A stretch of DNA of 64,000 nucleotides from an uncultured Anaeroplasma sp. (lineage in GTDB: Bacteria; Bacillota_I; Bacilli_A; Acholeplasmatales; Anaeroplasmataceae): the NCBI GenBank assembly GCA_947592005.1, contig CANQDJ010000004.1:1-64000 (forward strand), in the 5' to 3' direction. The notes under the pieces were generated by a model that ran no database searches, was not told the origin of the DNA, and worked only from the letters and a program-made list of their open reading frames with translations. This document shows, piece by piece, positions 1 through 64,000 of the stretch. Made by a program: the position numbers and the translations under genes. Every line of letters starts with the position of its first letter. The first letter of the stretch is position 1.

Positions 1-54
1 TTGTTTTTTATTTCCTTGACTTCTTCTCTCTGCTGTCTTTTTCGCGTCATATAC

Positions 55-124
55 AGTTTTCAAAGACCTATTTCCGTGTTTTCACACGCTCATTAATAAT
101 ACCACTTTAAAATTACAAAGTCAA
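55..124 (-). promoter_or_regulatory. Putative rRNA operon promoter and leader (boxA-like), reading toward position 1
   Basis: Minus strand: -35 TTGACT (119-124), 17-nt spacer, -10 TATTAT (96-101), then hairpin CGTGTGAAAACACG (about 76-89) and boxA-like GTCTTTGAAAACT (55-67). TCTTTGAAAACT is typical of Firmicutes pre-rRNA leaders. The rRNA itself would be outside the window. Confidence 0.5.
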
Positions 125-187
125 CATTTTTTTTATTTTTTTAAAGAAAATCATTATAAACTAACATTTTCTTCTTCAAATTTCTTT

Positions 188-730
188 TTAATTATTCAAA
201 AATTTCGCAACACATTCTAATATTTTTTCGTCATTTTGATAGCGAAAATCACTACAATCTATTTCGATATATTTCCCAATATATTCTACTTTTCTCAATT
301 CTTCCAATGTTTTTCGAAAATCCTCCAATTTACTAAAATCTTGTGATTTATGAACATAATGTCTATTTTCCCCTAATCGCTTAATAAAGCGCTTATGAAG
401 GACTTCATCATTTCCAATCAATTTGAAAGATAATACATCATATCGCAACGAATCACATAACACTTTAAGTTCTTTCATTTCATAGTCTTTAAAATTGGAT
501 TCCAAAATAAGATTCCCTTCATTTTTTTCCAAAAGATATTTCATCAACTGAAAACAAATTACAGATAATTTTTTATTTTCTTCTCGATTGTTTACAATTA
601 TAGTATCTCCCAAAATTTCTTTTATTCGATCTTTGTTAATCACCGTTATTTTAAATTTTTTCCCCAGCCGATTGGAAAATTCCGATTTTCCACCCGCCAA
701 GTCGCCCCCTATTAATATTAATTTTTTCAT
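188..730 (-). CDS. P-loop nucleotide kinase / AAA_33-type ATPase (zeta-toxin-like size and motif)
   Basis: Walker A GGDLAGGKS at the N-terminus; ATG at 730 preceded by GGAAGGGG SD; ~180 aa. Confidence 0.6.
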   Translation of the reverse strand: MKKLILIGGDLAGGKSEFSNRLGKKFKITVINKDRIKEILGDTIIVNNREENKKLSVICFQLMKYLLEKNEGNLILESNFKDYEMKELKVLCDSLRYDVLSFKLIGNDEVLHKRFIKRLGENRHYVHKSQDFSKLEDFRKTLEELRKVEYIGKYIEIDCSDFRYQNDEKILECVAKFLNN

Positions 731-753
731 AATAACCCCTTCCAACACAAAAA

Positions 754-775
754 ATCTCAATGCACAGATTGAGAT
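754..775 (-). terminator. Intrinsic terminator/attenuator between XRE gene and kinase gene
   Basis: Minus strand ATCTCAAT-CTGTGC-ATTGAGAT followed by TTTTTG; perfect 8-bp stem, 6-nt loop. Confidence 0.6.
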
Positions 776-796
776 AATTCTTTTAAAAAATGATTC

Positions 797-1045
797 TTAA
801 TCTAAGTCTGAAAAGTTCAAAAGTTCCGATAATTTAACATTTAAACCTTGGCATAATTTTATCAAGGTAGACAGTTTAATATCTACTTGAGCATTTTCGA
901 TATACCCAATATTTCTTCTCGAAATATTACAGCATTCTTCTAAATCTTCTTGAGAAAGACTTTTCTCTTTTCTTAAACTTTTAACTTTTGTAGCTAGTTG
1001 TTCCTTTGTAATTAAAATTTCCTTTAAACATTCTTCGTTTGTCAT
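797..1045 (-). CDS. XRE-family helix-turn-helix transcriptional regulator
   Basis: VKSLRKEKSLSQEDLEECCNISRRNIGYIENAQVDIKLSTLIKLCQGLNVKLSELL is a classic HTH_3 domain; start chosen after GGTGAT SD. Confidence 0.85.
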   Translation of the reverse strand: MTNEECLKEILITKEQLATKVKSLRKEKSLSQEDLEECCNISRRNIGYIENAQVDIKLSTLIKLCQGLNVKLSELLNFSDLD

Positions 1046-1054
1046 AATCATCAC

Positions 1055-1075
1055 CAATCATATTATCTATGATTG
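1055..1075. promoter_or_regulatory. Inverted repeat, candidate operator of the XRE regulator
   Basis: CAATCATA-TTATC-TATGATTG, 8-bp perfect arms, overlapping a GATAAT -10-like element just upstream of the XRE start codon. Confidence 0.5.
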
Positions 1076-1179
1076 TGAACCATATTGCCACGCAATACGA
1101 TTCGCATTTTGCATTTTTTTACAATTTTTTTTATTTTTTGACATTTTTTTTGCTTATTTTTTTAAAATTTTAGCAAAAA

Positions 1180-2025
1180 TCAACTTCTATATGGTCTTGT
1201 AGAAGCGATGTGATATAAATGATTTAAGTATTCCATATCTTCATCTGAAATTACGAAATCTATATCTAAATTATCCTTAATTCTAAACTCATGTGTAGAT
1301 TTCGGCAAAGGCAAAGTATTTCTTTGAATACAGTATCGTAAACAAATTTTGGCTATGCTCGTATTATATTTCAACGCCATATCTTTAACCTTTGGATTAT
1401 CTACCAACTCTCCGGTTGCCAAAGGAGAGTAGGCTTGGATTAAAATATCATTTTTTTGACAGTATTTTGTAATTTCTTCTTGTGTATTCCCTATAAAAAA
1501 ACGGATTTGATTAACCATCGGTTTTACTCCTGTGGTCTCAATTAAAGATTTAATATGTTCCTGATGAAAATTTGATACGCCAATGGAACGAACTTTTTTG
1601 GCATTATAAAGATCAATCAATGCTTTCCAAGCCTCTATATTTCCTTCTGTGTAATCTCCACCGACATTATCCCATGGCCAAGGAGCATGAATTAAATATA
1701 GATCCATATAGTCGGTTTGTAAATTTTTTAATGATTTTTCGAAATATTCCATTGCACCGGCATAAGATTTAATTTCAGCAGGTAATTTCGTAGTAATAAA
1801 AATATCTTCTCTATTGATATTGGAATCTTTTATCGCTTTGGCAACACTAGATTCATTTCCATAAACATATGCCGTATCAATATGGCGATATCCGTATTTT
1901 AAAGCCCATAAAACCGCATTATATGCTTCTTCTCCATCTTTGGATTGCCATGTTCCAAATCCTATTTTAGGAATCTCCACACCATTATACAGTTTATAAT
2001 ATTCTTCTCTAATCACTGATTTCAC
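1180..2025 (-). CDS. Aldo/keto reductase
   Basis: GFGTWQSKDGEEAYNAVLWALKYGYRHIDTAYVYGNE, IGVSNF, LPLPKS motifs. Confidence 0.93.
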   Translation of the reverse strand: MKSVIREEYYKLYNGVEIPKIGFGTWQSKDGEEAYNAVLWALKYGYRHIDTAYVYGNESSVAKAIKDSNINREDIFITTKLPAEIKSYAGAMEYFEKSLKNLQTDYMDLYLIHAPWPWDNVGGDYTEGNIEAWKALIDLYNAKKVRSIGVSNFHQEHIKSLIETTGVKPMVNQIRFFIGNTQEEITKYCQKNDILIQAYSPLATGELVDNPKVKDMALKYNTSIAKICLRYCIQRNTLPLPKSTHEFRIKDNLDIDFVISDEDMEYLNHLYHIASTRPYRS

Positions 2026-2077
2026 CCTCTTTTTATTTATAGTTTATCATATTCTTATTTCAAACAAAAATATCTTT

Positions 2078-2956
2078 TTAAATTTTTTTAATTTTGGCAA
2101 TAAAAAAGCCTTCGTAATACACATTTGGCAACACGCAAATCGTTCCTTCTATCTTCGTCGGTAATTGTTCTACATTCGATAAAGTTATAGGAACGATTTC
2201 AAAAGGAATCTTTTTTTGGGCTTTAATCAAAACATCTTCGTTTTCTATTTTCAAAATAGAACAAGTCGAATATATCATCGTATGTCCCTTTTTCAATATT
2301 TTTAATGCTTTTATCAACAATTCCAACTGTAACTCGGAAGAATGAATAATCAGTGGCTTGGAAATATTTTCATAACTGTGAGCATCACTGGTTTGGATTG
2401 TCCCCACTCCACTACACGGGGCGTCTAATAAAATGGTATCGAAAGAAAAATAATCGTCTAATTTACGGCTATCTATATGATGTGGATTCGCTTTAGAGCC
2501 CTGAAGTGCCAAATTATATTTCAATCGTTCAAACCGATAGGCATTTTGTTCACAAGCCATAATATTTTTTTTATTTTTTGTCAAAGCGGATATTTGTGTT
2601 GTTTTACTTCCGGGAGCGGCAGTCATATCCAATATATCCAAACTATTATCCAAATCCATAAATAGAACCGGTATTTGAGAGGATAGACTTTGTAAATAAA
2701 TTTTACCTTGGCGATAAATATCTAATTTTTGTATACAAGGCAAAGACTGATTTTTTACTATAACTGCCAAATCGCTGAAAGGAGCAATTTCATAATCTAT
2801 ATCGTTTTCTTTTAATACTTTTATTATTTCCGCAGAATCGGATTTTAATGAATTAATTCGAAAAGAAATAAACCGATTTCGGTTATATCCATTTATGATT
2901 TCATTTATATTCTTATAATCTTTTTTTAACCATTCTAATAGAAATTCCGGTATCAT
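2078..2956 (-). CDS. RsmB/NOP family class I SAM-dependent RNA (cytosine-C5) methyltransferase
   Basis: DMTAAPGSKTTQ, DAPCSGVGT, YSTCSI motifs. Confidence 0.9.
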   Translation of the reverse strand: MIPEFLLEWLKKDYKNINEIINGYNRNRFISFRINSLKSDSAEIIKVLKENDIDYEIAPFSDLAVIVKNQSLPCIQKLDIYRQGKIYLQSLSSQIPVLFMDLDNSLDILDMTAAPGSKTTQISALTKNKKNIMACEQNAYRFERLKYNLALQGSKANPHHIDSRKLDDYFSFDTILLDAPCSGVGTIQTSDAHSYENISKPLIIHSSELQLELLIKALKILKKGHTMIYSTCSILKIENEDVLIKAQKKIPFEIVPITLSNVEQLPTKIEGTICVLPNVYYEGFFIAKIKKI

Positions 2957-2995
2957 AAAATCACCCTCGATTCGGAAACAAAAAAGTTTTAAAGA

Positions 2996-3020
2996 AAAAA
3001 TGGCTCATCAAAGCCATTTT
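2996..3020 (-). terminator. Terminator of tRNA-Leu
   Basis: Minus strand AAATGGCT-TTGATG-AGCCATTTTTTC. Confidence 0.6.
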
Positions 3021-3031
3021 ATTTTATTATC

Positions 3032-3117
3032 TGGTGCCCAAGGTCGGATTCGAACCGACACGGTATCGCTACCAATGGATTTTGAGTCCATCGCGGCTAC
3101 CATTACGCCACTTGGGC
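3032..3117 (-). tRNA. tRNA-Leu (anticodon CAA)
   Basis: Minus strand GCCCAAGTGGCGTAATGG...GGACTCAAAATCC...long variable arm...GGTTCGAATCCGACCTTGGGCACCA; acceptor GCCCAAG/CTTGGGC, loop CTCAAAA, encoded CCA. Confidence 0.95.
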
Positions 3118-3163
3118 AATTAAGCGACTTCATGAGTCGCTAATTATTATATCATTATTTTTT

Positions 3164-4378
3164 TTATTTTTCAATATTGTTTTTTCGATTATATTTTTCT
3201 ATTACTTCTTCGTATATATCCAATATACTTTTGGAATATACTTCTTTGGAATATTTTCTTACTGAATCTAACGTATTGTTTTTGATACGTTGTAACGTTT
3301 CGGGGGCTTTTAATATCTCCAACATTTTTTGAATTAATTCTTCTTCACCATCAAAATAGATTCCATTGTAATAATCTTGAACGACTTCTTCTATACATTC
3401 GTCTTTTTGAACCAAAAGCGGAATAGAAGAACTTAACGCTTCTATATATGTCAAGCCTTGTGTTTCTGATTGAGAAGCATTAATAAATATATCTCCTAAT
3501 TGATAATATTTCGGAATGCTTTCCCATGGAATAGTATCTGTAAAAATAACTTGTTCTTCTATTCCTAATTCTTTTACATCTTCTTTTAACTCCGCCAATT
3601 CCGGACCACCGCCGACTAAAACAAATACCGTATCTTTATTTCCTTTACAAGCCTTAGTATACGCTTTTAACAATACTTCAATATTTTTTTCTTTGCTAGT
3701 CCGTCCGATGTATAAAAACACAAATTGATTTTCCAAAATTCCCAATTCTTTTTTCAATTCGGCAATTTCTTCTTTTCGAAAATTACTTGCATAAAATCTT
3801 CGTAATTCTATGCCGGTGGGAATGATACGTATTTCTTTTTTCAATCCATAAATATGGGCTTGTTCAAAAACCTTTTTGGTCGGAACAATATCAATTTCGG
3901 AGTGTTTGGATAATGGCCCCGTAAATAATTTACGTAACGTCCATTCCATGGATTTATGAAAATGTTTATCGAAGAATGGAGAAACATATTTAAAATAATC
4001 ACTCCATAGCGTATGTAATGTATGAACCAAAGGAATATGTAATTTCTTATGGGCAAGAATAGCCAATTTGGAAATATTATAATCCGTATGAACATGAATG
4101 ATATCTAACTGGTAGGATTCGATCACTTTCAAAAATTTTTTATGTGTTAATGTGTAACGATAATCCTTTAAATCTTTAAAAGGATAAGGTTTCCCTGGTA
4201 TATTGATAATATGTTTTTGATGAATTTCTTCGCATTCTGCAACTTCTTTTTCATCAAAACTCGTAAAAATAAAACAATTATGTCCTAAATCGGTAAGTCC
4301 TTCATACAACATTTTTATAGAGGTAACAACACCGCTTATATTCGGATAATATTGATCAGTAAATAGTCCTATCCTCAT
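3164..4378 (-). CDS. GT4 glycosyltransferase (diacylglycerol glucosyltransferase-like)
   Basis: MRIGLFTDQYYPNISGVVTSI N-terminus, IIHVHTDYNI, FLYIGRTSKEKN, SQSETQGLTYIEAL. Confidence 0.88.
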   Translation of the reverse strand: MRIGLFTDQYYPNISGVVTSIKMLYEGLTDLGHNCFIFTSFDEKEVAECEEIHQKHIINIPGKPYPFKDLKDYRYTLTHKKFLKVIESYQLDIIHVHTDYNISKLAILAHKKLHIPLVHTLHTLWSDYFKYVSPFFDKHFHKSMEWTLRKLFTGPLSKHSEIDIVPTKKVFEQAHIYGLKKEIRIIPTGIELRRFYASNFRKEEIAELKKELGILENQFVFLYIGRTSKEKNIEVLLKAYTKACKGNKDTVFVLVGGGPELAELKEDVKELGIEEQVIFTDTIPWESIPKYYQLGDIFINASQSETQGLTYIEALSSSIPLLVQKDECIEEVVQDYYNGIYFDGEEELIQKMLEILKAPETLQRIKNNTLDSVRKYSKEVYSKSILDIYEEVIEKYNRKNNIEK

Positions 4379-5414
4379 TTTTATTCCCTCTTTCAAAAAG
4401 CATATACATTATAAAACCATATACTATTAAAAAGTAATAGGTCAACAATCTCCATAACAACATACCGCTTACTGCCAAATTATTCGCGTCCGAATAATTT
4501 AACAACAAACCGGAAAACAAAGTCGTAAATGCCAATTCCGCTCCTCCAGACGCTCCAGGTGTCGGAACCCATACGGAAATGGTAAGAGCAAAGGAAGTCA
4601 TTGCCGTAACATAAAATAAATCTTTAAAGGAAAGTTTAACACCAATCGCAAAGAAAATAAAGAACGGAATAGCGTAATATATAAGCAATGCAATCAATTT
4701 AAATAAAAGTGCCAATGCCATTGTCCCTTTTTCATTGATAACATTCTTAAACGCTCTTTGCATTTCATCTACATATATTTGAAATGCCTCATCTTTATCA
4801 GCTAAAAACCGTTTTAAAAATTTAATTTTGGCAATGAAACGAATCAATTTTAAAATGATTTTTCCGGCTATTTTGGTAGTGCCGATAGCGATAATGAATA
4901 ACATCATAAACAGATTGATGCTGAATCCAAGTATCAAAAGCCACATCAAATTATCCACTTGTTGTTTTAATCTAGTATAATATACAATTAAACAAACAAC
5001 CGAAATAACATTCATAACAATTTGATATGCCAAAAAGTTTAATAATAATGTGGAAGTTGAATCGGAAAGTTTCATATTTTTACTTTTCAAAGCGTAAACT
5101 TGAAACGGTTGTCCTCCGGAAGAAAACGGAGTAATGCCATTGAAGAAAAACTCACTTCCACCGATAAATATAGCATCTTTAAAAGAAATTTCTTTACATT
5201 TTTTACGTACCAAAACGGTTAAAGATAATTGTATAAATAAACAATATAATAGAACCATTCCAATACATACCGCAATAAAAGCGTAATTGGTATGGTGAAG
5301 TACTACGTCCATAATAGAACGTATATCTCCGATGGAAACCAATAAAATGATTAATACTAAAAGAATTGCCAAAACTAAAATTAAACTTTTTACTATTTTT
5401 TTCTTTGAATACAT
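4356..5414 (-). CDS. Lysylphosphatidylglycerol synthase/UPF0104-type transmembrane protein
   Basis: Multi-TM; GGSEFFFNGITPFSSGGQPFQVYALKS and PTPGASGGAEL motifs; overlaps the GT4 gene. Confidence 0.85.
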   Translation of the reverse strand: MYSKKKIVKSLILVLAILLVLIILLVSIGDIRSIMDVVLHHTNYAFIAVCIGMVLLYCLFIQLSLTVLVRKKCKEISFKDAIFIGGSEFFFNGITPFSSGGQPFQVYALKSKNMKLSDSTSTLLLNFLAYQIVMNVISVVCLIVYYTRLKQQVDNLMWLLILGFSINLFMMLFIIAIGTTKIAGKIILKLIRFIAKIKFLKRFLADKDEAFQIYVDEMQRAFKNVINEKGTMALALLFKLIALLIYYAIPFFIFFAIGVKLSFKDLFYVTAMTSFALTISVWVPTPGASGGAELAFTTLFSGLLLNYSDANNLAVSGMLLWRLLTYYFLIVYGFIMYMLFERGNKNEDRTIY

Positions 5415-5416
5415 AA

Positions 5417-7117
5417 TTACATCTCATTCAAATAGGATATACCCAACAAACGAAGGCCTTCATTTAACACAATTCGAACTGCTTTCGATAAACAAAAATT
5501 ACTATTTCTAATTGCTTCATCTTCAACATTAATTTTTTCCAGTGAATAGAATTTATTAAAACATTGTGCCAAAGACAATAAATATTTAGCCAAAACGCTT
5601 GGAGCGTATTCTGTTGCCGCCTTTTCGATAGTAGACGGAAAGGCACTTAATAATTTAATAATATCAAAATAATGCGGAAGTTCAAATTGTTTTTTTTCAC
5701 ATTGGGCGATGGTATATGGTTTTTCTTTTAAAATAGATGCGATACGAACTCCCGTATATTGAAGATATGGACCAGTTTGTCCTTCAAATTTTACAGATTG
5801 TTCCAAATTAAATTCGGCATCTAAACCTCTGTAATTTTTTAAATCCCCGAATACGATTGCCGCAATTCCCACCGCTTTGGCAATTTCTTCTTTATTTTCC
5901 AATTTTGGATTTTTTGTTTCAATCAATTCTTTTGCCAATCGTATTGCCGTCTGTAACACATCATATAATTTAGTAACATTTCCTTTTCTAGTGGCAACCT
6001 TTTTGCCATTTGTAAGATATAAACCAAAATTAATATGTTCTATTTGATCAGCAAAATCATAACCCATTTTTTCAATCAGTTTTTTTAATTGCTGGAAATG
6101 AAGTTTTTGTTCATTTCCGACTACATATAATATTTTATCGAAATGATATTCTTTTTTTCTATAGAATACGGCAGCTAAATCTCTTGTGATATAAAGAGAA
6201 CCTCCGTCACTTCTTTTAATCAATGCCGGTGGCATATCTTCTCCCAAATCGACGATCTGGGCGCCTTGATCTTCTTTCAGTAAACCTTTGATTTTCAACT
6301 CTTCGACAACCGAATCCATTTTATCGTTATAAAATGCTTCCCCTTTATACGAATCGAATGTCACACCCAACAAATCATAAATCTGTTGAGATTCTTTCAA
6401 AGACTCTTCTCTAATCCATTGCCAAAGTTCCAAATATTTCGGATCTTTTTGTTCCATTTTCAAAAACGCTTCTCTGGCTTCTTCTTCCAATTTAGGATTT
6501 TCTTCGGCTTCTTTATGAAAGCGAACATATAATTCCGTCAAGCGATTGATGGGATCTTTCATAATTTCTTCTTTATTTCCCCATTTTTGATAAGCGACAA
6601 TCATTTTCCCGAATTGCGTTCCCCAATCACCCAAATAATTGATTGAATATGTTTGAAATCCACATTTCTGTAAAATAAGTTTAATGGAATTCCCTATCAT
6701 AGTCGAACGCAAATGCCCGATAGAAAATGTTTTGGCGATATTCGGAGAAGAATAATCTAAAGTTATTCTTTTACCTTCTCCAATAGAACTATTTCCATAA
6801 TTTTGAGATTTGGAAAGAATATCTTTCAAGACTTCCATTGCCAATAAACTTTTACTGAAAAATATATTGATAAACGCTCCTACAGGGTTTAATTTTTCCA
6901 AAGGTAAATCCAATTTTTGAATAACTTCGATTGCCTCGTTGACAATTTCAGGCATCGGTTTTCTTAAAATTTTTACAACCGAAAACATAGGAATGGAAAT
7001 GTCTCCCAATTTAGCGTCTTTCGGTTCTTCGACGACAATGGATATTTCCGTATTATAATTAACCAAATAATACTTTTGTAATTCGTTTTTTATTTGTTGT
7101 TTAATTTGATCAATCAT
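5417..7117 (-). CDS. argS: Arginyl-tRNA synthetase
   Basis: SSPNIAKTFSIGHLRSTMIGNS (HIGH-type), GDWGTQFG, DALR-type C-terminus. Confidence 0.96.
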   Translation of the reverse strand: MIDQIKQQIKNELQKYYLVNYNTEISIVVEEPKDAKLGDISIPMFSVVKILRKPMPEIVNEAIEVIQKLDLPLEKLNPVGAFINIFFSKSLLAMEVLKDILSKSQNYGNSSIGEGKRITLDYSSPNIAKTFSIGHLRSTMIGNSIKLILQKCGFQTYSINYLGDWGTQFGKMIVAYQKWGNKEEIMKDPINRLTELYVRFHKEAEENPKLEEEAREAFLKMEQKDPKYLELWQWIREESLKESQQIYDLLGVTFDSYKGEAFYNDKMDSVVEELKIKGLLKEDQGAQIVDLGEDMPPALIKRSDGGSLYITRDLAAVFYRKKEYHFDKILYVVGNEQKLHFQQLKKLIEKMGYDFADQIEHINFGLYLTNGKKVATRKGNVTKLYDVLQTAIRLAKELIETKNPKLENKEEIAKAVGIAAIVFGDLKNYRGLDAEFNLEQSVKFEGQTGPYLQYTGVRIASILKEKPYTIAQCEKKQFELPHYFDIIKLLSAFPSTIEKAATEYAPSVLAKYLLSLAQCFNKFYSLEKINVEDEAIRNSNFCLSKAVRIVLNEGLRLLGISYLNEM

Positions 7118-7139
7118 ATAAACGCTCCTTAATACAATT

Positions 7140-7165
7140 AAAACTGTGATATTCTCACAGTTTTT
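7140..7165 (-). terminator. Terminator downstream of the thioredoxin-fold-like gene
   Basis: AAACTGTGA-GAATA-TCACAGTTTT stem with T-run. Confidence 0.6.
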
Positions 7166-7792
7166 CTATTTTTGTTCTTTAGAAATCAATAATGCTTTTT
7201 GAATATACATAGACCAATTATATTCGTCGGATTCATCATAAGTTTGAGAATTAAAAATCATTTCCCCATCGTGAAAAACAAGAATTGCCGGATAAGATTC
7301 AACGGAAAAATCATCAACATCTTTTCCTTTTGATTTATTAATATCTTCTTCAATTCCCGCTTTTTTGGTTTTAAAATTTTCTGTTTCCAAATCTTCAGTT
7401 TTTTCAACCCATTCGGAAGAATATAAATAAACCGTCTTTATTTCTTCGTCTTTCGCTTTGGCATTGATTGAAGATAATTGTTCCAAAATAGTAGCATTAT
7501 TTAAGGAACCATATAATACATATACATAGTCTTTTCCCGCAATCTTTTTAACCAATTTTTCATGACTTATTTTTTCAAAAACATTATCCTCAGATAAAGT
7601 AGTGTAAGATGTACTGTTTGCGGTATTGTATTCTACAATGGCGTCATTGAATTGTTTTGTACTTTTCGCTTTGGCGGAAGGTATATTCAATACAATCGTA
7701 GTTATTAAAATAGCCACCAACACTACCAATAATATAATAAGTTCTTTTGACCATTTGAATTTTACTTTATTCTTTTTATATTTTGATGCCAT
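7166..7792 (-). CDS. Membrane-anchored thioredoxin-fold-like protein lacking cysteines
   Basis: N-terminal TM helix; YVYVLYGSLNN and ESYPAILVFHDGEMIF (cis-Pro/beta-strand-like) but no CxxC. Confidence 0.5.
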   Translation of the reverse strand: MASKYKKNKVKFKWSKELIILLVVLVAILITTIVLNIPSAKAKSTKQFNDAIVEYNTANSTSYTTLSEDNVFEKISHEKLVKKIAGKDYVYVLYGSLNNATILEQLSSINAKAKDEEIKTVYLYSSEWVEKTEDLETENFKTKKAGIEEDINKSKGKDVDDFSVESYPAILVFHDGEMIFNSQTYDESDEYNWSMYIQKALLISKEQK

Positions 7793-7860
7793 AAATTAAA
7801 TTCCCCTTTTCAAAGAATTATTTTGCCAATTTTTTCTTTTTTTATGCAATCTTGCCATAT

Positions 7861-7889
7861 TATTATATCAAAAATGATTTCCTATATCA
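7861..7889 (-). promoter_or_regulatory. Sigma-A-type promoter for the 7166-7792 gene
   Basis: Minus: TTGATA (7884-7889), 17-nt spacer, TATAAT (7861-7866). Confidence 0.65.
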
Positions 7890-7971
7890 ATAGAAATTCC
7901 TCTTTTTTTTCTTTAACCCCCGTTTTTTTGTTATGAATAAAGGTTCTTTCTATTTTTTCTCTTTAAATTAC

Positions 7972-8000
7972 TTGAGAAAACGCTTTTAATGGTATATAAT
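7972..8000 (+). promoter_or_regulatory. Promoter of glgAC with overlapping cre-like site
   Basis: TTGAGA (7972-7977), 17-nt spacer, TATAAT (7995-8000); AGAAAACGCTTTTA (7975-7988) matches 12/14 of TGAAAACGCTTTCA. Confidence 0.55.
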
Positions 8001-8041
8001 TATTATAAGAGTTTATTCTATTTTTAATTTGAGGTGAGGAA

Positions 8042-9460
8042 ATGAATGTTTTAATTTGTGCAAGTGAGGGTGCACCTTATGCCAAAACCGGAGGTTTGGC
8101 AGATGTAATCGGAGCACTTCCGAAAGCACTAAAACAAAATGGTTGTGATGTCAGAGTCATTATGCCATATTACAAAAAAATTAAGGATCAACAAATTGCT
8201 TATTATAAGGGATATGCGTTTGTAAGAATCGGTTCGAGAATGGAATATGTCGGCATTTTCCATTCCATTCATGATGGAATTGATTTTTATTTTGTAGATA
8301 ATGATCGCTATTTTTATCGAGATGGGTTCTATGGATACGGAGATGACGGAGAGCGATTTGCGTTTTTTGATTTTGCCGTATTGGAAGCATTAAGAGTGAT
8401 TAATTTTTATCCGGATATTTTACATTGTAACGATTGGCAAACGGGTTTGATACCCTACATTTTAAAAGCAAATTATTATTCACATTACGAATACAATCGC
8501 ATTAAAACGGTTTACAGCATTCATAATATTCAATATCAGGGAATCTTCCCAATGGATATGATGCAGATTTTATTTATGCCATATTCTACTTCTTTGGAAT
8601 TCAATGGTTGTATTAATTTTATGAAGACGGCGATTATGGAAGCCAACGCAATCACGACGGTTTCTCCTACATATAAAGATGAAGTATTGACCGATTATTA
8701 CGGATATAACTTAAATAATATATTGGGATTGCGGTATTTTGATTTTCAAGGAATTTTAAATGGAATTGACGTAACAAAATACGATCCGGCTACGGATAAA
8801 CATATTTATAAGAATTATTCTATTAAGACCGTTAAAACAGGGAAAAAGGCAAATAAAGTTGCCTTATTAAAAGAATTCGGGTTAGATGCGGAAGAAGACG
8901 TTCCTCTATTCGGATTAGTATCCCGTTTGGTTGAACAAAAGGGTATTGATTTGCTTATGCCGATTATTGAAGATGTTATAAATTATTCCAATGCCAAATT
9001 TATTTTAATGGGTAGTGGAGATGCATTATATGAAAACTTCTTCCGAAGTATGGAAGCCAAATATCCTACTCGCTTTAAATGTTATATTGGTTATTCCGAT
9101 CCAATCGCTCAAAAAATTTATGCGGGATCTGATATTTTCTTAATGCCATCTAAATTCGAGCCATGCGGATTAGGTCAAATGATTGCGATGAGATATGGTT
9201 CTCTTCCGCTAGTTCGAGAAACGGGTGGATTAAAAGATACGGTGTTCCCGTTTAATAAATATGAAGAATCTGGAACAGGATTCAGTTTTACAAATTTCAA
9301 TGCCCATGATCTGAAAGAGGTTATGTATCTTGCAATCAATACATATAATAATCAAAAAGATGTATGGCAAAAGCTTGTTCATCAAGCAATGGAAAAGGAC
9401 TATAGCTGGCACGCTTCAGCAGTAGTATATATGAACTTATATGAAAGGCTAATGAAATAG
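8042..9460 (+). CDS. glgA: Glycogen synthase
   Basis: ASEGAPYAKTGGLADVIGALPKAL N-terminus; PSKFEPCGLGQMIAMRYGSLPLVRETGGL. Confidence 0.96.
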   Translation: MNVLICASEGAPYAKTGGLADVIGALPKALKQNGCDVRVIMPYYKKIKDQQIAYYKGYAFVRIGSRMEYVGIFHSIHDGIDFYFVDNDRYFYRDGFYGYGDDGERFAFFDFAVLEALRVINFYPDILHCNDWQTGLIPYILKANYYSHYEYNRIKTVYSIHNIQYQGIFPMDMMQILFMPYSTSLEFNGCINFMKTAIMEANAITTVSPTYKDEVLTDYYGYNLNNILGLRYFDFQGILNGIDVTKYDPATDKHIYKNYSIKTVKTGKKANKVALLKEFGLDAEEDVPLFGLVSRLVEQKGIDLLMPIIEDVINYSNAKFILMGSGDALYENFFRSMEAKYPTRFKCYIGYSDPIAQKIYAGSDIFLMPSKFEPCGLGQMIAMRYGSLPLVRETGGLKDTVFPFNKYEESGTGFSFTNFNAHDLKEVMYLAINTYNNQKDVWQKLVHQAMEKDYSWHASAVVYMNLYERLMK

Positions 9461-9471
9461 GGGGATAAAAA

Positions 9472-10701
9472 ATGGAAACTTTAGCTTTAATTTTAGCCGG
9501 CGGACGTGGTTCAAGATTGGACATTTTATCAGAACGTCGTAGTAAACCGGCCGTACCGTTTGCGGGAAAATTCAGAATCATTGATTTCGCTTTGTCAAAC
9601 TGTACAAACTCTGGAATTTTCCAGATTGGTATTTTAACACAATACCTTCCGCTTTCACTGAATGAACATATCGGTGTTGGTAAGCCTTGGGACTTAGACC
9701 GTAGAGATTCTTTCGTAACACTTCTTCAACCGAATAACTCTTGGTATGAAGGAACGGCAGATGCTGTTCGTAAAAATTTGGAATTCGTAAAACGGTATGC
9801 TTCCAAGTATGTTTTGATTCTATCTGGAGATCATATTTATAAGATGGATTATTCCAAAATGATAGAACAACATAAACAAACAGGAGCGGATTTAACGATT
9901 GCCGCTAAAATCGTTCCTATGGAAGAGGCGTCTCGATTTGGTATTTTGGAAACGGATTCCAATTTGAAAATTCAAAAATTCGTTGAAAAACCAAAAGAAC
10001 CAAAATCCAACAAAGCATCTATGGGTATCTATGTATTTTCAACTGATGCTTTAATCGAAGCCATCGAATCTCATCCGGATATTACCGACTTGGATTTCGG
10101 TATGCATATTATACCGGAAATGATTAAAACGAAGAATGTATATGCCTATGAATTCTATGATTATTGGAAAGATGTAGGAACATATGATTCTTATTTGGAA
10201 ACAAATCTTGAATTATGCCATGATACCGCTTTGGACTTATATGACAATTCTTGGAAAATCTATACAAAATCTGAAGATCTTCCACCGGTTAAAGTCGGAG
10301 AGGACGCTACAATTAAAACTTCATTGATATCTAATGGTTGTAAAATCGATGGTATTGTCGAAGAATCCGTATTATCACCAGGTGTTATTGTCGGAAAGAA
10401 CACAACCATAAGACATTCCGTTATTTTAAATGATGTGGTTATTGGAGATAATTGTGTAATCGAAGATACTATAATCGATAAGAATACGGTAATCGGAGAT
10501 AATTCAAAGATTGGTACGGGAAAAGATTTAACTCCGAATAAAGACAATCCTAAAGTATTATCTTCTGGATTGAATGTAATCGGTAAAAAACTAATCTTAC
10601 CGGAAGGATTGGTTTTGGAAAGAAACGTTCGTATCTTCTCTTCTTTGAATCCAAAGACTATAACTCAAAAACATATTAAATCCGGAGAAACTTTAAAATA
10701 G
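9472..10701 (+). CDS. glgC: Glucose-1-phosphate adenylyltransferase
   Basis: LILAGGRGSRLDILSERRSKPAVPFAGKFRIIDFALSNC; C-terminal hexapeptide repeats. Confidence 0.96.
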   Translation: METLALILAGGRGSRLDILSERRSKPAVPFAGKFRIIDFALSNCTNSGIFQIGILTQYLPLSLNEHIGVGKPWDLDRRDSFVTLLQPNNSWYEGTADAVRKNLEFVKRYASKYVLILSGDHIYKMDYSKMIEQHKQTGADLTIAAKIVPMEEASRFGILETDSNLKIQKFVEKPKEPKSNKASMGIYVFSTDALIEAIESHPDITDLDFGMHIIPEMIKTKNVYAYEFYDYWKDVGTYDSYLETNLELCHDTALDLYDNSWKIYTKSEDLPPVKVGEDATIKTSLISNGCKIDGIVEESVLSPGVIVGKNTTIRHSVILNDVVIGDNCVIEDTIIDKNTVIGDNSKIGTGKDLTPNKDNPKVLSSGLNVIGKKLILPEGLVLERNVRIFSSLNPKTITQKHIKSGETLK

Positions 10702-10730
10702 TAAATCACATATTTACAATTTATTTAGAT

Positions 10731-10763
10731 AAAAAAGGCTATCAAAATGATTAGCCTTTTTTT
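10731..10763. terminator. Bidirectional terminator between glgC and helicase gene
   Basis: AAAAAGGCTA-TCAAAATGAT-TAGCCTTTTTTT. Confidence 0.7.
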
Positions 10764-10782
10764 CAATTATGAAATTTAAAAA

Positions 10783-12084
10783 TCATTTCCCAGAACGATG
10801 TTTTTTCTTTTTTTGTTCGTTTTTCTTTAATCTTTTCGCAATATCTTCTATTTTGGCTTTTCGTTTCTTCTTATATCCAGGAGAAACCTTTTTTTCTTTT
10901 GGTACAAACTTCGCTGCCTCAGTATAGTAATCCATTTTAGGTTTAACACGTTGGGAACGAGTGTTTCTTCCCTTAAATTCTATCAATTCTCCATTCTTTA
11001 TCTCAAAATAATTCGGACGAATTCCTTTTTGATTCAACGAATCCAAATACGCATTATCCAATTCATCATATAAAGAATATACAATACCGTCTTTATACAT
11101 TCTTCCCGTTCTTCCGCTACGGTGAATATAAAATTCAAAATCTTTCGGTAATTCATAATTGATAATATGACTTACTCCTTCAATATCTATTCCCCTCGAC
11201 GCAAGATCCGTTGCCACCAAATACTGGTATTTCAACATTTTACAATCTTGTAAAATATGTTTTCGTTCCCTTATATTCAAATCACCATGTAACATTCCAA
11301 CATTGTATCCTTTGGAAGATAAAATTTCGGTCAAACGAATACACTGTTCTTTTTTATTGGTAAATACTATACAAAAATAAGGTTGAAAGCAATTTAATAG
11401 GGAAAGAAGTACATCTATTCTATCTTTATGTTTTAACGGAATCCAAATATGTTGAATGGAAGCAGAAAGTTCTTCTAAATGAATATATTCCACATTGGTC
11501 ATATATTTTTTTATAAAAGGCAATATTTGATTAGATATAGTAGCGGAAAAAAACATAAATTTGGCATTGGTTACAATGGCTGCAATTTGATCTAATTCTT
11601 CTTGGAACCCCGTTTCAAACGCCATATCCGCTTCATCTACAACAAAGTACTTTGCCGTATATAATTTCAAAACATTTTCTTCTATACACAAATCTTTTAA
11701 TTTCCCCGGTGTTCCGATAACAATTTGCGGATTGGAAACTTTTAACCGTTCGATTTCTTTCATTCTATCCGTTCCTCCGCTATATAAACGAATGTCGATT
11801 GGATTTGAACTGAAAGACGCTATATGTTGTGCCATTTTATAAATTTGAAAAGAAAGTTCTTTGGTAGGGGCTACGATAACAGCCTGAATTATATTGACAT
11901 TTTCTTCTAAATTTTGAAAAATAGGAATTAAAAAAGCATGAGTTTTTCCCGAACCTGTTTTAGATTGAACCAATATATTCTTTTCGGAATTAAATCTATC
12001 CCAAACCGCTTTTTGAACTTCCGTAAAATCTTTGAATTTTAAATCTTCTATCGCTCGAAGAATATAGTCTTTAAACGGTCCCAT
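10783..12084 (-). CDS. DEAD-box ATP-dependent RNA helicase
   Basis: SKTGSGKTHAFLIP, PTKELS, VDEADM, FSATI, HRSGRTGR motifs; basic C-terminal tail. Confidence 0.93.
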   Translation of the reverse strand: MGPFKDYILRAIEDLKFKDFTEVQKAVWDRFNSEKNILVQSKTGSGKTHAFLIPIFQNLEENVNIIQAVIVAPTKELSFQIYKMAQHIASFSSNPIDIRLYSGGTDRMKEIERLKVSNPQIVIGTPGKLKDLCIEENVLKLYTAKYFVVDEADMAFETGFQEELDQIAAIVTNAKFMFFSATISNQILPFIKKYMTNVEYIHLEELSASIQHIWIPLKHKDRIDVLLSLLNCFQPYFCIVFTNKKEQCIRLTEILSSKGYNVGMLHGDLNIRERKHILQDCKMLKYQYLVATDLASRGIDIEGVSHIINYELPKDFEFYIHRSGRTGRMYKDGIVYSLYDELDNAYLDSLNQKGIRPNYFEIKNGELIEFKGRNTRSQRVKPKMDYYTEAAKFVPKEKKVSPGYKKKRKAKIEDIAKRLKKNEQKKKKHRSGK

Positions 12085-12142
12085 ACTTTCACCCCCTAAA
12101 AAATCTTTTATATAATATCATTTTCTTTCTTTTTTGACAAGT

Positions 12143-13336
12143 CTAATTCTTTTTTCTTCCCCGATATAAACTATTTTTACCATATTTTTCTTGAAACATA
12201 TCAATTAATTGATCGATATTGGATTCTTTTTCTTCTTTGGTTTGATCAGTAAATAAATTATATTCTTTCGGCAATTCGTTTTTATGTAATAAATTAGACA
12301 ATCCGACTCCAATTAAACGATACGTTTTATCTTTGAAATTATCTTCAATCAATTCGGTTACCAATTCAAAAATCATAGAAAAGTCATCAGTATATTCTTC
12401 CAATGTCTTTTGACGGGTAATCGTATGAAAATCTATATCCCGTAAAGTAATATCTACTGTTTTTGTATAATATTCTTCTTTTTTTAATTTTTGACATAAT
12501 TCTCTTGTCATTTTTCTCATTTCATATAATATCTCCGTTTCAGATGATAACGGAATATCATAAGTTAATGAAGTAGATATGCTTCTAGAATCACTGTATC
12601 GTTCCGGTTCAACTTTATCCGAACTCTGTCCCAATATACATTTTTTTGTATGTTCATACTGCGTATTTCCTATAATGGATACCACGATTTCTTCATTTTT
12701 CGGATTCATAAAATCTCCGATAGTCAAAATACCGGAAGCCATTAATTTCGGATATGTTCTTTTCCCAATACCGAAGATATCTTTGATAGATAATGGATAT
12801 AATATTTGTTCTACTTCTCGCTTTCTTAATACCGTTACTCCCAGTGGTTTTTTTAAATCCGAAGCCATTTTAGAAAGAAAAAGAGTAGGGGCTATACCAA
12901 TAGAACAGGGTAATCCAAACATTTTCAATAATCGAGATTGGATTTCTTTGGCTAAAACCAAAGGGTGCTTCTGCTTGGAAGCCTCCGTCATATCCACATA
13001 TACTTCATCAATACTTGCCACTTCTACAATAGTACTATATTGGCGAATAACAGATATAAACTTTTTATGATACTCTTCGTAATATTTATAATCTATATGA
13101 ACTATCATTAAATCGGGTTTCAAACGATAAGCCTCGGAAATCGGCATTGCCGAATGAATCCCGAAAGCCCGAGCCTCATAACTGGCAGTGGAAATAACCC
13201 CTCGATATGTATTTTCTCTACCTATCGCAAAAGGCTTTCCTCTTAAAGAAGGATTTAATATACAAGCCACAGAACAAAAAAAGGCATTCATATCTATATG
13301 AAATATTATTTTGGCATGATTTTCTTTTTTTAACAT
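12143..13336 (-). CDS. dinB: DNA polymerase IV (Y-family)
   Basis: IIFHIDMNAFFCSVA, ASIDEVYVDMTE, GIGKRTYPKL. Confidence 0.92.
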   Translation of the reverse strand: MLKKENHAKIIFHIDMNAFFCSVACILNPSLRGKPFAIGRENTYRGVISTASYEARAFGIHSAMPISEAYRLKPDLMIVHIDYKYYEEYHKKFISVIRQYSTIVEVASIDEVYVDMTEASKQKHPLVLAKEIQSRLLKMFGLPCSIGIAPTLFLSKMASDLKKPLGVTVLRKREVEQILYPLSIKDIFGIGKRTYPKLMASGILTIGDFMNPKNEEIVVSIIGNTQYEHTKKCILGQSSDKVEPERYSDSRSISTSLTYDIPLSSETEILYEMRKMTRELCQKLKKEEYYTKTVDITLRDIDFHTITRQKTLEEYTDDFSMIFELVTELIEDNFKDKTYRLIGVGLSNLLHKNELPKEYNLFTDQTKEEKESNIDQLIDMFQEKYGKNSLYRGRKKN

Positions 13337-13417
13337 TTCTATCTTCCCTTTTTTCTGTTTTTAGTATATAATAAGTTTGTTTAATTATAACATTTTTTAT
13401 GAAGCAGGTGAATATTT

Positions 13418-13600
13418 ATGGCAAAAAATAATAAGAATAACAAAAAAGGAAACAAAAATAATAAAGAAAAAGAAACGAAAAAGTTTGTGAATCCTGCCTC
13501 TCGATTATGGGGAAAAATATTGATTGCGATTCTTGCGTTGGCAATGGCGTTGGGTGGCTTAATCAGTTTAATACTTTATTTTGTAACAGGAAGAATTTAA
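13418..13600 (+). CDS. Small Lys/Asn-rich single-TM protein
   Basis: 60 aa; AGGTG SD before ATG; MAKNNKNNKKGNKNNKEKETKK followed by one C-terminal TM helix. Confidence 0.6.
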   Translation: MAKNNKNNKKGNKNNKEKETKKFVNPASRLWGKILIAILALAMALGGLISLILYFVTGRI

Positions 13601-13610
13601 TCCGTCAATA

Positions 13611-13638
13611 AAATAAGGGCTGACATTCAGCCCTATTT
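13611..13638. terminator. Bidirectional terminator
   Basis: AATAGGGCTGA-ATG-TCAGCCCTTATT type stem (aataagggctgacattcagccctattttttt). Confidence 0.7.
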
Positions 13639-13640
13639 TT

Positions 13641-14639
13641 TTATTCTACAATTTCAATTCCCATATCGGCAAACATCCATTCAATATAAATTCCGTATGC
13701 TAACGTCGAATCTTTAATCGAAACATGTGTTACAGCACCGATTAACGCATTATCTTGAACGATTGGACTTCCGCTCATTCCCTGAACGATTCCCCCGGCC
13801 CTCGAAATTAAATCCTCGTCGACCACTTCAAAGGTGATTCCTTTGATATCTTTTGCGTTTTGTTTTGCGAGTCCCGTTACTTTTATATCGAATTTTTCAA
13901 CCTTATTTCCTTCCAAACATGTCCATATTTGAGCATCGCCCAAACGAATTTCATCTCTGGTTTTGAAGTTTAATGTTTCCATATCGGATATATCCATTTT
14001 CGACGTTCCATTCCCATGTACACCGGTAATGGAATTTTCCACAACGGTCCCGATTTTATCTTTACCGATGGTTGCCTTTTTCTCGCCTGCCTGATCTCGA
14101 ACAGGTTTTACTATTGAATCTACTTTCGCTTCATATATTTCACCGCTGTAAAATGTATCATTGGTAATTTTATGTCCAAGACTACCAAAAATATTCGCTT
14201 CTTTAATATAATATGTTAAAGTTCCGACACCTAAAATAGAATCTTTGATATAAAGACCTAAACTATATGAATTATCTTTCACTGCCGGAGTTATAGTGGC
14301 TTTATATTCCTTGGTATTTCTTAAATATGTTATACTGCAAGGTTTTCCTCCGGTCAAACGAAGTGCTGTAAGTAAATCATCTGTTTTTTCAATATTTCTT
14401 TGATTCAAGGCAATAATTTTATCCCCTTCGATAATTCCAGCATCTTCCCAGGGTTTATATAATTTTCCATTTTCTTTTATCGCAAAAGTTCCTACTACTT
14501 CCACACCGGAATTTAATTTGATTCCGATAGATTCGCCGGAAACATAAATTTTATCATTTTTTCCTAAATCGTATGCATAGACATGAAATCCCATTAAGAA
14601 AAAACCGAAAATCATCATAAAGGCATATAATTTTTTCAT
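13641..14639 (-). CDS. spoIVB: SpoIVB-type PDZ serine peptidase (S55 family)
   Basis: PDZ region (EDAGIIEGDKIIALNQRNIEKTDDLLTALRLTGGKP), FGSLGHKITND (His), GGIVQGMSGSPIVQDNALIGAVTHV (Ser); next to recN. Confidence 0.88.
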   Translation of the reverse strand: MKKLYAFMMIFGFFLMGFHVYAYDLGKNDKIYVSGESIGIKLNSGVEVVGTFAIKENGKLYKPWEDAGIIEGDKIIALNQRNIEKTDDLLTALRLTGGKPCSITYLRNTKEYKATITPAVKDNSYSLGLYIKDSILGVGTLTYYIKEANIFGSLGHKITNDTFYSGEIYEAKVDSIVKPVRDQAGEKKATIGKDKIGTVVENSITGVHGNGTSKMDISDMETLNFKTRDEIRLGDAQIWTCLEGNKVEKFDIKVTGLAKQNAKDIKGITFEVVDEDLISRAGGIVQGMSGSPIVQDNALIGAVTHVSIKDSTLAYGIYIEWMFADMGIEIVE

Positions 14640-14710
14640 TTTTCTCACCTCGCATTTCTTATTTTTAACAAAAATAATCAAACTATATATCCAAATTTTG
14701 CTAAATATGA

Positions 14711-14728
14711 TATAATGCAACCGGTGAT
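14711..14728 (+). promoter_or_regulatory. Extended -10 promoter with adjacent GGTGAT SD
   Basis: TGATATAAT, then 6 nt, then GGTGAT, then TTTT-ATG. Confidence 0.5.
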
Positions 14729-14732
14729 TTTT

Positions 14733-15536
14733 ATGATTCAAATTATCACGATTGATTTAGATGGAACACTTTTTGATAATGAAAAAAGGATTTCCGAAGA
14801 AAATAAAAAAGCCATTCGATTTGCCAAAGAAAAAGGTTGCAAAGTCGTAATTGCTTCCGGAAGACCATTTAATGGAGTTAAAAATGTTTTAAAAGAGTTG
14901 GATTTAACATCGGAAGAGGATTATGTAATTTGTTATAACGGAGCAAAAATATTAAATGCCAAAACCGGTAAACTTGTCTTCTCTACTTTTATTACCGGCA
15001 AAGAAGTTAAAGATGTATATCGGGAAGCCGTTAAACATCACTATCACTTCCACGCATTTAGAGAAAATGAAGAACTTTTGACTCCGCAATATAATCCTTA
15101 TACCGATGTCGAATGCCGAATCAATCATATCGAAGCTAAATTACACGACATTGTTTCTCTATCGGATAACGATCATTTTTTAAAAGCAATGATTGTGGAT
15201 TCCGATGAAAACATAACGAAGATTATGCCGATGATCCCAAAAAATCTAACAGAAACAATGAATATGGTTCGTAGTTCCAAAATCTTTTTGGAATTTTTGA
15301 ATAAAGAAAGCAACAAAGGCTTAGCGTTAAAATTTTTAGCCGACTTTTTAGCCATCGATATAAAAAATACAATGGCTATCGGCGATGCAGGGAATGATTT
15401 GGCTATGATAAAACTAGCCGGAATTGGGGTAGCAATGGAAAATGCCTTTCCCGATATCAAACAAAAAGCGGATTTTATTACGTCTTCCAATGAAAACAAT
15501 GGCGTTGCCAAAGCAATATATACATATATAAAATAA
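14733..15536 (+). CDS. Cof-type HAD-IIB family hydrolase
   Basis: ITIDLDGTLFDNEKRIS, MAIGDAGNDLAMIKLAGIGVAMENA. Confidence 0.93.
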   Translation: MIQIITIDLDGTLFDNEKRISEENKKAIRFAKEKGCKVVIASGRPFNGVKNVLKELDLTSEEDYVICYNGAKILNAKTGKLVFSTFITGKEVKDVYREAVKHHYHFHAFRENEELLTPQYNPYTDVECRINHIEAKLHDIVSLSDNDHFLKAMIVDSDENITKIMPMIPKNLTETMNMVRSSKIFLEFLNKESNKGLALKFLADFLAIDIKNTMAIGDAGNDLAMIKLAGIGVAMENAFPDIKQKADFITSSNENNGVAKAIYTYIK

Positions 15537-15549
15537 GGGTTGTCGGAAA

Positions 15550-17250
15550 CTAAACCGTTTCTAACAACCTCTTTTCTTCTTTTAACAACGCCTTTGCGTG
15601 TTCTAAAGCGTAATATGATAATTTATCTCCAGATAACATTAAAGCAATTTCTTCAATTCGTTTTTCTTCCGTCAAATCGGTAATTTGCGTTCTCGTTCTT
15701 CCGTTTTCTTCTAATTTATAAATATGTTTATGATAGTCCCCCATTGCGGCTACTTGTGGTAAATGAGTAATACATAAAACTTGAGTATTTCGAGAAATAT
15801 CATACATTTTTCGAGCGATTTTTTTCGCTGTAACACCGGATACTCCCGTATCTATTTCGTCAAATATAATAACAGTAGATGATAAATGTTTGGATAAATA
15901 ACTTTTAAAAGCCAACATCATACGGCTCATTTCTCCACCGGAGGCAACCTTATATAATGGTCGAAGCGGTTCGCCTTTATTGAAACTTACCCAAAGTGTT
16001 ACAATATCCCAACCTTCTTCAGTAAAACAATCGGCTTCAGAGAAAGAATGACAAGATACTTCTTCAAAATGAATTTCGAAACGAATATGTTCCAAATCCA
16101 AATCTTTGCATTCTTCTATAATACCTTTTTCCAATTTTACGGCAATCGTTTTGCGATATTCTGTAAGTTTATTGGCAGATTCAACCAAAGCGGTAAATCG
16201 ATTTTGGCATTCTTTTTCTTTTTCTTTTAATACTTCGTCATAATTGGTTGTCATTTCAATTTCCAATGAAATTTCTTTTAAATATTGGATAAGTTCTTTT
16301 ACGCTCTTTTTATATTTTTCTTTCGCTTTTTCTATCTCATTCGCTTGGGCAATGAATTGATTGAATTCTTCTTCATTATAATCTAAAGAATATAATTGTT
16401 TCCCTATATCTTCTTTTATTTCTGATAAAATATAATAACAATCCATTAACTTTTCACTATTTTGGCGATATGTTTCATCATAATTTTTGATTTGATCCAG
16501 ACTTTTTCCGGATTTATAAATTTGTTCCAAAGGATCAATTTCATTTTCCAATGCCTGATAACTTTCTTGTAGACCGGAACTGATTTTATCATAATTCGAT
16601 AATTTGGCAATCTGTTCTTCCAATTCCACATCTATATTTTCTCTTAAATTCAAACTTGTTAATTCTTCTTGTTCATATTTTAAAAATTCCAACTTTTCCA
16701 AAGCGGTTTTTTGACCGGATATAATATGTTTATATTCTTGAAAAGATTCTTTAAATGAAAATAATTTTTTGGAATAATCCGTTTTTAATTTCTCGAATTT
16801 TAAATCTTCTTTCGGATCAATCAATTCCAAACTATTTTCCGGTTGAAATAAACGATATGTATCATTTTGGATATGGATATCGGCTAAGTAGACGGCAATA
16901 TTTTTTAAAACCGCCAAACTGACATTTTGTTGATTGATTTTTACAACATTCTTACTGGAATCATAGATTTCTCTGAGAATGACAATTTCTTTGAAGCAAG
17001 GAATATTATAATGGATTAAAATATCTTCTATTCCCTTCGGGCAATCCAATACACCCTCTACGCTCGCCATTGATTCTTGATAACGAATCATATCTCGATC
17101 GGCTTTTGCCCCCAATAATAAAGAAATCGTATCTATAATCAAAGACTTTCCCGCACCAGTTTCTCCGGTCAATACCGTCATTCCATCTTGAAAAGAAACG
17201 GTAATATCTTCGATTATGGCAAAATTCTTCACACTTAGCCTTTTCAGCAT
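15550..17250 (-). CDS. recN: DNA repair protein RecN
   Basis: MLKRLSVKNFAIIEDITVSFQDGMTVLTGETGAGKSLIIDTISLLLGAKAD; IIFDEIDTGVSG. Confidence 0.96.
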   Translation of the reverse strand: MLKRLSVKNFAIIEDITVSFQDGMTVLTGETGAGKSLIIDTISLLLGAKADRDMIRYQESMASVEGVLDCPKGIEDILIHYNIPCFKEIVILREIYDSSKNVVKINQQNVSLAVLKNIAVYLADIHIQNDTYRLFQPENSLELIDPKEDLKFEKLKTDYSKKLFSFKESFQEYKHIISGQKTALEKLEFLKYEQEELTSLNLRENIDVELEEQIAKLSNYDKISSGLQESYQALENEIDPLEQIYKSGKSLDQIKNYDETYRQNSEKLMDCYYILSEIKEDIGKQLYSLDYNEEEFNQFIAQANEIEKAKEKYKKSVKELIQYLKEISLEIEMTTNYDEVLKEKEKECQNRFTALVESANKLTEYRKTIAVKLEKGIIEECKDLDLEHIRFEIHFEEVSCHSFSEADCFTEEGWDIVTLWVSFNKGEPLRPLYKVASGGEMSRMMLAFKSYLSKHLSSTVIIFDEIDTGVSGVTAKKIARKMYDISRNTQVLCITHLPQVAAMGDYHKHIYKLEENGRTRTQITDLTEEKRIEEIALMLSGDKLSYYALEHAKALLKEEKRLLETV

Positions 17251-17254
17251 AACG

Positions 17255-18010
17255 CTACCTCCTGTTACATAACTCTATAAAATTCACTTTGGAAGATATC
17301 CCTCTTCTTATATAAGCGATAAATTCTTTATTCCCACTACCGCCATATATAGGAGAAACAATCATTTTTTCAATTCCCAATTCATATTTTTTCAATGCCG
17401 CATTGATTTTTTCCAACACGTGGATATGCATCGTTCGATCCCGAACAACCCCATTTTTCAAATAAACTTTTCCTACTTCAAATTGTGGTTTAATTAGACA
17501 TATCCAAGCATTTTCTTCATCGATAAATCGAGAAACAGTCGGCAATAAATGTTCGATGCTGACAAAGGATACGTCCATAACAAAATAATCGATTTTTTCA
17601 GGAAAAGAAGACACATCTTTAATATTGGTATTTTCCATAGAAATTACTTTCGGATTATTTTTTAATTGACTGACTAATTGATTGGTCCCCACATCGATTG
17701 CGTATATTTTTTTCGCACCGAACCGTAGGCAACAATCCGTAAAACCACCGGTGGAAGCACCGATGTCAACAATAGTTTTATCTTGAAAATCCAAATGAAA
17801 ATTTAAAACTGCCGCCTCTAACTTTATTCCGCCTCGAGATACATAAGATACACTTTTTTGAATTTGAATATCAGAATCCGTATCTACGTCCATAGACGGC
17901 TTTTCTACAATAATTCCATTTACCGATACCAATCCGGATAAAATGGCTTCTTGGGCTTTATTTCTAGAGGGGTATTCTTCTTTTGCAACCAATAAAAGAT
18001 CCAATCTCAT
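17255..18010 (-). CDS. tlyA: TlyA-family rRNA methyltransferase (S4 + FtsJ-like)
   Basis: MRLDLLLV S4 start, DIGASTGGFTDCCLRFGAKKIYAIDVGTNQL. Confidence 0.94.
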   Translation of the reverse strand: MRLDLLLVAKEEYPSRNKAQEAILSGLVSVNGIIVEKPSMDVDTDSDIQIQKSVSYVSRGGIKLEAAVLNFHLDFQDKTIVDIGASTGGFTDCCLRFGAKKIYAIDVGTNQLVSQLKNNPKVISMENTNIKDVSSFPEKIDYFVMDVSFVSIEHLLPTVSRFIDEENAWICLIKPQFEVGKVYLKNGVVRDRTMHIHVLEKINAALKKYELGIEKMIVSPIYGGSGNKEFIAYIRRGISSKVNFIELCNRR

Positions 18011-18012
18011 AT

Positions 18013-18225
18013 TTAATCCTTTTTAAATTCTTCTAAACCGAATTCGCCCATTTTTTTCACAACAAGTTCTTCATTGGTATTCAAGATTTCATAACATTTT
18101 TTAGACAACTCTAATCCCATTGTATATCCTTTTACCGCTTCTTCCAAAGATATGTTTTTATCTTCTAATTGTTTTAAAACTGCCTCTAATTCTTTAATAT
18201 ACTCCTCAAAACTTTTATTTTCCAT
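18013..18225 (-). CDS. xseB: Exodeoxyribonuclease VII small subunit
   Basis: SFEEYIKELEAVLKQLEDKNISLEEAVKGYTMGLEL. Confidence 0.95.
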   Translation of the reverse strand: MENKSFEEYIKELEAVLKQLEDKNISLEEAVKGYTMGLELSKKCYEILNTNEELVVKKMGEFGLEEFKKD

Positions 18226-19423
18226 TTTTCCTCACCTCAATAATCGTACTGACCAATTCTCCGTTTTTCATTTTCGTACGAAGCGTTTGACCTACTTTTG
18301 CCTGCTTAACATCTGTTATAATTTCTCCGTCTATGGAATTAATGGAGAATCCTTTATCCATAATTGCCAAAGGATTAAGAGATTCCAACTGCCTTTTACA
18401 TAATTCATAATTATATTTTTTAGTGTTCAAAATATTCGAAATATATGTATGTAATGTTTGTAGATAGGTGTTTAATATCTCTTTTTTATGCAATAATGTT
18501 TTAGAAGGATTATTCGCATCGATTCTTCGATCGAAATTTGCCAATTTCATTCGGCATTCGTCTAATAAAGATCGAATTCTTTTTGTCATTGTGGTAACAA
18601 AGTAATCGATATTTTGAAATAAATTTTCTTTCGATGGGGTAGCAATTTCGGCAGCAGCCGTAGGCGTTGCCGCTCTTTTATCAGCCACAAAATCGGCTAT
18701 CGTAAAATCTATTTCATGTCCAACTGCCGAAATAATCGGAATTCGGCTTTCATAGATAGCCACCGCAACCATTCTTTCGTTAAACGCCCATAAATCTTCT
18801 ATGGAGCCACCGCCTCGTCCAACTATAAGAACATCACATATATTATCATCATTGGCTTTATGAATTTGCCGAACAATGTCTTCTTTGGCATCACCCCCCT
18901 GAACAATAGCAGGATAAAGAATGACACTACATAAAGGATAACGTCGTTCTATCGTTCGTATGATATCTTTAATCGCCGCTCCGGTTGGTGATGTAATAAC
19001 TCCTATGGTTTTGGGAAAAAGTGGAATCGTTTTTTTATGCTCTACCGCAAACAATCCTTCTTTTGCCAAATCCGCTTTCAGTTTTTCATAGGCCAAATAT
19101 AAATCTCCCACTCCATCGCTTTTTAATTCTTTAACATTGATTTGATAGGTTCCCGAAGGTTCATATACTGTTACATTTCCCTTTACGAACACTTTCATTC
19201 CGTCTTTCACTTCAAAAGGAACTTTGGACGAATATGTGGCAAACATCATAGCGGATATTGCCGCATTTTCATCTTTCAAAGTAAAATAAAAATGTCCACG
19301 AGAATTATGTTTAAAATTGGATACTTCGCCTTCTAAAAGAACTTCGTCCAAATGATGATCGTGGTCAAATTTATACTTGATATATTTGGTTAATGCCGTT
19401 ACGGTTAAATAACGTTGTTCCAT
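18215..19423 (-). CDS. xseA: Exodeoxyribonuclease VII large subunit
   Basis: LTVTALTKYIKYKFDHDHHLDEVLLEGEVSNFKHNSRGHFYFTLKDE; VGRGGGSIEDLWAFNE. Confidence 0.96.
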   Translation of the reverse strand: MEQRYLTVTALTKYIKYKFDHDHHLDEVLLEGEVSNFKHNSRGHFYFTLKDENAAISAMMFATYSSKVPFEVKDGMKVFVKGNVTVYEPSGTYQINVKELKSDGVGDLYLAYEKLKADLAKEGLFAVEHKKTIPLFPKTIGVITSPTGAAIKDIIRTIERRYPLCSVILYPAIVQGGDAKEDIVRQIHKANDDNICDVLIVGRGGGSIEDLWAFNERMVAVAIYESRIPIISAVGHEIDFTIADFVADKRAATPTAAAEIATPSKENLFQNIDYFVTTMTKRIRSLLDECRMKLANFDRRIDANNPSKTLLHKKEILNTYLQTLHTYISNILNTKKYNYELCKRQLESLNPLAIMDKGFSINSIDGEIITDVKQAKVGQTLRTKMKNGELVSTIIEVRKNGK

Positions 19424-19424
19424 A

Positions 19425-19826
19425 TTATCCCTTCAATTCTTTTATTTTTCTGTCGATTTCATCTAATAATCTATTATTAAACGCTACAGCCTTATGATCT
19501 CCGATATCCGAAAATTCTTTGGTAATTTCCAAAGCCTCGTTAATGGCTATTCTTTTATCCGTTCCGGATAATATCTCTCCCGTAGCCAAACGGATAATCG
19601 CCTTATCGACCAAATTCAATCTATCCAACGTATAATTTTTCAAACATATTGAAATATATGTGTCAATCTGATCCATATTATCTATTACAATTTTTACCAA
19701 TTCCAAAACTTCCGGTTCAATCGAAGTTTCGTCATAAAATCCAATGGCTTGTTCCAATGATATTTTATTGAAATCGCAAGTATAAAGTATTTGCATTGCC
19801 ATTTTTCTTGCTTCACGTCTAGTCAT
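19425..19826 (-). CDS. nusB: Transcription antitermination protein NusB
   Basis: MTRREARKMAMQILYTCDF; INEALEITKEFSD; start after GGTGAT SD. Confidence 0.93.
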   Translation of the reverse strand: MTRREARKMAMQILYTCDFNKISLEQAIGFYDETSIEPEVLELVKIVIDNMDQIDTYISICLKNYTLDRLNLVDKAIIRLATGEILSGTDKRIAINEALEITKEFSDIGDHKAVAFNNRLLDEIDRKIKELKG

Positions 19827-19944
19827 TTTATCACCACTTAAAATCATTCCTATTGTATCATAGATTCGCCCTATTGAAAAGAATATTTTAAAAAATACTT
19901 CATTCGTTTCTATATTTTTTGCATATTGTTTCCATTAAATGTGA

Positions 19945-19962
19945 TACAATAAAAATGGTGAT
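19945..19962 (+). promoter_or_regulatory. Extended -10 promoter with adjacent GGTGAT SD
   Basis: TGATACAAT, 6 nt, GGTGAT, then TTT-ATG. Confidence 0.5.
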
Positions 19963-19965
19963 TTT

Positions 19966-20433
19966 ATGGAAACAGAATTTATTCGCTTAATTCGTCCGAT
20001 AGTAAAGACGGAAAACTACAGAAAAATGAAAAATTTTAAACATCATCATACAACCTCTACCTATTCTCATTCATTAAAGGTTGCCTATATAGCGTATCTT
20101 TATGTTAAAAAGCACAATTCCAAAGTCGATATAAACGCATTAATTCGTGGAGCCCTTCTTCATGATTATTATCTTTATGATTGGCATACAAAAGATAAAT
20201 CGCATCGTTTACATGGTTATCGGCATCCAAAATTTTCTTATCAAAATGCCTTAAAAGATTATCCAAACATTTCCAAAAAGGAAAGGGATATTATTTTACA
20301 TCATATGTTCCCTCTAACTTTGAATCCCCCGCATTCCAAAGAAGCATGGATTGTTTGTCTATGTGATAAAAAGGCTACTTTGGCAGACTATTTTAAGCAT
20401 AAAAAAAGGAAATCCAAAAAGGAAAACCTATAA
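19966..20433 (+). CDS. HD-domain phosphohydrolase-like protein
   Basis: HSLKVAYIAY...IRGALLHDYYLYDWH pattern. Confidence 0.75.
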   Translation: METEFIRLIRPIVKTENYRKMKNFKHHHTTSTYSHSLKVAYIAYLYVKKHNSKVDINALIRGALLHDYYLYDWHTKDKSHRLHGYRHPKFSYQNALKDYPNISKKERDIILHHMFPLTLNPPHSKEAWIVCLCDKKATLADYFKHKKRKSKKENL

Positions 20434-20446
20434 TTTACTTTATTTT

Positions 20447-20929
20447 TTATTCTTCCAATAGACTGAATTCTGTATTTTCAACTATCAAATTTTGCGATTC
20501 TTTATCATTAAGTTGAATAAAACCTCGAAATAAAATATCGAACGTATCCCCTTTTAATGCCATAGAGGCTTTAGCCCGTTCCGAATCAGTAGAACGAAAG
20601 CCGATTGGGGCATACAACGGAATCGCATTATATGCTTTTACATTATGAACCAGTTGAATACGGATCTCGTCTTTCAAATAAGCATAGTTCGGATAAACAA
20701 AAGGAACTACCGCTATGGCATATAATACATCGTTTCGCTTCAAAACAATATTTGGTAATTTCTGAATATTCGCCTGTGCGACTTCAATCTTAAACCCTCT
20801 TTTTAAAGCAAATTGTTTTACAATATAATCCACCCCTAAAACAAGTAAATCCTGAAAAGAGAGTTTTTGTTCTTCTTTCACATTTTGAGGACAACCAGCC
20901 GCCCAAATGCTTTCGATATTATTCTGCAT
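20447..20929 (-). CDS. Conserved hypothetical protein
   Basis: 160-aa ORF overlapping the DUF697-like gene start; consistent codon usage. Confidence 0.6.
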   Translation of the reverse strand: MQNNIESIWAAGCPQNVKEEQKLSFQDLLVLGVDYIVKQFALKRGFKIEVAQANIQKLPNIVLKRNDVLYAIAVVPFVYPNYAYLKDEIRIQLVHNVKAYNAIPLYAPIGFRSTDSERAKASMALKGDTFDILFRGFIQLNDKESQNLIVENTEFSLLEE

Positions 20930-21872
20930 CGCCTACAACCTCCTCTGTATCCGTATTATCTTTTTTTCTAGTAAAGAATTTTACAATCTTGCGTGGAAAA
21001 AAACTTACCGTTTCGGCAATGACAATCGGTATAATTTTTAATGTTTCTTTATACGCTTGACGACGAATATCTTCTTTGGTAACAACCGCACCATCATTAA
21101 ACAAATACCGTCTTGTAACACACCCGATACGAATAGTCAATAATGCGTTGGCAGCACCCTGTGTAATACTTTCCAATACTTTTCCCAACATCGGTATTTC
21201 TCCAATCGCATTCATTGCGGTTTTTGGCATAACATCTTCTAAATTCAAATTTTCTAATCCTTCGGCAATCAAAGCCGTAGAAAATACATTGATTGTCAAT
21301 TTTGATAAATTTTTCATAGACGGACGAAATCCACATTTTAATACCAATTCTTTAATCATTTTTAAATTGACAGCGAACACCGTAATCATATCAAAACGGG
21401 CACTTTGACATATAGCGGTAGAAATCATTACCGTTTTGGCATTATGAATAATTACCTTATTTAATTGTTTTTTTATAGATCGTTCAAAAACGAAATTTAA
21501 ATTAAACAGTAATTCTTCAGATTCTTTATAATTGGTAAGTAATACGACTTGATCCTGAGGTAAATCATTATTCTTTACAATCATTTTAGCCACTCTCTTA
21601 TAAACGGCAACGGCTCTCGCATCTTTCCGATCCATTGTCGTTACAATAGATAAAGATGGCGAACGAACAATAACTATAATCGGGTGAATAATCGCAAAAT
21701 AAATCAATAAAACTACCAAAACATAAAAACCGATTTCCAAATAAACCGAAATTCGGCGAAGTTTTTCTCCAATATCAATCACAGAACTAATCAAAATCAA
21801 CGCAAAAACGGTTAAGCACCCAATCGCAATTCCATAATATAAAAATCTTGTCTTACTGTTTTTCTTCTTCAT
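20919..21872 (-). CDS. DUF697 (YcjF-like) family membrane protein
   Basis: Two N-terminal TM helices; IPMLGKVLESITQGAANALLTIRIGCVTRRYLF typical of DUF697. Confidence 0.7.
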   Translation of the reverse strand: MKKKNSKTRFLYYGIAIGCLTVFALILISSVIDIGEKLRRISVYLEIGFYVLVVLLIYFAIIHPIIVIVRSPSLSIVTTMDRKDARAVAVYKRVAKMIVKNNDLPQDQVVLLTNYKESEELLFNLNFVFERSIKKQLNKVIIHNAKTVMISTAICQSARFDMITVFAVNLKMIKELVLKCGFRPSMKNLSKLTINVFSTALIAEGLENLNLEDVMPKTAMNAIGEIPMLGKVLESITQGAANALLTIRIGCVTRRYLFNDGAVVTKEDIRRQAYKETLKIIPIVIAETVSFFPRKIVKFFTRKKDNTDTEEVVGDAE

Positions 21873-21880
21873 AACAACAC

Positions 21881-22753
21881 CTACAATCGAAAAGTAGAAT
21901 ATGCTGGTTCTATTGCCAGAGGCTTATATTCTGATAATTTATTTTTTGTATCTTTCATTTCTATTTCTTCTATATTCAAATATCTAGCCTGTAGAAAAGC
22001 CCTCTTACAAAAACAAGATAGCATTTCCTCTTCGGCTCCTTCTTCTGAAGGAAGAGCCAACAATAAATGTAAAAACGACATATTTTGAATTATACTTCCT
22101 ATGGCAATACCGAATATATGTTCTTCATCACATAATAATAATCCTATTAAATCAAATTCATATAATTGTTCGATTAAACTTTTAATCATATTTAATTTTT
22201 CATAAAATACTTTATCGTTTAAATCACTTATTTGGCGATGCCATTGTTCAATAAATTCTAAAATAGAAGGGAAATCTTCTTTTTTTATTTCTCTGTAAAA
22301 CGCATTTGAATGGTTCTTTTCGAATTTTTTTACTTTTTTTCTCTTTATTTTATCTTTCTTATAAAAAAGGAAATCTTCACAATTATAAATATAACTTGCA
22401 AAAAAATCATTCTCTTTTAAATCATAATTTCTATTTCTTAAATTATCCTCTTGTCGTTTATCGACAGGGGCTACATTAATATCAAATCCGTTTTCTTTAC
22501 AGTCTTTTAATATTTTCTTCATTCCGTCCTCGATATTTTTTTGTCCCAAAGGTGGATAATAACACATTCCCACTTCGGGCATAAAAAAGCGGATAAAACA
22601 ATACTCGTTTTCAAACGCTATTTCCGGCTTATATATATCCCGATATATAAATAACCATATCGGATTGTATCTATGTAGCCAAAACTGCTCATTTTCCACA
22701 TAACGCAACAATTTTTTGGTGTCAAGAAATCCATATTTATGAAAATTTATCAT
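21881..22753 (-). CDS. DUF2156 / phosphatidylglycerol lysyltransferase C-terminal-like protein
   Basis: GNAT-like fold features: NRNYDLKENDFFASYIYNCEDFLFYKKDKIKRKKVKKFEKNH ... FGIAIGSIIQNMSFLHLL. Confidence 0.7.
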   Translation of the reverse strand: MINFHKYGFLDTKKLLRYVENEQFWLHRYNPIWLFIYRDIYKPEIAFENEYCFIRFFMPEVGMCYYPPLGQKNIEDGMKKILKDCKENGFDINVAPVDKRQEDNLRNRNYDLKENDFFASYIYNCEDFLFYKKDKIKRKKVKKFEKNHSNAFYREIKKEDFPSILEFIEQWHRQISDLNDKVFYEKLNMIKSLIEQLYEFDLIGLLLCDEEHIFGIAIGSIIQNMSFLHLLLALPSEEGAEEEMLSCFCKRAFLQARYLNIEEIEMKDTKNKLSEYKPLAIEPAYSTFRL

Positions 22754-22809
22754 TTCCATCACCACCGGACGATTTTATTATATCAAATAAAACGACAAAA
22801 AGAAACAAA

Positions 22810-24345
22810 TTATTTTATGGTTTCCAAGTATGCCATAAGAAACGGGCCAACCCCTTTGGCGTCATCGGAACCTACCGGCTCAGCCAAATAATATTCGTGG
22901 CTTCCATCTCGATACGGATTGGTTGCGGGACCCAATCCCGCCGTAATACAGATATCATTTAATACGTTATTTTTAAAAGAATGATTATATATTCCTTCGA
23001 ATATTTCTTTTCCACTATCTGAATAAGAAGAATCCAAATATCCTAAACGAGATCCTTTTAACAATACATAACTGATCATAGAACTACCGGAAGATTCCAA
23101 ATAATTGGCAATTTTTACTTTGGAGTCATAATATGCTTCATACTTTTTATTTTTCAGTGCTTCCAACATAGAACCCGAAACTTCTATTTCCGTTTTACCT
23201 AAATCCACAATTTGATAAAACATCTTTGTTTCTTTATCCTGATACTGCATAATTCCTTCAACTGCTTCTTGCAGTAAAGTCGTCAAACTATCTTTCTCTT
23301 CTCCTTCGGGAAAATATTCCAATATATCGACCAAAGATACCAAATACCAACCGATAGAACGAAGCCAAAAACTTGAACTTACCCCTTTTTCTTTATCTGC
23401 CCAAAAAATCGTTTTGGTGCTGTCATATCCGTGATAATACAATTTCTTTGTTTCGTCAAACATATTTTCCCGAATAAATTGATACTGTCCGCAGATTTCT
23501 TCAAAAATAGCATTTACAGAATTGGTTTTAGCGTATCTAGCATAAAACGGGGCATACATATACATTCCATCTAACCAAATTTGATTCTTATACGTTTCTT
23601 TATGTGAAAAATTTTGATTACTGTTCATCACCCTCGATTGCTTCATTAATTCCTTATAGGTATTGTCTATTGCTTTTAAATATCTTACATCTTGAGTAAA
23701 ATCATAAGCGTCAAATAATATCTTCGATTCACAAATACTATCCAATTCTCCCGAAGCATATCCCGGTTCTTTTGTTTGTGGATTGATAAATTTTCCATCT
23801 TCATCTATATAATAATCAATATAATTTATAAAAAAAGTTTTATAACTTTCCGCTTTGGTCGGATTGGTCGAAAGAGTATCATAATAAAGATTGACAATGG
23901 AATTTAAAAATACTCCGTCAATATAATTCCATCTTCCTTTAAAAGATTCTTTATTCCAATACGGAATATATCCCGTTGTCGAAGTAATCAAATGATCCAA
24001 ATATGCGTCCATCACTTCTGTTTTGGAGATAAGATTCCATTTCAAATAAATGGTAGTATCTTTTTGAATCGAAAGACTCCAATCAAAAGGAATAGTATAT
24101 TCGGCATCAGAATATGCTCCTTCCAATACATAACCAGAAACAGTTGGCTTCGATAAAAATTTGCCTCCTTCGACTTGTTTTACGGTCGTTCCCGTTTGTG
24201 GACCATTATAATCGACATAAGTAACAATAAAATATTGTTTTTCTGTATCGGGAGTTTCTTTGTTCGAATCCGGATCGTTTTTTGTGCACCCATATAAACC
24301 AAATCCCATCATAATTAATATTGCCATAAACCAAAAACGTTTCAT
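22810..24345 (-). CDS. Lipoprotein with InlB-B-type repeat and GH88/GH105 (unsaturated rhamnogalacturonyl hydrolase-like) domain
   Basis: Lipobox LYGC; YFIVTYVDYNGPQTGTTVKQVEGGKFLSKPTVSGYVLEGAYSD repeat; IWLDGMYMYAPFYARYAK and SSSFWLRSIGWYLVSLVDILEYFPE. Confidence 0.85.
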   Translation of the reverse strand: MKRFWFMAILIMMGFGLYGCTKNDPDSNKETPDTEKQYFIVTYVDYNGPQTGTTVKQVEGGKFLSKPTVSGYVLEGAYSDAEYTIPFDWSLSIQKDTTIYLKWNLISKTEVMDAYLDHLITSTTGYIPYWNKESFKGRWNYIDGVFLNSIVNLYYDTLSTNPTKAESYKTFFINYIDYYIDEDGKFINPQTKEPGYASGELDSICESKILFDAYDFTQDVRYLKAIDNTYKELMKQSRVMNSNQNFSHKETYKNQIWLDGMYMYAPFYARYAKTNSVNAIFEEICGQYQFIRENMFDETKKLYYHGYDSTKTIFWADKEKGVSSSFWLRSIGWYLVSLVDILEYFPEGEEKDSLTTLLQEAVEGIMQYQDKETKMFYQIVDLGKTEIEVSGSMLEALKNKKYEAYYDSKVKIANYLESSGSSMISYVLLKGSRLGYLDSSYSDSGKEIFEGIYNHSFKNNVLNDICITAGLGPATNPYRDGSHEYYLAEPVGSDDAKGVGPFLMAYLETIK

Positions 24346-24349
24346 ATTT

Positions 24350-24367
24350 ATCACCGATTTCATTATA
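24350..24367 (-). promoter_or_regulatory. Extended -10 promoter with adjacent GGTGAT SD
   Basis: Minus: TGATATAAT, 6 nt (GAAATC), GGTGAT, then AAAT-ATG. Confidence 0.5.
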
Positions 24368-24409
24368 TCATAGTCCCAATAAAATTTGAAATAAAAAAAG
24401 CCAGATAAA

Positions 24410-24661
24410 CTAGCCTTTTAACCCTTGTTCCTGTCGTTCCATATTTTCAACGACAATATCATGAATTTCACCCAATGTCGCACAATATTCCAAAACTTTC
24501 CATGGCGTATTGGTATGAAAATGTATTTTAATTAAATCCTCATCTCCCACCGCAAGTAAACAATCTCCTTTAATATTTGCGGTGATGTAATCAATAATGT
24601 CATCTTCGCTCAGATCGTGTCCGGCGATTAAAAGTTGTGTATCAAACTTATATTCCAACAT
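24410..24661 (-). CDS. Standalone DAK-phosphatase/FakA C-terminal-like domain protein
   Basis: 83 aa; YKFDTQLLI...GDCLLAVGDEDLIKIHFHTNTPWKVLEYCATLGEIHDIVVENMERQ resembles the segment after the DegV-kinase linker in FakA/YloV-type proteins. Confidence 0.75.
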   Translation of the reverse strand: MLEYKFDTQLLIAGHDLSEDDIIDYITANIKGDCLLAVGDEDLIKIHFHTNTPWKVLEYCATLGEIHDIVVENMERQEQGLKG

Positions 24662-24833
24662 ACTTAATTCTCCTCATTCAATTTTTTATAATTATATATC
24701 ATATTTTTACATTTGTAAAGAAAATGGAAAAACAAAAAAAACGAATTTCTACAATAAGTTGACTAAATCTATCTACTTTATTCTTTATTTTTTTTTATCT
24801 TTTTGATAAAATTTTCATTGGGAGATGAAAACT

Positions 24834-25616
24834 ATGAAATACCAAGAAATCATATATTATACAGATGAACTTACCGATGATTTCGGAAATAAACCGAAAA
24901 AGAATCACCCTCTACCGAAAAAATATAAATATATGACCACTTCTTTTCTTTCCCGTTTTTTCACTTCCATTATTTATCAAATTATGCTACAACCTCTTGC
25001 TTATGTTTATGTTAAACTCCGTTTTCATCAAAAATTTAAAAATAAACATGCATTGAAAGAAGTAAAAAACGGCTATTTTATCTATATCAATCATACCGCT
25101 TTGGCGGCAGATGCTTTTATACCGAATATTTTATCTTTTAAGAAAAAGAATTATATTATTACTGGAAAACAAACCAGTTCTATGACTTTAATCTTACCTT
25201 TATTACGCAGTATCGGTTCACTCCCTTTAAGCGATAATATGAATCAAAAAAAACAACTACAGAAAACAATTCAAACCCGTTTTAAACAAAAATCAAGTAT
25301 TACAATATATCCCGAAGCCCATGTATGGCCTTATTATACAGATATCAGACCATTTACGGAAGAAAGTTTTAAATATGCCGTTAAATTGAATGCTCCTGTG
25401 TTTTCTATTACAAATTGTTACCAAAAGAGAAAATTTCGAAAAAAACCGAAAATCGTAAGTTATATCGATGGACCTTTTTATCAAAAAGATGAACTAAGCA
25501 TAAATGAAAATGCCAAATATTTGCGGGATACAGTCTATTCTACAATGAAAAAACGGGCAAATACTTATTCTACTTATTCTTATTTTAAATACGAAAAAGT
25601 AGAAAAAAATAAATAA
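24834..25616 (+). CDS. 1-acyl-sn-glycerol-3-phosphate acyltransferase-like (PlsC family)
   Basis: YINHTALAADAF (H-x4-D), TIYPEAHVWPYY. Confidence 0.82.
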   Translation: MKYQEIIYYTDELTDDFGNKPKKNHPLPKKYKYMTTSFLSRFFTSIIYQIMLQPLAYVYVKLRFHQKFKNKHALKEVKNGYFIYINHTALAADAFIPNILSFKKKNYIITGKQTSSMTLILPLLRSIGSLPLSDNMNQKKQLQKTIQTRFKQKSSITIYPEAHVWPYYTDIRPFTEESFKYAVKLNAPVFSITNCYQKRKFRKKPKIVSYIDGPFYQKDELSINENAKYLRDTVYSTMKKRANTYSTYSYFKYEKVEKNK

Positions 25617-25627
25617 AACCATTTTCA

Positions 25628-25668
25628 TAAAAAATCGAGAGATATTATATTTTTTCTCTCGATTTTTT
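25628..25668. terminator. Bidirectional terminator
   Basis: AAAAATCGAGAGA...TCTCTCGATTTTTT. Confidence 0.7.
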
Positions 25669-26226
25669 ATATTGTTCTACCACATCATTTAATTTTTTAT
25701 AAATCGGCTTCATCGCTTCTTCGTTTGTCATAGACACTGCCCGATTCAATTCCACCCAACGCAATCCACTATTTTCATCTGGTTTAATATGAAGCGTATC
25801 CGCTTCATTGGCCAACAATAAATACGTCAAATTCAAATGTAAATGAGAATTGACGAATTTTCCTTTTTTATAATGATACGCTACCGGTAAAATTTCCACA
25901 GAAACCGGAAAATCATAAATCAACTCTACATCGATTAAACCACTTTCTTCTTTGGCTTCCCTTAAAGCAACCTTATCCAAATCTTCTTCTCCGTCCGCAT
26001 GACCGCCTAACCAACCCCAATTTTTATAAATATTATGATAATTGAGTAACACTTTTGTACAATCTTTATTGACAATCCATGCGGAAGCACTGAAATGTCC
26101 GATAGAATTTTCTCTAGTTAAACAAGTATCGGGATATTGTTTAATAAATTCTTTCATAACTTCCAAATCTTTTTGTTCTTGTTCATTATTGGGGATATAT
26201 TGATAAATTTGACTGATATAGTTCAT
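25645..26226 (-). CDS. NUDIX hydrolase
   Basis: GHADGEEDLDKVALREAKEESGL Nudix box. Confidence 0.93.
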   Translation of the reverse strand: MNYISQIYQYIPNNEQEQKDLEVMKEFIKQYPDTCLTRENSIGHFSASAWIVNKDCTKVLLNYHNIYKNWGWLGGHADGEEDLDKVALREAKEESGLIDVELIYDFPVSVEILPVAYHYKKGKFVNSHLHLNLTYLLLANEADTLHIKPDENSGLRWVELNRAVSMTNEEAMKPIYKKLNDVVEQYKKSREKI

Positions 26227-26346
26227 TTTCTCATTTCTTCTCTATTTAAAAGAAATTATACTATATTTTTTAATATCTTACAATTTTTTTAATCGCTTTA
26301 TAAAAAAATATGATATAATATAAGAAAACAAAAAAGGAGTATAAAA

Positions 26347-26916
26347 ATGAAAGAATTTATTATTGAAACAAGTGCTAGACATGTACACGTTACACAAGAA
26401 GTTTTGGAAGTTTTATTTGGAAAAGGTGCACAACTTACCAAGAAAAAGGACTTAAGTCAACCGGGACAATTCGCTTCCGAACAAAAAGTAAAAGTTATAG
26501 GTCCGAGAGGAGAATTAACTTGTTCTATTTTAGGACCTTGCCGAAAAGTAAATCAAGTGGAAGTATCTTTTTCCGATGCTAGAGTTTTAGGTGTTGTCGC
26601 TCCAATCAGAGAATCTGGCGATGTAAAAGGCTCTGCCACTTGTAAATTGGTAGGCCCTGCCGGTGAAATCGAATTGACCGAAGGCGTAATCGTTGCGAAA
26701 CGTCATATTCATATGACTCCGGAAGATGCAAAAGAATTCGGCGTAGAAAACGGACAAATTGTCAGTGTTAAAGTATTAAATGAAACAGGAAGAGCCATAG
26801 TATTTGGCGATACAGTTGTTCGTGTATCTTCTTCTTATGCATTGGCCATGCATGTAGATACCGATGAAGCAAACGCTGCCGCATTATCTGGTTTGGTTAA
26901 AGGAACATTGGCATAA
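26347..26916 (+). CDS. Phosphate propanoyltransferase / phosphotransacylase (PduL family)
   Basis: SARHVHVTQEVLEVLFG, VAKRHIHMTPEDAKEFGVENGQIVSV. Confidence 0.92.
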   Translation: MKEFIIETSARHVHVTQEVLEVLFGKGAQLTKKKDLSQPGQFASEQKVKVIGPRGELTCSILGPCRKVNQVEVSFSDARVLGVVAPIRESGDVKGSATCKLVGPAGEIELTEGVIVAKRHIHMTPEDAKEFGVENGQIVSVKVLNETGRAIVFGDTVVRVSSSYALAMHVDTDEANAAALSGLVKGTLA

Positions 26917-26982
26917 TAAAACTATTTTCAAAAGGGCTTCATAGAAGTCCTTTTTTTGTTATATACTTTACTGGTGATGAAT

Positions 26983-27567
26983 ATGCGTATCGGCATTTTA
27001 GCAAGATTATTCGAAAAAAAATTGTATGTTCCCCAAGTTTATTTGGATTATTTTAAAAAATTGGGATTTCAAGTAGATATAGTAACGCTAGATTCTTCTT
27101 TGGACTCCTTCGATTTATTTGTTTTAACCGGAGGATATGACTTAGATCCGAAATATTACAATCAAATAAATACACATAGTCAATTTATCGAAGAATATAA
27201 TGATACGTTGGATTTTAAAATATTAGATTATGCTACTTCTTTTGGCGTTTATGTTTTGGGAATTTGTCGAGGTATGCAAAGTATCAACGTTTACTTCGGA
27301 GGTTCTTTAAACCAAAATATACTCCATCATCAAAATAACAATCATTTTATTAAAATAAAAGAAAAATATCTTTTAACCAATTCTTTTCATCATCAAAGCA
27401 TTCAAAAACTCGGTAAGAATCTAACCATTCTTGCCAAAAGTTTGGATAATGAAATCGAAATGATTCAATCCAAAAATAAAAAAATAATTGGAGTTCAATT
27501 TCATCCCGAACGAATGAATACTCCAATCATTGATTCTATTATCTTTTCTTTATTTAACGAAGTTTAA
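26983..27567 (+). CDS. Class I glutamine amidotransferase, gamma-glutamyl-gamma-aminobutyrate hydrolase-like (peptidase C26)
   Basis: TGGYDLDPKYY, VLGICRGMQSINVYFGGSLNQ, GVQFHPER. Confidence 0.88.
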   Translation: MRIGILARLFEKKLYVPQVYLDYFKKLGFQVDIVTLDSSLDSFDLFVLTGGYDLDPKYYNQINTHSQFIEEYNDTLDFKILDYATSFGVYVLGICRGMQSINVYFGGSLNQNILHHQNNNHFIKIKEKYLLTNSFHHQSIQKLGKNLTILAKSLDNEIEMIQSKNKKIIGVQFHPERMNTPIIDSIIFSLFNEV

Positions 27568-27880
27568 AACTATCACATTGTGTTTCGCTGCGATATTTTG
27601 CATCTTCGTTACCGATTCGAATTTCTTTTGCTTCACAATAATTATCTTTATTGAAAGCACAATAATTGGCACTGCAACTAATAGAAACCGAATCTTCCGT
27701 CGTCATTTCTCTGGCGATTTCTTTCATTAATAATTGACTATCATGCGGATTTTTAAAAGATTGACAAAACGTACCAATCTTACTTTTGGCAAATAATCCC
27801 TCTACATCGATATTTCTCTTATTACAGCGATTACAATCGTTATATCCGCAAGTTTTCGCATTGCATTCTATTTTCGTCAT
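27554..27880 (-). CDS. DUF1540-type Cys-rich protein (two Cys modules)
   Basis: MTKIECNAKTCGYNDCNRCNKRNI and ISCSANYCAFNKDNYCEAKEIRIGNEDAKYRSETQCDSFKL. Confidence 0.8.
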   Translation of the reverse strand: MTKIECNAKTCGYNDCNRCNKRNIDVEGLFAKSKIGTFCQSFKNPHDSQLLMKEIAREMTTEDSVSISCSANYCAFNKDNYCEAKEIRIGNEDAKYRSETQCDSFKLR

Positions 27881-27936
27881 ACAAATCTTCCTTTCAATAG
27901 TTAGTATGAACAAAAATAGTAAAATCATACATAAAA

Positions 27937-28263
27937 TTATTTCAAATTTGTGGTTTTCCCAATACCTATGACATCATCTACTGGCATCGAAAAGGCAATT
28001 CCTTGTGCTTCGGAACTAAAACCAGCCGTTTTATAAATCGCATGAAGAATAGTATCTTTAATTGTCACTGGAACCAAAATCATAACGATTTCTTTTTCTG
28101 GGTGAATACTTATATTAAACAACTTTTCCGTTTCTTCTTTCGCAGTACCTCTTGCGTTAATCACCGTTCCGCCCTTAGCCCCACAATCTCTGGCGGCAGA
28201 CATAACAATTTCCGAATATCCGGAATTGACAACACATAAAATTACTTCAAATTTTTCACTCAT
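27937..28263 (-). CDS. P-II family-like regulatory protein (1)
   Basis: GAKGGTVINARGT and GFSSEAQGIAFSMPVDDVIGI (PII B-loop/C-terminal-strand-like). Confidence 0.8.
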   Translation of the reverse strand: MSEKFEVILCVVNSGYSEIVMSAARDCGAKGGTVINARGTAKEETEKLFNISIHPEKEIVMILVPVTIKDTILHAIYKTAGFSSEAQGIAFSMPVDDVIGIGKTTNLK

Positions 28264-28264
28264 A

Positions 28265-28654
28265 TTATTCTACCCCCTTATTTGCTAAAAATTGATAAAC
28301 CATAACCCCGATTACCGAAGAAATCGGAATAGTAAATGCGACTCCCTTACCATGCTTGGTTTTAAAATATTTATCTTCGTAAGCCGCTTGAATTTCTTTA
28401 ATTCGATCTTCGGATACAATACTGAATAAAACTGCTTTCCCTTCATCGGTCAATCCCAAATAATGAAGCATATCGGAAGTAGCCGTTCCCTTTCCATAAA
28501 CAATTGTTTGTAAATTGACATCGAATCCTTCCAAAACGTCTTGATAAAACGACGCTTTGGAGCGTTCCACTATAGTAACAAGAATTTTTAATTTTTTAGG
28601 AGCCGTAAGCCCTTCTTCAAATTTTACCGGCTTTTTTTCTTTTGTTTTTGGCAT
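28265..28654 (-). CDS. P-II family-like regulatory protein (2)
   Basis: KTKHGKGVAFTIPISSVIGV matches the C-terminal pattern of the neighbouring PII-like protein; 2 bp from it. Confidence 0.72.
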   Translation of the reverse strand: MPKTKEKKPVKFEEGLTAPKKLKILVTIVERSKASFYQDVLEGFDVNLQTIVYGKGTATSDMLHYLGLTDEGKAVLFSIVSEDRIKEIQAAYEDKYFKTKHGKGVAFTIPISSVIGVMVYQFLANKGVE

Positions 28655-28664
28655 TGTTTATCAC

Positions 28665-30194
28665 CTACTTCATAAAATGGATAATCTGTTCATCTTCCGC
28701 ATCGATAATCTTTTTCATTCTATTTCTTTCCAATACCCTCTTTGCCATAACCGAACGGAAACCCAATAACTGAATCGTAATCAATGGCGTCATTGCCACC
28801 ATCGCAACGATTCCGAACGCATCACGCAAAATACTTCCCTCTCCTTGTAAAACCATACAAGTCCCTATCGCAAACGGCAAAATAAAACTGGAAGTCAATG
28901 GTCCGGAGGCAACACCACCGGAATCAAAAGCGATAGCGGTATAAATTTTTGGAATAAAGAAAGACAATCCCAAAGAAATTAAATAACCGGGAATAATATA
29001 GAAAAGAATAGAAAAATCAAAAATAATTCGAATCATAGAAAGACAAATCGAAATACCGACACCGATAGATAACGCAATAAGCATAGACCGCTTAGAAACT
29101 CCACCGGTCGTAATTTCTTCTACTTGTTTGGTTAAAACATGAACCGCCGGTTCGGCTAAAACAACAACCATACCCAATACAAATCCGAATATGGCTATCC
29201 ATACCGGATTGTTTGATGCAAGTTCTTGCCCCATTTTATATCCAATCGGCATAAAACCGATATTGACCGCCGTCAAAAAAATAACCAAGCCCAAAAACGT
29301 ATAAGCAATACCTATTGCTATTTGAATCAACTTTTTCTTAGGCAAACGAATATATATAAATTGAATAATCAAAAAGAATGCCACAATTAGACAAAGAGCC
29401 AAAATAACTTCCAAACTAATCGAACCAAATTTTTTCAATATTTCGATAAACAAATGATCCGCAATTTCATAATTCGAAACAGTATAAGGAATATCTCCGT
29501 GAATAGACATTCCCAAAATAAGAATCGCCAATATCGGTCCTACAGAACATAAGGCAATCAATCCAAAACTGTTTTCACTTGCCCCTCGACCACCTATAGT
29601 TGCCGCAATCCCAACACCCAAAGCCATTATAAAAGGTACCGTAATAGGCCCTGTCGTAACACCACCGGAATCAAAAGCCAAAGCCAAGAAATCTCCATTA
29701 CCATTTAAAATAACAATACTGGTTACAGCAAATAACGCAAAATAGAAAAACATCAATAAAAACGATAAATCTTTTTTAAAAATAATCTTTACTACTGCCA
29801 AAACCAAAAATATACCGACACCCAAACCAATAAATAAAATCAATATCGTCGGATTAATTACCGCACTTACCTGAGAAGCCAAAACAGATAAATCGGGTTC
29901 GGCAATCGTAATCAACACTCCCATTACAAAACAAACCAAAATGACAATTTTAATTTTATTGGTTTTCATCAAAGAAGAGCCCACTTGTTCTCCCATCGGT
30001 TGCATAGCCATATCCGCACCTAAATTAAATAGTCCAATCCCCAAAATCAAAAAAACGGCAGATACCATAAATACCAAAATCTCTCTCAAAGTCAAATCGA
30101 TTAATGGAGTAAAATTCAAAATAAAAACAATGAACGTTACCGGTAATACGGAAACCAATGCTTCTTTAATTTTATGCCATAACTGTCTTTTCAT
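28665..30194 (-). CDS. DUF1538 family multi-TM protein with internal duplication
   Basis: Repeated motifs: MGVLITIAEPDLSVLASQV / LGMVVVLAEPAVHVLTKQV and LAFDSGGVTTGPITVPFIMALGVG / IAFDSGGVASGPLTSSFILPFAIG. Confidence 0.85.
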   Translation of the reverse strand: MKRQLWHKIKEALVSVLPVTFIVFILNFTPLIDLTLREILVFMVSAVFLILGIGLFNLGADMAMQPMGEQVGSSLMKTNKIKIVILVCFVMGVLITIAEPDLSVLASQVSAVINPTILILFIGLGVGIFLVLAVVKIIFKKDLSFLLMFFYFALFAVTSIVILNGNGDFLALAFDSGGVTTGPITVPFIMALGVGIAATIGGRGASENSFGLIALCSVGPILAILILGMSIHGDIPYTVSNYEIADHLFIEILKKFGSISLEVILALCLIVAFFLIIQFIYIRLPKKKLIQIAIGIAYTFLGLVIFLTAVNIGFMPIGYKMGQELASNNPVWIAIFGFVLGMVVVLAEPAVHVLTKQVEEITTGGVSKRSMLIALSIGVGISICLSMIRIIFDFSILFYIIPGYLISLGLSFFIPKIYTAIAFDSGGVASGPLTSSFILPFAIGTCMVLQGEGSILRDAFGIVAMVAMTPLITIQLLGFRSVMAKRVLERNRMKKIIDAEDEQIIHFMK

Positions 30195-30300
30195 AACTAT
30201 ACACCCAATCTCTTTATTTAGAATTATACAAAATTCCCCAATTTTACTCAAGAGAAAATAAAGAATTATATAAGAAATTTACAATAAAGAATAAAAGACC

Positions 30301-31053
30301 TTATTCGGTCTTTTGTTCATTATTCTTCTTTTCCAAAAATTGAACGATTTTCCCATTGAAAACAATACAAAATATCGCCATCAATAACGAAAAACAAGCC
30401 AATACAATCGCTACAATATACGAACCGGAAATCAAAGAATTTCCCATAAATACCGTAACAATCGTCATCGGAATTCTTGCGATAAAATTAATTAAAATAA
30501 AATTTTTCATTCGAACTTTTGTAAAAGGGGCTACGAATGCCACAATATCCTTCGGTAAAGCAGGAATCAAAAGATAACCAAACATAAGCACTTCACACCG
30601 CAAAGGATTTTTTAAAAAGCGAGATTCTTTTATTTTATCCGGATTCATAAATAACGCAAAAAAACGATATCCCAAAAACTTAACCAAATAATATACACAA
30701 ATCGCTCCAATGGTTTGGCCTATAATACATAAAATAATTGCGATAGGTGGATTAAATAAAATTCCGCTTAACATCACAATCGGTCCCGAAGGAATAACCG
30801 CCAAAATACATTGTAACGCTTGAGCAAGTAAAATAATAATCCAAACCCAACCACCATAAGACCGAATTTTCTGCACGATTTCATCTCGATAAATTTCATC
30901 GGATTGAATACGGGAAATAATCGGATACAAGCGGATTGTCGAATATATACAAAAAGCCAAAAATGCCAATAATAACAATAATTGTAAAATAATGCGAATT
31001 ACTTTATATCGTTTTCGCTTTTTTTCACTTAGTTCTTCTTCCATTTTATCCAC
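30301..31053 (-). CDS. TVP38/TMEM64 (DedA-like) family membrane protein
   Basis: ILAVIPSGPIVMLSGILFNPPIAIILCIIGQTIGAICVYYLVKFLG. Confidence 0.88.
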   Translation of the reverse strand: MDKMEEELSEKKRKRYKVIRIILQLLLLLAFLAFCIYSTIRLYPIISRIQSDEIYRDEIVQKIRSYGGWVWIIILLAQALQCILAVIPSGPIVMLSGILFNPPIAIILCIIGQTIGAICVYYLVKFLGYRFFALFMNPDKIKESRFLKNPLRCEVLMFGYLLIPALPKDIVAFVAPFTKVRMKNFILINFIARIPMTIVTVFMGNSLISGSYIVAIVLACFSLLMAIFCIVFNGKIVQFLEKKNNEQKTE

Positions 31054-31892
31054 TCACTTTCTAATTGAAACGATTGCTTCGCTTTTAAAAATGGATTTAT
31101 AAATTCAATATAATAACTACATAAACAAAGCACATCGGAATCCCCATCTCCGTAAAGCCTGTCCCCTATAATAGGATACCCCAAATATGCCGTATGTAAA
31201 CGAATTTGATGAGTTCTTCCCGTTTCCAACTCAAATTCCACTAAAGTCGTATTCTTTTCATAATCTTTTCCCAATACCTTATAATGACTGACGGCAAGTT
31301 TCCCTTCCGTTTCAGAAACATATCTTTTATGAGAATCTTCTTTTTGGGCTATAAATGTTTTTATAGTTCCTTCTTCATTCGAATAAATTCCTTTGCATAA
31401 AGCGATATATTTACGAATCATCTTTTCGTGAGTGGGTTGTAAAGAATATGCCGCTAATCGATTTTTGGCAATCACTACCAAACCCGAAGTATCTTTATCC
31501 AATCGATTCAATATAGAAACAAATAGAGGCTGATTGGTTTGTTGTAAATAATACATACATTCTTGATACAAACTGAATGGTTCCGATTTGGTAGGGATAG
31601 ATAAAAGACCGCTTCTTTTATTGACTATCAAATAATTTTCATCTTCATATTTTATATCACAATGTGATGGATAAATCTCCCAATTTATTTCATTTTCTCT
31701 AAAATAAGAAATCTTTATCTCATCATTCCTTCGAACTATATCATATAAAGACGCTTCTTTTTGATTAATCCATACTTTTTGAAACCCATGGATTAAATTT
31801 CTATAAAATCTTCTGGACAGTTGTCTAAATAATTCTTCTTTTAAAGTTGTAATTTCCGTCTGACAAATCAATTTCAAAAAGTTCTCTCTCAT
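31029..31892 (-). CDS. RluA-family pseudouridine synthase
   Basis: ILNRLDKDTSGLVVIAKN, ELETGRTHQIRLHTAYLGYPIIGDRLYG. Confidence 0.93.
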   Translation of the reverse strand: MRENFLKLICQTEITTLKEELFRQLSRRFYRNLIHGFQKVWINQKEASLYDIVRRNDEIKISYFRENEINWEIYPSHCDIKYEDENYLIVNKRSGLLSIPTKSEPFSLYQECMYYLQQTNQPLFVSILNRLDKDTSGLVVIAKNRLAAYSLQPTHEKMIRKYIALCKGIYSNEEGTIKTFIAQKEDSHKRYVSETEGKLAVSHYKVLGKDYEKNTTLVEFELETGRTHQIRLHTAYLGYPIIGDRLYGDGDSDVLCLCSYYIEFINPFLKAKQSFQLESEWIKWKKN

Positions 31893-31960
31893 AATATAAT
31901 AATTGTATCATAAAATAATAAAATTCACACATTTTTTATTTTAATCTTTTATTTTTTTGA

Positions 31961-31980
31961 TATAATAGAAATAAGAGGTG
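31961..31980 (+). promoter_or_regulatory. Extended -10 promoter with short leader
   Basis: TGATATAAT, then AGAAATAAG-AGGTG SD, ATG at 31986. Confidence 0.5.
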
Positions 31981-31985
31981 TAGTT

Positions 31986-33233
31986 ATGGCTGATATTATT
32001 AATGAAGCACAACGGTGCTTAAAATGCAAAAAACCTTTTTGCAAAGAAGGATGTCCGGTAGGGACAGACATTCCTATTATTATGGAAATGTTTTTGGAAG
32101 GAAGAATGGACGAAGCGGGAGAAAAACTTTTTAAAAATAATCCCTTATCCGCAATTTGTGCATTGATTTGTCCACATGAAAAAAATTGTATGGGACATTG
32201 TATTTTAAATCGAAAAGGTGCCCCTATTAAATTTTACGAAGTCGAATCTTATATTTCTTCTTTTTATTTGGAAAAGGCAAAACTTCAAAGACAAGCGGAC
32301 AATGGTCATTTAGTGGGAATTATCGGAGCCGGTCCTGCCGGACTTACTTTGGCAATTCTTCTTGCCGGCAGAGGATATCGTGTTACCATTATCGATTCCA
32401 AAGATAAAATCGGTGGTGTTCTGCGCTATGGTATCCCCGAATTTCGGCTTCCAAAAGCGTTATTGGATCGACTTTTAAAGCGTATGACGGAATTGGGAAT
32501 TCAATTTCGACCGAATACCTTAATCGGGCCTACCATCACTATCGACGATATGTTTAGAGATGGATATGATGCTATTTTTATTGGTACGGGAGTTTGGAAT
32601 CCGAATCGGTTGAGAATCCCTGGAGAAACATTGGGAAATGTTCATTTCGCAATAGATTATTTAAAAAATCCCGATTCCTATGAAGGCTTGGGAGATCATG
32701 TTATTATTATCGGGGCCGGTAATGTGGCAATGGACGCCGCAAGAACCATATTAAGAAAATCCAGTGCGAAAGTCGATATTATCTTCTTCCGCGGTCGAGA
32801 AGAAGTTACTGCTTTGGAAGAAGAATTGGAATTGGCGGAAGTCGATGGTGTAAAAATGAATTATTATTTAAACACCATTAAAATCGAATCCGATGGCATT
32901 ATCGTCGAACCGGTTTTAAAAATAGAAAACGAAGACGGAACCATAACATACAAAAATGATTCCGAACACCCATATAAAATGACATCAACTAGCGTTATTA
33001 TCGCTATCGGACAAGGAGCGTTATCCAATATAGTAAAAAATACAAAACAAATTGATACCACTCAAAAAGGCTTAATTCAAACCACCAATTCTGGTGGAGC
33101 GACTACTCGACCAGGTGTATATGCGGCAGGAGATGTCGTATCCGGTGCGAAAACGGTTGTGGAAGCCGTTGCCGCAACCAAACGAGTTGCCGATGAAATC
33201 GACCAATATATTCAAAATAAATATAAAGCATAA
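31986..33233 (+). CDS. NAD(P)-dependent oxidoreductase, glutamate synthase small subunit-like (GltD-type)
   Basis: AQRCLKCKKPFCKEGCPVGTDIP, CALICPHEKNCMGHC, IIGAGPAGLTLAILLAGRGYRVTIID. Confidence 0.88.
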   Translation: MADIINEAQRCLKCKKPFCKEGCPVGTDIPIIMEMFLEGRMDEAGEKLFKNNPLSAICALICPHEKNCMGHCILNRKGAPIKFYEVESYISSFYLEKAKLQRQADNGHLVGIIGAGPAGLTLAILLAGRGYRVTIIDSKDKIGGVLRYGIPEFRLPKALLDRLLKRMTELGIQFRPNTLIGPTITIDDMFRDGYDAIFIGTGVWNPNRLRIPGETLGNVHFAIDYLKNPDSYEGLGDHVIIIGAGNVAMDAARTILRKSSAKVDIIFFRGREEVTALEEELELAEVDGVKMNYYLNTIKIESDGIIVEPVLKIENEDGTITYKNDSEHPYKMTSTSVIIAIGQGALSNIVKNTKQIDTTQKGLIQTTNSGGATTRPGVYAAGDVVSGAKTVVEAVAATKRVADEIDQYIQNKYKA

Positions 33234-33258
33234 AAAGTATCCCGATGGATACTTTTTA
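33232..33258. terminator. Bidirectional terminator
   Basis: AAAAAGTATCC-CGAT-GGATACTTTTT. Confidence 0.75.
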
Positions 33259-33777
33259 TCTTATCTCTTTCAATTCCGTCAAACATTTTTTAGCAATATT
33301 ATTTAAAATAAAAACATTCTTCTCTTCATCGGCCTTCATTTGTTTCAATAAATGAATAATACTTTCATTATCTTCTTTTTCTTCCAATTTCATAATCTCT
33401 TCCGCTATATGAACATCTTCCATGGCTCTAGTTAAAACATTATTCAAATTCAAACGAATATCGTTTTTAATTCCCAACATATCCAATAATATCGCTTCAT
33501 ATTCCAATTTTTTTTGAGCGACAATATCTAATTCCTTCGCTAAATCGAATTGTCCCAATTCTTCCATTCTCTTACTACAAAGTTTAATATAAGCCGCCGA
33601 ATGACATTTTCTACTTAAAAAATGCTTAATTCTCTCTTGAATATCATCTTTTTTATCTTCCTCTATCTCTATTGCCTTTAATAAATAATTTTCATCGGAA
33701 TTCCCACAAATCGGACAAATCAATTCCGATTTTGTTTTTTCAAAATAATTCCCGCATATTGCACAATTATATTTCAC
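33256..33777 (-). CDS. Rubrerythrin-family-like protein with N-terminal zinc ribbon/rubredoxin-like domain
   Basis: YNCAICGNYFEKTKSELICPICG; helical remainder resembles rubrerythrin; GTG start after GGTGAT SD. Confidence 0.6.
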   Translation of the reverse strand: MKYNCAICGNYFEKTKSELICPICGNSDENYLLKAIEIEEDKKDDIQERIKHFLSRKCHSAAYIKLCSKRMEELGQFDLAKELDIVAQKKLEYEAILLDMLGIKNDIRLNLNNVLTRAMEDVHIAEEIMKLEEKEDNESIIHLLKQMKADEEKNVFILNNIAKKCLTELKEIR

Positions 33778-33812
33778 TCTTATCACCACTTTTAATATGC
33801 ACATATTCCTTA

Positions 33813-34445
33813 TTATTTATACAAAAATTGTAAAATTAATCGAATAACCTCTTCTGATTTCACAATATTATAATGATTATGTTCTTTTAACACAACATAA
33901 TACTTTATCGGATTAGTAGAAATACGCAAAATATCAAATCCCGATTTCTCCGATACCAAAAAATCATCTTTTCCCCATAGAATACAAACTGGACAAGGTA
34001 TTTCTCTCACCCATTCTTTTGATTGCCGAACAATTTCGGCAAATATCAAAAAATAATATATTCTATGAAACGAAAAGGCCTTTTTTGTCTTAATTTTACT
34101 CTTTTTTATAATTTTTGGACGATAATTTCCGATATTAATATAATGAAAAGCCGGAGTCAATAAAATCAATCGATTCACTTTTCGAATTTGACAAATATAA
34201 CACCCCAATACTCCTCCCAAAGAATAACCGATAATATCGATCGTTTTATAGGTTTGAAAAAGTCGATCGTATTCTTCTACCGCATATTGAAAAGCCGAAC
34301 GGAAACTAAACCGATCGGTTCTTTTTCCATGTCCCGGCATAGTTGGTGTATATATATAATCATATTCTGTTTTTAAACGGCTTCGGATTAAATCAAAATC
34401 TTTTTCCGAAGATAAAAGTCCATGTAAACAAAGTAACGCTTTCAA
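33813..34445 (-). CDS. Alpha/beta hydrolase
   Basis: LLCLHGLLSSEKDF, IDIIGYSLGGVLG, ILWGKDDFLV; TTG start after GGTGAT SD. Confidence 0.85.
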   Translation of the reverse strand: MKALLCLHGLLSSEKDFDLIRSRLKTEYDYIYTPTMPGHGKRTDRFSFRSAFQYAVEEYDRLFQTYKTIDIIGYSLGGVLGCYICQIRKVNRLILLTPAFHYINIGNYRPKIIKKSKIKTKKAFSFHRIYYFLIFAEIVRQSKEWVREIPCPVCILWGKDDFLVSEKSGFDILRISTNPIKYYVVLKEHNHYNIVKSEEVIRLILQFLYK

Positions 34446-34448
34446 ACT

Positions 34449-34465
34449 ATCACCAAATTAGTATA
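34449..34465 (-). promoter_or_regulatory. -10 with adjacent GGTGAT SD
   Basis: Minus: TATACT (34460-34465), 5 nt, GGTGAT (34449-34454). Confidence 0.4.
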
Positions 34466-34519
34466 TGCCGAAACTTAAAATAAAGTTTTACCAAATGAAA
34501 AGGTGGCTTTTGCCACCCA

Positions 34520-34954
34520 TTATAAATACTTTCGGATATCGACAGTCAATCTTTCTTCTATCTTTATTAATCGCTTGGTAATATTTTTGGATTCTTCGTC
34601 CGCTGCCTTATATTGATTCAAATACCGATTTAAAGATTTTACTCCCATATTATACCCGTCTGTCATTAAATCCGCTATTGTTTCATCGGATTTATCCATC
34701 ATCATTTTCATGTTTGTTTTCATAGTCGACATCGTCTTTACGATTGGATTGGGATTTTTTCCTTTATCTTCATATTTATTTAAAAGAATTTGAATTTCTT
34801 CTTTTAACCTTTCATGTTCCTTTTTTGATTTTATTAAATATTTTTTAAATTCTTCACTTTTTATACTATCTAAAACATCTTCTATTGAAGAAACTCCCAT
34901 CTTAATACCAGAATCACATTCTCTTAAAAGTTTTATTGTGTCCGATTCTATCAT
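34520..34954 (-). CDS. Hypothetical helical-bundle protein (DUF2383-like architecture)
   Basis: 144-aa, helical, heptad-rich ORF with SD. Confidence 0.55.
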   Translation of the reverse strand: MIESDTIKLLRECDSGIKMGVSSIEDVLDSIKSEEFKKYLIKSKKEHERLKEEIQILLNKYEDKGKNPNPIVKTMSTMKTNMKMMMDKSDETIADLMTDGYNMGVKSLNRYLNQYKAADEESKNITKRLIKIEERLTVDIRKYL

Positions 34955-35034
34955 TTTCTTTCCTCCTTGTCTTTTAGTTTCTCGCTATTTTTAAAATTTA
35001 TTCAAAATATAAGCACTTTCAACAAATAATGTGA

Positions 35035-35052
35035 TATAATCAACTCGGTGAT
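35035..35052 (+). promoter_or_regulatory. Extended -10 promoter with adjacent GGTGAT SD (uppS)
   Basis: TGATATAAT, 6 nt (CAACTC), GGTGAT, ATG at 35058. Confidence 0.5.
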
Positions 35053-35057
35053 AAAAG

Positions 35058-35795
35058 ATGAAAGAATTAGATCAAACTAAAATACCCAACCATATCGCCA
35101 TCATTTTAGACGGAAATGGACGTTGGGCAAAAAAAAGAATGTTACCAAGAAATTTCGGTCATCGAAAAGGGGCTTTTAATCTAAAAGATATAGCCACCAA
35201 ATGTAATCAATTAGGTATCGGCTATTTAACCGTATTCTGTTTTTCCACAGAAAATTGGAAAAGACCGGAACTAGAAGTGAATTATTTAATGAATGCCCCA
35301 ATGCGTTACTATAAAAAATATAAACAAAAATTATTTGATTCTTCGATTCGATTCAAAATAATCGGTAGACGAGATCGGTTATCCGCTCCCTTTTTAAAAA
35401 TGATAGAGGAATTGGAAGAACAAACGAAAACTCATACCCGTTTAACATTGACCCTTTGTATAGATTATGGTTCCTACAATGAAATCGTTACGGCAGTAAA
35501 AGATATCGCCAAAGAAATTCAAAATGGAAAACTTACCATTGACGAAATCGACGAAGATACCATAACATCTCACCTATTTACCAAAGACTATCCCCCGTTG
35601 GATTTATTAATACGCACTTCCGGTGAATATCGTATCAGTAACTTTTTATTATGGCAAATGGCATATTCCGAACTTTACTTTACCGATGTATTATGGCCGG
35701 ATTTTGACGAAAAGGAATTAATAAAAGCCTTAATAGAATATCAACATAGAAATCGAAGATTCGGTGGGTTAAAAGATGAAAATTCAACGAATTAA
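35058..35795 (+). CDS. uppS: Isoprenyl (undecaprenyl) diphosphate synthase
   Basis: HIAIILDGNGRWAKKRMLPRNFGHRKG; DLLIRTSGEYRISNFLLWQMAYSELYF. Confidence 0.95.
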   Translation: MKELDQTKIPNHIAIILDGNGRWAKKRMLPRNFGHRKGAFNLKDIATKCNQLGIGYLTVFCFSTENWKRPELEVNYLMNAPMRYYKKYKQKLFDSSIRFKIIGRRDRLSAPFLKMIEELEEQTKTHTRLTLTLCIDYGSYNEIVTAVKDIAKEIQNGKLTIDEIDEDTITSHLFTKDYPPLDLLIRTSGEYRISNFLLWQMAYSELYFTDVLWPDFDEKELIKALIEYQHRNRRFGGLKDENSTN

Positions 35796-36645
35796 TCCAC
35801 AAGGATATTGTAATGGTGTAAAACGAGCGATTGAAATCGTGGAAAATGCTATTCAAAATCCCGATATTCCCAAACCGATTCATCTTTTGGGACAAATTAT
35901 TCATAATCGTTTTGTCGTCGAACAATTCCGTAAAAAAGGTGTTATCATTATAGAAGATAAAACAAAAACAAGGGAGGAACTTCTTCAACAAATTCATAGC
36001 GGAAGTGTCGTCTTTTCAGCACATGGAGTGTCCCCAAACGTATATTCTATTGCCCAAAAAAAAGGACTTACGATAATTGACGCTACTTGTAAATATGTTT
36101 TATCAATACACAAAAAAATAAAACAGTACCTAGAAAATGGATATAGTTGTATCTATATCGGGACAAAAAATCACCCCGAATGTGAAGGAGTATTGGGAAT
36201 GGATTCTTCTATTTATTTTGTTTCTTCGTCAGAAGATATAAAAAATTTAGAAATAGAAAACGATAAAATCTATGTAACCAATCAAACCACATTGTCTTTA
36301 TATGATCAAAAAGATATAATAAAAGAAATAAAAAAAATATATCCTTCGGCAATAATCGAAGATATGATTTGCAATGCCACGACAATTCGCCAAGAAGCCA
36401 TGGCAAAACAAGAAAAAGTAGATTTATGTATCGTCGTTGGAGATAAGTCATCTTCCAATACGAAAAAATTAGTGGAAGTCAGTCAAAAAATCGCTAAAAT
36501 ACCGACTATATTATGTGAAAGTTTAGAAGATTTGGATCGGGATAGATTAAAAAACATTTCTTCTGTTTCTATTTCTTCCGGGGCTTCTACTCCGAAAGAA
36601 ATTGTAGATGAAATTATAGATTATATAGAAAAAAGTAATGAATAA
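35776..36645 (+). CDS. ispH: 4-hydroxy-3-methylbut-2-enyl diphosphate reductase
   Basis: GYCNGVKRAIEIVE, VFSAHGVSPNVY, DATCKYV, ISSGASTPKEIV. Confidence 0.94.
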   Translation: MKIQRINPQGYCNGVKRAIEIVENAIQNPDIPKPIHLLGQIIHNRFVVEQFRKKGVIIIEDKTKTREELLQQIHSGSVVFSAHGVSPNVYSIAQKKGLTIIDATCKYVLSIHKKIKQYLENGYSCIYIGTKNHPECEGVLGMDSSIYFVSSSEDIKNLEIENDKIYVTNQTTLSLYDQKDIIKEIKKIYPSAIIEDMICNATTIRQEAMAKQEKVDLCIVVGDKSSSNTKKLVEVSQKIAKIPTILCESLEDLDRDRLKNISSVSISSGASTPKEIVDEIIDYIEKSNE

Positions 36646-36660
36646 GCTCATTACTTTTTT
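36631..36660. terminator. Bidirectional terminator
   Basis: AAAAGTAATGA-ATAAGC-TCATTACTTTTTT. Confidence 0.7.
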
Positions 36661-36668
36661 CGTTTTTC

Positions 36669-38513
36669 TTATTCGATTGAATTTAAAATTTCATGAATTT
36701 TCTTTTCAAATTGCGTTTTACCGAATCCGTAGGCATTTGATACATCTTGGATACTTCCATGCGGTAAAATGGTATCACAACTAAAATTATGGGCATATAC
36801 TTTGGAAGTAAAAGAATGACTTTCTTTATATTCTAAGATTTTATCAAATAAAGTACCACTTCCCACTACTTGTTCGATAACCAAAATCGGTAATCCGTTT
36901 TCAAAAACCTTTTCCAACATTTTTTTATCCATCGGTTTGATCCCTTTGGCATTATATAAATTCAAATCATTCTCTACGCAAATATCCAATAATGTCATCA
37001 CATCTGTTCCGTAACTTATAACATTTAACCGATTCCCTTTATGAAGTTGTTCCCAATCCAATCCACATACATATGTATAATCCAATTCTTTATCCAATCT
37101 ATACTTCCCTCTCGGATAACGAATTACAATAGGAGAATTACCATATTCAAACGCATAATTGAATAAACCAATGGTTTCTTGGGCATCTTTCGGCATACAA
37201 ATTTGAATATTCGGCATACCCATTAACATAGAAACATCGTAAATTCCTTGATGGGTAGAACCATCTTCTCCTACGATTCCGGCTCGGTCAAGACCAATAA
37301 TAACCTTTAAATTTTGACGGGCAATATCATTTAATATTTCGTCATACGCTCTTTGAGAGAAAGTGGAATACATCAATAAAACAACTTGTTTATGAGAAAT
37401 TGCCATACCGGCAGATAATACGGCACTATGTTCTTCGGCAATACCGACATCATAAAAATCCTTTGGATATAATTTGGCAAACTCGTCCAATCTCGCACCG
37501 ACTTTCATAGCAGGTGTAACAACAAAGAATTCTTTGGTTTTTCTTTTCTCCGTTAAATATTGGGCAACCAATTTGGAAATTAAAATCTCATTATCTGAAT
37601 AGGTATGGAAAGGTTTACCGGTCTGAATATCAAAAGGAGGCACTCCGTGAAAAGAACCGATATCGTCTTTTTCAGAAGGAAGGTAGCCTTTTCCTTTTTT
37701 CGTCATTAAATGTAAAATAACCGGTTTCTTTGTATCTTTGATTTTTTTCAACATTTTTATACAATACGATATATCATTACCATCATACGGACCATAATAA
37801 TCAAATCCCATATCTTCAAAAATATTATCTTGTTGAATAAATCCTTTGATTCCTCTTTTTACTTGGTGAAACCATCGAGTTAAAAATGCAGGTAAAATCT
37901 TATTGGTTACTGTTTTTAAAGAGCGATTCAACCAAGAATTTCTCAATTTAACAAAAGCCTTAGACAACGCACCGACAGACTTCGATATTCCCATTTTATT
38001 ATCATTTAAAATAATGATTGGGGCAAGATCTTGAAACTGACCTAAAAAATTCAATCCTTCCAATGCCAAACCATTGGTGATAGAACTGTCGCCGATTATA
38101 CTTATAATTCGACCATCCGTTTCTCCCGCTAAAATCATTCCCGCCATCGCCGAAATAGAGGTAGACGAATGACCGGATTCCCAAACATCATATTCCGATT
38201 CGCTTCTTCGAATATATCCGGAAAGTCCGCCATATTGTCGTAAAGTCTGAAATTCTTTGGCACGACCAGTCAGTATTTTATGAACATAGGCTTGATGCCC
38301 AACATCAAAAATAAATTTATCCTTTTTATAATCAAAAACATAATAAAGAGCGATAGTAAGTTCGACCACACCTAAATTACTACTTAAATGTCCTCCGGTC
38401 TTGGAAATAGATTCAATTAAAAACTTACGAATTTCATTGGCAAGTTCTCTTAATTCTTTGATTGATAAATTTTTAATAAAGGAAGGATCCTTTATTTCCA
38501 AAAGATTAATCAT
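36669..38513 (-). CDS. dxs: 1-deoxy-D-xylulose-5-phosphate synthase
   Basis: GGHLSSNLGVVELTIALYYVFD, GDSSITNGLALEGLN, GLDRAGIVGEDGSTHQG. Confidence 0.96.
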   Translation of the reverse strand: MINLLEIKDPSFIKNLSIKELRELANEIRKFLIESISKTGGHLSSNLGVVELTIALYYVFDYKKDKFIFDVGHQAYVHKILTGRAKEFQTLRQYGGLSGYIRRSESEYDVWESGHSSTSISAMAGMILAGETDGRIISIIGDSSITNGLALEGLNFLGQFQDLAPIIILNDNKMGISKSVGALSKAFVKLRNSWLNRSLKTVTNKILPAFLTRWFHQVKRGIKGFIQQDNIFEDMGFDYYGPYDGNDISYCIKMLKKIKDTKKPVILHLMTKKGKGYLPSEKDDIGSFHGVPPFDIQTGKPFHTYSDNEILISKLVAQYLTEKRKTKEFFVVTPAMKVGARLDEFAKLYPKDFYDVGIAEEHSAVLSAGMAISHKQVVLLMYSTFSQRAYDEILNDIARQNLKVIIGLDRAGIVGEDGSTHQGIYDVSMLMGMPNIQICMPKDAQETIGLFNYAFEYGNSPIVIRYPRGKYRLDKELDYTYVCGLDWEQLHKGNRLNVISYGTDVMTLLDICVENDLNLYNAKGIKPMDKKMLEKVFENGLPILVIEQVVGSGTLFDKILEYKESHSFTSKVYAHNFSCDTILPHGSIQDVSNAYGFGKTQFEKKIHEILNSIE

Positions 38514-38572
38514 TTCTATCACCTTACTATGTTCTATATTACATTATACAATAAATTTTCGGTTTATACCAT

Positions 38573-38600
38573 AAAAAAAAGTCCCGAAGGACTTTTTTTT
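38573..38600 (-). terminator. Terminator of the pyr operon
   Basis: AAAAAAAAGTCC-CGAA-GGACTTTTTTTT. Confidence 0.8.
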
Positions 38601-39243
38601 ATTCTTCCATCCAAGATGGATCATTGGGATTCTTTTGGAATTTTAAAACCTTTTTCATATCCTTTTCCGAAATATACTTCTTTTCTTTAGCAACCATCGC
38701 CAAAGTTTCAAAATCGGATAAAGAATGATTTACTACATTGGCCGCAGAAAGGCGGTCCATTCCCTTTTGTAAATTATATGTAAATATAGAGGCAATTCCC
38801 AAAACATTCGCTCCAGCTTCCCGCAATACATCTACAACCTCTATTGCCGAACCGGCAGTAGAAATTAAATCTTCGATGACAACTACATTTTTTCCAACCG
38901 GAACAACCCCTTCGATTTGATTTCCTCTTCCGTGATCTTTCGCTCCACCTCTTACATATCCCATTGGTAAATTCAAAATTTCAGATACATACGCCGCATG
39001 AGCGATTCCCGCAGTCGATGTTCCCATCACAACCTCACAAGTCGGATAGTAGGTGCGAATCGTTTCCGCCAAACCGTTTTCCACCACTCTTCTCGTATCC
39101 GGATAAGATAACGTCAACCGATTATCACAATAGATAGGGGATTGAATACCGGAAGCCCAAGTAAACGGATCATTTGGTTTTAAAAATACCGCTTGAATCT
39201 TTAATAAATTTTCGGCAACTATTTCTTTTAAATTCTCTTTCAT
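38599..39243 (-). CDS. pyrE: Orotate phosphoribosyltransferase
   Basis: FTWASGIQSPIYCDNR; VVVIEDLISTAGSAIEVV. Confidence 0.96.
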   Translation of the reverse strand: MKENLKEIVAENLLKIQAVFLKPNDPFTWASGIQSPIYCDNRLTLSYPDTRRVVENGLAETIRTYYPTCEVVMGTSTAGIAHAAYVSEILNLPMGYVRGGAKDHGRGNQIEGVVPVGKNVVVIEDLISTAGSAIEVVDVLREAGANVLGIASIFTYNLQKGMDRLSAANVVNHSLSDFETLAMVAKEKKYISEKDMKKVLKFQKNPNDPSWMEE

Positions 39244-39244
39244 A

Positions 39245-39931
39245 TCAACAAAACTCCTTTAAACAACGTTTATAAGCGGCAACAGGATCGTCCTGTGCCG
39301 TAATAGATCGACCAACCACAATATAATCCGCACCCAATTCTTTGGCATAAGCCGGTGTGGCAACCCGTTTTTGATCATTTACGGAATCGTCAGCAAACCG
39401 AATACCGGGTGTTACAGATATAAGTCCCATTTTTTTAATAATCGGGGCCTCCAAAGCGGAACATACCACTCCGTCCAATCCTGCTTCTTTGGCATTATTA
39501 GCATATGTCTTTACCACTTCTTGTAGAGGCATAGAAATCTTTAATTCCTTCTCCAACGCTTCTTGAGATATAGAAGTAAGCATCGTTACCGCAATCAATT
39601 TGGTATTTTTACCCTCTTCAACACTATCCAATCCTCTTCTGGCAGCCTTCATCATTTCAATTCCTCCGCCAGCATGAACATTTGTAATATCTACACCCAA
39701 TTTCGCTATATTACGCATCGCCTTTTCTACCGTATTCGGTATATCGTGTAATTTTAAATCCAAAAAAATTCTACAACCCATTCTTTTTAATTCTTCAACC
39801 AGTTGAGGACCTTCTTTATAAAAAATCTCCATACCGATTTTTAAAAACGGATTTAATCCTTCGAATTTTTTTAAAAATACAAATAATTCTTCCCGATTCT
39901 TAAAATCACAAGCAATAATCACATCTCTCAT
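39245..39931 (-). CDS. pyrF: Orotidine 5'-phosphate decarboxylase
   Basis: IFLDLKLHDIPNTVEKA; TPGIRF; VVGRSIT. Confidence 0.96.
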   Translation of the reverse strand: MRDVIIACDFKNREELFVFLKKFEGLNPFLKIGMEIFYKEGPQLVEELKRMGCRIFLDLKLHDIPNTVEKAMRNIAKLGVDITNVHAGGGIEMMKAARRGLDSVEEGKNTKLIAVTMLTSISQEALEKELKISMPLQEVVKTYANNAKEAGLDGVVCSALEAPIIKKMGLISVTPGIRFADDSVNDQKRVATPAYAKELGADYIVVGRSITAQDDPVAAYKRCLKEFC

Positions 39932-39934
39932 TTT

Positions 39935-40843
39935 TTATTCCGCCTTTCCTATAATATCCGCTAAATTTTCTATATGAAGTTCTTTCATTACCTTAGGTAA
40001 ATCTTCAATAATTTTTTTACAAATATAAGGATCTACCAAATTTTGTGAACCGACCATCACCAAAGAAGCCCCGGCATACATCATTTCTATAACATCATAC
40101 GCACTTGTTACGCCTCCCATTCCTATAACCGGAATAGAAACATTTCTTGAAACATCATAAACCATTCTTAACGCAACAGGGAAAACCCCTCTACCGCTGT
40201 ATCCGCCTTTTTTAATTGAAATAATCGGTTTAGCGGTTTTTAAATCAATTCGCATACCTACTAAAGTATTGATCAAACTAATTGCGTCAGCCCCGGCCGC
40301 TTCTACCGCCTTCGCCATTGCCACAATATCCGTAACATTCGGAGATAATTTGACAATCAAAGGTTTTTGACAAACCTTTTTCACTTCTGTAACCAAGTCT
40401 TTGGCTACTTCGGGATCTACTCCGAAAGCCATTCCTCCACCTTGAACATTCGGACAAGATATATTTAATTCTACCGCAAATACTTTCTCACAAGTATTAA
40501 ATCTTTTTACCGTTTCCACATACTCTTTTACGCTATGTCCACCGACATTGGCAATGATTTGATTTTCATAAACCTTACTCAATTTCGGAAGTTCTTCTTC
40601 GATAACCTTATCCACTCCCGGATTTTGTAATCCTATGGCATTGATTAATCCTGCCGGACATTCCGCTATTCTTGGTAAAGGATTCCCATATCTCGGTTCC
40701 AAAGTCGTTCCTTTAATTGATATGCTCCCCAATATATTAATATCATAATAATCGGCAAATTCATATCCGAATCCAAATGTTCCGGAAGCCGGAATTATAG
40801 GATTTTTAAATTTTTTATTCAAAAAACGAATTCCCAATTTCAT
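39935..40843 (-). CDS. pyrD: Dihydroorotate dehydrogenase (type 1B catalytic subunit)
   Basis: IPASGTFGFGYEF; ELNISCPNVQGGGMAFG; GMGGVTSAYDVIEMMYAGAS. Confidence 0.95.
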   Translation of the reverse strand: MKLGIRFLNKKFKNPIIPASGTFGFGYEFADYYDINILGSISIKGTTLEPRYGNPLPRIAECPAGLINAIGLQNPGVDKVIEEELPKLSKVYENQIIANVGGHSVKEYVETVKRFNTCEKVFAVELNISCPNVQGGGMAFGVDPEVAKDLVTEVKKVCQKPLIVKLSPNVTDIVAMAKAVEAAGADAISLINTLVGMRIDLKTAKPIISIKKGGYSGRGVFPVALRMVYDVSRNVSIPVIGMGGVTSAYDVIEMMYAGASLVMVGSQNLVDPYICKKIIEDLPKVMKELHIENLADIIGKAE

Positions 40844-41571
40844 TAAAAAATCACCTCATTTGCCGGAAAAACAGGACCTTCTTTACAAACCCTTTTATAC
40901 CCTTTCGTCGTTTGTATAGAACACCCCATACACGCACCGAATCCACAACCCATTCTCGCTTCCAAAGATACACAACCATTAGAATTGGTTTTCGCTAAGG
41001 CTTCTAACATTTTCATAGGTCCGCAAGCATAATAATAATCAAATTCGGGATTTATTTTTTGCAGTAATTGAACAATATTGCCCTTAAAGCCAATACTCCC
41101 ATCTTCCGTACAAAGCATAATATGACACAATTCACTTAAAGTATCAATCAACACCAAATCTTCTTTAGTTCTCGCTCCGTACAATAATGTCGGTTGAATT
41201 CCCAACTCATTATACGCCTTTGCCAAAGAAATCATAGGAGCGATTCCTATTCCACCAGCAATCAAAAGCGGTTTTCCCCGTTTGATTTGAAATCCATTTC
41301 CCAAGCCAATCAACGCTTTTACTTTAGTACCGATAGAAAGTGTCGTCATATATTTTGTTCCTTGTCCAACCACTTTATATAATATATCGACATAGTCATA
41401 AGAAAAATCACATACGGAAAACGGTCTTCGCAAATAAAAATTCGGCAAATCTATATTAATAAATTCTCCGGAATTATGTATTTCCGTACAATCTCCTCTC
41501 AACCGCATAAGAAAAACATCTTTTCCGACTTTTACATTCGCAACAATCTTCAATTCAACTTCTTTCATCAT
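40843..41571 (-). CDS. pyrK: Dihydroorotate dehydrogenase electron transfer subunit
   Basis: YLRRPFSVCDF; GGIGIAPMISLAK; LEARMGCGFGACMGCSIQ. Confidence 0.94.
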   Translation of the reverse strand: MMKEVELKIVANVKVGKDVFLMRLRGDCTEIHNSGEFINIDLPNFYLRRPFSVCDFSYDYVDILYKVVGQGTKYMTTLSIGTKVKALIGLGNGFQIKRGKPLLIAGGIGIAPMISLAKAYNELGIQPTLLYGARTKEDLVLIDTLSELCHIMLCTEDGSIGFKGNIVQLLQKINPEFDYYYACGPMKMLEALAKTNSNGCVSLEARMGCGFGACMGCSIQTTKGYKRVCKEGPVFPANEVIF

Positions 41572-44500
41572 TTACTCCTTATCGATCACTGAAATACCCA
41601 TCGTAATTTCTTCTAAAACATCTAACAATACTCGCACTGTATCCAAACAAGTAAACACCGCTACATTATTATCAATAGCCGCTCTACGAATAATTCTTCC
41701 GTCATTATTCGAATTGATTGCTTCACTCGTCGTATTTAACACATACGTTACATATCCCTTTTTAATAGAATCGAGAATTTCTTCACTGCCTTGTGATAAT
41801 TTCTTTTTAATTCTCGTCTTAATTCCATGTTTTTTCAAAAACTTTGCTGTACCGGAAGTCGCTTCAATATTAAAACCCAAATTATAAAATCTTTGAATCA
41901 AAGGAAGTGCCGCTTCCTTATCCGCATCGCTTATCGTAGCCAATATCGTTCCATAATTGGCCACTCTTGTTCCCGAAGCCTTTAAAGATTTATATAATGC
42001 CCGATTTAAAGAATAATCATATCCTATGGCTTCACCCGTAGATTTCATTTCCGGCGATAAAACCACATCTAATCCTGCAATCTTGGTAAAAGAAAATGTC
42101 GGAGATTTTACATACCACCTTTTCCTTTTTTCGGCTATGCCGACATACCCCAAATCTTTTAATTTAGCACCCAGCATTACTTTTGTCGCAATATTCGCAA
42201 TCGCAATCCCTGTAGATTTTGCCAAAAAAGGAACGGTTCTACTCGAACGTGGATTTACTTCTATAATGGACACCATATCGTTTTTATCCACAATAAATTG
42301 AATATTATATAAACCAATCATTTGAAGTTTAATACCAATTTTTCTCGTATAATCTATAATTGTTTCTTTAACTTTATCTTTCAACGAATACGGAGGATAA
42401 ACACTCATACTATCTCCGCTATGAACTCCCGTTCGTTCAATATGCTCCATAATACCCGGAATAAAAACATCTGTCCCATCACAAATAGCGTCTACTTCAC
42501 ATTCTTGACCAGAAACATATTTATCAATCAAAATAGGGTGTTCGGAATCAAAAGCGACGGCTTCTTCTACTTTTTGTTTCAAAAGAATTTCATCATATAC
42601 AATATGCATCATTCTTCCGCCTAAAACAAACGAAGGTCGAATAAGAACGGGATATCCGATTTCTTTTGCTACATCTAATGCTTGTTGTACTGTATATACC
42701 CCATATCCTTTTGGCATAGGAATACCGATTTCTTTCATGGCATGTTCAAATAAATCCCGATCTTCGGCTAAAGCGATACTTTCGGCAGACGAACCGAAAA
42801 TAGGAACACCGGCATCTGCCAACTTATCTGCCAAATTGATTGCCGTTTGACCGCCTAAAGCGACAATTACACCTTCCGGTTTTTCAAAATCGATGATATT
42901 CATAACATCTTCAAAAGTCAATGGTTCAAAATATAATTTATCGGAAATCGTATAATCGGTAGAAACCGTTTCAGGGTTATTATTAATAATAATCGCTTCA
43001 TACCCCGCTTCTTGAATTCCCCATATCGCATGAACGGTTGTATAATCAAATTCCACTCCTTGTCCAATCCGAATCGGACCGGATCCCAAAACGACAATCT
43101 TCTTTTTATCGGAACGAATCGATTCGTTTTCATGTTCATATACCGAATAAAAATACGGAATATAAGAAGAAAATTCGGAGGCACAAGTATCAATCATTTT
43201 ATATACCGGATAGATATGATTTTCTTTTCGGAATTGATAAATTTCCTTATATGTCTTATGCCAAATTTTAGCCAAATAACTATCGGCAAATCCATATTTT
43301 TTCGCTAATTTTAAAATTTCCAAATCCATAGGTTTGGCAATAATTTCTTTTTCCAATTCAATAATATGATTATACTTTTCCAAGAAAAACCGATCGATTT
43401 GCGTGATAGAATACAATTCATCTACCGTTACACCTTTCCGTAACGCTTCTCCGATTGCGTAAATTCTTTCATCGGTATGCATAGAAATAAATTTCATTAA
43501 TTCCTCTACCGATAAAGACTTCAAAGAATCCAACTCAATATGATCTACCTTATTTTCCAAAGATCGAATCGCTTTCAACAAAGATTCTTCTATCGTTCTG
43601 CCGATACTCATAACTTCTCCCGTCGCTTTCATTTGCGTAGTTAAACTTCGATTGGCAGTAGCGAACTTATCAAAAGGAAATCTTGGAATTTTTGTTACTA
43701 CATAATCCAAAGTTGGTTCAAAAGAGGCCAATGTATTGGCAATATGAATCTCGTCCAATCGTAATCCACAAGCGATTTTAGCCGATACTCGGGCAATAGG
43801 ATATCCCGAAGCCTTACTGGCTAAAGCGGAAGAGCGAGATACACGAGGATTTACTTCAATCACATAATATTGAAAAGAGTACGGATCCAAAGAGAATTGG
43901 ACATTACAACCACCTTCTATTTTTAAAGCCCGTATGATCTTCAATGCAGAATTTCTAAGCATTTGGTATTCTTTATTCGTCAAGGTTTGACTTGGTGCCA
44001 CAACAATCGAATCTCCTGTATGAATCCCGACCGGATCGACATTTTCCATATTACAAACGACAATAGCGGTATCATTATGATCTCTTAAAACTTCATATTC
44101 TATTTCTTTAAATCCCTTAATCGATTTTTCTACCAAAACTTGCGAAACAGGAGAAAGTTTTAATGCATTTTTCGCCAAAGGAATCAATTCTTCTTCATTA
44201 TCAGCAAATCCGCCTCCCGTACCTCCCAGAGTAAAGGCAGGTCGTAAAATGATTGGATACCCTATTCGATTCGCAGCGGAAACCACTTCATTCAAATTGG
44301 TCGCCGTTATAGATTCCAATATCGGTTCTCCTATTTTTATACATAATTCTTTAAACAATTCCCGATCTTCCGCTTGCTCAATAGCATAAGAAGAAGTTCC
44401 CAATAATTCTACTTGACATTCGTCCAATATCCCTTTCTTGGATAACTGCATTCCCAAATTCAAGCCCGTTTGTCCACCGATAGAACAAATCAATCCGTCC

Positions 44501-44748
44501 GGACGTTCAAATCGTATAATTTTGGCGATATGTTCCAAATCCAAAGGTTCCATATATACTTTATCGGCAATTTTCGTATCGGTCATAATTGTCGCCGGAT
44601 TGGAATTCACCAAAATGACCTCATACCCTTCTTCTTTTAACGCCAAACACGCTTGAGTACCGGCATAATCAAATTCCGCTCCCTGTCCGATAACAATAGG
44701 TCCAGAACCAATCACCATTATTTTTTTAATATCTGTTCTTTTTGGCAT
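41572..44748 (-). CDS. carB: Carbamoyl-phosphate synthase large subunit
   Basis: [34 protein letters not shown]; duplicated ATP-grasp halves. Confidence 0.97.
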
Positions 44749-45832
44749 CGCCGTTTCCTCCGAATTTCTTCATCAATTCCAAAAACCGATTGAAAATATA
44801 TTCACTATCTTCTGGTCCCGCTGCGGATTCCGGATGATATTGAACCGCTATAACGGAATTCTTCTTATCTTCCATACCTTCTGCCTCATTGTCCAACAAA
44901 TTGATATGTGTCAATCGTAAATCGGTATTTTTCAACGAATCGATTTCGATTGCGAAAGAATGGTTTTGACTTGTAATTTCCACCTTATCCGTATCTATAT
45001 TTTTAACAGGGTGATTCCCACCACGATGACCAAATTTCATTTTATACGTTTTCGCTCCATATGCCAACCCTATCATTTGATGTCCCAAACAGATTCCCAA
45101 AATCGGAACAATTCCTTTCATTTGGCGTATCAAATCAATTACTTCAACCACATCTTCCGGATTTCCCGGTCCATTCGATAAAAATAATCCGTCCGGTTTA
45201 TAGCGTAAAATAACTTCTTTCGGAGTATTATACGGAACAATTACCACATTGCAGCCAATTTGATTCAATTTCCGAATGATATTCAATTTAACACCACAAT
45301 CGACAGCCACAACCGTAAATAACGGATTGGGAGTACGAGAATACCATATTTTTTTAGAAGAAACCATAGCGACTTGATTTTTTGGATATTCATAATCCGC
45401 TAATTCTTTCATACATTCTTCCAACGGTTTCTCCACATCGCAAATCATTGCCTTCATCGAACCATGATCTCGAATAATACGAACAATTTCTCTCGTATCC
45501 ACCTCAGAAATACCTACAACATTATTTTCTTCCATTACTTCCCCCAGCGTTCGAGTAAAACGGAAATTCGAAGGAATATCATTATATTCTCGAACGATAA
45601 ATCCGGACATATAAATATTCTTCGATTCATAATCTTCATCAGTCAATCCGTAATTCCCGATAAGCGGATAAGTCATACATACCATTTGAGAACAATAAGA
45701 TGGATCGGATAAAATCTCTTGATATCCCACCACCGAAGTATTAAACACCAATTCGGCAATCTTTTCCTTCTTACTTCCGAAGCCCTCTCCGATAAAAATA
45801 TGTCCGTCTTCCAATACAAGTTTTCTCTGCAT
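44726..45832 (-). CDS. carA: Carbamoyl-phosphate synthase small subunit
   Basis: [49 protein letters not shown]. Confidence 0.96.
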
Positions 45833-45841
45833 ACCTTTCAC

Positions 45842-47044
45842 CTATTTCCTATAAATGATTTTACCATCTACCAATGTACAACAATTAAATCCATAATACG
45901 TATTTCCGATAAAAGGGCTGTTTTTCCCCTTGGATACAATTTCAGATTCCTCATATGTATGAGGCGTTTCTATATCCAAAACCGCTATATCCGCAGGATA
46001 CCCCACTTCCAATCGCCGTTTGGGAAGATGGAAAATTCGAATCGGTTCATAAACCATCAAATCCAAAAACCGCTCCAACGATATTTTTCCGGTCTTTACA
46101 AACTGCGTATATATAATCGGCAACATCGTTTCCAATCCAATAATTCCGTTTAAACATTTAGAATACTCTACTGCCTTTTCTTCTTTGGAGTGTGGAGCAT
46201 GATCAGAAGCGACCATTGACACTGTCCCGTCAATTAAAGCCTCAACCGTAGCCAACCGATCTATTTCACTTCGTAACGGCGGATTCATTTTCCAATTTCC
46301 ATCTTGAATCATCGTTTCATTCAACACCAAATGATGTGGGGAAACCTCACAAGTGATATTCTTATATCCTTCTTTTCTTGCCTGTCTGACATATTCCAAC
46401 GATTCCTTCGTCGACAAATGACAAAAATGATATCTACAACCGATTTTTTTAGCAAGTTCTATCTCTCTTTTAACCGCTACATATTCTCCTTGCGGAGCGA
46501 ATTTATATATAGAATCTTCCGCATGAGAAGCTATAATCAAATCATATTTTTTCGCCAAAATCATTGCCTTTTCCAATAATTCTATATTATTCACACCTTT
46601 ACCATCATCGGAAATAGCCAAAACTTCCTTATAAAATGCTTCTATATCGGATAAACTTTCATCTTCTTCATTCTTACTGACAGAACCATATGGATACACA
46701 TGAACCACTGCCGTATCGTTAATAATTCTTTGTTGAATCTTCACATTTTCAAGACAATCGGGACAAGGTTTTAAATTCGGCATCGTCATTACCGTCGTAA
46801 TACCGCCTTTCGCCGCCGACAATGTTCCCGTATGAATTGTTTCTTTGTATTCATATCCCGGTTCTCTAAAATGGACATGGACATCGATTCCTCCCGGCAT
46901 TACAAGACAATGCTTGGCATCGATTGTTTCACAATCTATATCTATATTATCTTCTATCTTTTCGATAATACCATGATCGACTAAAATATCTTTTCTTATT
47001 AACTTGTTGTTTTCAATGATTTTTCCGTTTTTTATTACTATCAT
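45842..47044 (-). CDS. pyrC: Dihydroorotase
   Basis: MPGGIDVHVHFREPGYEYKETIHTG; VASDHAPHSKEEK; ATGA overlap with pyrB. Confidence 0.95.
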   Translation of the reverse strand: MIVIKNGKIIENNKLIRKDILVDHGIIEKIEDNIDIDCETIDAKHCLVMPGGIDVHVHFREPGYEYKETIHTGTLSAAKGGITTVMTMPNLKPCPDCLENVKIQQRIINDTAVVHVYPYGSVSKNEEDESLSDIEAFYKEVLAISDDGKGVNNIELLEKAMILAKKYDLIIASHAEDSIYKFAPQGEYVAVKREIELAKKIGCRYHFCHLSTKESLEYVRQARKEGYKNITCEVSPHHLVLNETMIQDGNWKMNPPLRSEIDRLATVEALIDGTVSMVASDHAPHSKEEKAVEYSKCLNGIIGLETMLPIIYTQFVKTGKISLERFLDLMVYEPIRIFHLPKRRLEVGYPADIAVLDIETPHTYEESEIVSKGKNSPFIGNTYYGFNCCTLVDGKIIYRK

Positions 47045-47913
47045 AAATTCCCGTCCAACACATCTGAAATAACTGCCATACGAACATAAACCCCATTTGT
47101 CATTTGTTTGTAAATACGACTTTTTTCGCATTCAGCGACCTCATCGGCAATCTCTACCCCTCGATTGATTGGGGCAGGATGCATAATAATCGCTTTTTCT
47201 TTCATCATTTTCATTCGTTCATACGTCATTCCGTATTTCTTATGATATTCTTCCACACTGATTTTCATTTTTTCCTGATGCCGTTCAAACTGAACTCTCA
47301 ATAACATAATAATATCCATCGTTCGACAAGCCTCATCTAATGGTATCCATTCCGCACAATGATCATTAAACTCTTCCGGTCCGGAAATATATACTTCCAT
47401 TCCCAATCTCTGCATAATCTCTATATTTCCGTGAGCGACTCTGGAATGAGAAATATCTCCGACTATGCAACATTTCAATCCCTCAAAATGACCATATTCT
47501 TCATATATAGTCATCAAATCCAATAAAGACTGTGTCGGGTGATCCGCTTTTCCGTCCCCACCGTTGAAAATCGGAATTTGAATATTCTTTAAATCTTCAT
47601 AATACTTCTCTTTCGTATGACGAATTACCACTCCGTCCACTCCTAATGCTTCAAACGTACGAACCGTATCATACAACGATTCTCCTTTCGCAATCGAGGA
47701 CGAAGAGGAATTAAAATCGATTACTTTTATTCCCAAATTCATAAGAGCACATTGAAAAGAATAATGCGTTCTCGTTGAATTTTCAAAGAAAAGGGTTGCG
47801 ATTTTCTTATCCGGATAAGAAATACGAAACCCTTTTTTTAACTTTAAAGCATATTGAATTAACTCTTTGATTTTATCGGTTGATAAATCTTTTAACGTCA
47901 ACAAACCTCTCAT
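47041..47913 (-). CDS. pyrB: Aspartate carbamoyltransferase catalytic subunit
   Basis: TLFFENSTRTHYSFQ; GDGKADHPTQSLLDLMTI; MHPAPINRGVEI. Confidence 0.96.
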   Translation of the reverse strand: MRGLLTLKDLSTDKIKELIQYALKLKKGFRISYPDKKIATLFFENSTRTHYSFQCALMNLGIKVIDFNSSSSSIAKGESLYDTVRTFEALGVDGVVIRHTKEKYYEDLKNIQIPIFNGGDGKADHPTQSLLDLMTIYEEYGHFEGLKCCIVGDISHSRVAHGNIEIMQRLGMEVYISGPEEFNDHCAEWIPLDEACRTMDIIMLLRVQFERHQEKMKISVEEYHKKYGMTYERMKMMKEKAIIMHPAPINRGVEIADEVAECEKSRIYKQMTNGVYVRMAVISDVLDGNL

Positions 47914-47932
47914 ACTATCACCTCAATAAAAA

Positions 47933-47966
47933 ATAGTTTTCCAATCCAAAAAGGTCAGAAAACTAT
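47933..47966 (-). terminator. pyr operon attenuator terminator
   Basis: Minus ATAGTTTTC...GAAAACTAT-TTTTTTA immediately upstream of the pyrB SD. Confidence 0.75.
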
Positions 47967-48000
47967 CATTCATTCATTATAATCCACCATTTGTTTTCTT

Positions 48001-48022
48001 GTTAGCCTCTCCGGACTATCTT
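48001..48022 (-). promoter_or_regulatory. PyrR RNA-binding loop (pyrimidine attenuator)
   Basis: Minus AAGATAGTCCGGAGAGGCTAAC matches PyrR-binding consensus ARUCCNGNGAGGYU. Confidence 0.88.
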
Positions 48023-48040
48023 AAAGTACTACTGTCAACA

Positions 48041-48069
48041 ATCATATCATAAAATCATAAGATAATCAA
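48041..48069 (-). promoter_or_regulatory. pyr operon promoter
   Basis: Minus TTGATT (48064-48069), 17-nt spacer, TATGAT (48041-48046). Confidence 0.65.
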
Positions 48070-48087
48070 TATAAAATAAAAATCTTT

Positions 48088-49170
48088 TTATTTTTGTTTG
48101 GCGATATTCTTATAAGCCTCTACTCCAACATTCAAAATATCCATAGGAAAATCAAACGTAGCCGTATGAAGTAACGATTTATCCCCACACCCCAACAATA
48201 AAAATAAAGATTTATATTCCCTCGTATAACACCCGAAATCTTCGGATTGAATATATGGTTTATCCAAAATAAAATATCGCAATTTTTCTTTATATTTATC
48301 GAATAACTCCGAATCATTTATAACCCCGGGATATACCGCATTCTTCTTATATTCTATTTTGATAGGATATGTTTTTTCATAATATCGCTTTAATCTTTCC
48401 ATTTCTCCTAACATTTTTTCAAAAACACGATCATCGAATGTTCTCATTGTTCCTTCTATAACCGCTTCGGCGGCTACGACATTTCGAACCGTTCCTGCTT
48501 GAAATTTACCAAAATGAATTAAATGTGGTTCTTTTATCTTATCGGCAAAAGAATAATACCTTTTAATGAAATCCGTTCCAACCCATAAGGCATCTATACC
48601 GTTTTTTCGATTGGCGGCATGAACGGATTGCCCATATATATGAATATCCACTTCGGCGGAAGTTGCCGTCATTTGTCCTTTCATACCAAACAATTTTCCT
48701 TCTTCTAAACCCGGCCATATATGCATTCCATATATCTCTTTAACATGCAATGTATCCAATATTCCGGATTGAAGAATATCATTCGCTCCTGCGTTATCTT
48801 CTTCAGATGGTTGAAATAAACAAACGACATTCACTTCCAATTCTTCCCGATGGGTATTAGCCCATTCTGCAAAAGATAACACCATAGCCATATGGCCATC
48901 ATGTCCGCAAGCGTGCATTATTCCCATATGTTGAGAACGGAACTCCATATGGTTTTGTTCCTCGATTGGCAAACCGTCCATATCACAGCGAAAACATATC
49001 GTTTTGTGTTTATGACAATCAAAATATAAAACAACGGCCGTAGGTGTCGGTTCAAAAATTTGACAATGCCAATTTTCCGTATAGTTCAAAATCCATTGTT
49101 TGGTTTGAAATTCCTTTCTGCCAAGTTCGGGAATCCGATGAAGTGCTTGACGAATTTCTTCCGTTTTCAT
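48088..49170 (-). CDS. M20 family amidohydrolase, probable N-acetyldiaminopimelate deacetylase
   Basis: LHRIPELGRKEFQTKQWI; FRCDMDGLPIEEQ; MHACGHDGHMAM; in lysine gene cluster. Confidence 0.88.
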   Translation of the reverse strand: MKTEEIRQALHRIPELGRKEFQTKQWILNYTENWHCQIFEPTPTAVVLYFDCHKHKTICFRCDMDGLPIEEQNHMEFRSQHMGIMHACGHDGHMAMVLSFAEWANTHREELEVNVVCLFQPSEEDNAGANDILQSGILDTLHVKEIYGMHIWPGLEEGKLFGMKGQMTATSAEVDIHIYGQSVHAANRKNGIDALWVGTDFIKRYYSFADKIKEPHLIHFGKFQAGTVRNVVAAEAVIEGTMRTFDDRVFEKMLGEMERLKRYYEKTYPIKIEYKKNAVYPGVINDSELFDKYKEKLRYFILDKPYIQSEDFGCYTREYKSLFLLLGCGDKSLLHTATFDFPMDILNVGVEAYKNIAKQK

Positions 49171-49173
49171 AAA

Positions 49174-50478
49174 TTAAGCCACCAAATTTTGATATAAAGA
49201 CCGAACCGTTTGTTCATAATCTTTTGAAGCGACACCGATAATAATATTCAATTCTTCCGGTCCTTGAGCCAACAATTTAACATTGATCTTCTGTTGTCCC
49301 AACGTTTGGAATATAGTCCCGCATATACCACTTCTCTTTGCCATATTACGACCTACAATAGCGACCAAAGCGATATCGGATTCAATGCTTACCTCTGCGT
49401 CCAATTCTTTCTTTAAATCGGTAACCAATTCATATTGACACTTTTCGACAGAAGCCGCATTTACAACGACACTGAAAGAATCGATTCCGGAAGGAATATG
49501 TTCGATAGAAACATTATATTTTTCGAAAATAGATAATGCTCGTCTTAAAAATCCTACTTCATTGGACATATGATCTTTGGAAATATTGAACGATAAAAAA
49601 TCTTTTTTACCCGCAATACCGGTAACAATCGTATCTTCGTCCGCACAATCATTTTTAATCAAAGTTCCCGGGTGTTGCGGATCATTGGTATTTTTCAAAT
49701 TAATCGGAATATTCAACTGCTGAACAGGAAATACGGTTTCTTCATGTAGTACGGAAGCCCCCATATAAGATAATTCTCTTAATTCCGCATAAGTAATTTC
49801 TTTAATCGCTTTCGGACTCGGAATAATGCGGGGATCTGCCGCCAATATACCGGAAACATCTGTCCAATTCTCATATAAAGAAACATTTAGACATTTCGAT
49901 AATATTGACCCCGTAACATCAGAACCACCTCGAGATAATAACCGTAAAGATCCATTCGGATAAGCACCGTAAAAACCAGGAACAACAATCGTTCCATATT
50001 CGGAAAAGGCTTGTTTTACTTTCTTCTCCGTCAATTCTTCGTCCATTTTTCCGTCATAATTAAAACATAATAAATCTTTGGCATCTACAAATGTAAACCC
50101 CAAATAACTGCTCATCAATTTCGCTGTCAAATATTCTCCTCTGGAAACCAAATAATCCAAAGAAATATTCTTATTCAATTCTTTATATAAAGTATTCATA
50201 TCTTCTTTTATATCATAAGAGATATGTAATTCATTTTGAACATCAACAAAACGAGTATAAATCATATTCCATATATCTTCATACGGAACGGAATATTTCA
50301 AATGAGCATGTAAAATATACAATAAATCTGTAATTTTGGTATCGGAAGAATCCCTCTTTCCCAAAGCAGATACAACGACGATTTTTCTTTTCGGATCGGA
50401 CATTACAATATTCTTAACTTTCGCAAATTGTGTAGCACAAGATAATGAACTGCCTCCAAATTTTGTAACAACCAACAT
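49174..50478 (-). CDS. Aspartate kinase
   Basis: VVTKFGGSSLSCATQFAKVKNIV; LSRGGSDVTGSI; C-terminal ACT domains. Confidence 0.95.
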   Translation of the reverse strand: MLVVTKFGGSSLSCATQFAKVKNIVMSDPKRKIVVVSALGKRDSSDTKITDLLYILHAHLKYSVPYEDIWNMIYTRFVDVQNELHISYDIKEDMNTLYKELNKNISLDYLVSRGEYLTAKLMSSYLGFTFVDAKDLLCFNYDGKMDEELTEKKVKQAFSEYGTIVVPGFYGAYPNGSLRLLSRGGSDVTGSILSKCLNVSLYENWTDVSGILAADPRIIPSPKAIKEITYAELRELSYMGASVLHEETVFPVQQLNIPINLKNTNDPQHPGTLIKNDCADEDTIVTGIAGKKDFLSFNISKDHMSNEVGFLRRALSIFEKYNVSIEHIPSGIDSFSVVVNAASVEKCQYELVTDLKKELDAEVSIESDIALVAIVGRNMAKRSGICGTIFQTLGQQKINVKLLAQGPEELNIIIGVASKDYEQTVRSLYQNLVA

Positions 50479-50487
50479 AAAAACCTC

Positions 50488-51498
50488 CTATATATTCAAA
50501 CCGATTAGTATCATAGCAATCTGTACCGCATTGGTAGCGGCTCCTTTTCTTACTTGATCGCCACAACACCATAAATCGATTCCGTTTTCAAAAATTAAAT
50601 CTTTTCTTATTCTTCCGACATATACCAAATCCTGATCGGAAGTAACAATAGGCATAGGATAAACTTTATTTGAAACATCGTCGTATAACCGACAGCCCTT
50701 TTCTTTAGATATTGCCTGTTTTACCTGTTCTACCTCCAATGGTTTATCGCACAATATCGTTACTGAAATGGAATGAGAACGAGCAACAGGAACTCTAACA
50801 CAAGTACAAGTTACCTTTAAATCCGGCAAATGCATGATTTTCCTTCCCTCATTCTGCATTTTCATTTCTTCGGTTGTATATCCATTTCCCAAAAATGAGC
50901 CTATATGAGGAATAACATTTTCGGCAATTTGATACGGAAATACTTGAGGAGATATTTCGCCATTTTCCAGCAAAGATTTCATCTGTTTACGCAATTCGAT
51001 TGGACCTTCCGCTCCCGCACCGCTGGTGGCTTGATAGGTAGAAGCAATCAAAGCCTTTATATCGGCTAATTTTTGAATTGCGTGAATCGCAACTAAAGTA
51101 ATAATCGTCGAACAATTCGGATTAGCGATAATCCCATGATGTAAAAACGCATCTTCGGGATTGATTTCCGGCACTACCAAAGGAACATCTTCTTCCATAC
51201 GAAAAGCACTGGAATTATCGATAAATACCGCACCGGAATCTACAATATCTTTCGCAAATTTTTTCGCAACGGGATTCGCCGCTGCCCCTAAAACAAAATC
51301 CAATCCTCGAAACGCACCAAAATCCGCCAACTCCACTTTATATTCTTTTCCGCCATATATCATTTTCTTTCCAACACTTCGTTCACTGGCAAAAAGTTTT
51401 AATTCACGGATTGGAAATTTCCTTTCTTCCAAAACTTTCAGCATTTCTCTTCCGACCGCACCGGTCGCTCCGAGAATACCAACATTATATTTTTTCAT
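50488..51498 (-). CDS. asd: Aspartate-semialdehyde dehydrogenase
   Basis: NVGILGATGAVGREMLKVLEER; NPNCSTI; TYQATSGAGAEG. Confidence 0.96.
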   Translation of the reverse strand: MKKYNVGILGATGAVGREMLKVLEERKFPIRELKLFASERSVGKKMIYGGKEYKVELADFGAFRGLDFVLGAAANPVAKKFAKDIVDSGAVFIDNSSAFRMEEDVPLVVPEINPEDAFLHHGIIANPNCSTIITLVAIHAIQKLADIKALIASTYQATSGAGAEGPIELRKQMKSLLENGEISPQVFPYQIAENVIPHIGSFLGNGYTTEEMKMQNEGRKIMHLPDLKVTCTCVRVPVARSHSISVTILCDKPLEVEQVKQAISKEKGCRLYDDVSNKVYPMPIVTSDQDLVYVGRIRKDLIFENGIDLWCCGDQVRKGAATNAVQIAMILIGLNI

Positions 51499-51537
51499 TG
51501 CTTATATCTCCTCATAAACCACTTATAAATTAGGTTA

Positions 51538-51566
51538 ATTATAAAACCGAATGAAACAAAATTCAA
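51538..51566 (-). promoter_or_regulatory. Promoter of asd-aspartate kinase-deacetylase unit
   Basis: Minus TTGAAT (51561-51566), 17-nt spacer, TATAAT (51538-51543). Confidence 0.65.
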
Positions 51567-51697
51567 CACAAAACAACATCTTAATTTTTACAAATATCAT
51601 TTTTGTATATCTCAGAAAAACATAAAAAGAATTATGTATATATTTTTCTTTTACATCTCTCTATTATTAATAAATGCAGGAAAGAAAAAGTTGCCTG

Positions 51698-52393
51698 TTA
51701 CAAAGTCCTTAATGCTTGTATCAAATCCGTTTTTTCTTTTGTTTTATTATCCTTTTTCTTCAATATTTTAGCCGGAACACCTCCGACAACGACACCCGAA
51801 GGAACATCATCTATCACAACAGATCCTGCCGCAACGACAGCCCCTTCTCCAATTCGACAACCTTCAATCACAACCGCATTCGCTCCGATTAATACATTAT
51901 CTTCCACAACAACCGGTTTAGCAGATGCCGGCTCAATCACTCCCGCTAAAACGGCACCAGCCCCAATATGACAATTTTTACCGACGATTGCACGACCACC
52001 CAAAACGGCTCCCATATCAATCATACTCCCTGAGCCAACCACAGCCCCGATATTAAGAATCGCGCCCATCATAATCACCGCATTCGCTCCGATTTCCACT
52101 TCTTCCCGAATAATGGCTCCCGGTTCAATTCGGGCCGGAACATGTTGAATATCCAGTAACGGAATCGCCGAATTTCTCCTATCACATTCAATATAATAAT
52201 CCAAAATATTTTCCTTCACTTTTTCGATTTGAGGCAAAAGTTCATCGGATTCCCCAAACCATATATATAAATCGGGATTCCCGAATAAATGTCCTCCCGT
52301 CAAAGATAATTCTTTATCGGATTTCATATAAATTTTTACCGGTGTTTTCTTTTTTGAATTTTTAATCTTTTCAATTATCGTATCCGCATTCAT
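51698..52393 (-). CDS. dapH: 2,3,4,5-tetrahydropyridine-2,6-dicarboxylate N-acetyltransferase
   Basis: [34 protein letters not shown] hexapeptide repeats. Confidence 0.94.
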
Positions 52394-53106
52394 TTTTTAT
52401 CTCCAAACAATACATCTTCCATAGAATAATATCCAATCGGTTTGAAACACAACCATCTCGCCGCCTTAATCGCTCCGACCGCAAAAATCTTTTTAGAATG
52501 AGCGAAATGTCGAAGAACGATTCCCTCGTCTTCGCCGCAATACAAAATCTCATGTTCCCCGACAATCGTTCCTCCTCGAATGGAATGAATACCGATATCT
52601 TTCGGCTTTCTTTGACAATTCCCTTCTCTTCCGTAAATCGGTTGAAAATCGGTTTGTTCCAAAATACTATTTAATAACATTTTGGCAGTCCCAGAAGGAG
52701 CGTCTACTTTGTGATGATGATGTGCCTCTATGATCTCAATATCGAAATCATTCATTAAAATCGGCGTAATCTCTTTAACCAGTCGATTCAACAAAATAAT
52801 TCCCATCGAAAAATTGGCACTCCGTAAAACAGGAGTATATCTCGCAAGATCTTCTATCTTTTTTAACTGTTCCTCCGAATATCCCGTCGTTGCGAAAACA
52901 ACGGGTTTCTTATGCATTTTGGCATAATCGTAAATCATATCCAAATTTGCCGGATTGGAAAAATCTATAATGATATCAAACTCTTTTTTCGATTCAAACA
53001 AATTCTTTGTTTCGCATTCAATAGAAACAACTTCACTTAATTCCTCTTTCAATTCTTCACAAAGAATTTTTCCCATTGCCCCATAACCAACAACACATAC
53101 TTTCAT
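52390..53106 (-). CDS. dapB: 4-hydroxy-tetrahydrodipicolinate reductase
   Basis: [33 protein letters not shown]. Confidence 0.95.
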
Positions 53107-53984
53107 CGAATATTCCTCCTTGATTTATCCAAGATTTTATATAACTTTTCTTTATTTACCAAAGCCATTTCATCTAACGGCATTCGATACCCTCCGACTT
53201 CAAAACCCAAATAATTCATCGCTTCTTTAATAGGAATCGGATTCACTTCCATAAACAACGAAGAAATTAATGGTAATACTTCTTGTTGAAGTTGATTGGC
53301 TTGAATATAATTTTGTTCCAAACACAATTTTACAATTTCCGCCGTCGTTTGCGGAGCGATATTGGCTAAAACAGAAATCACTCCACTTGCCCCAATAGAC
53401 ATCATAGGAACTATAATATCGTCATTACCAGATAACATAAAGAAATCTTCCGAAACGTATTTGGCAACCATAGAAGAATAACTTATATTTCCCGAAGCCT
53501 CTTTTATTCCGCAAATATTAGAATGCTTAGATAAAACTTCTATAGCGGAAATCGGAATAGACATACCCGTTCTTCCGGGAACATTATATAAAATAACCGG
53601 ACACAAAGAAGCATTCGCTACCATTGTAAAATGCTTAATCAAACCACTTTCATTGGTTTTATTATAATAAGGGGTAATAACCAATACATAATCCGCTCCC
53701 ATTTCCGAATATTTTTTAGACATTTTAACCGCCTTATCCGTTTCATTGGAACCGGAACCAACAATCAAAGGAACACGATGGTTTACTTTTTCTACACTAT
53801 ACCGAACAATCTTTTCCTCTTCTTCAAAACTTAAAGTAGAAGCTTCTCCCGTCGTTCCCAAAATAACAATTCCGTCGGTTTTATTTTGAATATGATATTC
53901 CAAAAGTTCCCCCAACTTATCATAATTGACTTCTCCACTCTTCTTAAATGGCGTAACCAGTGCCACAATACTTCCTTTTAACAT
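53103..53984 (-). CDS. dapA: 4-hydroxy-tetrahydrodipicolinate synthase
   Basis: GSIVALVTPFKKSGEVNYDKL; LGTTGEASTLSFEEE; YNVPGRTG; GIKEASG. Confidence 0.96.
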   Translation of the reverse strand: MLKGSIVALVTPFKKSGEVNYDKLGELLEYHIQNKTDGIVILGTTGEASTLSFEEEEKIVRYSVEKVNHRVPLIVGSGSNETDKAVKMSKKYSEMGADYVLVITPYYNKTNESGLIKHFTMVANASLCPVILYNVPGRTGMSIPISAIEVLSKHSNICGIKEASGNISYSSMVAKYVSEDFFMLSGNDDIIVPMMSIGASGVISVLANIAPQTTAEIVKLCLEQNYIQANQLQQEVLPLISSLFMEVNPIPIKEAMNYLGFEVGGYRMPLDEMALVNKEKLYKILDKSRRNIR

Positions 53985-54790
53985 TCCGTTTTCTCCTTAT
54001 AATCACACTCAAAAACTTTCATTGCCGAACCACACATAAATACTTTATTCTTTTGAATTTCAATATCCAATTCCCCCAATTCCAAAAGAACTTTTACCTT
54101 CTTATCGGTCAATTTCAATCTCTCCGCCGTTACCACTGCGGCACAGCACCCCGTTCCGCAAGAAAGCGTCCAACCGACTCCTCTTTCATATGTTTTGACT
54201 CGTATCGTAGAAGAATCGATAATTTGAACAAAATCCACATTGGTTTGTTCGACAAACAACGAATGTTTACAAATGCTTTCCGCGTACTTCAATACCTCAC
54301 TATCCCAATCCGATACGAAAATCACCGTATGTACCGTTCCCATAAACAACGAATATACCGTAATTTTCAAGTCCTTTACTTCGATTGTTCTACCGAAAAA
54401 ATCCAAATTATCACTCACATGAAGCATCATATTTTGAAATATGGGACTACCCATATTCACTCGACAGGTAAATGGAAATTCTGTTAAAATCTCAATAGTC
54501 AATTTTCCCGCACCCGTAATAACATCAAATTTATTTTTTTTGACATACCCATGTTCCCAACAATATTTCGCAAAACAACGAATTCCGTTTCCACACATTG
54601 TGGCTTTTGTTCCATCGGCATTATAATATACCATTTCTAAAGGATCTCTTTTTACCGCAATAAATCCATCGGCACCGATTCCAATATGTCGATCGCATAA
54701 TTGAACCGCAAGATCCGCATACCGCATATTTTCTTTCGAATCTATAACGACAAAATCATTTCCGCAACCATGCATCTTCCAAACATTCAT
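53978..54790 (-). CDS. dapF: Diaminopimelate epimerase
   Basis: WKMHGCGNDFVVID; MCGNGIRCFAKY; ERGVGWTLSCGTGCCA. Confidence 0.95.
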   Translation of the reverse strand: MNVWKMHGCGNDFVVIDSKENMRYADLAVQLCDRHIGIGADGFIAVKRDPLEMVYYNADGTKATMCGNGIRCFAKYCWEHGYVKKNKFDVITGAGKLTIEILTEFPFTCRVNMGSPIFQNMMLHVSDNLDFFGRTIEVKDLKITVYSLFMGTVHTVIFVSDWDSEVLKYAESICKHSLFVEQTNVDFVQIIDSSTIRVKTYERGVGWTLSCGTGCCAAVVTAERLKLTDKKVKVLLELGELDIEIQKNKVFMCGSAMKVFECDYKEKTEC

Positions 54791-54792
54791 AT

Positions 54793-56028
54793 CTATATCT
54801 CTCTTTCCAAAAGTTCTTTATAACTTTGCCTCTTACAAACCAATCTATCTTCTCCGTCCTCAATAAAAACAATAGCCGGAAATAACGCTTTATTATAATT
54901 ACTGCCCATTGAATACCCATACGCTCCCGTCGTATATGTAATCAATAAATCATTCGGAACTGCCATAGGAAGCGGAATATCTTCTATAATCAAATCCCCG
55001 CTTTCACAACATTTCCCCGCTATCGTAACAATATGATTTTTTAATTCATTTTCCTTACCGACAATATCCGCATTATACTTTGCTTGATACAATGCCGGAC
55101 GAATATTATCCGTCATACCTCCATCAATAAAATAATACAATTTATTGGGTGTTTGTTTTAAATATCCAATCGTATATAATGTATTCCCCGCTTCCGCAAC
55201 GATACTTCTTCCCGGCTCTATACAAAGTTTCTTTATCTTTCCCTTCCATTTTCTTAAAGCACTTTCACAACCTTCAATCAACTTCTTACTTCCTTCGATA
55301 ATCGAAAAAGGTTTATCCGCTTCTGTATAACGAACACCGAATCCTCCCCCAATATTCAACACCAATGGTTTATCAAAATCCTTACTTATCGCAATACATT
55401 TATCCATAGCGGCAATATACCCCGATAGATCGAAAATCTGACTTCCTATATGTGAATGAAACCCATCGAATATTATATATTTCGAACGCAAAAAAATCTC
55501 TTTCATCTTTTGATACTCTATAGAATTATAAGAAACTCCAAACTTTGAATCCACATGAGAAGTAACAATAAATTTATGCGTATGGGCTTCAATTCCCAAA
55601 TTTAATCGAATCAAAATATGTATCGTTTTTTTTCTTTCAAAACAAATCCTTTCCAACGCTTCCAATTCCATTAAATTATCCACAACAATCGTTCCGATTC
55701 CTTCTTCCACAGCCAAAATCAACTCTTGTTCGGATTTATTATTTCCATGAAAATAAATACGATTTACAGGAAATCCCACCGCTAAAGCCGTTTGAAGTTC
55801 TCCCATAGAAACCACATCTAAAGATACTTCTTCTCTATTAATCAATCGAAGCATTTCTTTTATACAAAAAGCCTTAGAAGCATATATAATTTCCGTTTCA
55901 AATAAATCGGATTTAAAATTATTCTTATAATCTCTCAAATTCTTTTTCATTTTCGATACATCATATATATATAATGGTGTATCGTATTTTTCTTTTAATA
56001 ATCTAACATCTACATTCCCGATTTTCAT
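54793..56028 (-). CDS. lysA: Diaminopimelate decarboxylase
   Basis: YDTPLYIYDVSKM; YASKAFC; GFHSHIGSQI; LNIGGGFGVRY; EPGRSIV. Confidence 0.95.
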   Translation of the reverse strand: MKIGNVDVRLLKEKYDTPLYIYDVSKMKKNLRDYKNNFKSDLFETEIIYASKAFCIKEMLRLINREEVSLDVVSMGELQTALAVGFPVNRIYFHGNNKSEQELILAVEEGIGTIVVDNLMELEALERICFERKKTIHILIRLNLGIEAHTHKFIVTSHVDSKFGVSYNSIEYQKMKEIFLRSKYIIFDGFHSHIGSQIFDLSGYIAAMDKCIAISKDFDKPLVLNIGGGFGVRYTEADKPFSIIEGSKKLIEGCESALRKWKGKIKKLCIEPGRSIVAEAGNTLYTIGYLKQTPNKLYYFIDGGMTDNIRPALYQAKYNADIVGKENELKNHIVTIAGKCCESGDLIIEDIPLPMAVPNDLLITYTTGAYGYSMGSNYNKALFPAIVFIEDGEDRLVCKRQSYKELLEREI

Positions 56029-56045
56029 AATTACCTCCAAAAAAA

Positions 56046-56064
56046 ATAAGGCTTGGTGCCTTAT
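56046..56064 (-). terminator. Lysine riboswitch expression-platform terminator
   Basis: Minus ATAAGGC-ACCAA-GCCTTAT-TTTTT just upstream of lysA SD. Confidence 0.75.
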
Positions 56065-56075
56065 CGTTTTCTCTT

Positions 56076-56236
56076 ATATCTTAGCACCTCTACATAAAGT
56101 AGGAGTGATATGAGTATTTCCCATATCCCCATAGTCTTGTATATGCCTATACAACTATTCGGCAATGGTTACCTTTCTTATGTTTCACAGAACGCCTTCT
56201 CCGCATAATACTCTTTTGCATTGCTACCTCTAATGA
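56076..56236 (-). ncRNA. Lysine riboswitch (L-box) aptamer
   Basis: Minus AGAGGUAGCAAUGCAAAAGAGUAUUAUGCGGAGAAGGCGUUCUGUGAAACAUAAGAAAGGUAACCAUUGCCGAAUA aligns by eye with the B. subtilis lysC L-box core (AGAGGUGC..AAGAGUA..GGAGAAAG..UUCUGUGAA..UGAAAGG..GCCGAAG). Confidence 0.92.
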
Positions 56237-56246
56237 ATTTTCAATT

Positions 56247-56275
56247 ATTATACCATACTACAAAAATTTTGTCTA
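56247..56275 (-). promoter_or_regulatory. Promoter of the L-box lysA-dap operon
   Basis: Minus TAGACA (56270-56275), 17-nt spacer, TATAAT (56247-56252). Confidence 0.6.
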
Positions 56276-56294
56276 TTCTTTTTCCATATCCACC

Positions 56295-57194
56295 TTAAAA
56301 TACCGATAAAAACTCTTTCGGTAATGGCGAAGATATCGAAAGAACAGCCTTAGTAATCGGGTGAATAAATTCCAATTTTATGGCATGAAGCCCCAAGCGG
56401 TGAAGTGGATCTTTCTCATACCCATATTTCTTATCTCCGACAATTCCATGACCCAAATGTTTCAGTTGAACTCGAATCTGATTCTTTCTTCCTGTATCAA
56501 TTTCTACCTCTAATAAAGAATAATCTTTATTTTGTTTCACAACTCTGTAATGCAAAACAGCCTTCAACTCGTTGGGATTTTTACTTACATACATCATTCC
56601 GTTTTCCGTTTCCGCCAAAAAATTTTGAATCGTTGCCGTAGCGGGTTCAAGTCGACCTTCCACCAACGCATAATATTGGCGAACACGAACATATTGATTC
56701 CACCGTAGCCGCAACATACTATGTATAGATTTATTTTTAGTAAAAACCAACACTCCCGATGTTTCCTTATCGATACGATGGATAATATAAACTCTTTGAT
56801 TTTTATCTTTTTCTTGAACATACCGACTAACATATCGATATGCCGTTTGTTCTTCTTTTCCGTTATCTATCGACAATAACCCTTGTGGTTTATCTATTGC
56901 GATAAAATCATCATCTTCATATAAAATAGAAAATGGCAACCTTTCTTTTTTGAATTTTGAATTTTTCTCTTCTTCTATCGGATATTTGGCTATCTTTACT
57001 TCGTCTTCCTTTTCAAGCATAAAATTATATTGCCGAACCATAACTCCATTTACCACAACCTGTCGATTGGCTAAAAGTCGTTTCACATTATTTCGGGAAG
57101 TCTTGCACTTATTTAATAAAAAAGATAAAAGTTCCTCACTATGATGAACAATAAATGTAGCGGTAAAACCATTTCTTTTATTTATCATTTTCAA
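56295..57194 (-). CDS. RluA-family pseudouridine synthase (S4 domain)
   Basis: IHRIDKETSGVLVFTKN; EIDTGRKNQIRVQLKHLGHGIVGDKKYG; N-terminal S4-like region. Confidence 0.93.
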   Translation of the reverse strand: MKMINKRNGFTATFIVHHSEELLSFLLNKCKTSRNNVKRLLANRQVVVNGVMVRQYNFMLEKEDEVKIAKYPIEEEKNSKFKKERLPFSILYEDDDFIAIDKPQGLLSIDNGKEEQTAYRYVSRYVQEKDKNQRVYIIHRIDKETSGVLVFTKNKSIHSMLRLRWNQYVRVRQYYALVEGRLEPATATIQNFLAETENGMMYVSKNPNELKAVLHYRVVKQNKDYSLLEVEIDTGRKNQIRVQLKHLGHGIVGDKKYGYEKDPLHRLGLHAIKLEFIHPITKAVLSISSPLPKEFLSVF

Positions 57195-58662
57195 ACTCCA
57201 TACAGGCAGATATTGCCCTCTTCCAACGTTTTGTTTTAAAATCCAAATTCTTTATTTCTTGCGGTAAATAACACTCCTTTGCCCGATACAACTTACGAAT
57301 ATCTTCCAAGTCGTGAAACAAACCTTTAGAAAGCCCAACCAAATAAAACACACCCAATGCGGTGGCTTCAACGGTCGAAATGGTTTGAATTTTCTGTTTC
57401 ATTATCGAAGATTGAAATTGCATAAATCGACGATTGAAAGACGCTCCGCCATCTACACTTATCGAACGAAGTGGCATTTGTGTAGCCTCTGTCATACAAT
57501 CCAAAACATCTTTATTTAAAAAACTTACTCCTTCCAAAGTGGCCCACGCCATATCTTTTTTCGACGTATTTCGTGTTAATCCGAACATTGCCCCACGACA
57601 ATCCGCATTCCAATATGGAGCACCCAAACCGGTTAGTGCTGGAACAAAAACCAAAGAATTATCTTCTCTATCTTCAAATTCCGTATCGTCTAACGTATCT
57701 ACAATCCCCAAATTATCTTTTATAAAGGCAAACGCACTTCCGGCAACAAATACACTGCCTTCCAACGCATAATATGGTTTCCCATCTAAAACATACGCAA
57801 TCGTCGTCAATAAACCCGTCTTTGTCAAAGCAGGGTGTTTCCCTGTATTCAACAACATAAAACTTCCCGTACCATACGTTATTTTTACATCACCCATAGT
57901 AAAACAAGTATGTCCGAATAAAGAGGCTTGTTGATCCCCCGCTATCGCACATATTTCCAAATCAGCCAATCGCTTAATCCGTTCTTCTTCAATCAATCCG
58001 ATTCTTTCATTACAATTTACCACTTTCGGAAGAATAGTTTCCGAAATAGAAAACAAAGACAATAATTCCTTATCCCAACATAAATCATAAATATTAAATA
58101 ACATCGTTCGAGAAGCATTGGTATAATCCGTAATATGATATTTCCCGTTGGTCAACCGATAAACAAGCCAAGAATCCATCGTTCCGAACAAAAGCCGATT
58201 TTCTTTCATTAACGATTCGGCATTGGAAACATGATCTAATATCCAACGTATTTTACTGGCACTGAAATAAGGATTAATCAACAACCCCGTTTTCTTCCAA
58301 ACGATATCCTCATACTTCTTCTGTTTCCATTCCTCGCAAATCTCTTTCGATTGGGTCGACTGCCAAACAATAGCCGGATAAATCGGCTTCATTGTAACTT
58401 TATCCCATAACACCGTCGTTTCTCTTTGATTCGTAATCCCCACACCGAGAATATCTTTTACCGAAATATCTTTTAAATGCAATACCTCGCAACACAATTC
58501 CACTACATCTTCATAAATTCGTTCCGGATCATGTAAAATACATTCTCCTTCATAAATAGTAGGAAATGTCTTTGCGGTTTTATAAACTACATTCCCTTCT
58601 TCATCAAAAACCAACACTTTCGTAGAAGTCGTGCCCTGATCAATCGTCAATCCATATTTCAT
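57178..58662 (-). CDS. glpK: Glycerol kinase
   Basis: LTIDQGTTSTKVLVFDEEG; GVGITNQRETTVLWDK; FVPALTGLGAPYWNADCRGAMFGLTRNT. Confidence 0.95.
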   Translation of the reverse strand: MKYGLTIDQGTTSTKVLVFDEEGNVVYKTAKTFPTIYEGECILHDPERIYEDVVELCCEVLHLKDISVKDILGVGITNQRETTVLWDKVTMKPIYPAIVWQSTQSKEICEEWKQKKYEDIVWKKTGLLINPYFSASKIRWILDHVSNAESLMKENRLLFGTMDSWLVYRLTNGKYHITDYTNASRTMLFNIYDLCWDKELLSLFSISETILPKVVNCNERIGLIEEERIKRLADLEICAIAGDQQASLFGHTCFTMGDVKITYGTGSFMLLNTGKHPALTKTGLLTTIAYVLDGKPYYALEGSVFVAGSAFAFIKDNLGIVDTLDDTEFEDREDNSLVFVPALTGLGAPYWNADCRGAMFGLTRNTSKKDMAWATLEGVSFLNKDVLDCMTEATQMPLRSISVDGGASFNRRFMQFQSSIMKQKIQTISTVEATALGVFYLVGLSKGLFHDLEDIRKLYRAKECYLPQEIKNLDFKTKRWKRAISACMEFENDK

Positions 58663-58678
58663 ATTAAACCCTTCTTTT

Positions 58679-59041
58679 CTACCAACTTAACTCGGATATC
58701 GCCTTTAAAATATCTTGATATTCTGTTTTTGAATCATATTTTTTCAGCAAATCCCTATATAATTTAATTTTCTTTTCCCGTTGTTGTGGTTCCAATTCAT
58801 TCAAAAAATAATCCGAAGTCTTCCCACAAGGTGTTTTACAAACCATACAATTTATTAAATATTTTTTCTTTAACTCTTCTAAAACAACTACCATTGAATC
58901 CAACGCCTTATCCTGTTGTAATGCTGAAAGAATTTCTCTTATTTTATCTTCCAAAATCCATATATCCCCTTCCGAAATCACACCATTTACCAAGGCAATC
59001 AACTTTCCCAACACTACATTTTCTTTTTCTTCCAACATCAT
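58679..59041 (-). CDS. Conserved hypothetical small protein with CxxCxxxCG motif
   Basis: LINCMVCKTPCGKTSDYFL; reasonable codon usage and position between GH28 gene and glpK. Confidence 0.65.
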   Translation of the reverse strand: MMLEEKENVVLGKLIALVNGVISEGDIWILEDKIREILSALQQDKALDSMVVVLEELKKKYLINCMVCKTPCGKTSDYFLNELEPQQREKKIKLYRDLLKKYDSKTEYQDILKAISELSW

Positions 59042-59056
59042 ACTTTTCCCTTTCCT

Positions 59057-60358
59057 TTATCGATTATCATATCCGTCATTCAATGGATTTCTTTTTTCCA
59101 TACAAGTTATTTCACAATTCAAAAAACAAACACTCTGCACATTTTCCATAATACCATATTCCTTACATAACACCCGAACATCTTCCAAACAAATATTTTC
59201 CATCGGAGAATCTTCAAATCCCTTAATCATAAATGCTCGACTAATCCCATTATAATCTGAATCATATTCCGCTTGTACATGAGAAATTCGAATCCGTTCC
59301 ACTTTCGTATTTTTCCTATCCGAAACAGGCTGAATAAGCGTATGCCAATAGGACGGAATCTCTTTCATATCCTTTGGAATATGACATTCATTATACGATG
59401 GATTCCAATCTAAAAACAAATGAAACAAATACTTAACATTCTTCATAACCAATCGTTGTAAAACCACATCTCTAATATATCCTTTTCGATTTGGAGAAGA
59501 CTTGATTCTAAATCCACAATCCGTTCCCTCATATTCAATATCTTCTATTCGAATATCATATATTCCTCCACTTACTTCACTACCTATAGTAATACCGAAC
59601 CCCTCATACAATTTACAATTTCGAATAACAATATGATGACTCGGTCGATTCACCCGCAATCCGTCCGTATCTCTTCCCGATTTAATACTGATACTATCAT
59701 CATTACAATGAAAAACACAATTTCGAATCTCCACATATTCCGAAGAATCCACATCTATTCCGTCCGTACTGGGACTGTTTATCTTTTTGGCATCGATACA
59801 AATCCCTTCTACGATTACTTGTTCGGAATATAAAATATGAATATTCCAAAACCCCGAATCATACGAAGTAAAATCCTTCAATAAAATATTCCGACAATGA
59901 CTGACCAAAACATTACGGACTCGCTTACAATCATAATCACAAGCCCATCTTAAATCCTTATTATCATATTCTTTCCGCATTCCGCCATGCGTATCTTCTC
60001 CCCAATACTTATTCCACCAATACGGACCATTCCCATTGATACAACCCTTACCGTAAATCGTTACATTTTCCACATCTATACAATTTAATATTGCCCCATA
60101 CCAATCCATTTCAATGCCGGCTACTCTCGTCGGAATCAGCGGATATTCTTTTTCTTCGGTGGTGCCTAAAAGAACCGCTCCTTCTTCCAAACAAAGAACC
60201 ATATCGCTATGTAAAAACAGAGAGGAAACCAAATAAATCCCTTTGGTTATAACCAATTCTTTCTTTTCTTTTGCGGCAACATCGATTAAATTTTGTAATG
60301 GTTTAGTTACCAATGTCTTTCCTGTGAAATCTATATATTCCTTTGTTAAAATCCGCAT
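59057..60358 (-). CDS. Glycoside hydrolase family 28 (polygalacturonase-like)
   Basis: Right-handed parallel beta-helix pattern; NSPSTDGIDVDSSEYVEIRNCVFHCNDDSISIKSGRDTDG. Confidence 0.92.
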   Translation of the reverse strand: MRILTKEYIDFTGKTLVTKPLQNLIDVAAKEKKELVITKGIYLVSSLFLHSDMVLCLEEGAVLLGTTEEKEYPLIPTRVAGIEMDWYGAILNCIDVENVTIYGKGCINGNGPYWWNKYWGEDTHGGMRKEYDNKDLRWACDYDCKRVRNVLVSHCRNILLKDFTSYDSGFWNIHILYSEQVIVEGICIDAKKINSPSTDGIDVDSSEYVEIRNCVFHCNDDSISIKSGRDTDGLRVNRPSHHIVIRNCKLYEGFGITIGSEVSGGIYDIRIEDIEYEGTDCGFRIKSSPNRKGYIRDVVLQRLVMKNVKYLFHLFLDWNPSYNECHIPKDMKEIPSYWHTLIQPVSDRKNTKVERIRISHVQAEYDSDYNGISRAFMIKGFEDSPMENICLEDVRVLCKEYGIMENVQSVCFLNCEITCMEKRNPLNDGYDNR

Positions 60359-60389
60359 GTTACCCCTCCTTTTTTTATTTTAACATAAA

Positions 60390-60418
60390 AACCGGGGGCT
60401 ACTCAATATAAAATAGCC
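60390..60418 (-). terminator. Terminator of csoR-copA operon
   Basis: Minus GGGGCTA-...-TAGCCCC followed by CGGTTTTTATG. Confidence 0.65.
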
Positions 60419-60426
60419 CCACTTTC

Positions 60427-60630
60427 TTATTTTACTTCATATCCTGCCTCTTTAATTTCGGCAATCACTTTTTCTTTATCGATGAAATCTTTATATACAA
60501 TCGTAACATTTTTCTTTTCCAAAGATGCCGTTGCCGAAACAACATTCTCCACCTTTTGACAAGCCGCTTCCACATGGGCTTTACAATGATTACACATCAT
60601 TCCATCTACTTCTAATATTAACGTTTCCAT
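60427..60630 (-). CDS. Candidate internally initiated CopZ-like copper chaperone (67 aa), in frame with copA
   Basis: In-frame ATG at 60628-60630 preceded by AAAGGAGGATAAA (strong SD, 5-nt spacing); METLILEVDGMMCNHCKAHVEAAC... is a complete HMA domain. Confidence 0.45.
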   Translation of the reverse strand: METLILEVDGMMCNHCKAHVEAACQKVENVVSATASLEKKNVTIVYKDFIDKEKVIAEIKEAGYEVK

Positions 60631-62889
60631 TTTATCCTCCTTTCTCTGCATATTCTCCCTTCTTTGAACCTTAAAGAAATTAATCGTCAACGCATTCAAA
60701 ACGACAAATACACTCGAAAAACTCATTGCCGCAGAGGCAATCATAGGATTCAAACGAATCCCGAACGTCGGATAAAAAATCCCACAAGCCAAAAGAATTC
60801 CGATACAATTATAAAAAAACGCCCAAAACAAATTTCCTTTAATCGTATTTAAAACTCGCTTACTTAAGCGAATGACATTCAACACATCAAACAAATCATC
60901 ACGCAATAAAACAATATCACTCGTTTCCAAAGCCACATCGCTTCCGCCACCTATGGCAATTCCCAAATCCGCCCCTGCCAACGCCAAGGCATCATTGACA
61001 CCATCTCCTACCATCGCTACCATATTGGAAGAATTTGTTTTCAAACTTTCGATAACCTTTTGTTTATCGGTAGGCAAAACTTCGGCAATACATTCTTTTA
61101 TTCCAACCTCATTCGCTACGGCAAGAGCCGTTTCTTTATTATCCCCTGTAAGCATCACAACGGCTATCCCTTGTCTTTGTAAACCGGCTACGGCATTTGC
61201 GGAATTTGATTTTACTTCGTCTTTAACAGAAATCATACCCAATATTACCTTATTATCAAAAATAAATAATACCGTTTTGCCTTGTTGAGATAAAGAACGA
61301 AAATCCGAAAGATATTCTTCACAAGAAATATTATATTCTTCCGCCAAACGAAGATTACCGATATAATACTTCTTTTTATCTATCGTTCCCGTCAATCCCT
61401 TTCCTTCCAACGATTCAAACTCTTCCACTTCTTTCAATATCGCCTGATGAACTTGAGCGTATTCCGTAATCGCCGACGCAAGAGGGTGTTCACTTTTATT
61501 CTCAAACGAATAGAGAATAGATAAAATATCTTCATCGGTATAAGAAATAAAATCCACTACCTTCGGTTTTCCGGTGGTGATAGTACCTGTCTTATCTAAA
61601 ACAACTGTCTTAATCGCATGAGCCTTCTCCAAAATCTCCGCATTTTTAATTAAAAGCCCATTCTCCGCACCTTTTCCCGTTCCTACCATTATCGCTACCG
61701 GAGTGGCAAGCCCCAACGCACAAGGACAAGCGATAACCAAAACGGATATCGCAAAATTAAACGCATCTTCAAACGGATACCTTGCCAATAAAAAAGCCAA
61801 ACAAGTTATAACGGCAATCGTCATTATAATCGGAACAAAAATACCGGATATTTTATCTGCCAATTTAGAAATCGGGGCTTTCGAATTACTTGCCTCTTCC
61901 ACCAAACGAATGATATTGGCTATCGAGGTATCTTCCCCGACTTTTACAGCCTTTACTTTAATATATCCTGCTGTTACAATCGTCGAAGAATATACTTCTT
62001 CATCTACTCCCTTATATACCGGAATACTTTCGCCTGTAATATTCGATTGATCTATAGAAGCATTTCCTTCCACAATCACTCCATCTACGGCAATACGCAT
62101 TCCCTTTTTAACAATCAATATCTCTTCTTTTACTACCTGTTCAACCGGTATTTCCATTTCTACTCCATTGCGTAAAACCATCGCTGTTTTCGGTGCCAAA
62201 TCCATTAATTTTGTAATAGCCTGTGTCGTCTTTTTCTTTGATAAACCTTCCAAATATTTTCCCAAACTTACCAATGTCAAAATCATTGCCGAAGATTCAA
62301 AATACAAATTCTCATGATATCTTGCCACAATATCCATATTTTGTTGCCCAAGACCATAAGAAATCATATAAATAGAAAATATTCCATATATGACTGCCGA
62401 TGTCGAACCCAACGCAATCAAAGAATCCATATTCGGGGCCCTTTTCCATAATTTTTTAAATCCCGAAATAAAATATCTCCGATATGTATATAAAATCGGC
62501 AATGTCAATAAAAATTGCGTAAAGGCAAACGCCAACGCATTCTTATGCCCTACCAAAAAGGGCGGTAACGGCAAATGAATCATATGTCCCATAGAAATAT
62601 ACATTAAACAAAGTAAATCTATCGCACAAAAAATCAAATCCCGAAGGGCAGTATTTTTTTCATTCGTTTTCTTTTCTTGCTTCTCGGTATAAGCCGAATA
62701 TCCCGCTTTCGCAACCGCTTGTTCAATATCTTCTTTCGAACATTTTTCCTCATTCCATTCGACTTCCATCGAATTAGATAATAAATTCACATTTACAAAC
62801 GTTACACCATCAACATTTTCCACCGCTTTTTGAACATGACTTTGGCAAGCCGAACAAGTCATTCCATCCACAAAAAATTTCTTTTTCAT
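60427..62889 (-). CDS. copA: Copper-translocating P1B-type ATPase with N- and C-terminal HMA domains
   Basis: GMTCSACQ N-terminal HMA; VIACPCALGLATPV; DKTGTITTGKP; C-terminal GMMCNHCKAHVEAACQ HMA. Confidence 0.95.
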   Translation of the reverse strand: MKKKFFVDGMTCSACQSHVQKAVENVDGVTFVNVNLLSNSMEVEWNEEKCSKEDIEQAVAKAGYSAYTEKQEKKTNEKNTALRDLIFCAIDLLCLMYISMGHMIHLPLPPFLVGHKNALAFAFTQFLLTLPILYTYRRYFISGFKKLWKRAPNMDSLIALGSTSAVIYGIFSIYMISYGLGQQNMDIVARYHENLYFESSAMILTLVSLGKYLEGLSKKKTTQAITKLMDLAPKTAMVLRNGVEMEIPVEQVVKEEILIVKKGMRIAVDGVIVEGNASIDQSNITGESIPVYKGVDEEVYSSTIVTAGYIKVKAVKVGEDTSIANIIRLVEEASNSKAPISKLADKISGIFVPIIMTIAVITCLAFLLARYPFEDAFNFAISVLVIACPCALGLATPVAIMVGTGKGAENGLLIKNAEILEKAHAIKTVVLDKTGTITTGKPKVVDFISYTDEDILSILYSFENKSEHPLASAITEYAQVHQAILKEVEEFESLEGKGLTGTIDKKKYYIGNLRLAEEYNISCEEYLSDFRSLSQQGKTVLFIFDNKVILGMISVKDEVKSNSANAVAGLQRQGIAVVMLTGDNKETALAVANEVGIKECIAEVLPTDKQKVIESLKTNSSNMVAMVGDGVNDALALAGADLGIAIGGGSDVALETSDIVLLRDDLFDVLNVIRLSKRVLNTIKGNLFWAFFYNCIGILLACGIFYPTFGIRLNPMIASAAMSFSSVFVVLNALTINFFKVQRRENMQRKEDKMETLILEVDGMMCNHCKAHVEAACQKVENVVSATASLEKKNVTIVYKDFIDKEKVIAEIKEAGYEVK

Positions 62890-63176
62890 TATTGAAACCT
62901 CTTAAACAATTCAACAATCTCGTCGATAACCTCTAAATTTCCCTCTTGAATATTTTGAACCAAACAAGTATGCATATGATTATCTAAAACCATATTGGCA
63001 AGACTCTTAATGGATTTATCAATCGCCGACAACTGAATCAAAACATCATCACAATATCTATCTTCTTCAATCATTTTTCTTATCCCATTCATTTGCCCAA
63101 TCATTCGATTAAGACGTGTTAAAATCAATTTCTTTTCTTCTTCACTGCGAACCTTTATTCTATTACAATGTTCCAT
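62889..63176 (-). CDS. csoR: CsoR-family copper-sensing transcriptional repressor
   Basis: ILTRLNRMIGQMNGIRKMIEEDRYCDDVLIQLSAIDKSIKSLANMVLDNHMHTCL (C-H-C signature). Confidence 0.92.
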   Translation of the reverse strand: MEHCNRIKVRSEEEKKLILTRLNRMIGQMNGIRKMIEEDRYCDDVLIQLSAIDKSIKSLANMVLDNHMHTCLVQNIQEGNLEVIDEIVELFKRFQ

Positions 63177-63201
63177 ATTTCTATCCTTTCCTTTCTCCAT
63201 T

Positions 63202-63231
63202 ATTATATACCCCCTAGTGGTATATTGTCAA
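63202..63231 (-). promoter_or_regulatory. csoR-copA promoter with CsoR operator in the spacer
   Basis: Minus TTGACA (63226-63231), 18-nt spacer, TATAAT (63202-63207); TATACCCCCTAGTGGTATA (63206-63224) resembles CsoR boxes. Confidence 0.7.
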
Positions 63232-63255
63232 ACACATTTAAAGTATTTTTCAAAA

Positions 63256-63280
63256 ATAAAAGAGGAGAGTTTCCTCCTCT
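63256..63280 (-). terminator. Terminator of the hybrid kinase gene
   Basis: Minus AGAGGAG-GAAACT-CTCCTCT followed by TTTATTTTT. Confidence 0.65.
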
Positions 63281-64000
63281 ATTCTATCTTAGTATTGGGA
63301 TTATTCAAAAGTTCCAATAGAACTTTCACATCGACCGGTTTCGTAATAACTTCGTCCATACCACAATCCAATGCCTTTTTCTTATCATCGGTTAACGTAT
63401 TCGCCGTACAAGCATATATTTTCATCGTTTTAACATCTTCCCTCGGCAAAGCCCGTATCGCTTTCGTTGCTTCATAGCCATTCATAATCGGCATCTGTCC
63501 GTCCATTAAAATCGCATCAAACTCATATAATTTGGATTTTTCAACCATTTCCAATGCCTCTTTACCATCTTTCGCTATTGATACACTGAAACCTTCCAAA
63601 ACCAAAATTTCTTCCATAATCTCCGCATTTAATTCATTATCTTCGGCAACCAAAATATTATAATGCTTCTTTTCTTTTACTTTCTCTATCTCAGTCTCTT
63701 GAATGAATTCCATATCCTCGACAACATCGGTCGGAATCGCTATACGGAAAGTCGTTCCTTTATTCAACTCACTTTCCACTTCAATTTTCCCACCCATTTT
63801 ATCTATCAATAAATATGTAATCGGCATACCCAAACCCGTTCCCGCAGTTCCATTTGAAACATCGTTTCTTTCCTGAGTAAATGGATCAAACAAAAATGGC
63901 AAATATTCTTTACTCATTCCGCAACCTGTATCGGATATAGTAAATAAATTCATTATTTTATTCGCTTGCGTTTCCTGTCTTACTTCGACAACCACTTTAC
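63279..64000 (-). CDS. Hybrid sensor histidine kinase / response regulator (N-terminus beyond window)
   Basis: DTGCGMSKEYLPFLFDPFTQ...GTGLGMPITYLLIDKMGGKIEVES (HATPase_c) + NILVAEDNELNAEIMEEIL...DAILMDGQMPIMNGYEA (REC); open to the right edge. Confidence 0.9.
   Translation of the reverse strand, partial: KVVVEVRQETQANKIMNLFTISDTGCGMSKEYLPFLFDPFTQERNDVSNGTAGTGLGMPITYLLIDKMGGKIEVESELNKGTTFRIAIPTDVVEDMEFIQETEIEKVKEKKHYNILVAEDNELNAEIMEEILVLEGFSVSIAKDGKEALEMVEKSKLYEFDAILMDGQMPIMNGYEATKAIRALPREDVKTMKIYACTANTLTDDKKKALDCGMDEVITKPVDVKVLLELLNNPNTKIE

Follow-up and report, generated by a model that had tools for sequence, protein, structure and literature searches.

An operon of a gut bacterium that probably encodes an ion antiporter gated by sensor proteins, with a role in salt and pH balance

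Introduction

UmpAB is the sole characterised member of the DUF1538 family in the open-access literature that we searched. UmpA and UmpB of Halomonas zhaodongensis, two homologous 7-TM subunits with the DUF1538 domain, form a heterodimeric Na+(Li+,K+)/H+ antiporter, which rescues E. coli KNabc and is active in E. coli from a cloned fragment that ends after umpB; the paper makes no mention of PII or P-II (PMC5484666). In one machine-learning study, DUF1538 was found among growth-pH-related genes together with the cation transporters Mrp, Trk, and Kdp (PMC13255231).

The main known role of PII proteins is in the sensing of nitrogen and carbon. NifI1 and NifI2 are paired PII proteins of nitrogenase, and CPII is a carboxysome-associated binder of nucleotides and bicarbonate; PstA is, to our knowledge, not fixed beside a transporter gene. 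Of the PII-like proteins acting on transporters, SbtB inserts its T-loop into the cleft of the bicarbonate transporter SbtA (PMC8352866). Both PII-controlled transporters and a DUF1538 antiporter are thus already known. No description of their combination was found in the open-access literature searched; the linkage may be known informally, since database records place both names side by side.

Here we analyze such a combination in a window of 64,000 nucleotides (contig CANQDJ010000004.1, positions 1 to 64,000) from an uncultured Anaeroplasma sp., the draft genome of which comprises 1.49 Mb in 76 contigs.

Results

The window carries three minus-strand genes, which encode, in the order of transcription, a DUF1538 (UmpAB-like) fused two-half membrane protein (28665..30194; 509 aa from the ATG, with 2 × 7 predicted TM segments in antiparallel halves), a divergent PII-like protein with an extra C-terminal helix, PII-B (28265..28654, 129 aa), and PII-A (27937..28263, 108 aa), a PII-like protein of the lineage present in every module type. 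The intergenic gaps are 10 bp between DUF1538 and PII-B and 1 bp between PII-B and PII-A, in agreement with the sequence-only reading, which had placed three same-strand genes 1-10 bp apart. Ribosome-binding-like sequences are located 5′ of PII-B (AGGTG) and of PII-A (AAGGGGG). Ahead of the operon, the best-scoring sigma-70-like promoter match (TTGAGT-17-TATAAT, 10/12; 30223..30251, minus strand) is a weak candidate, as the number of sites in the promoter scan was no higher than in shuffled sequences. Further upstream, a terminator-like hairpin (30293..30314, minus strand) sets off the gene of a VTT-domain membrane protein (30301-31053, minus strand). Since both the hairpin and the promoter-like site precede DUF1538, the three genes likely form one transcription unit. 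A same-strand gene for a protein with two DUF1540 repeats (27554-27928, minus strand) lies 8 bp 3′ of PII-A and is possibly part of the same transcript. No Rfam elements were detected in the operon region; elsewhere in the window, a lysine riboswitch (RF00168, 69.5 bits) was found at 56074-56240 on the minus strand. The nearest named relative in our genome scan is an Anaeroplasmataceae MAG (L062), with a DUF1538 protein 75% identical to that of the window.

Both small proteins end in a similar pattern (PII-A, GIAFSMPVDDVIG; PII-B, GVAFTIPISSVIG), which had already been noticed in the sequence-only reading. The resemblance is real: comparison of the PII-A and PII-B ortholog profiles with hhalign gave a probability of 98.3% and an E value of 2.4e-14 over 101 columns, so that by profile-profile comparison the two families are homologous and the shared ending goes beyond chance. 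PII-A matches the Pfam P-II family with 30.5 bits (E 4.8e-7; cut-off 25), and PII-B with 21.2 bits (E 3.7e-4), below the cut-off; P-II matches were obtained for 53/53 PII-A orthologs and, at E up to 0.1, for 35/54 PII-B orthologs. Solved PII structures are also found with the PII-A profile, the best match being 9p1x at E 1.5e-6. AlphaFold2 models were made for PII-B and DUF1538, the fold of PII-A being assigned by homology. The PII-B model (pLDDT 79.6) has a beta-alpha-beta-beta-alpha-beta ferredoxin-like fold with a C-terminal helix, and its top Foldseek matches are CPII, PstA, SbtB, and PII (E 2e-6 to 1e-4, probability 1.00). Pfam, hhalign, AlphaFold2, and Foldseek therefore agree that both small proteins belong to the PII superfamily, as had been proposed. 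The c-di-AMP receptor family of Pfam gave no match in PII-A or PII-B, with P-II alone reported.

One may ask whether these are classical GlnB/GlnK proteins that sense ATP and 2-oxoglutarate in nitrogen signalling, given that PII-A exceeds the Pfam P-II cut-off and that public records call such genes ‘P-II family nitrogen regulator’. In an alignment to 9p1x and an archaeal GlnB, however, the GDG of the ATP site is replaced by GQG in PII-A and by GKG in the PII-B consensus, Lys90 is replaced by Ile, and neither the TG nor the C-loop Arg positions are retained, which bears out the earlier remark that the canonical B-loop (TGxxGDGK) and T-loop are absent. Moreover, the P-II scores amount to 21-30 bits here vs. 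81-89 bits for classical PII proteins of relatives, and no amt/amtB gene adjoining the operon was found by gene neighbourhood and Pfam analysis. Because the canonical ATP-site residues are missing, PII-A and PII-B are classed from their alignments as PII-like proteins rather than GlnB/GlnK; on these residues and the P-II scores, the classical identity was rejected, and we consider nitrogen signalling of that kind very improbable. In the window genome there is no P-II match beyond PII-A and PII-B. In relatives, classical P-II domains were observed within ~600-aa open frames (G072:C24:7369-7683 and G342:C36:26579-26893), which are possibly Amt-GlnK fusions.

The membrane protein contains two Pfam PF07556 matches (E 8.7e-71 and 1.3e-59), and both motif pairs from which an internal duplication had been read are present (MGVLITIAEPDLSVLASQV and LGMVVVLAEPAVHVLTKQV; LAFDSGGVTTGPITVPFI and IAFDSGGVASGPLTSSFI), with core residues that are invariant or nearly so among 41 relatives. 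The duplication was thereby confirmed. In the N-terminal half, the AEP motif (A98-E99-P100; 29895..29903, minus strand) has E99 and P100 invariant (alignments A1 and A4) and coincides with a helix break at residues 98-99 of the model, which makes it a candidate ion/proton site. The FDSGG motif of this half (residues 174-178; 29661..29675, minus strand), accompanied by TTGP, is invariant or nearly so and lies in a broken helix, with the break modelled at 181-185. Their counterparts in the C-terminal half are A347-E348-P349 (29148..29156, minus strand), with E348 and P349 invariant, and FDSGG at residues 423-427 (28914..28928, minus strand), again invariant or nearly so. The AlphaFold2 model (pLDDT 84.9, pTM 0.86) is all-helical, with helices broken at AEP and FDSGG. 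Summed K+R loop charges of fused DUF1538 proteins are 8.0 on the N-terminal side vs. 2.4 on the other for the N-half, and 2.6 vs. 11.2 for the C-half; split pairs are biased alike (6.7/1.9 and 2.8/8.5). From this opposite bias, the two halves are predicted to be antiparallel, with both termini of the fused protein cytoplasmic, which supports the pseudo-two-fold transporter proposed earlier and sharpens it. The fused N-half best fits the first genes, and the C-half the second genes, of split pairs (29/29 each). DUF1538 had no match to solved proteins by sequence up to E 10, and its model had none among solved folds with Foldseek at E 0.001, with TM-scores that did not exceed 0.2. Kinship to any solved transporter was accordingly rejected, and no fold family is assigned.

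In a genome scan of Clostridia, Bacilli, Bacteroidales, and Fibrobacter MAGs, DUF1538 was followed by PII-like genes in 80/80 named loci; 78 of them have two PII-like genes, and in the other two the contig ends too soon. With even-spaced sampling, DUF1538 was detected in 57/295 Bacillota genomes, 101/300 genomes from the phylum of a Clostridiales relative, and 8/198 Bacteroidota-side genomes. The samples of these three phyla together with plasmids, by which Pseudomonadota are represented, yielded a set of 127 modules from 124 regions. A PII-like gene is placed directly 3′ of DUF1538 on the same strand in 124 of the 127 modules, which rules out chance linkage. The three exceptions are a contig end (L257), a locus at a contig edge in which PII lies upstream of DUF1538 (L213), and one without PII within ~3 kb (L232). 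Among the 295 Bacillota genomes, with PII-A counted as present at E below 1e-20, 56 contain both families and 234 contain neither; 4 have PII-A without DUF1538, and 1 has DUF1538 without PII-A, in the form of a broken fragment. The neighbourhood foreseen in the sequence-only reading is thus conserved, and the linkage of DUF1538 with PII is near-obligate; with a PII-like fold found as well, that reading stands on both points. Third-party conserved neighbours were not observed, the best other family reaching at most 21/200 loci and recurrent ones being mostly spurious frames.

The modules differ in architecture. Fused DUF1538 is accompanied by two PII genes in 43 modules, by a PII-PII tandem protein in 39, and by three PII domains in 2, while split DUF1538 comes with a tandem protein in 14, one PII in 12, and two PII in 9, and a single or partial DUF1538 with PII in 5; these counts are uncorrected for the shared ancestry of the loci. 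Alphaproteobacterial plasmids have the split form with one PII, and the cultivated Peptoclostridium acidaminophilum DSM 3953 has the fused form with a PII-PII protein. None of the 84 fused proteins with adjacent PII has a single PII domain, whereas split pairs have one PII in 12 cases and two in 23. As a new observation, fused DUF1538 is therefore always associated with at least two PII domains where PII is adjacent; one fused protein (L232) has no adjoining PII. The three-domain cases are a 380-aa triple-PII protein beside a 626-aa DUF1538 (L299) and, in L278, a run of three consecutive PII genes. Three of the five single or partial cases (L226, L234, and L243) are a lone single-domain DUF1538 with one PII gene; as this is the sole DUF1538 match in G552, a lone domain may function as a dual-topology homodimer.

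Single PII genes and the second copies of two-PII modules are always of the PII-A type. In contrast, the first copies of most fused-DUF1538 loci constitute one well-supported clade (100/99), within which PII-B has diverged furthest. The DUF1538 protein of the window ends in an acidic tail, EDEQIIHF (residues 500-507; 28674..28697, minus strand), with I505 and F507 invariant (alignment A4). The tail, with the pattern [D/E]DEQIIxF and variants including DDAQIIYF, was found in 77/80 named loci. It is present in 44/50 modules with a B-type first PII vs. 1/72 with an A-type one, and absent from 6 and 71, respectively (Fisher 2e-25, likewise uncorrected for shared ancestry). The divergent first copy thus tracks with the acidic tail, a further new observation. 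As the C-terminus of DUF1538 is predicted to be cytoplasmic, we propose that the tail is probably a docking peptide for PII-B. Bacteroidota fused proteins (L295-L298, 478-490 aa) are without the tail, and the PII-B clade does not include the first PII copies of these loci, which suggests an independent fusion of DUF1538 in this group.

The same data bear on the question of whether the PII pair gates the adjoining transporter at all. It could instead be co-transcribed as a reporter of the same condition and act on another enzyme or transporter. In four genomes of one family (L313-L316), a PII-B/PII-A pair occurs without any DUF1538; a gene for an RNA pseudouridine synthase is adjacent or close by, and a different partner of the pair is therefore conceivable. 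In L317 (4192-6291), a divergent PII-like pair is followed by genes for an ABC ATPase and a UPF0014 (FetB-like) permease of a FetAB-type transporter. Yet the pairs that lack DUF1538 are rare and could be relics, and the linkage in 124 of 127 modules with a fixed gene order, as well as the association of the tail with PII-B, favours direct contact. We therefore judge action on another target to be improbable. The L317 locus itself suggests a further PII-transporter pairing.

As to the transported substrate, which the sequence-only reading had called unknown, this needs correction: the published activity of UmpAB (PMC5484666) means that the family is not wholly without a substrate. The window protein is homologous to UmpAB and scores 157.5 and 142.2 bits on the NCBIfam UmpA and UmpB equivalogs, without reaching the cut-offs of 490 and 500; split proteobacterial pairs obtain merely 78-111 bits. 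The N-half fits UmpB best and the C-half UmpA, contrary to the gene order, at scores too low to be trusted. Being so far below the cut-offs, the protein could have a substrate other than that of UmpAB. In that case the system would be PII-regulated, but would move another solute in gut anaerobes, e.g., ammonium, bicarbonate, or an organic ion, with the UmpAB activity a specialised or side activity. Known PII-transporter pairs do handle ammonium and bicarbonate, and the absence of a matching solved transporter in Foldseek means that the fold leaves the substrate open. On the other hand, the functional data available for DUF1538 concern cation/proton antiport alone, the grouping with Mrp, Trk, and Kdp points to cations as well, and a distinct PII-like family is paired with PF00999 exchangers. 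Taken together, we regard a different solute as unlikely and monovalent cation/proton antiport as the preferred reading.

This second PII-like family, newly observed here in Bacillota, adjoins PF00999 (CPA) Na+/H+ exchanger genes in 14/20 loci (L321-L340; see also, e.g., L320 1521-3128); the member that was tested does not itself match any Pfam family. c-di-AMP riboswitches are regulators of potassium and osmotic genes. One of them lies directly 5′ of a clostridial DUF1538 operon (L223 4471-4598), and, as a single case in ~77 related regions, it is only a hint; a second, in L196, is downstream of the DUF1538 operon and is to be assigned to the gene that follows. A diadenylate cyclase is encoded in the window genome.

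Discussion

Our results indicate that the three genes probably encode a PII-regulated monovalent cation/proton antiporter, with PII-B on the tail and a heteromeric complex of PII-A and PII-B. DUF1538 would be the fused form of the two-gene UmpAB, its antiparallel halves arranged like inverted repeats, and would exchange Na+ or K+ for H+ by way of the AEP and FDSGG elements that occur in each half. PII-A and PII-B may serve as soluble sensors on the cytoplasmic face of the antiporter, such that the binding of a small ligand alters transport. Adenine nucleotides (AMP/ADP/ATP or c-di-AMP) are the most likely ligand, because the nearest folds (CPII, SbtB, and PstA) bind them. PII-A would retain the ancestral sensor role in this lineage, and PII-B would be a diverged duplicate, probably docked on the acidic EDEQIIHF tail, so that in its native state the transporter could carry a heteromeric complex of both PII proteins. 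Since UmpAB is active in E. coli without PII, the PII proteins should modulate transport, most simply by inhibition, and should not be required for it.

A bolder proposal, which we put forward only tentatively, is that the PII-A/PII-B heteromer, anchored by PII-B on the DUF1538 tail, switches the exchange of cations and protons when it receives an adenine-nucleotide signal, for instance c-di-AMP, that this constitutes an undescribed and widespread module, and that the pairing of PII with antiporters arose at least twice, with DUF1538 and with CPA exchangers.

If the antiporter reading is true, PII signalling would be extended to salt and pH balance, and the only characterised DUF1538 antiporter family would gain a regulator. 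The pairing occurs in about one third of the sampled Clostridia-group genomes and about one fifth of the sampled Bacillota, and the paired PII proteins are directly testable by a known assay. Moreover, the modules make up a natural series, from a lone DUF1538 domain with one PII through split DUF1538 with one and with two to fused DUF1538 with two, in which the dependence of the number of sensors on the transporter architecture can be studied.

Among described systems, PstA/DarA (c-di-AMP receptors, PMC4316997) resemble the proteins of this operon in their PII-like fold, non-canonical ligand site, and Gram-positive distribution. CPII of Thiomonas intermedia, the best Foldseek match of PII-B, has the same PII-like fold (~20-24% identity over the match), but comes without DUF1538. 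The NifI1/NifI2 genes are likewise two diverged, adjacent PII genes acting as a pair; their target, however, is nitrogenase and not a transporter. GlnK-AmtB shares the placement of a PII gene beside a transporter gene, and differs in its unrelated transporter and in the canonical ATP/2-oxoglutarate residues, which are missing here. SbtA-SbtB likewise combines, in one operon, a PII-like gene with a Na+-dependent transporter built of inverted repeats (PMC8352866), and the PII-B model resembles SbtB; yet the transporter family is unrelated, and one PII gene gives a homotrimer, whereas two divergent PII proteins are found here. By analogy, the insertion of SbtB into SbtA and the cytoplasmic-side blocking of AmtB by GlnK may serve as mechanistic models for the gating of DUF1538. 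UmpAB has the same DUF1538 domains in two homologous 7-TM units of a two-unit transporter; in contrast, the protein of the window joins both units in one chain, scores far below the equivalog cut-offs, and is coupled to two PII-like proteins.
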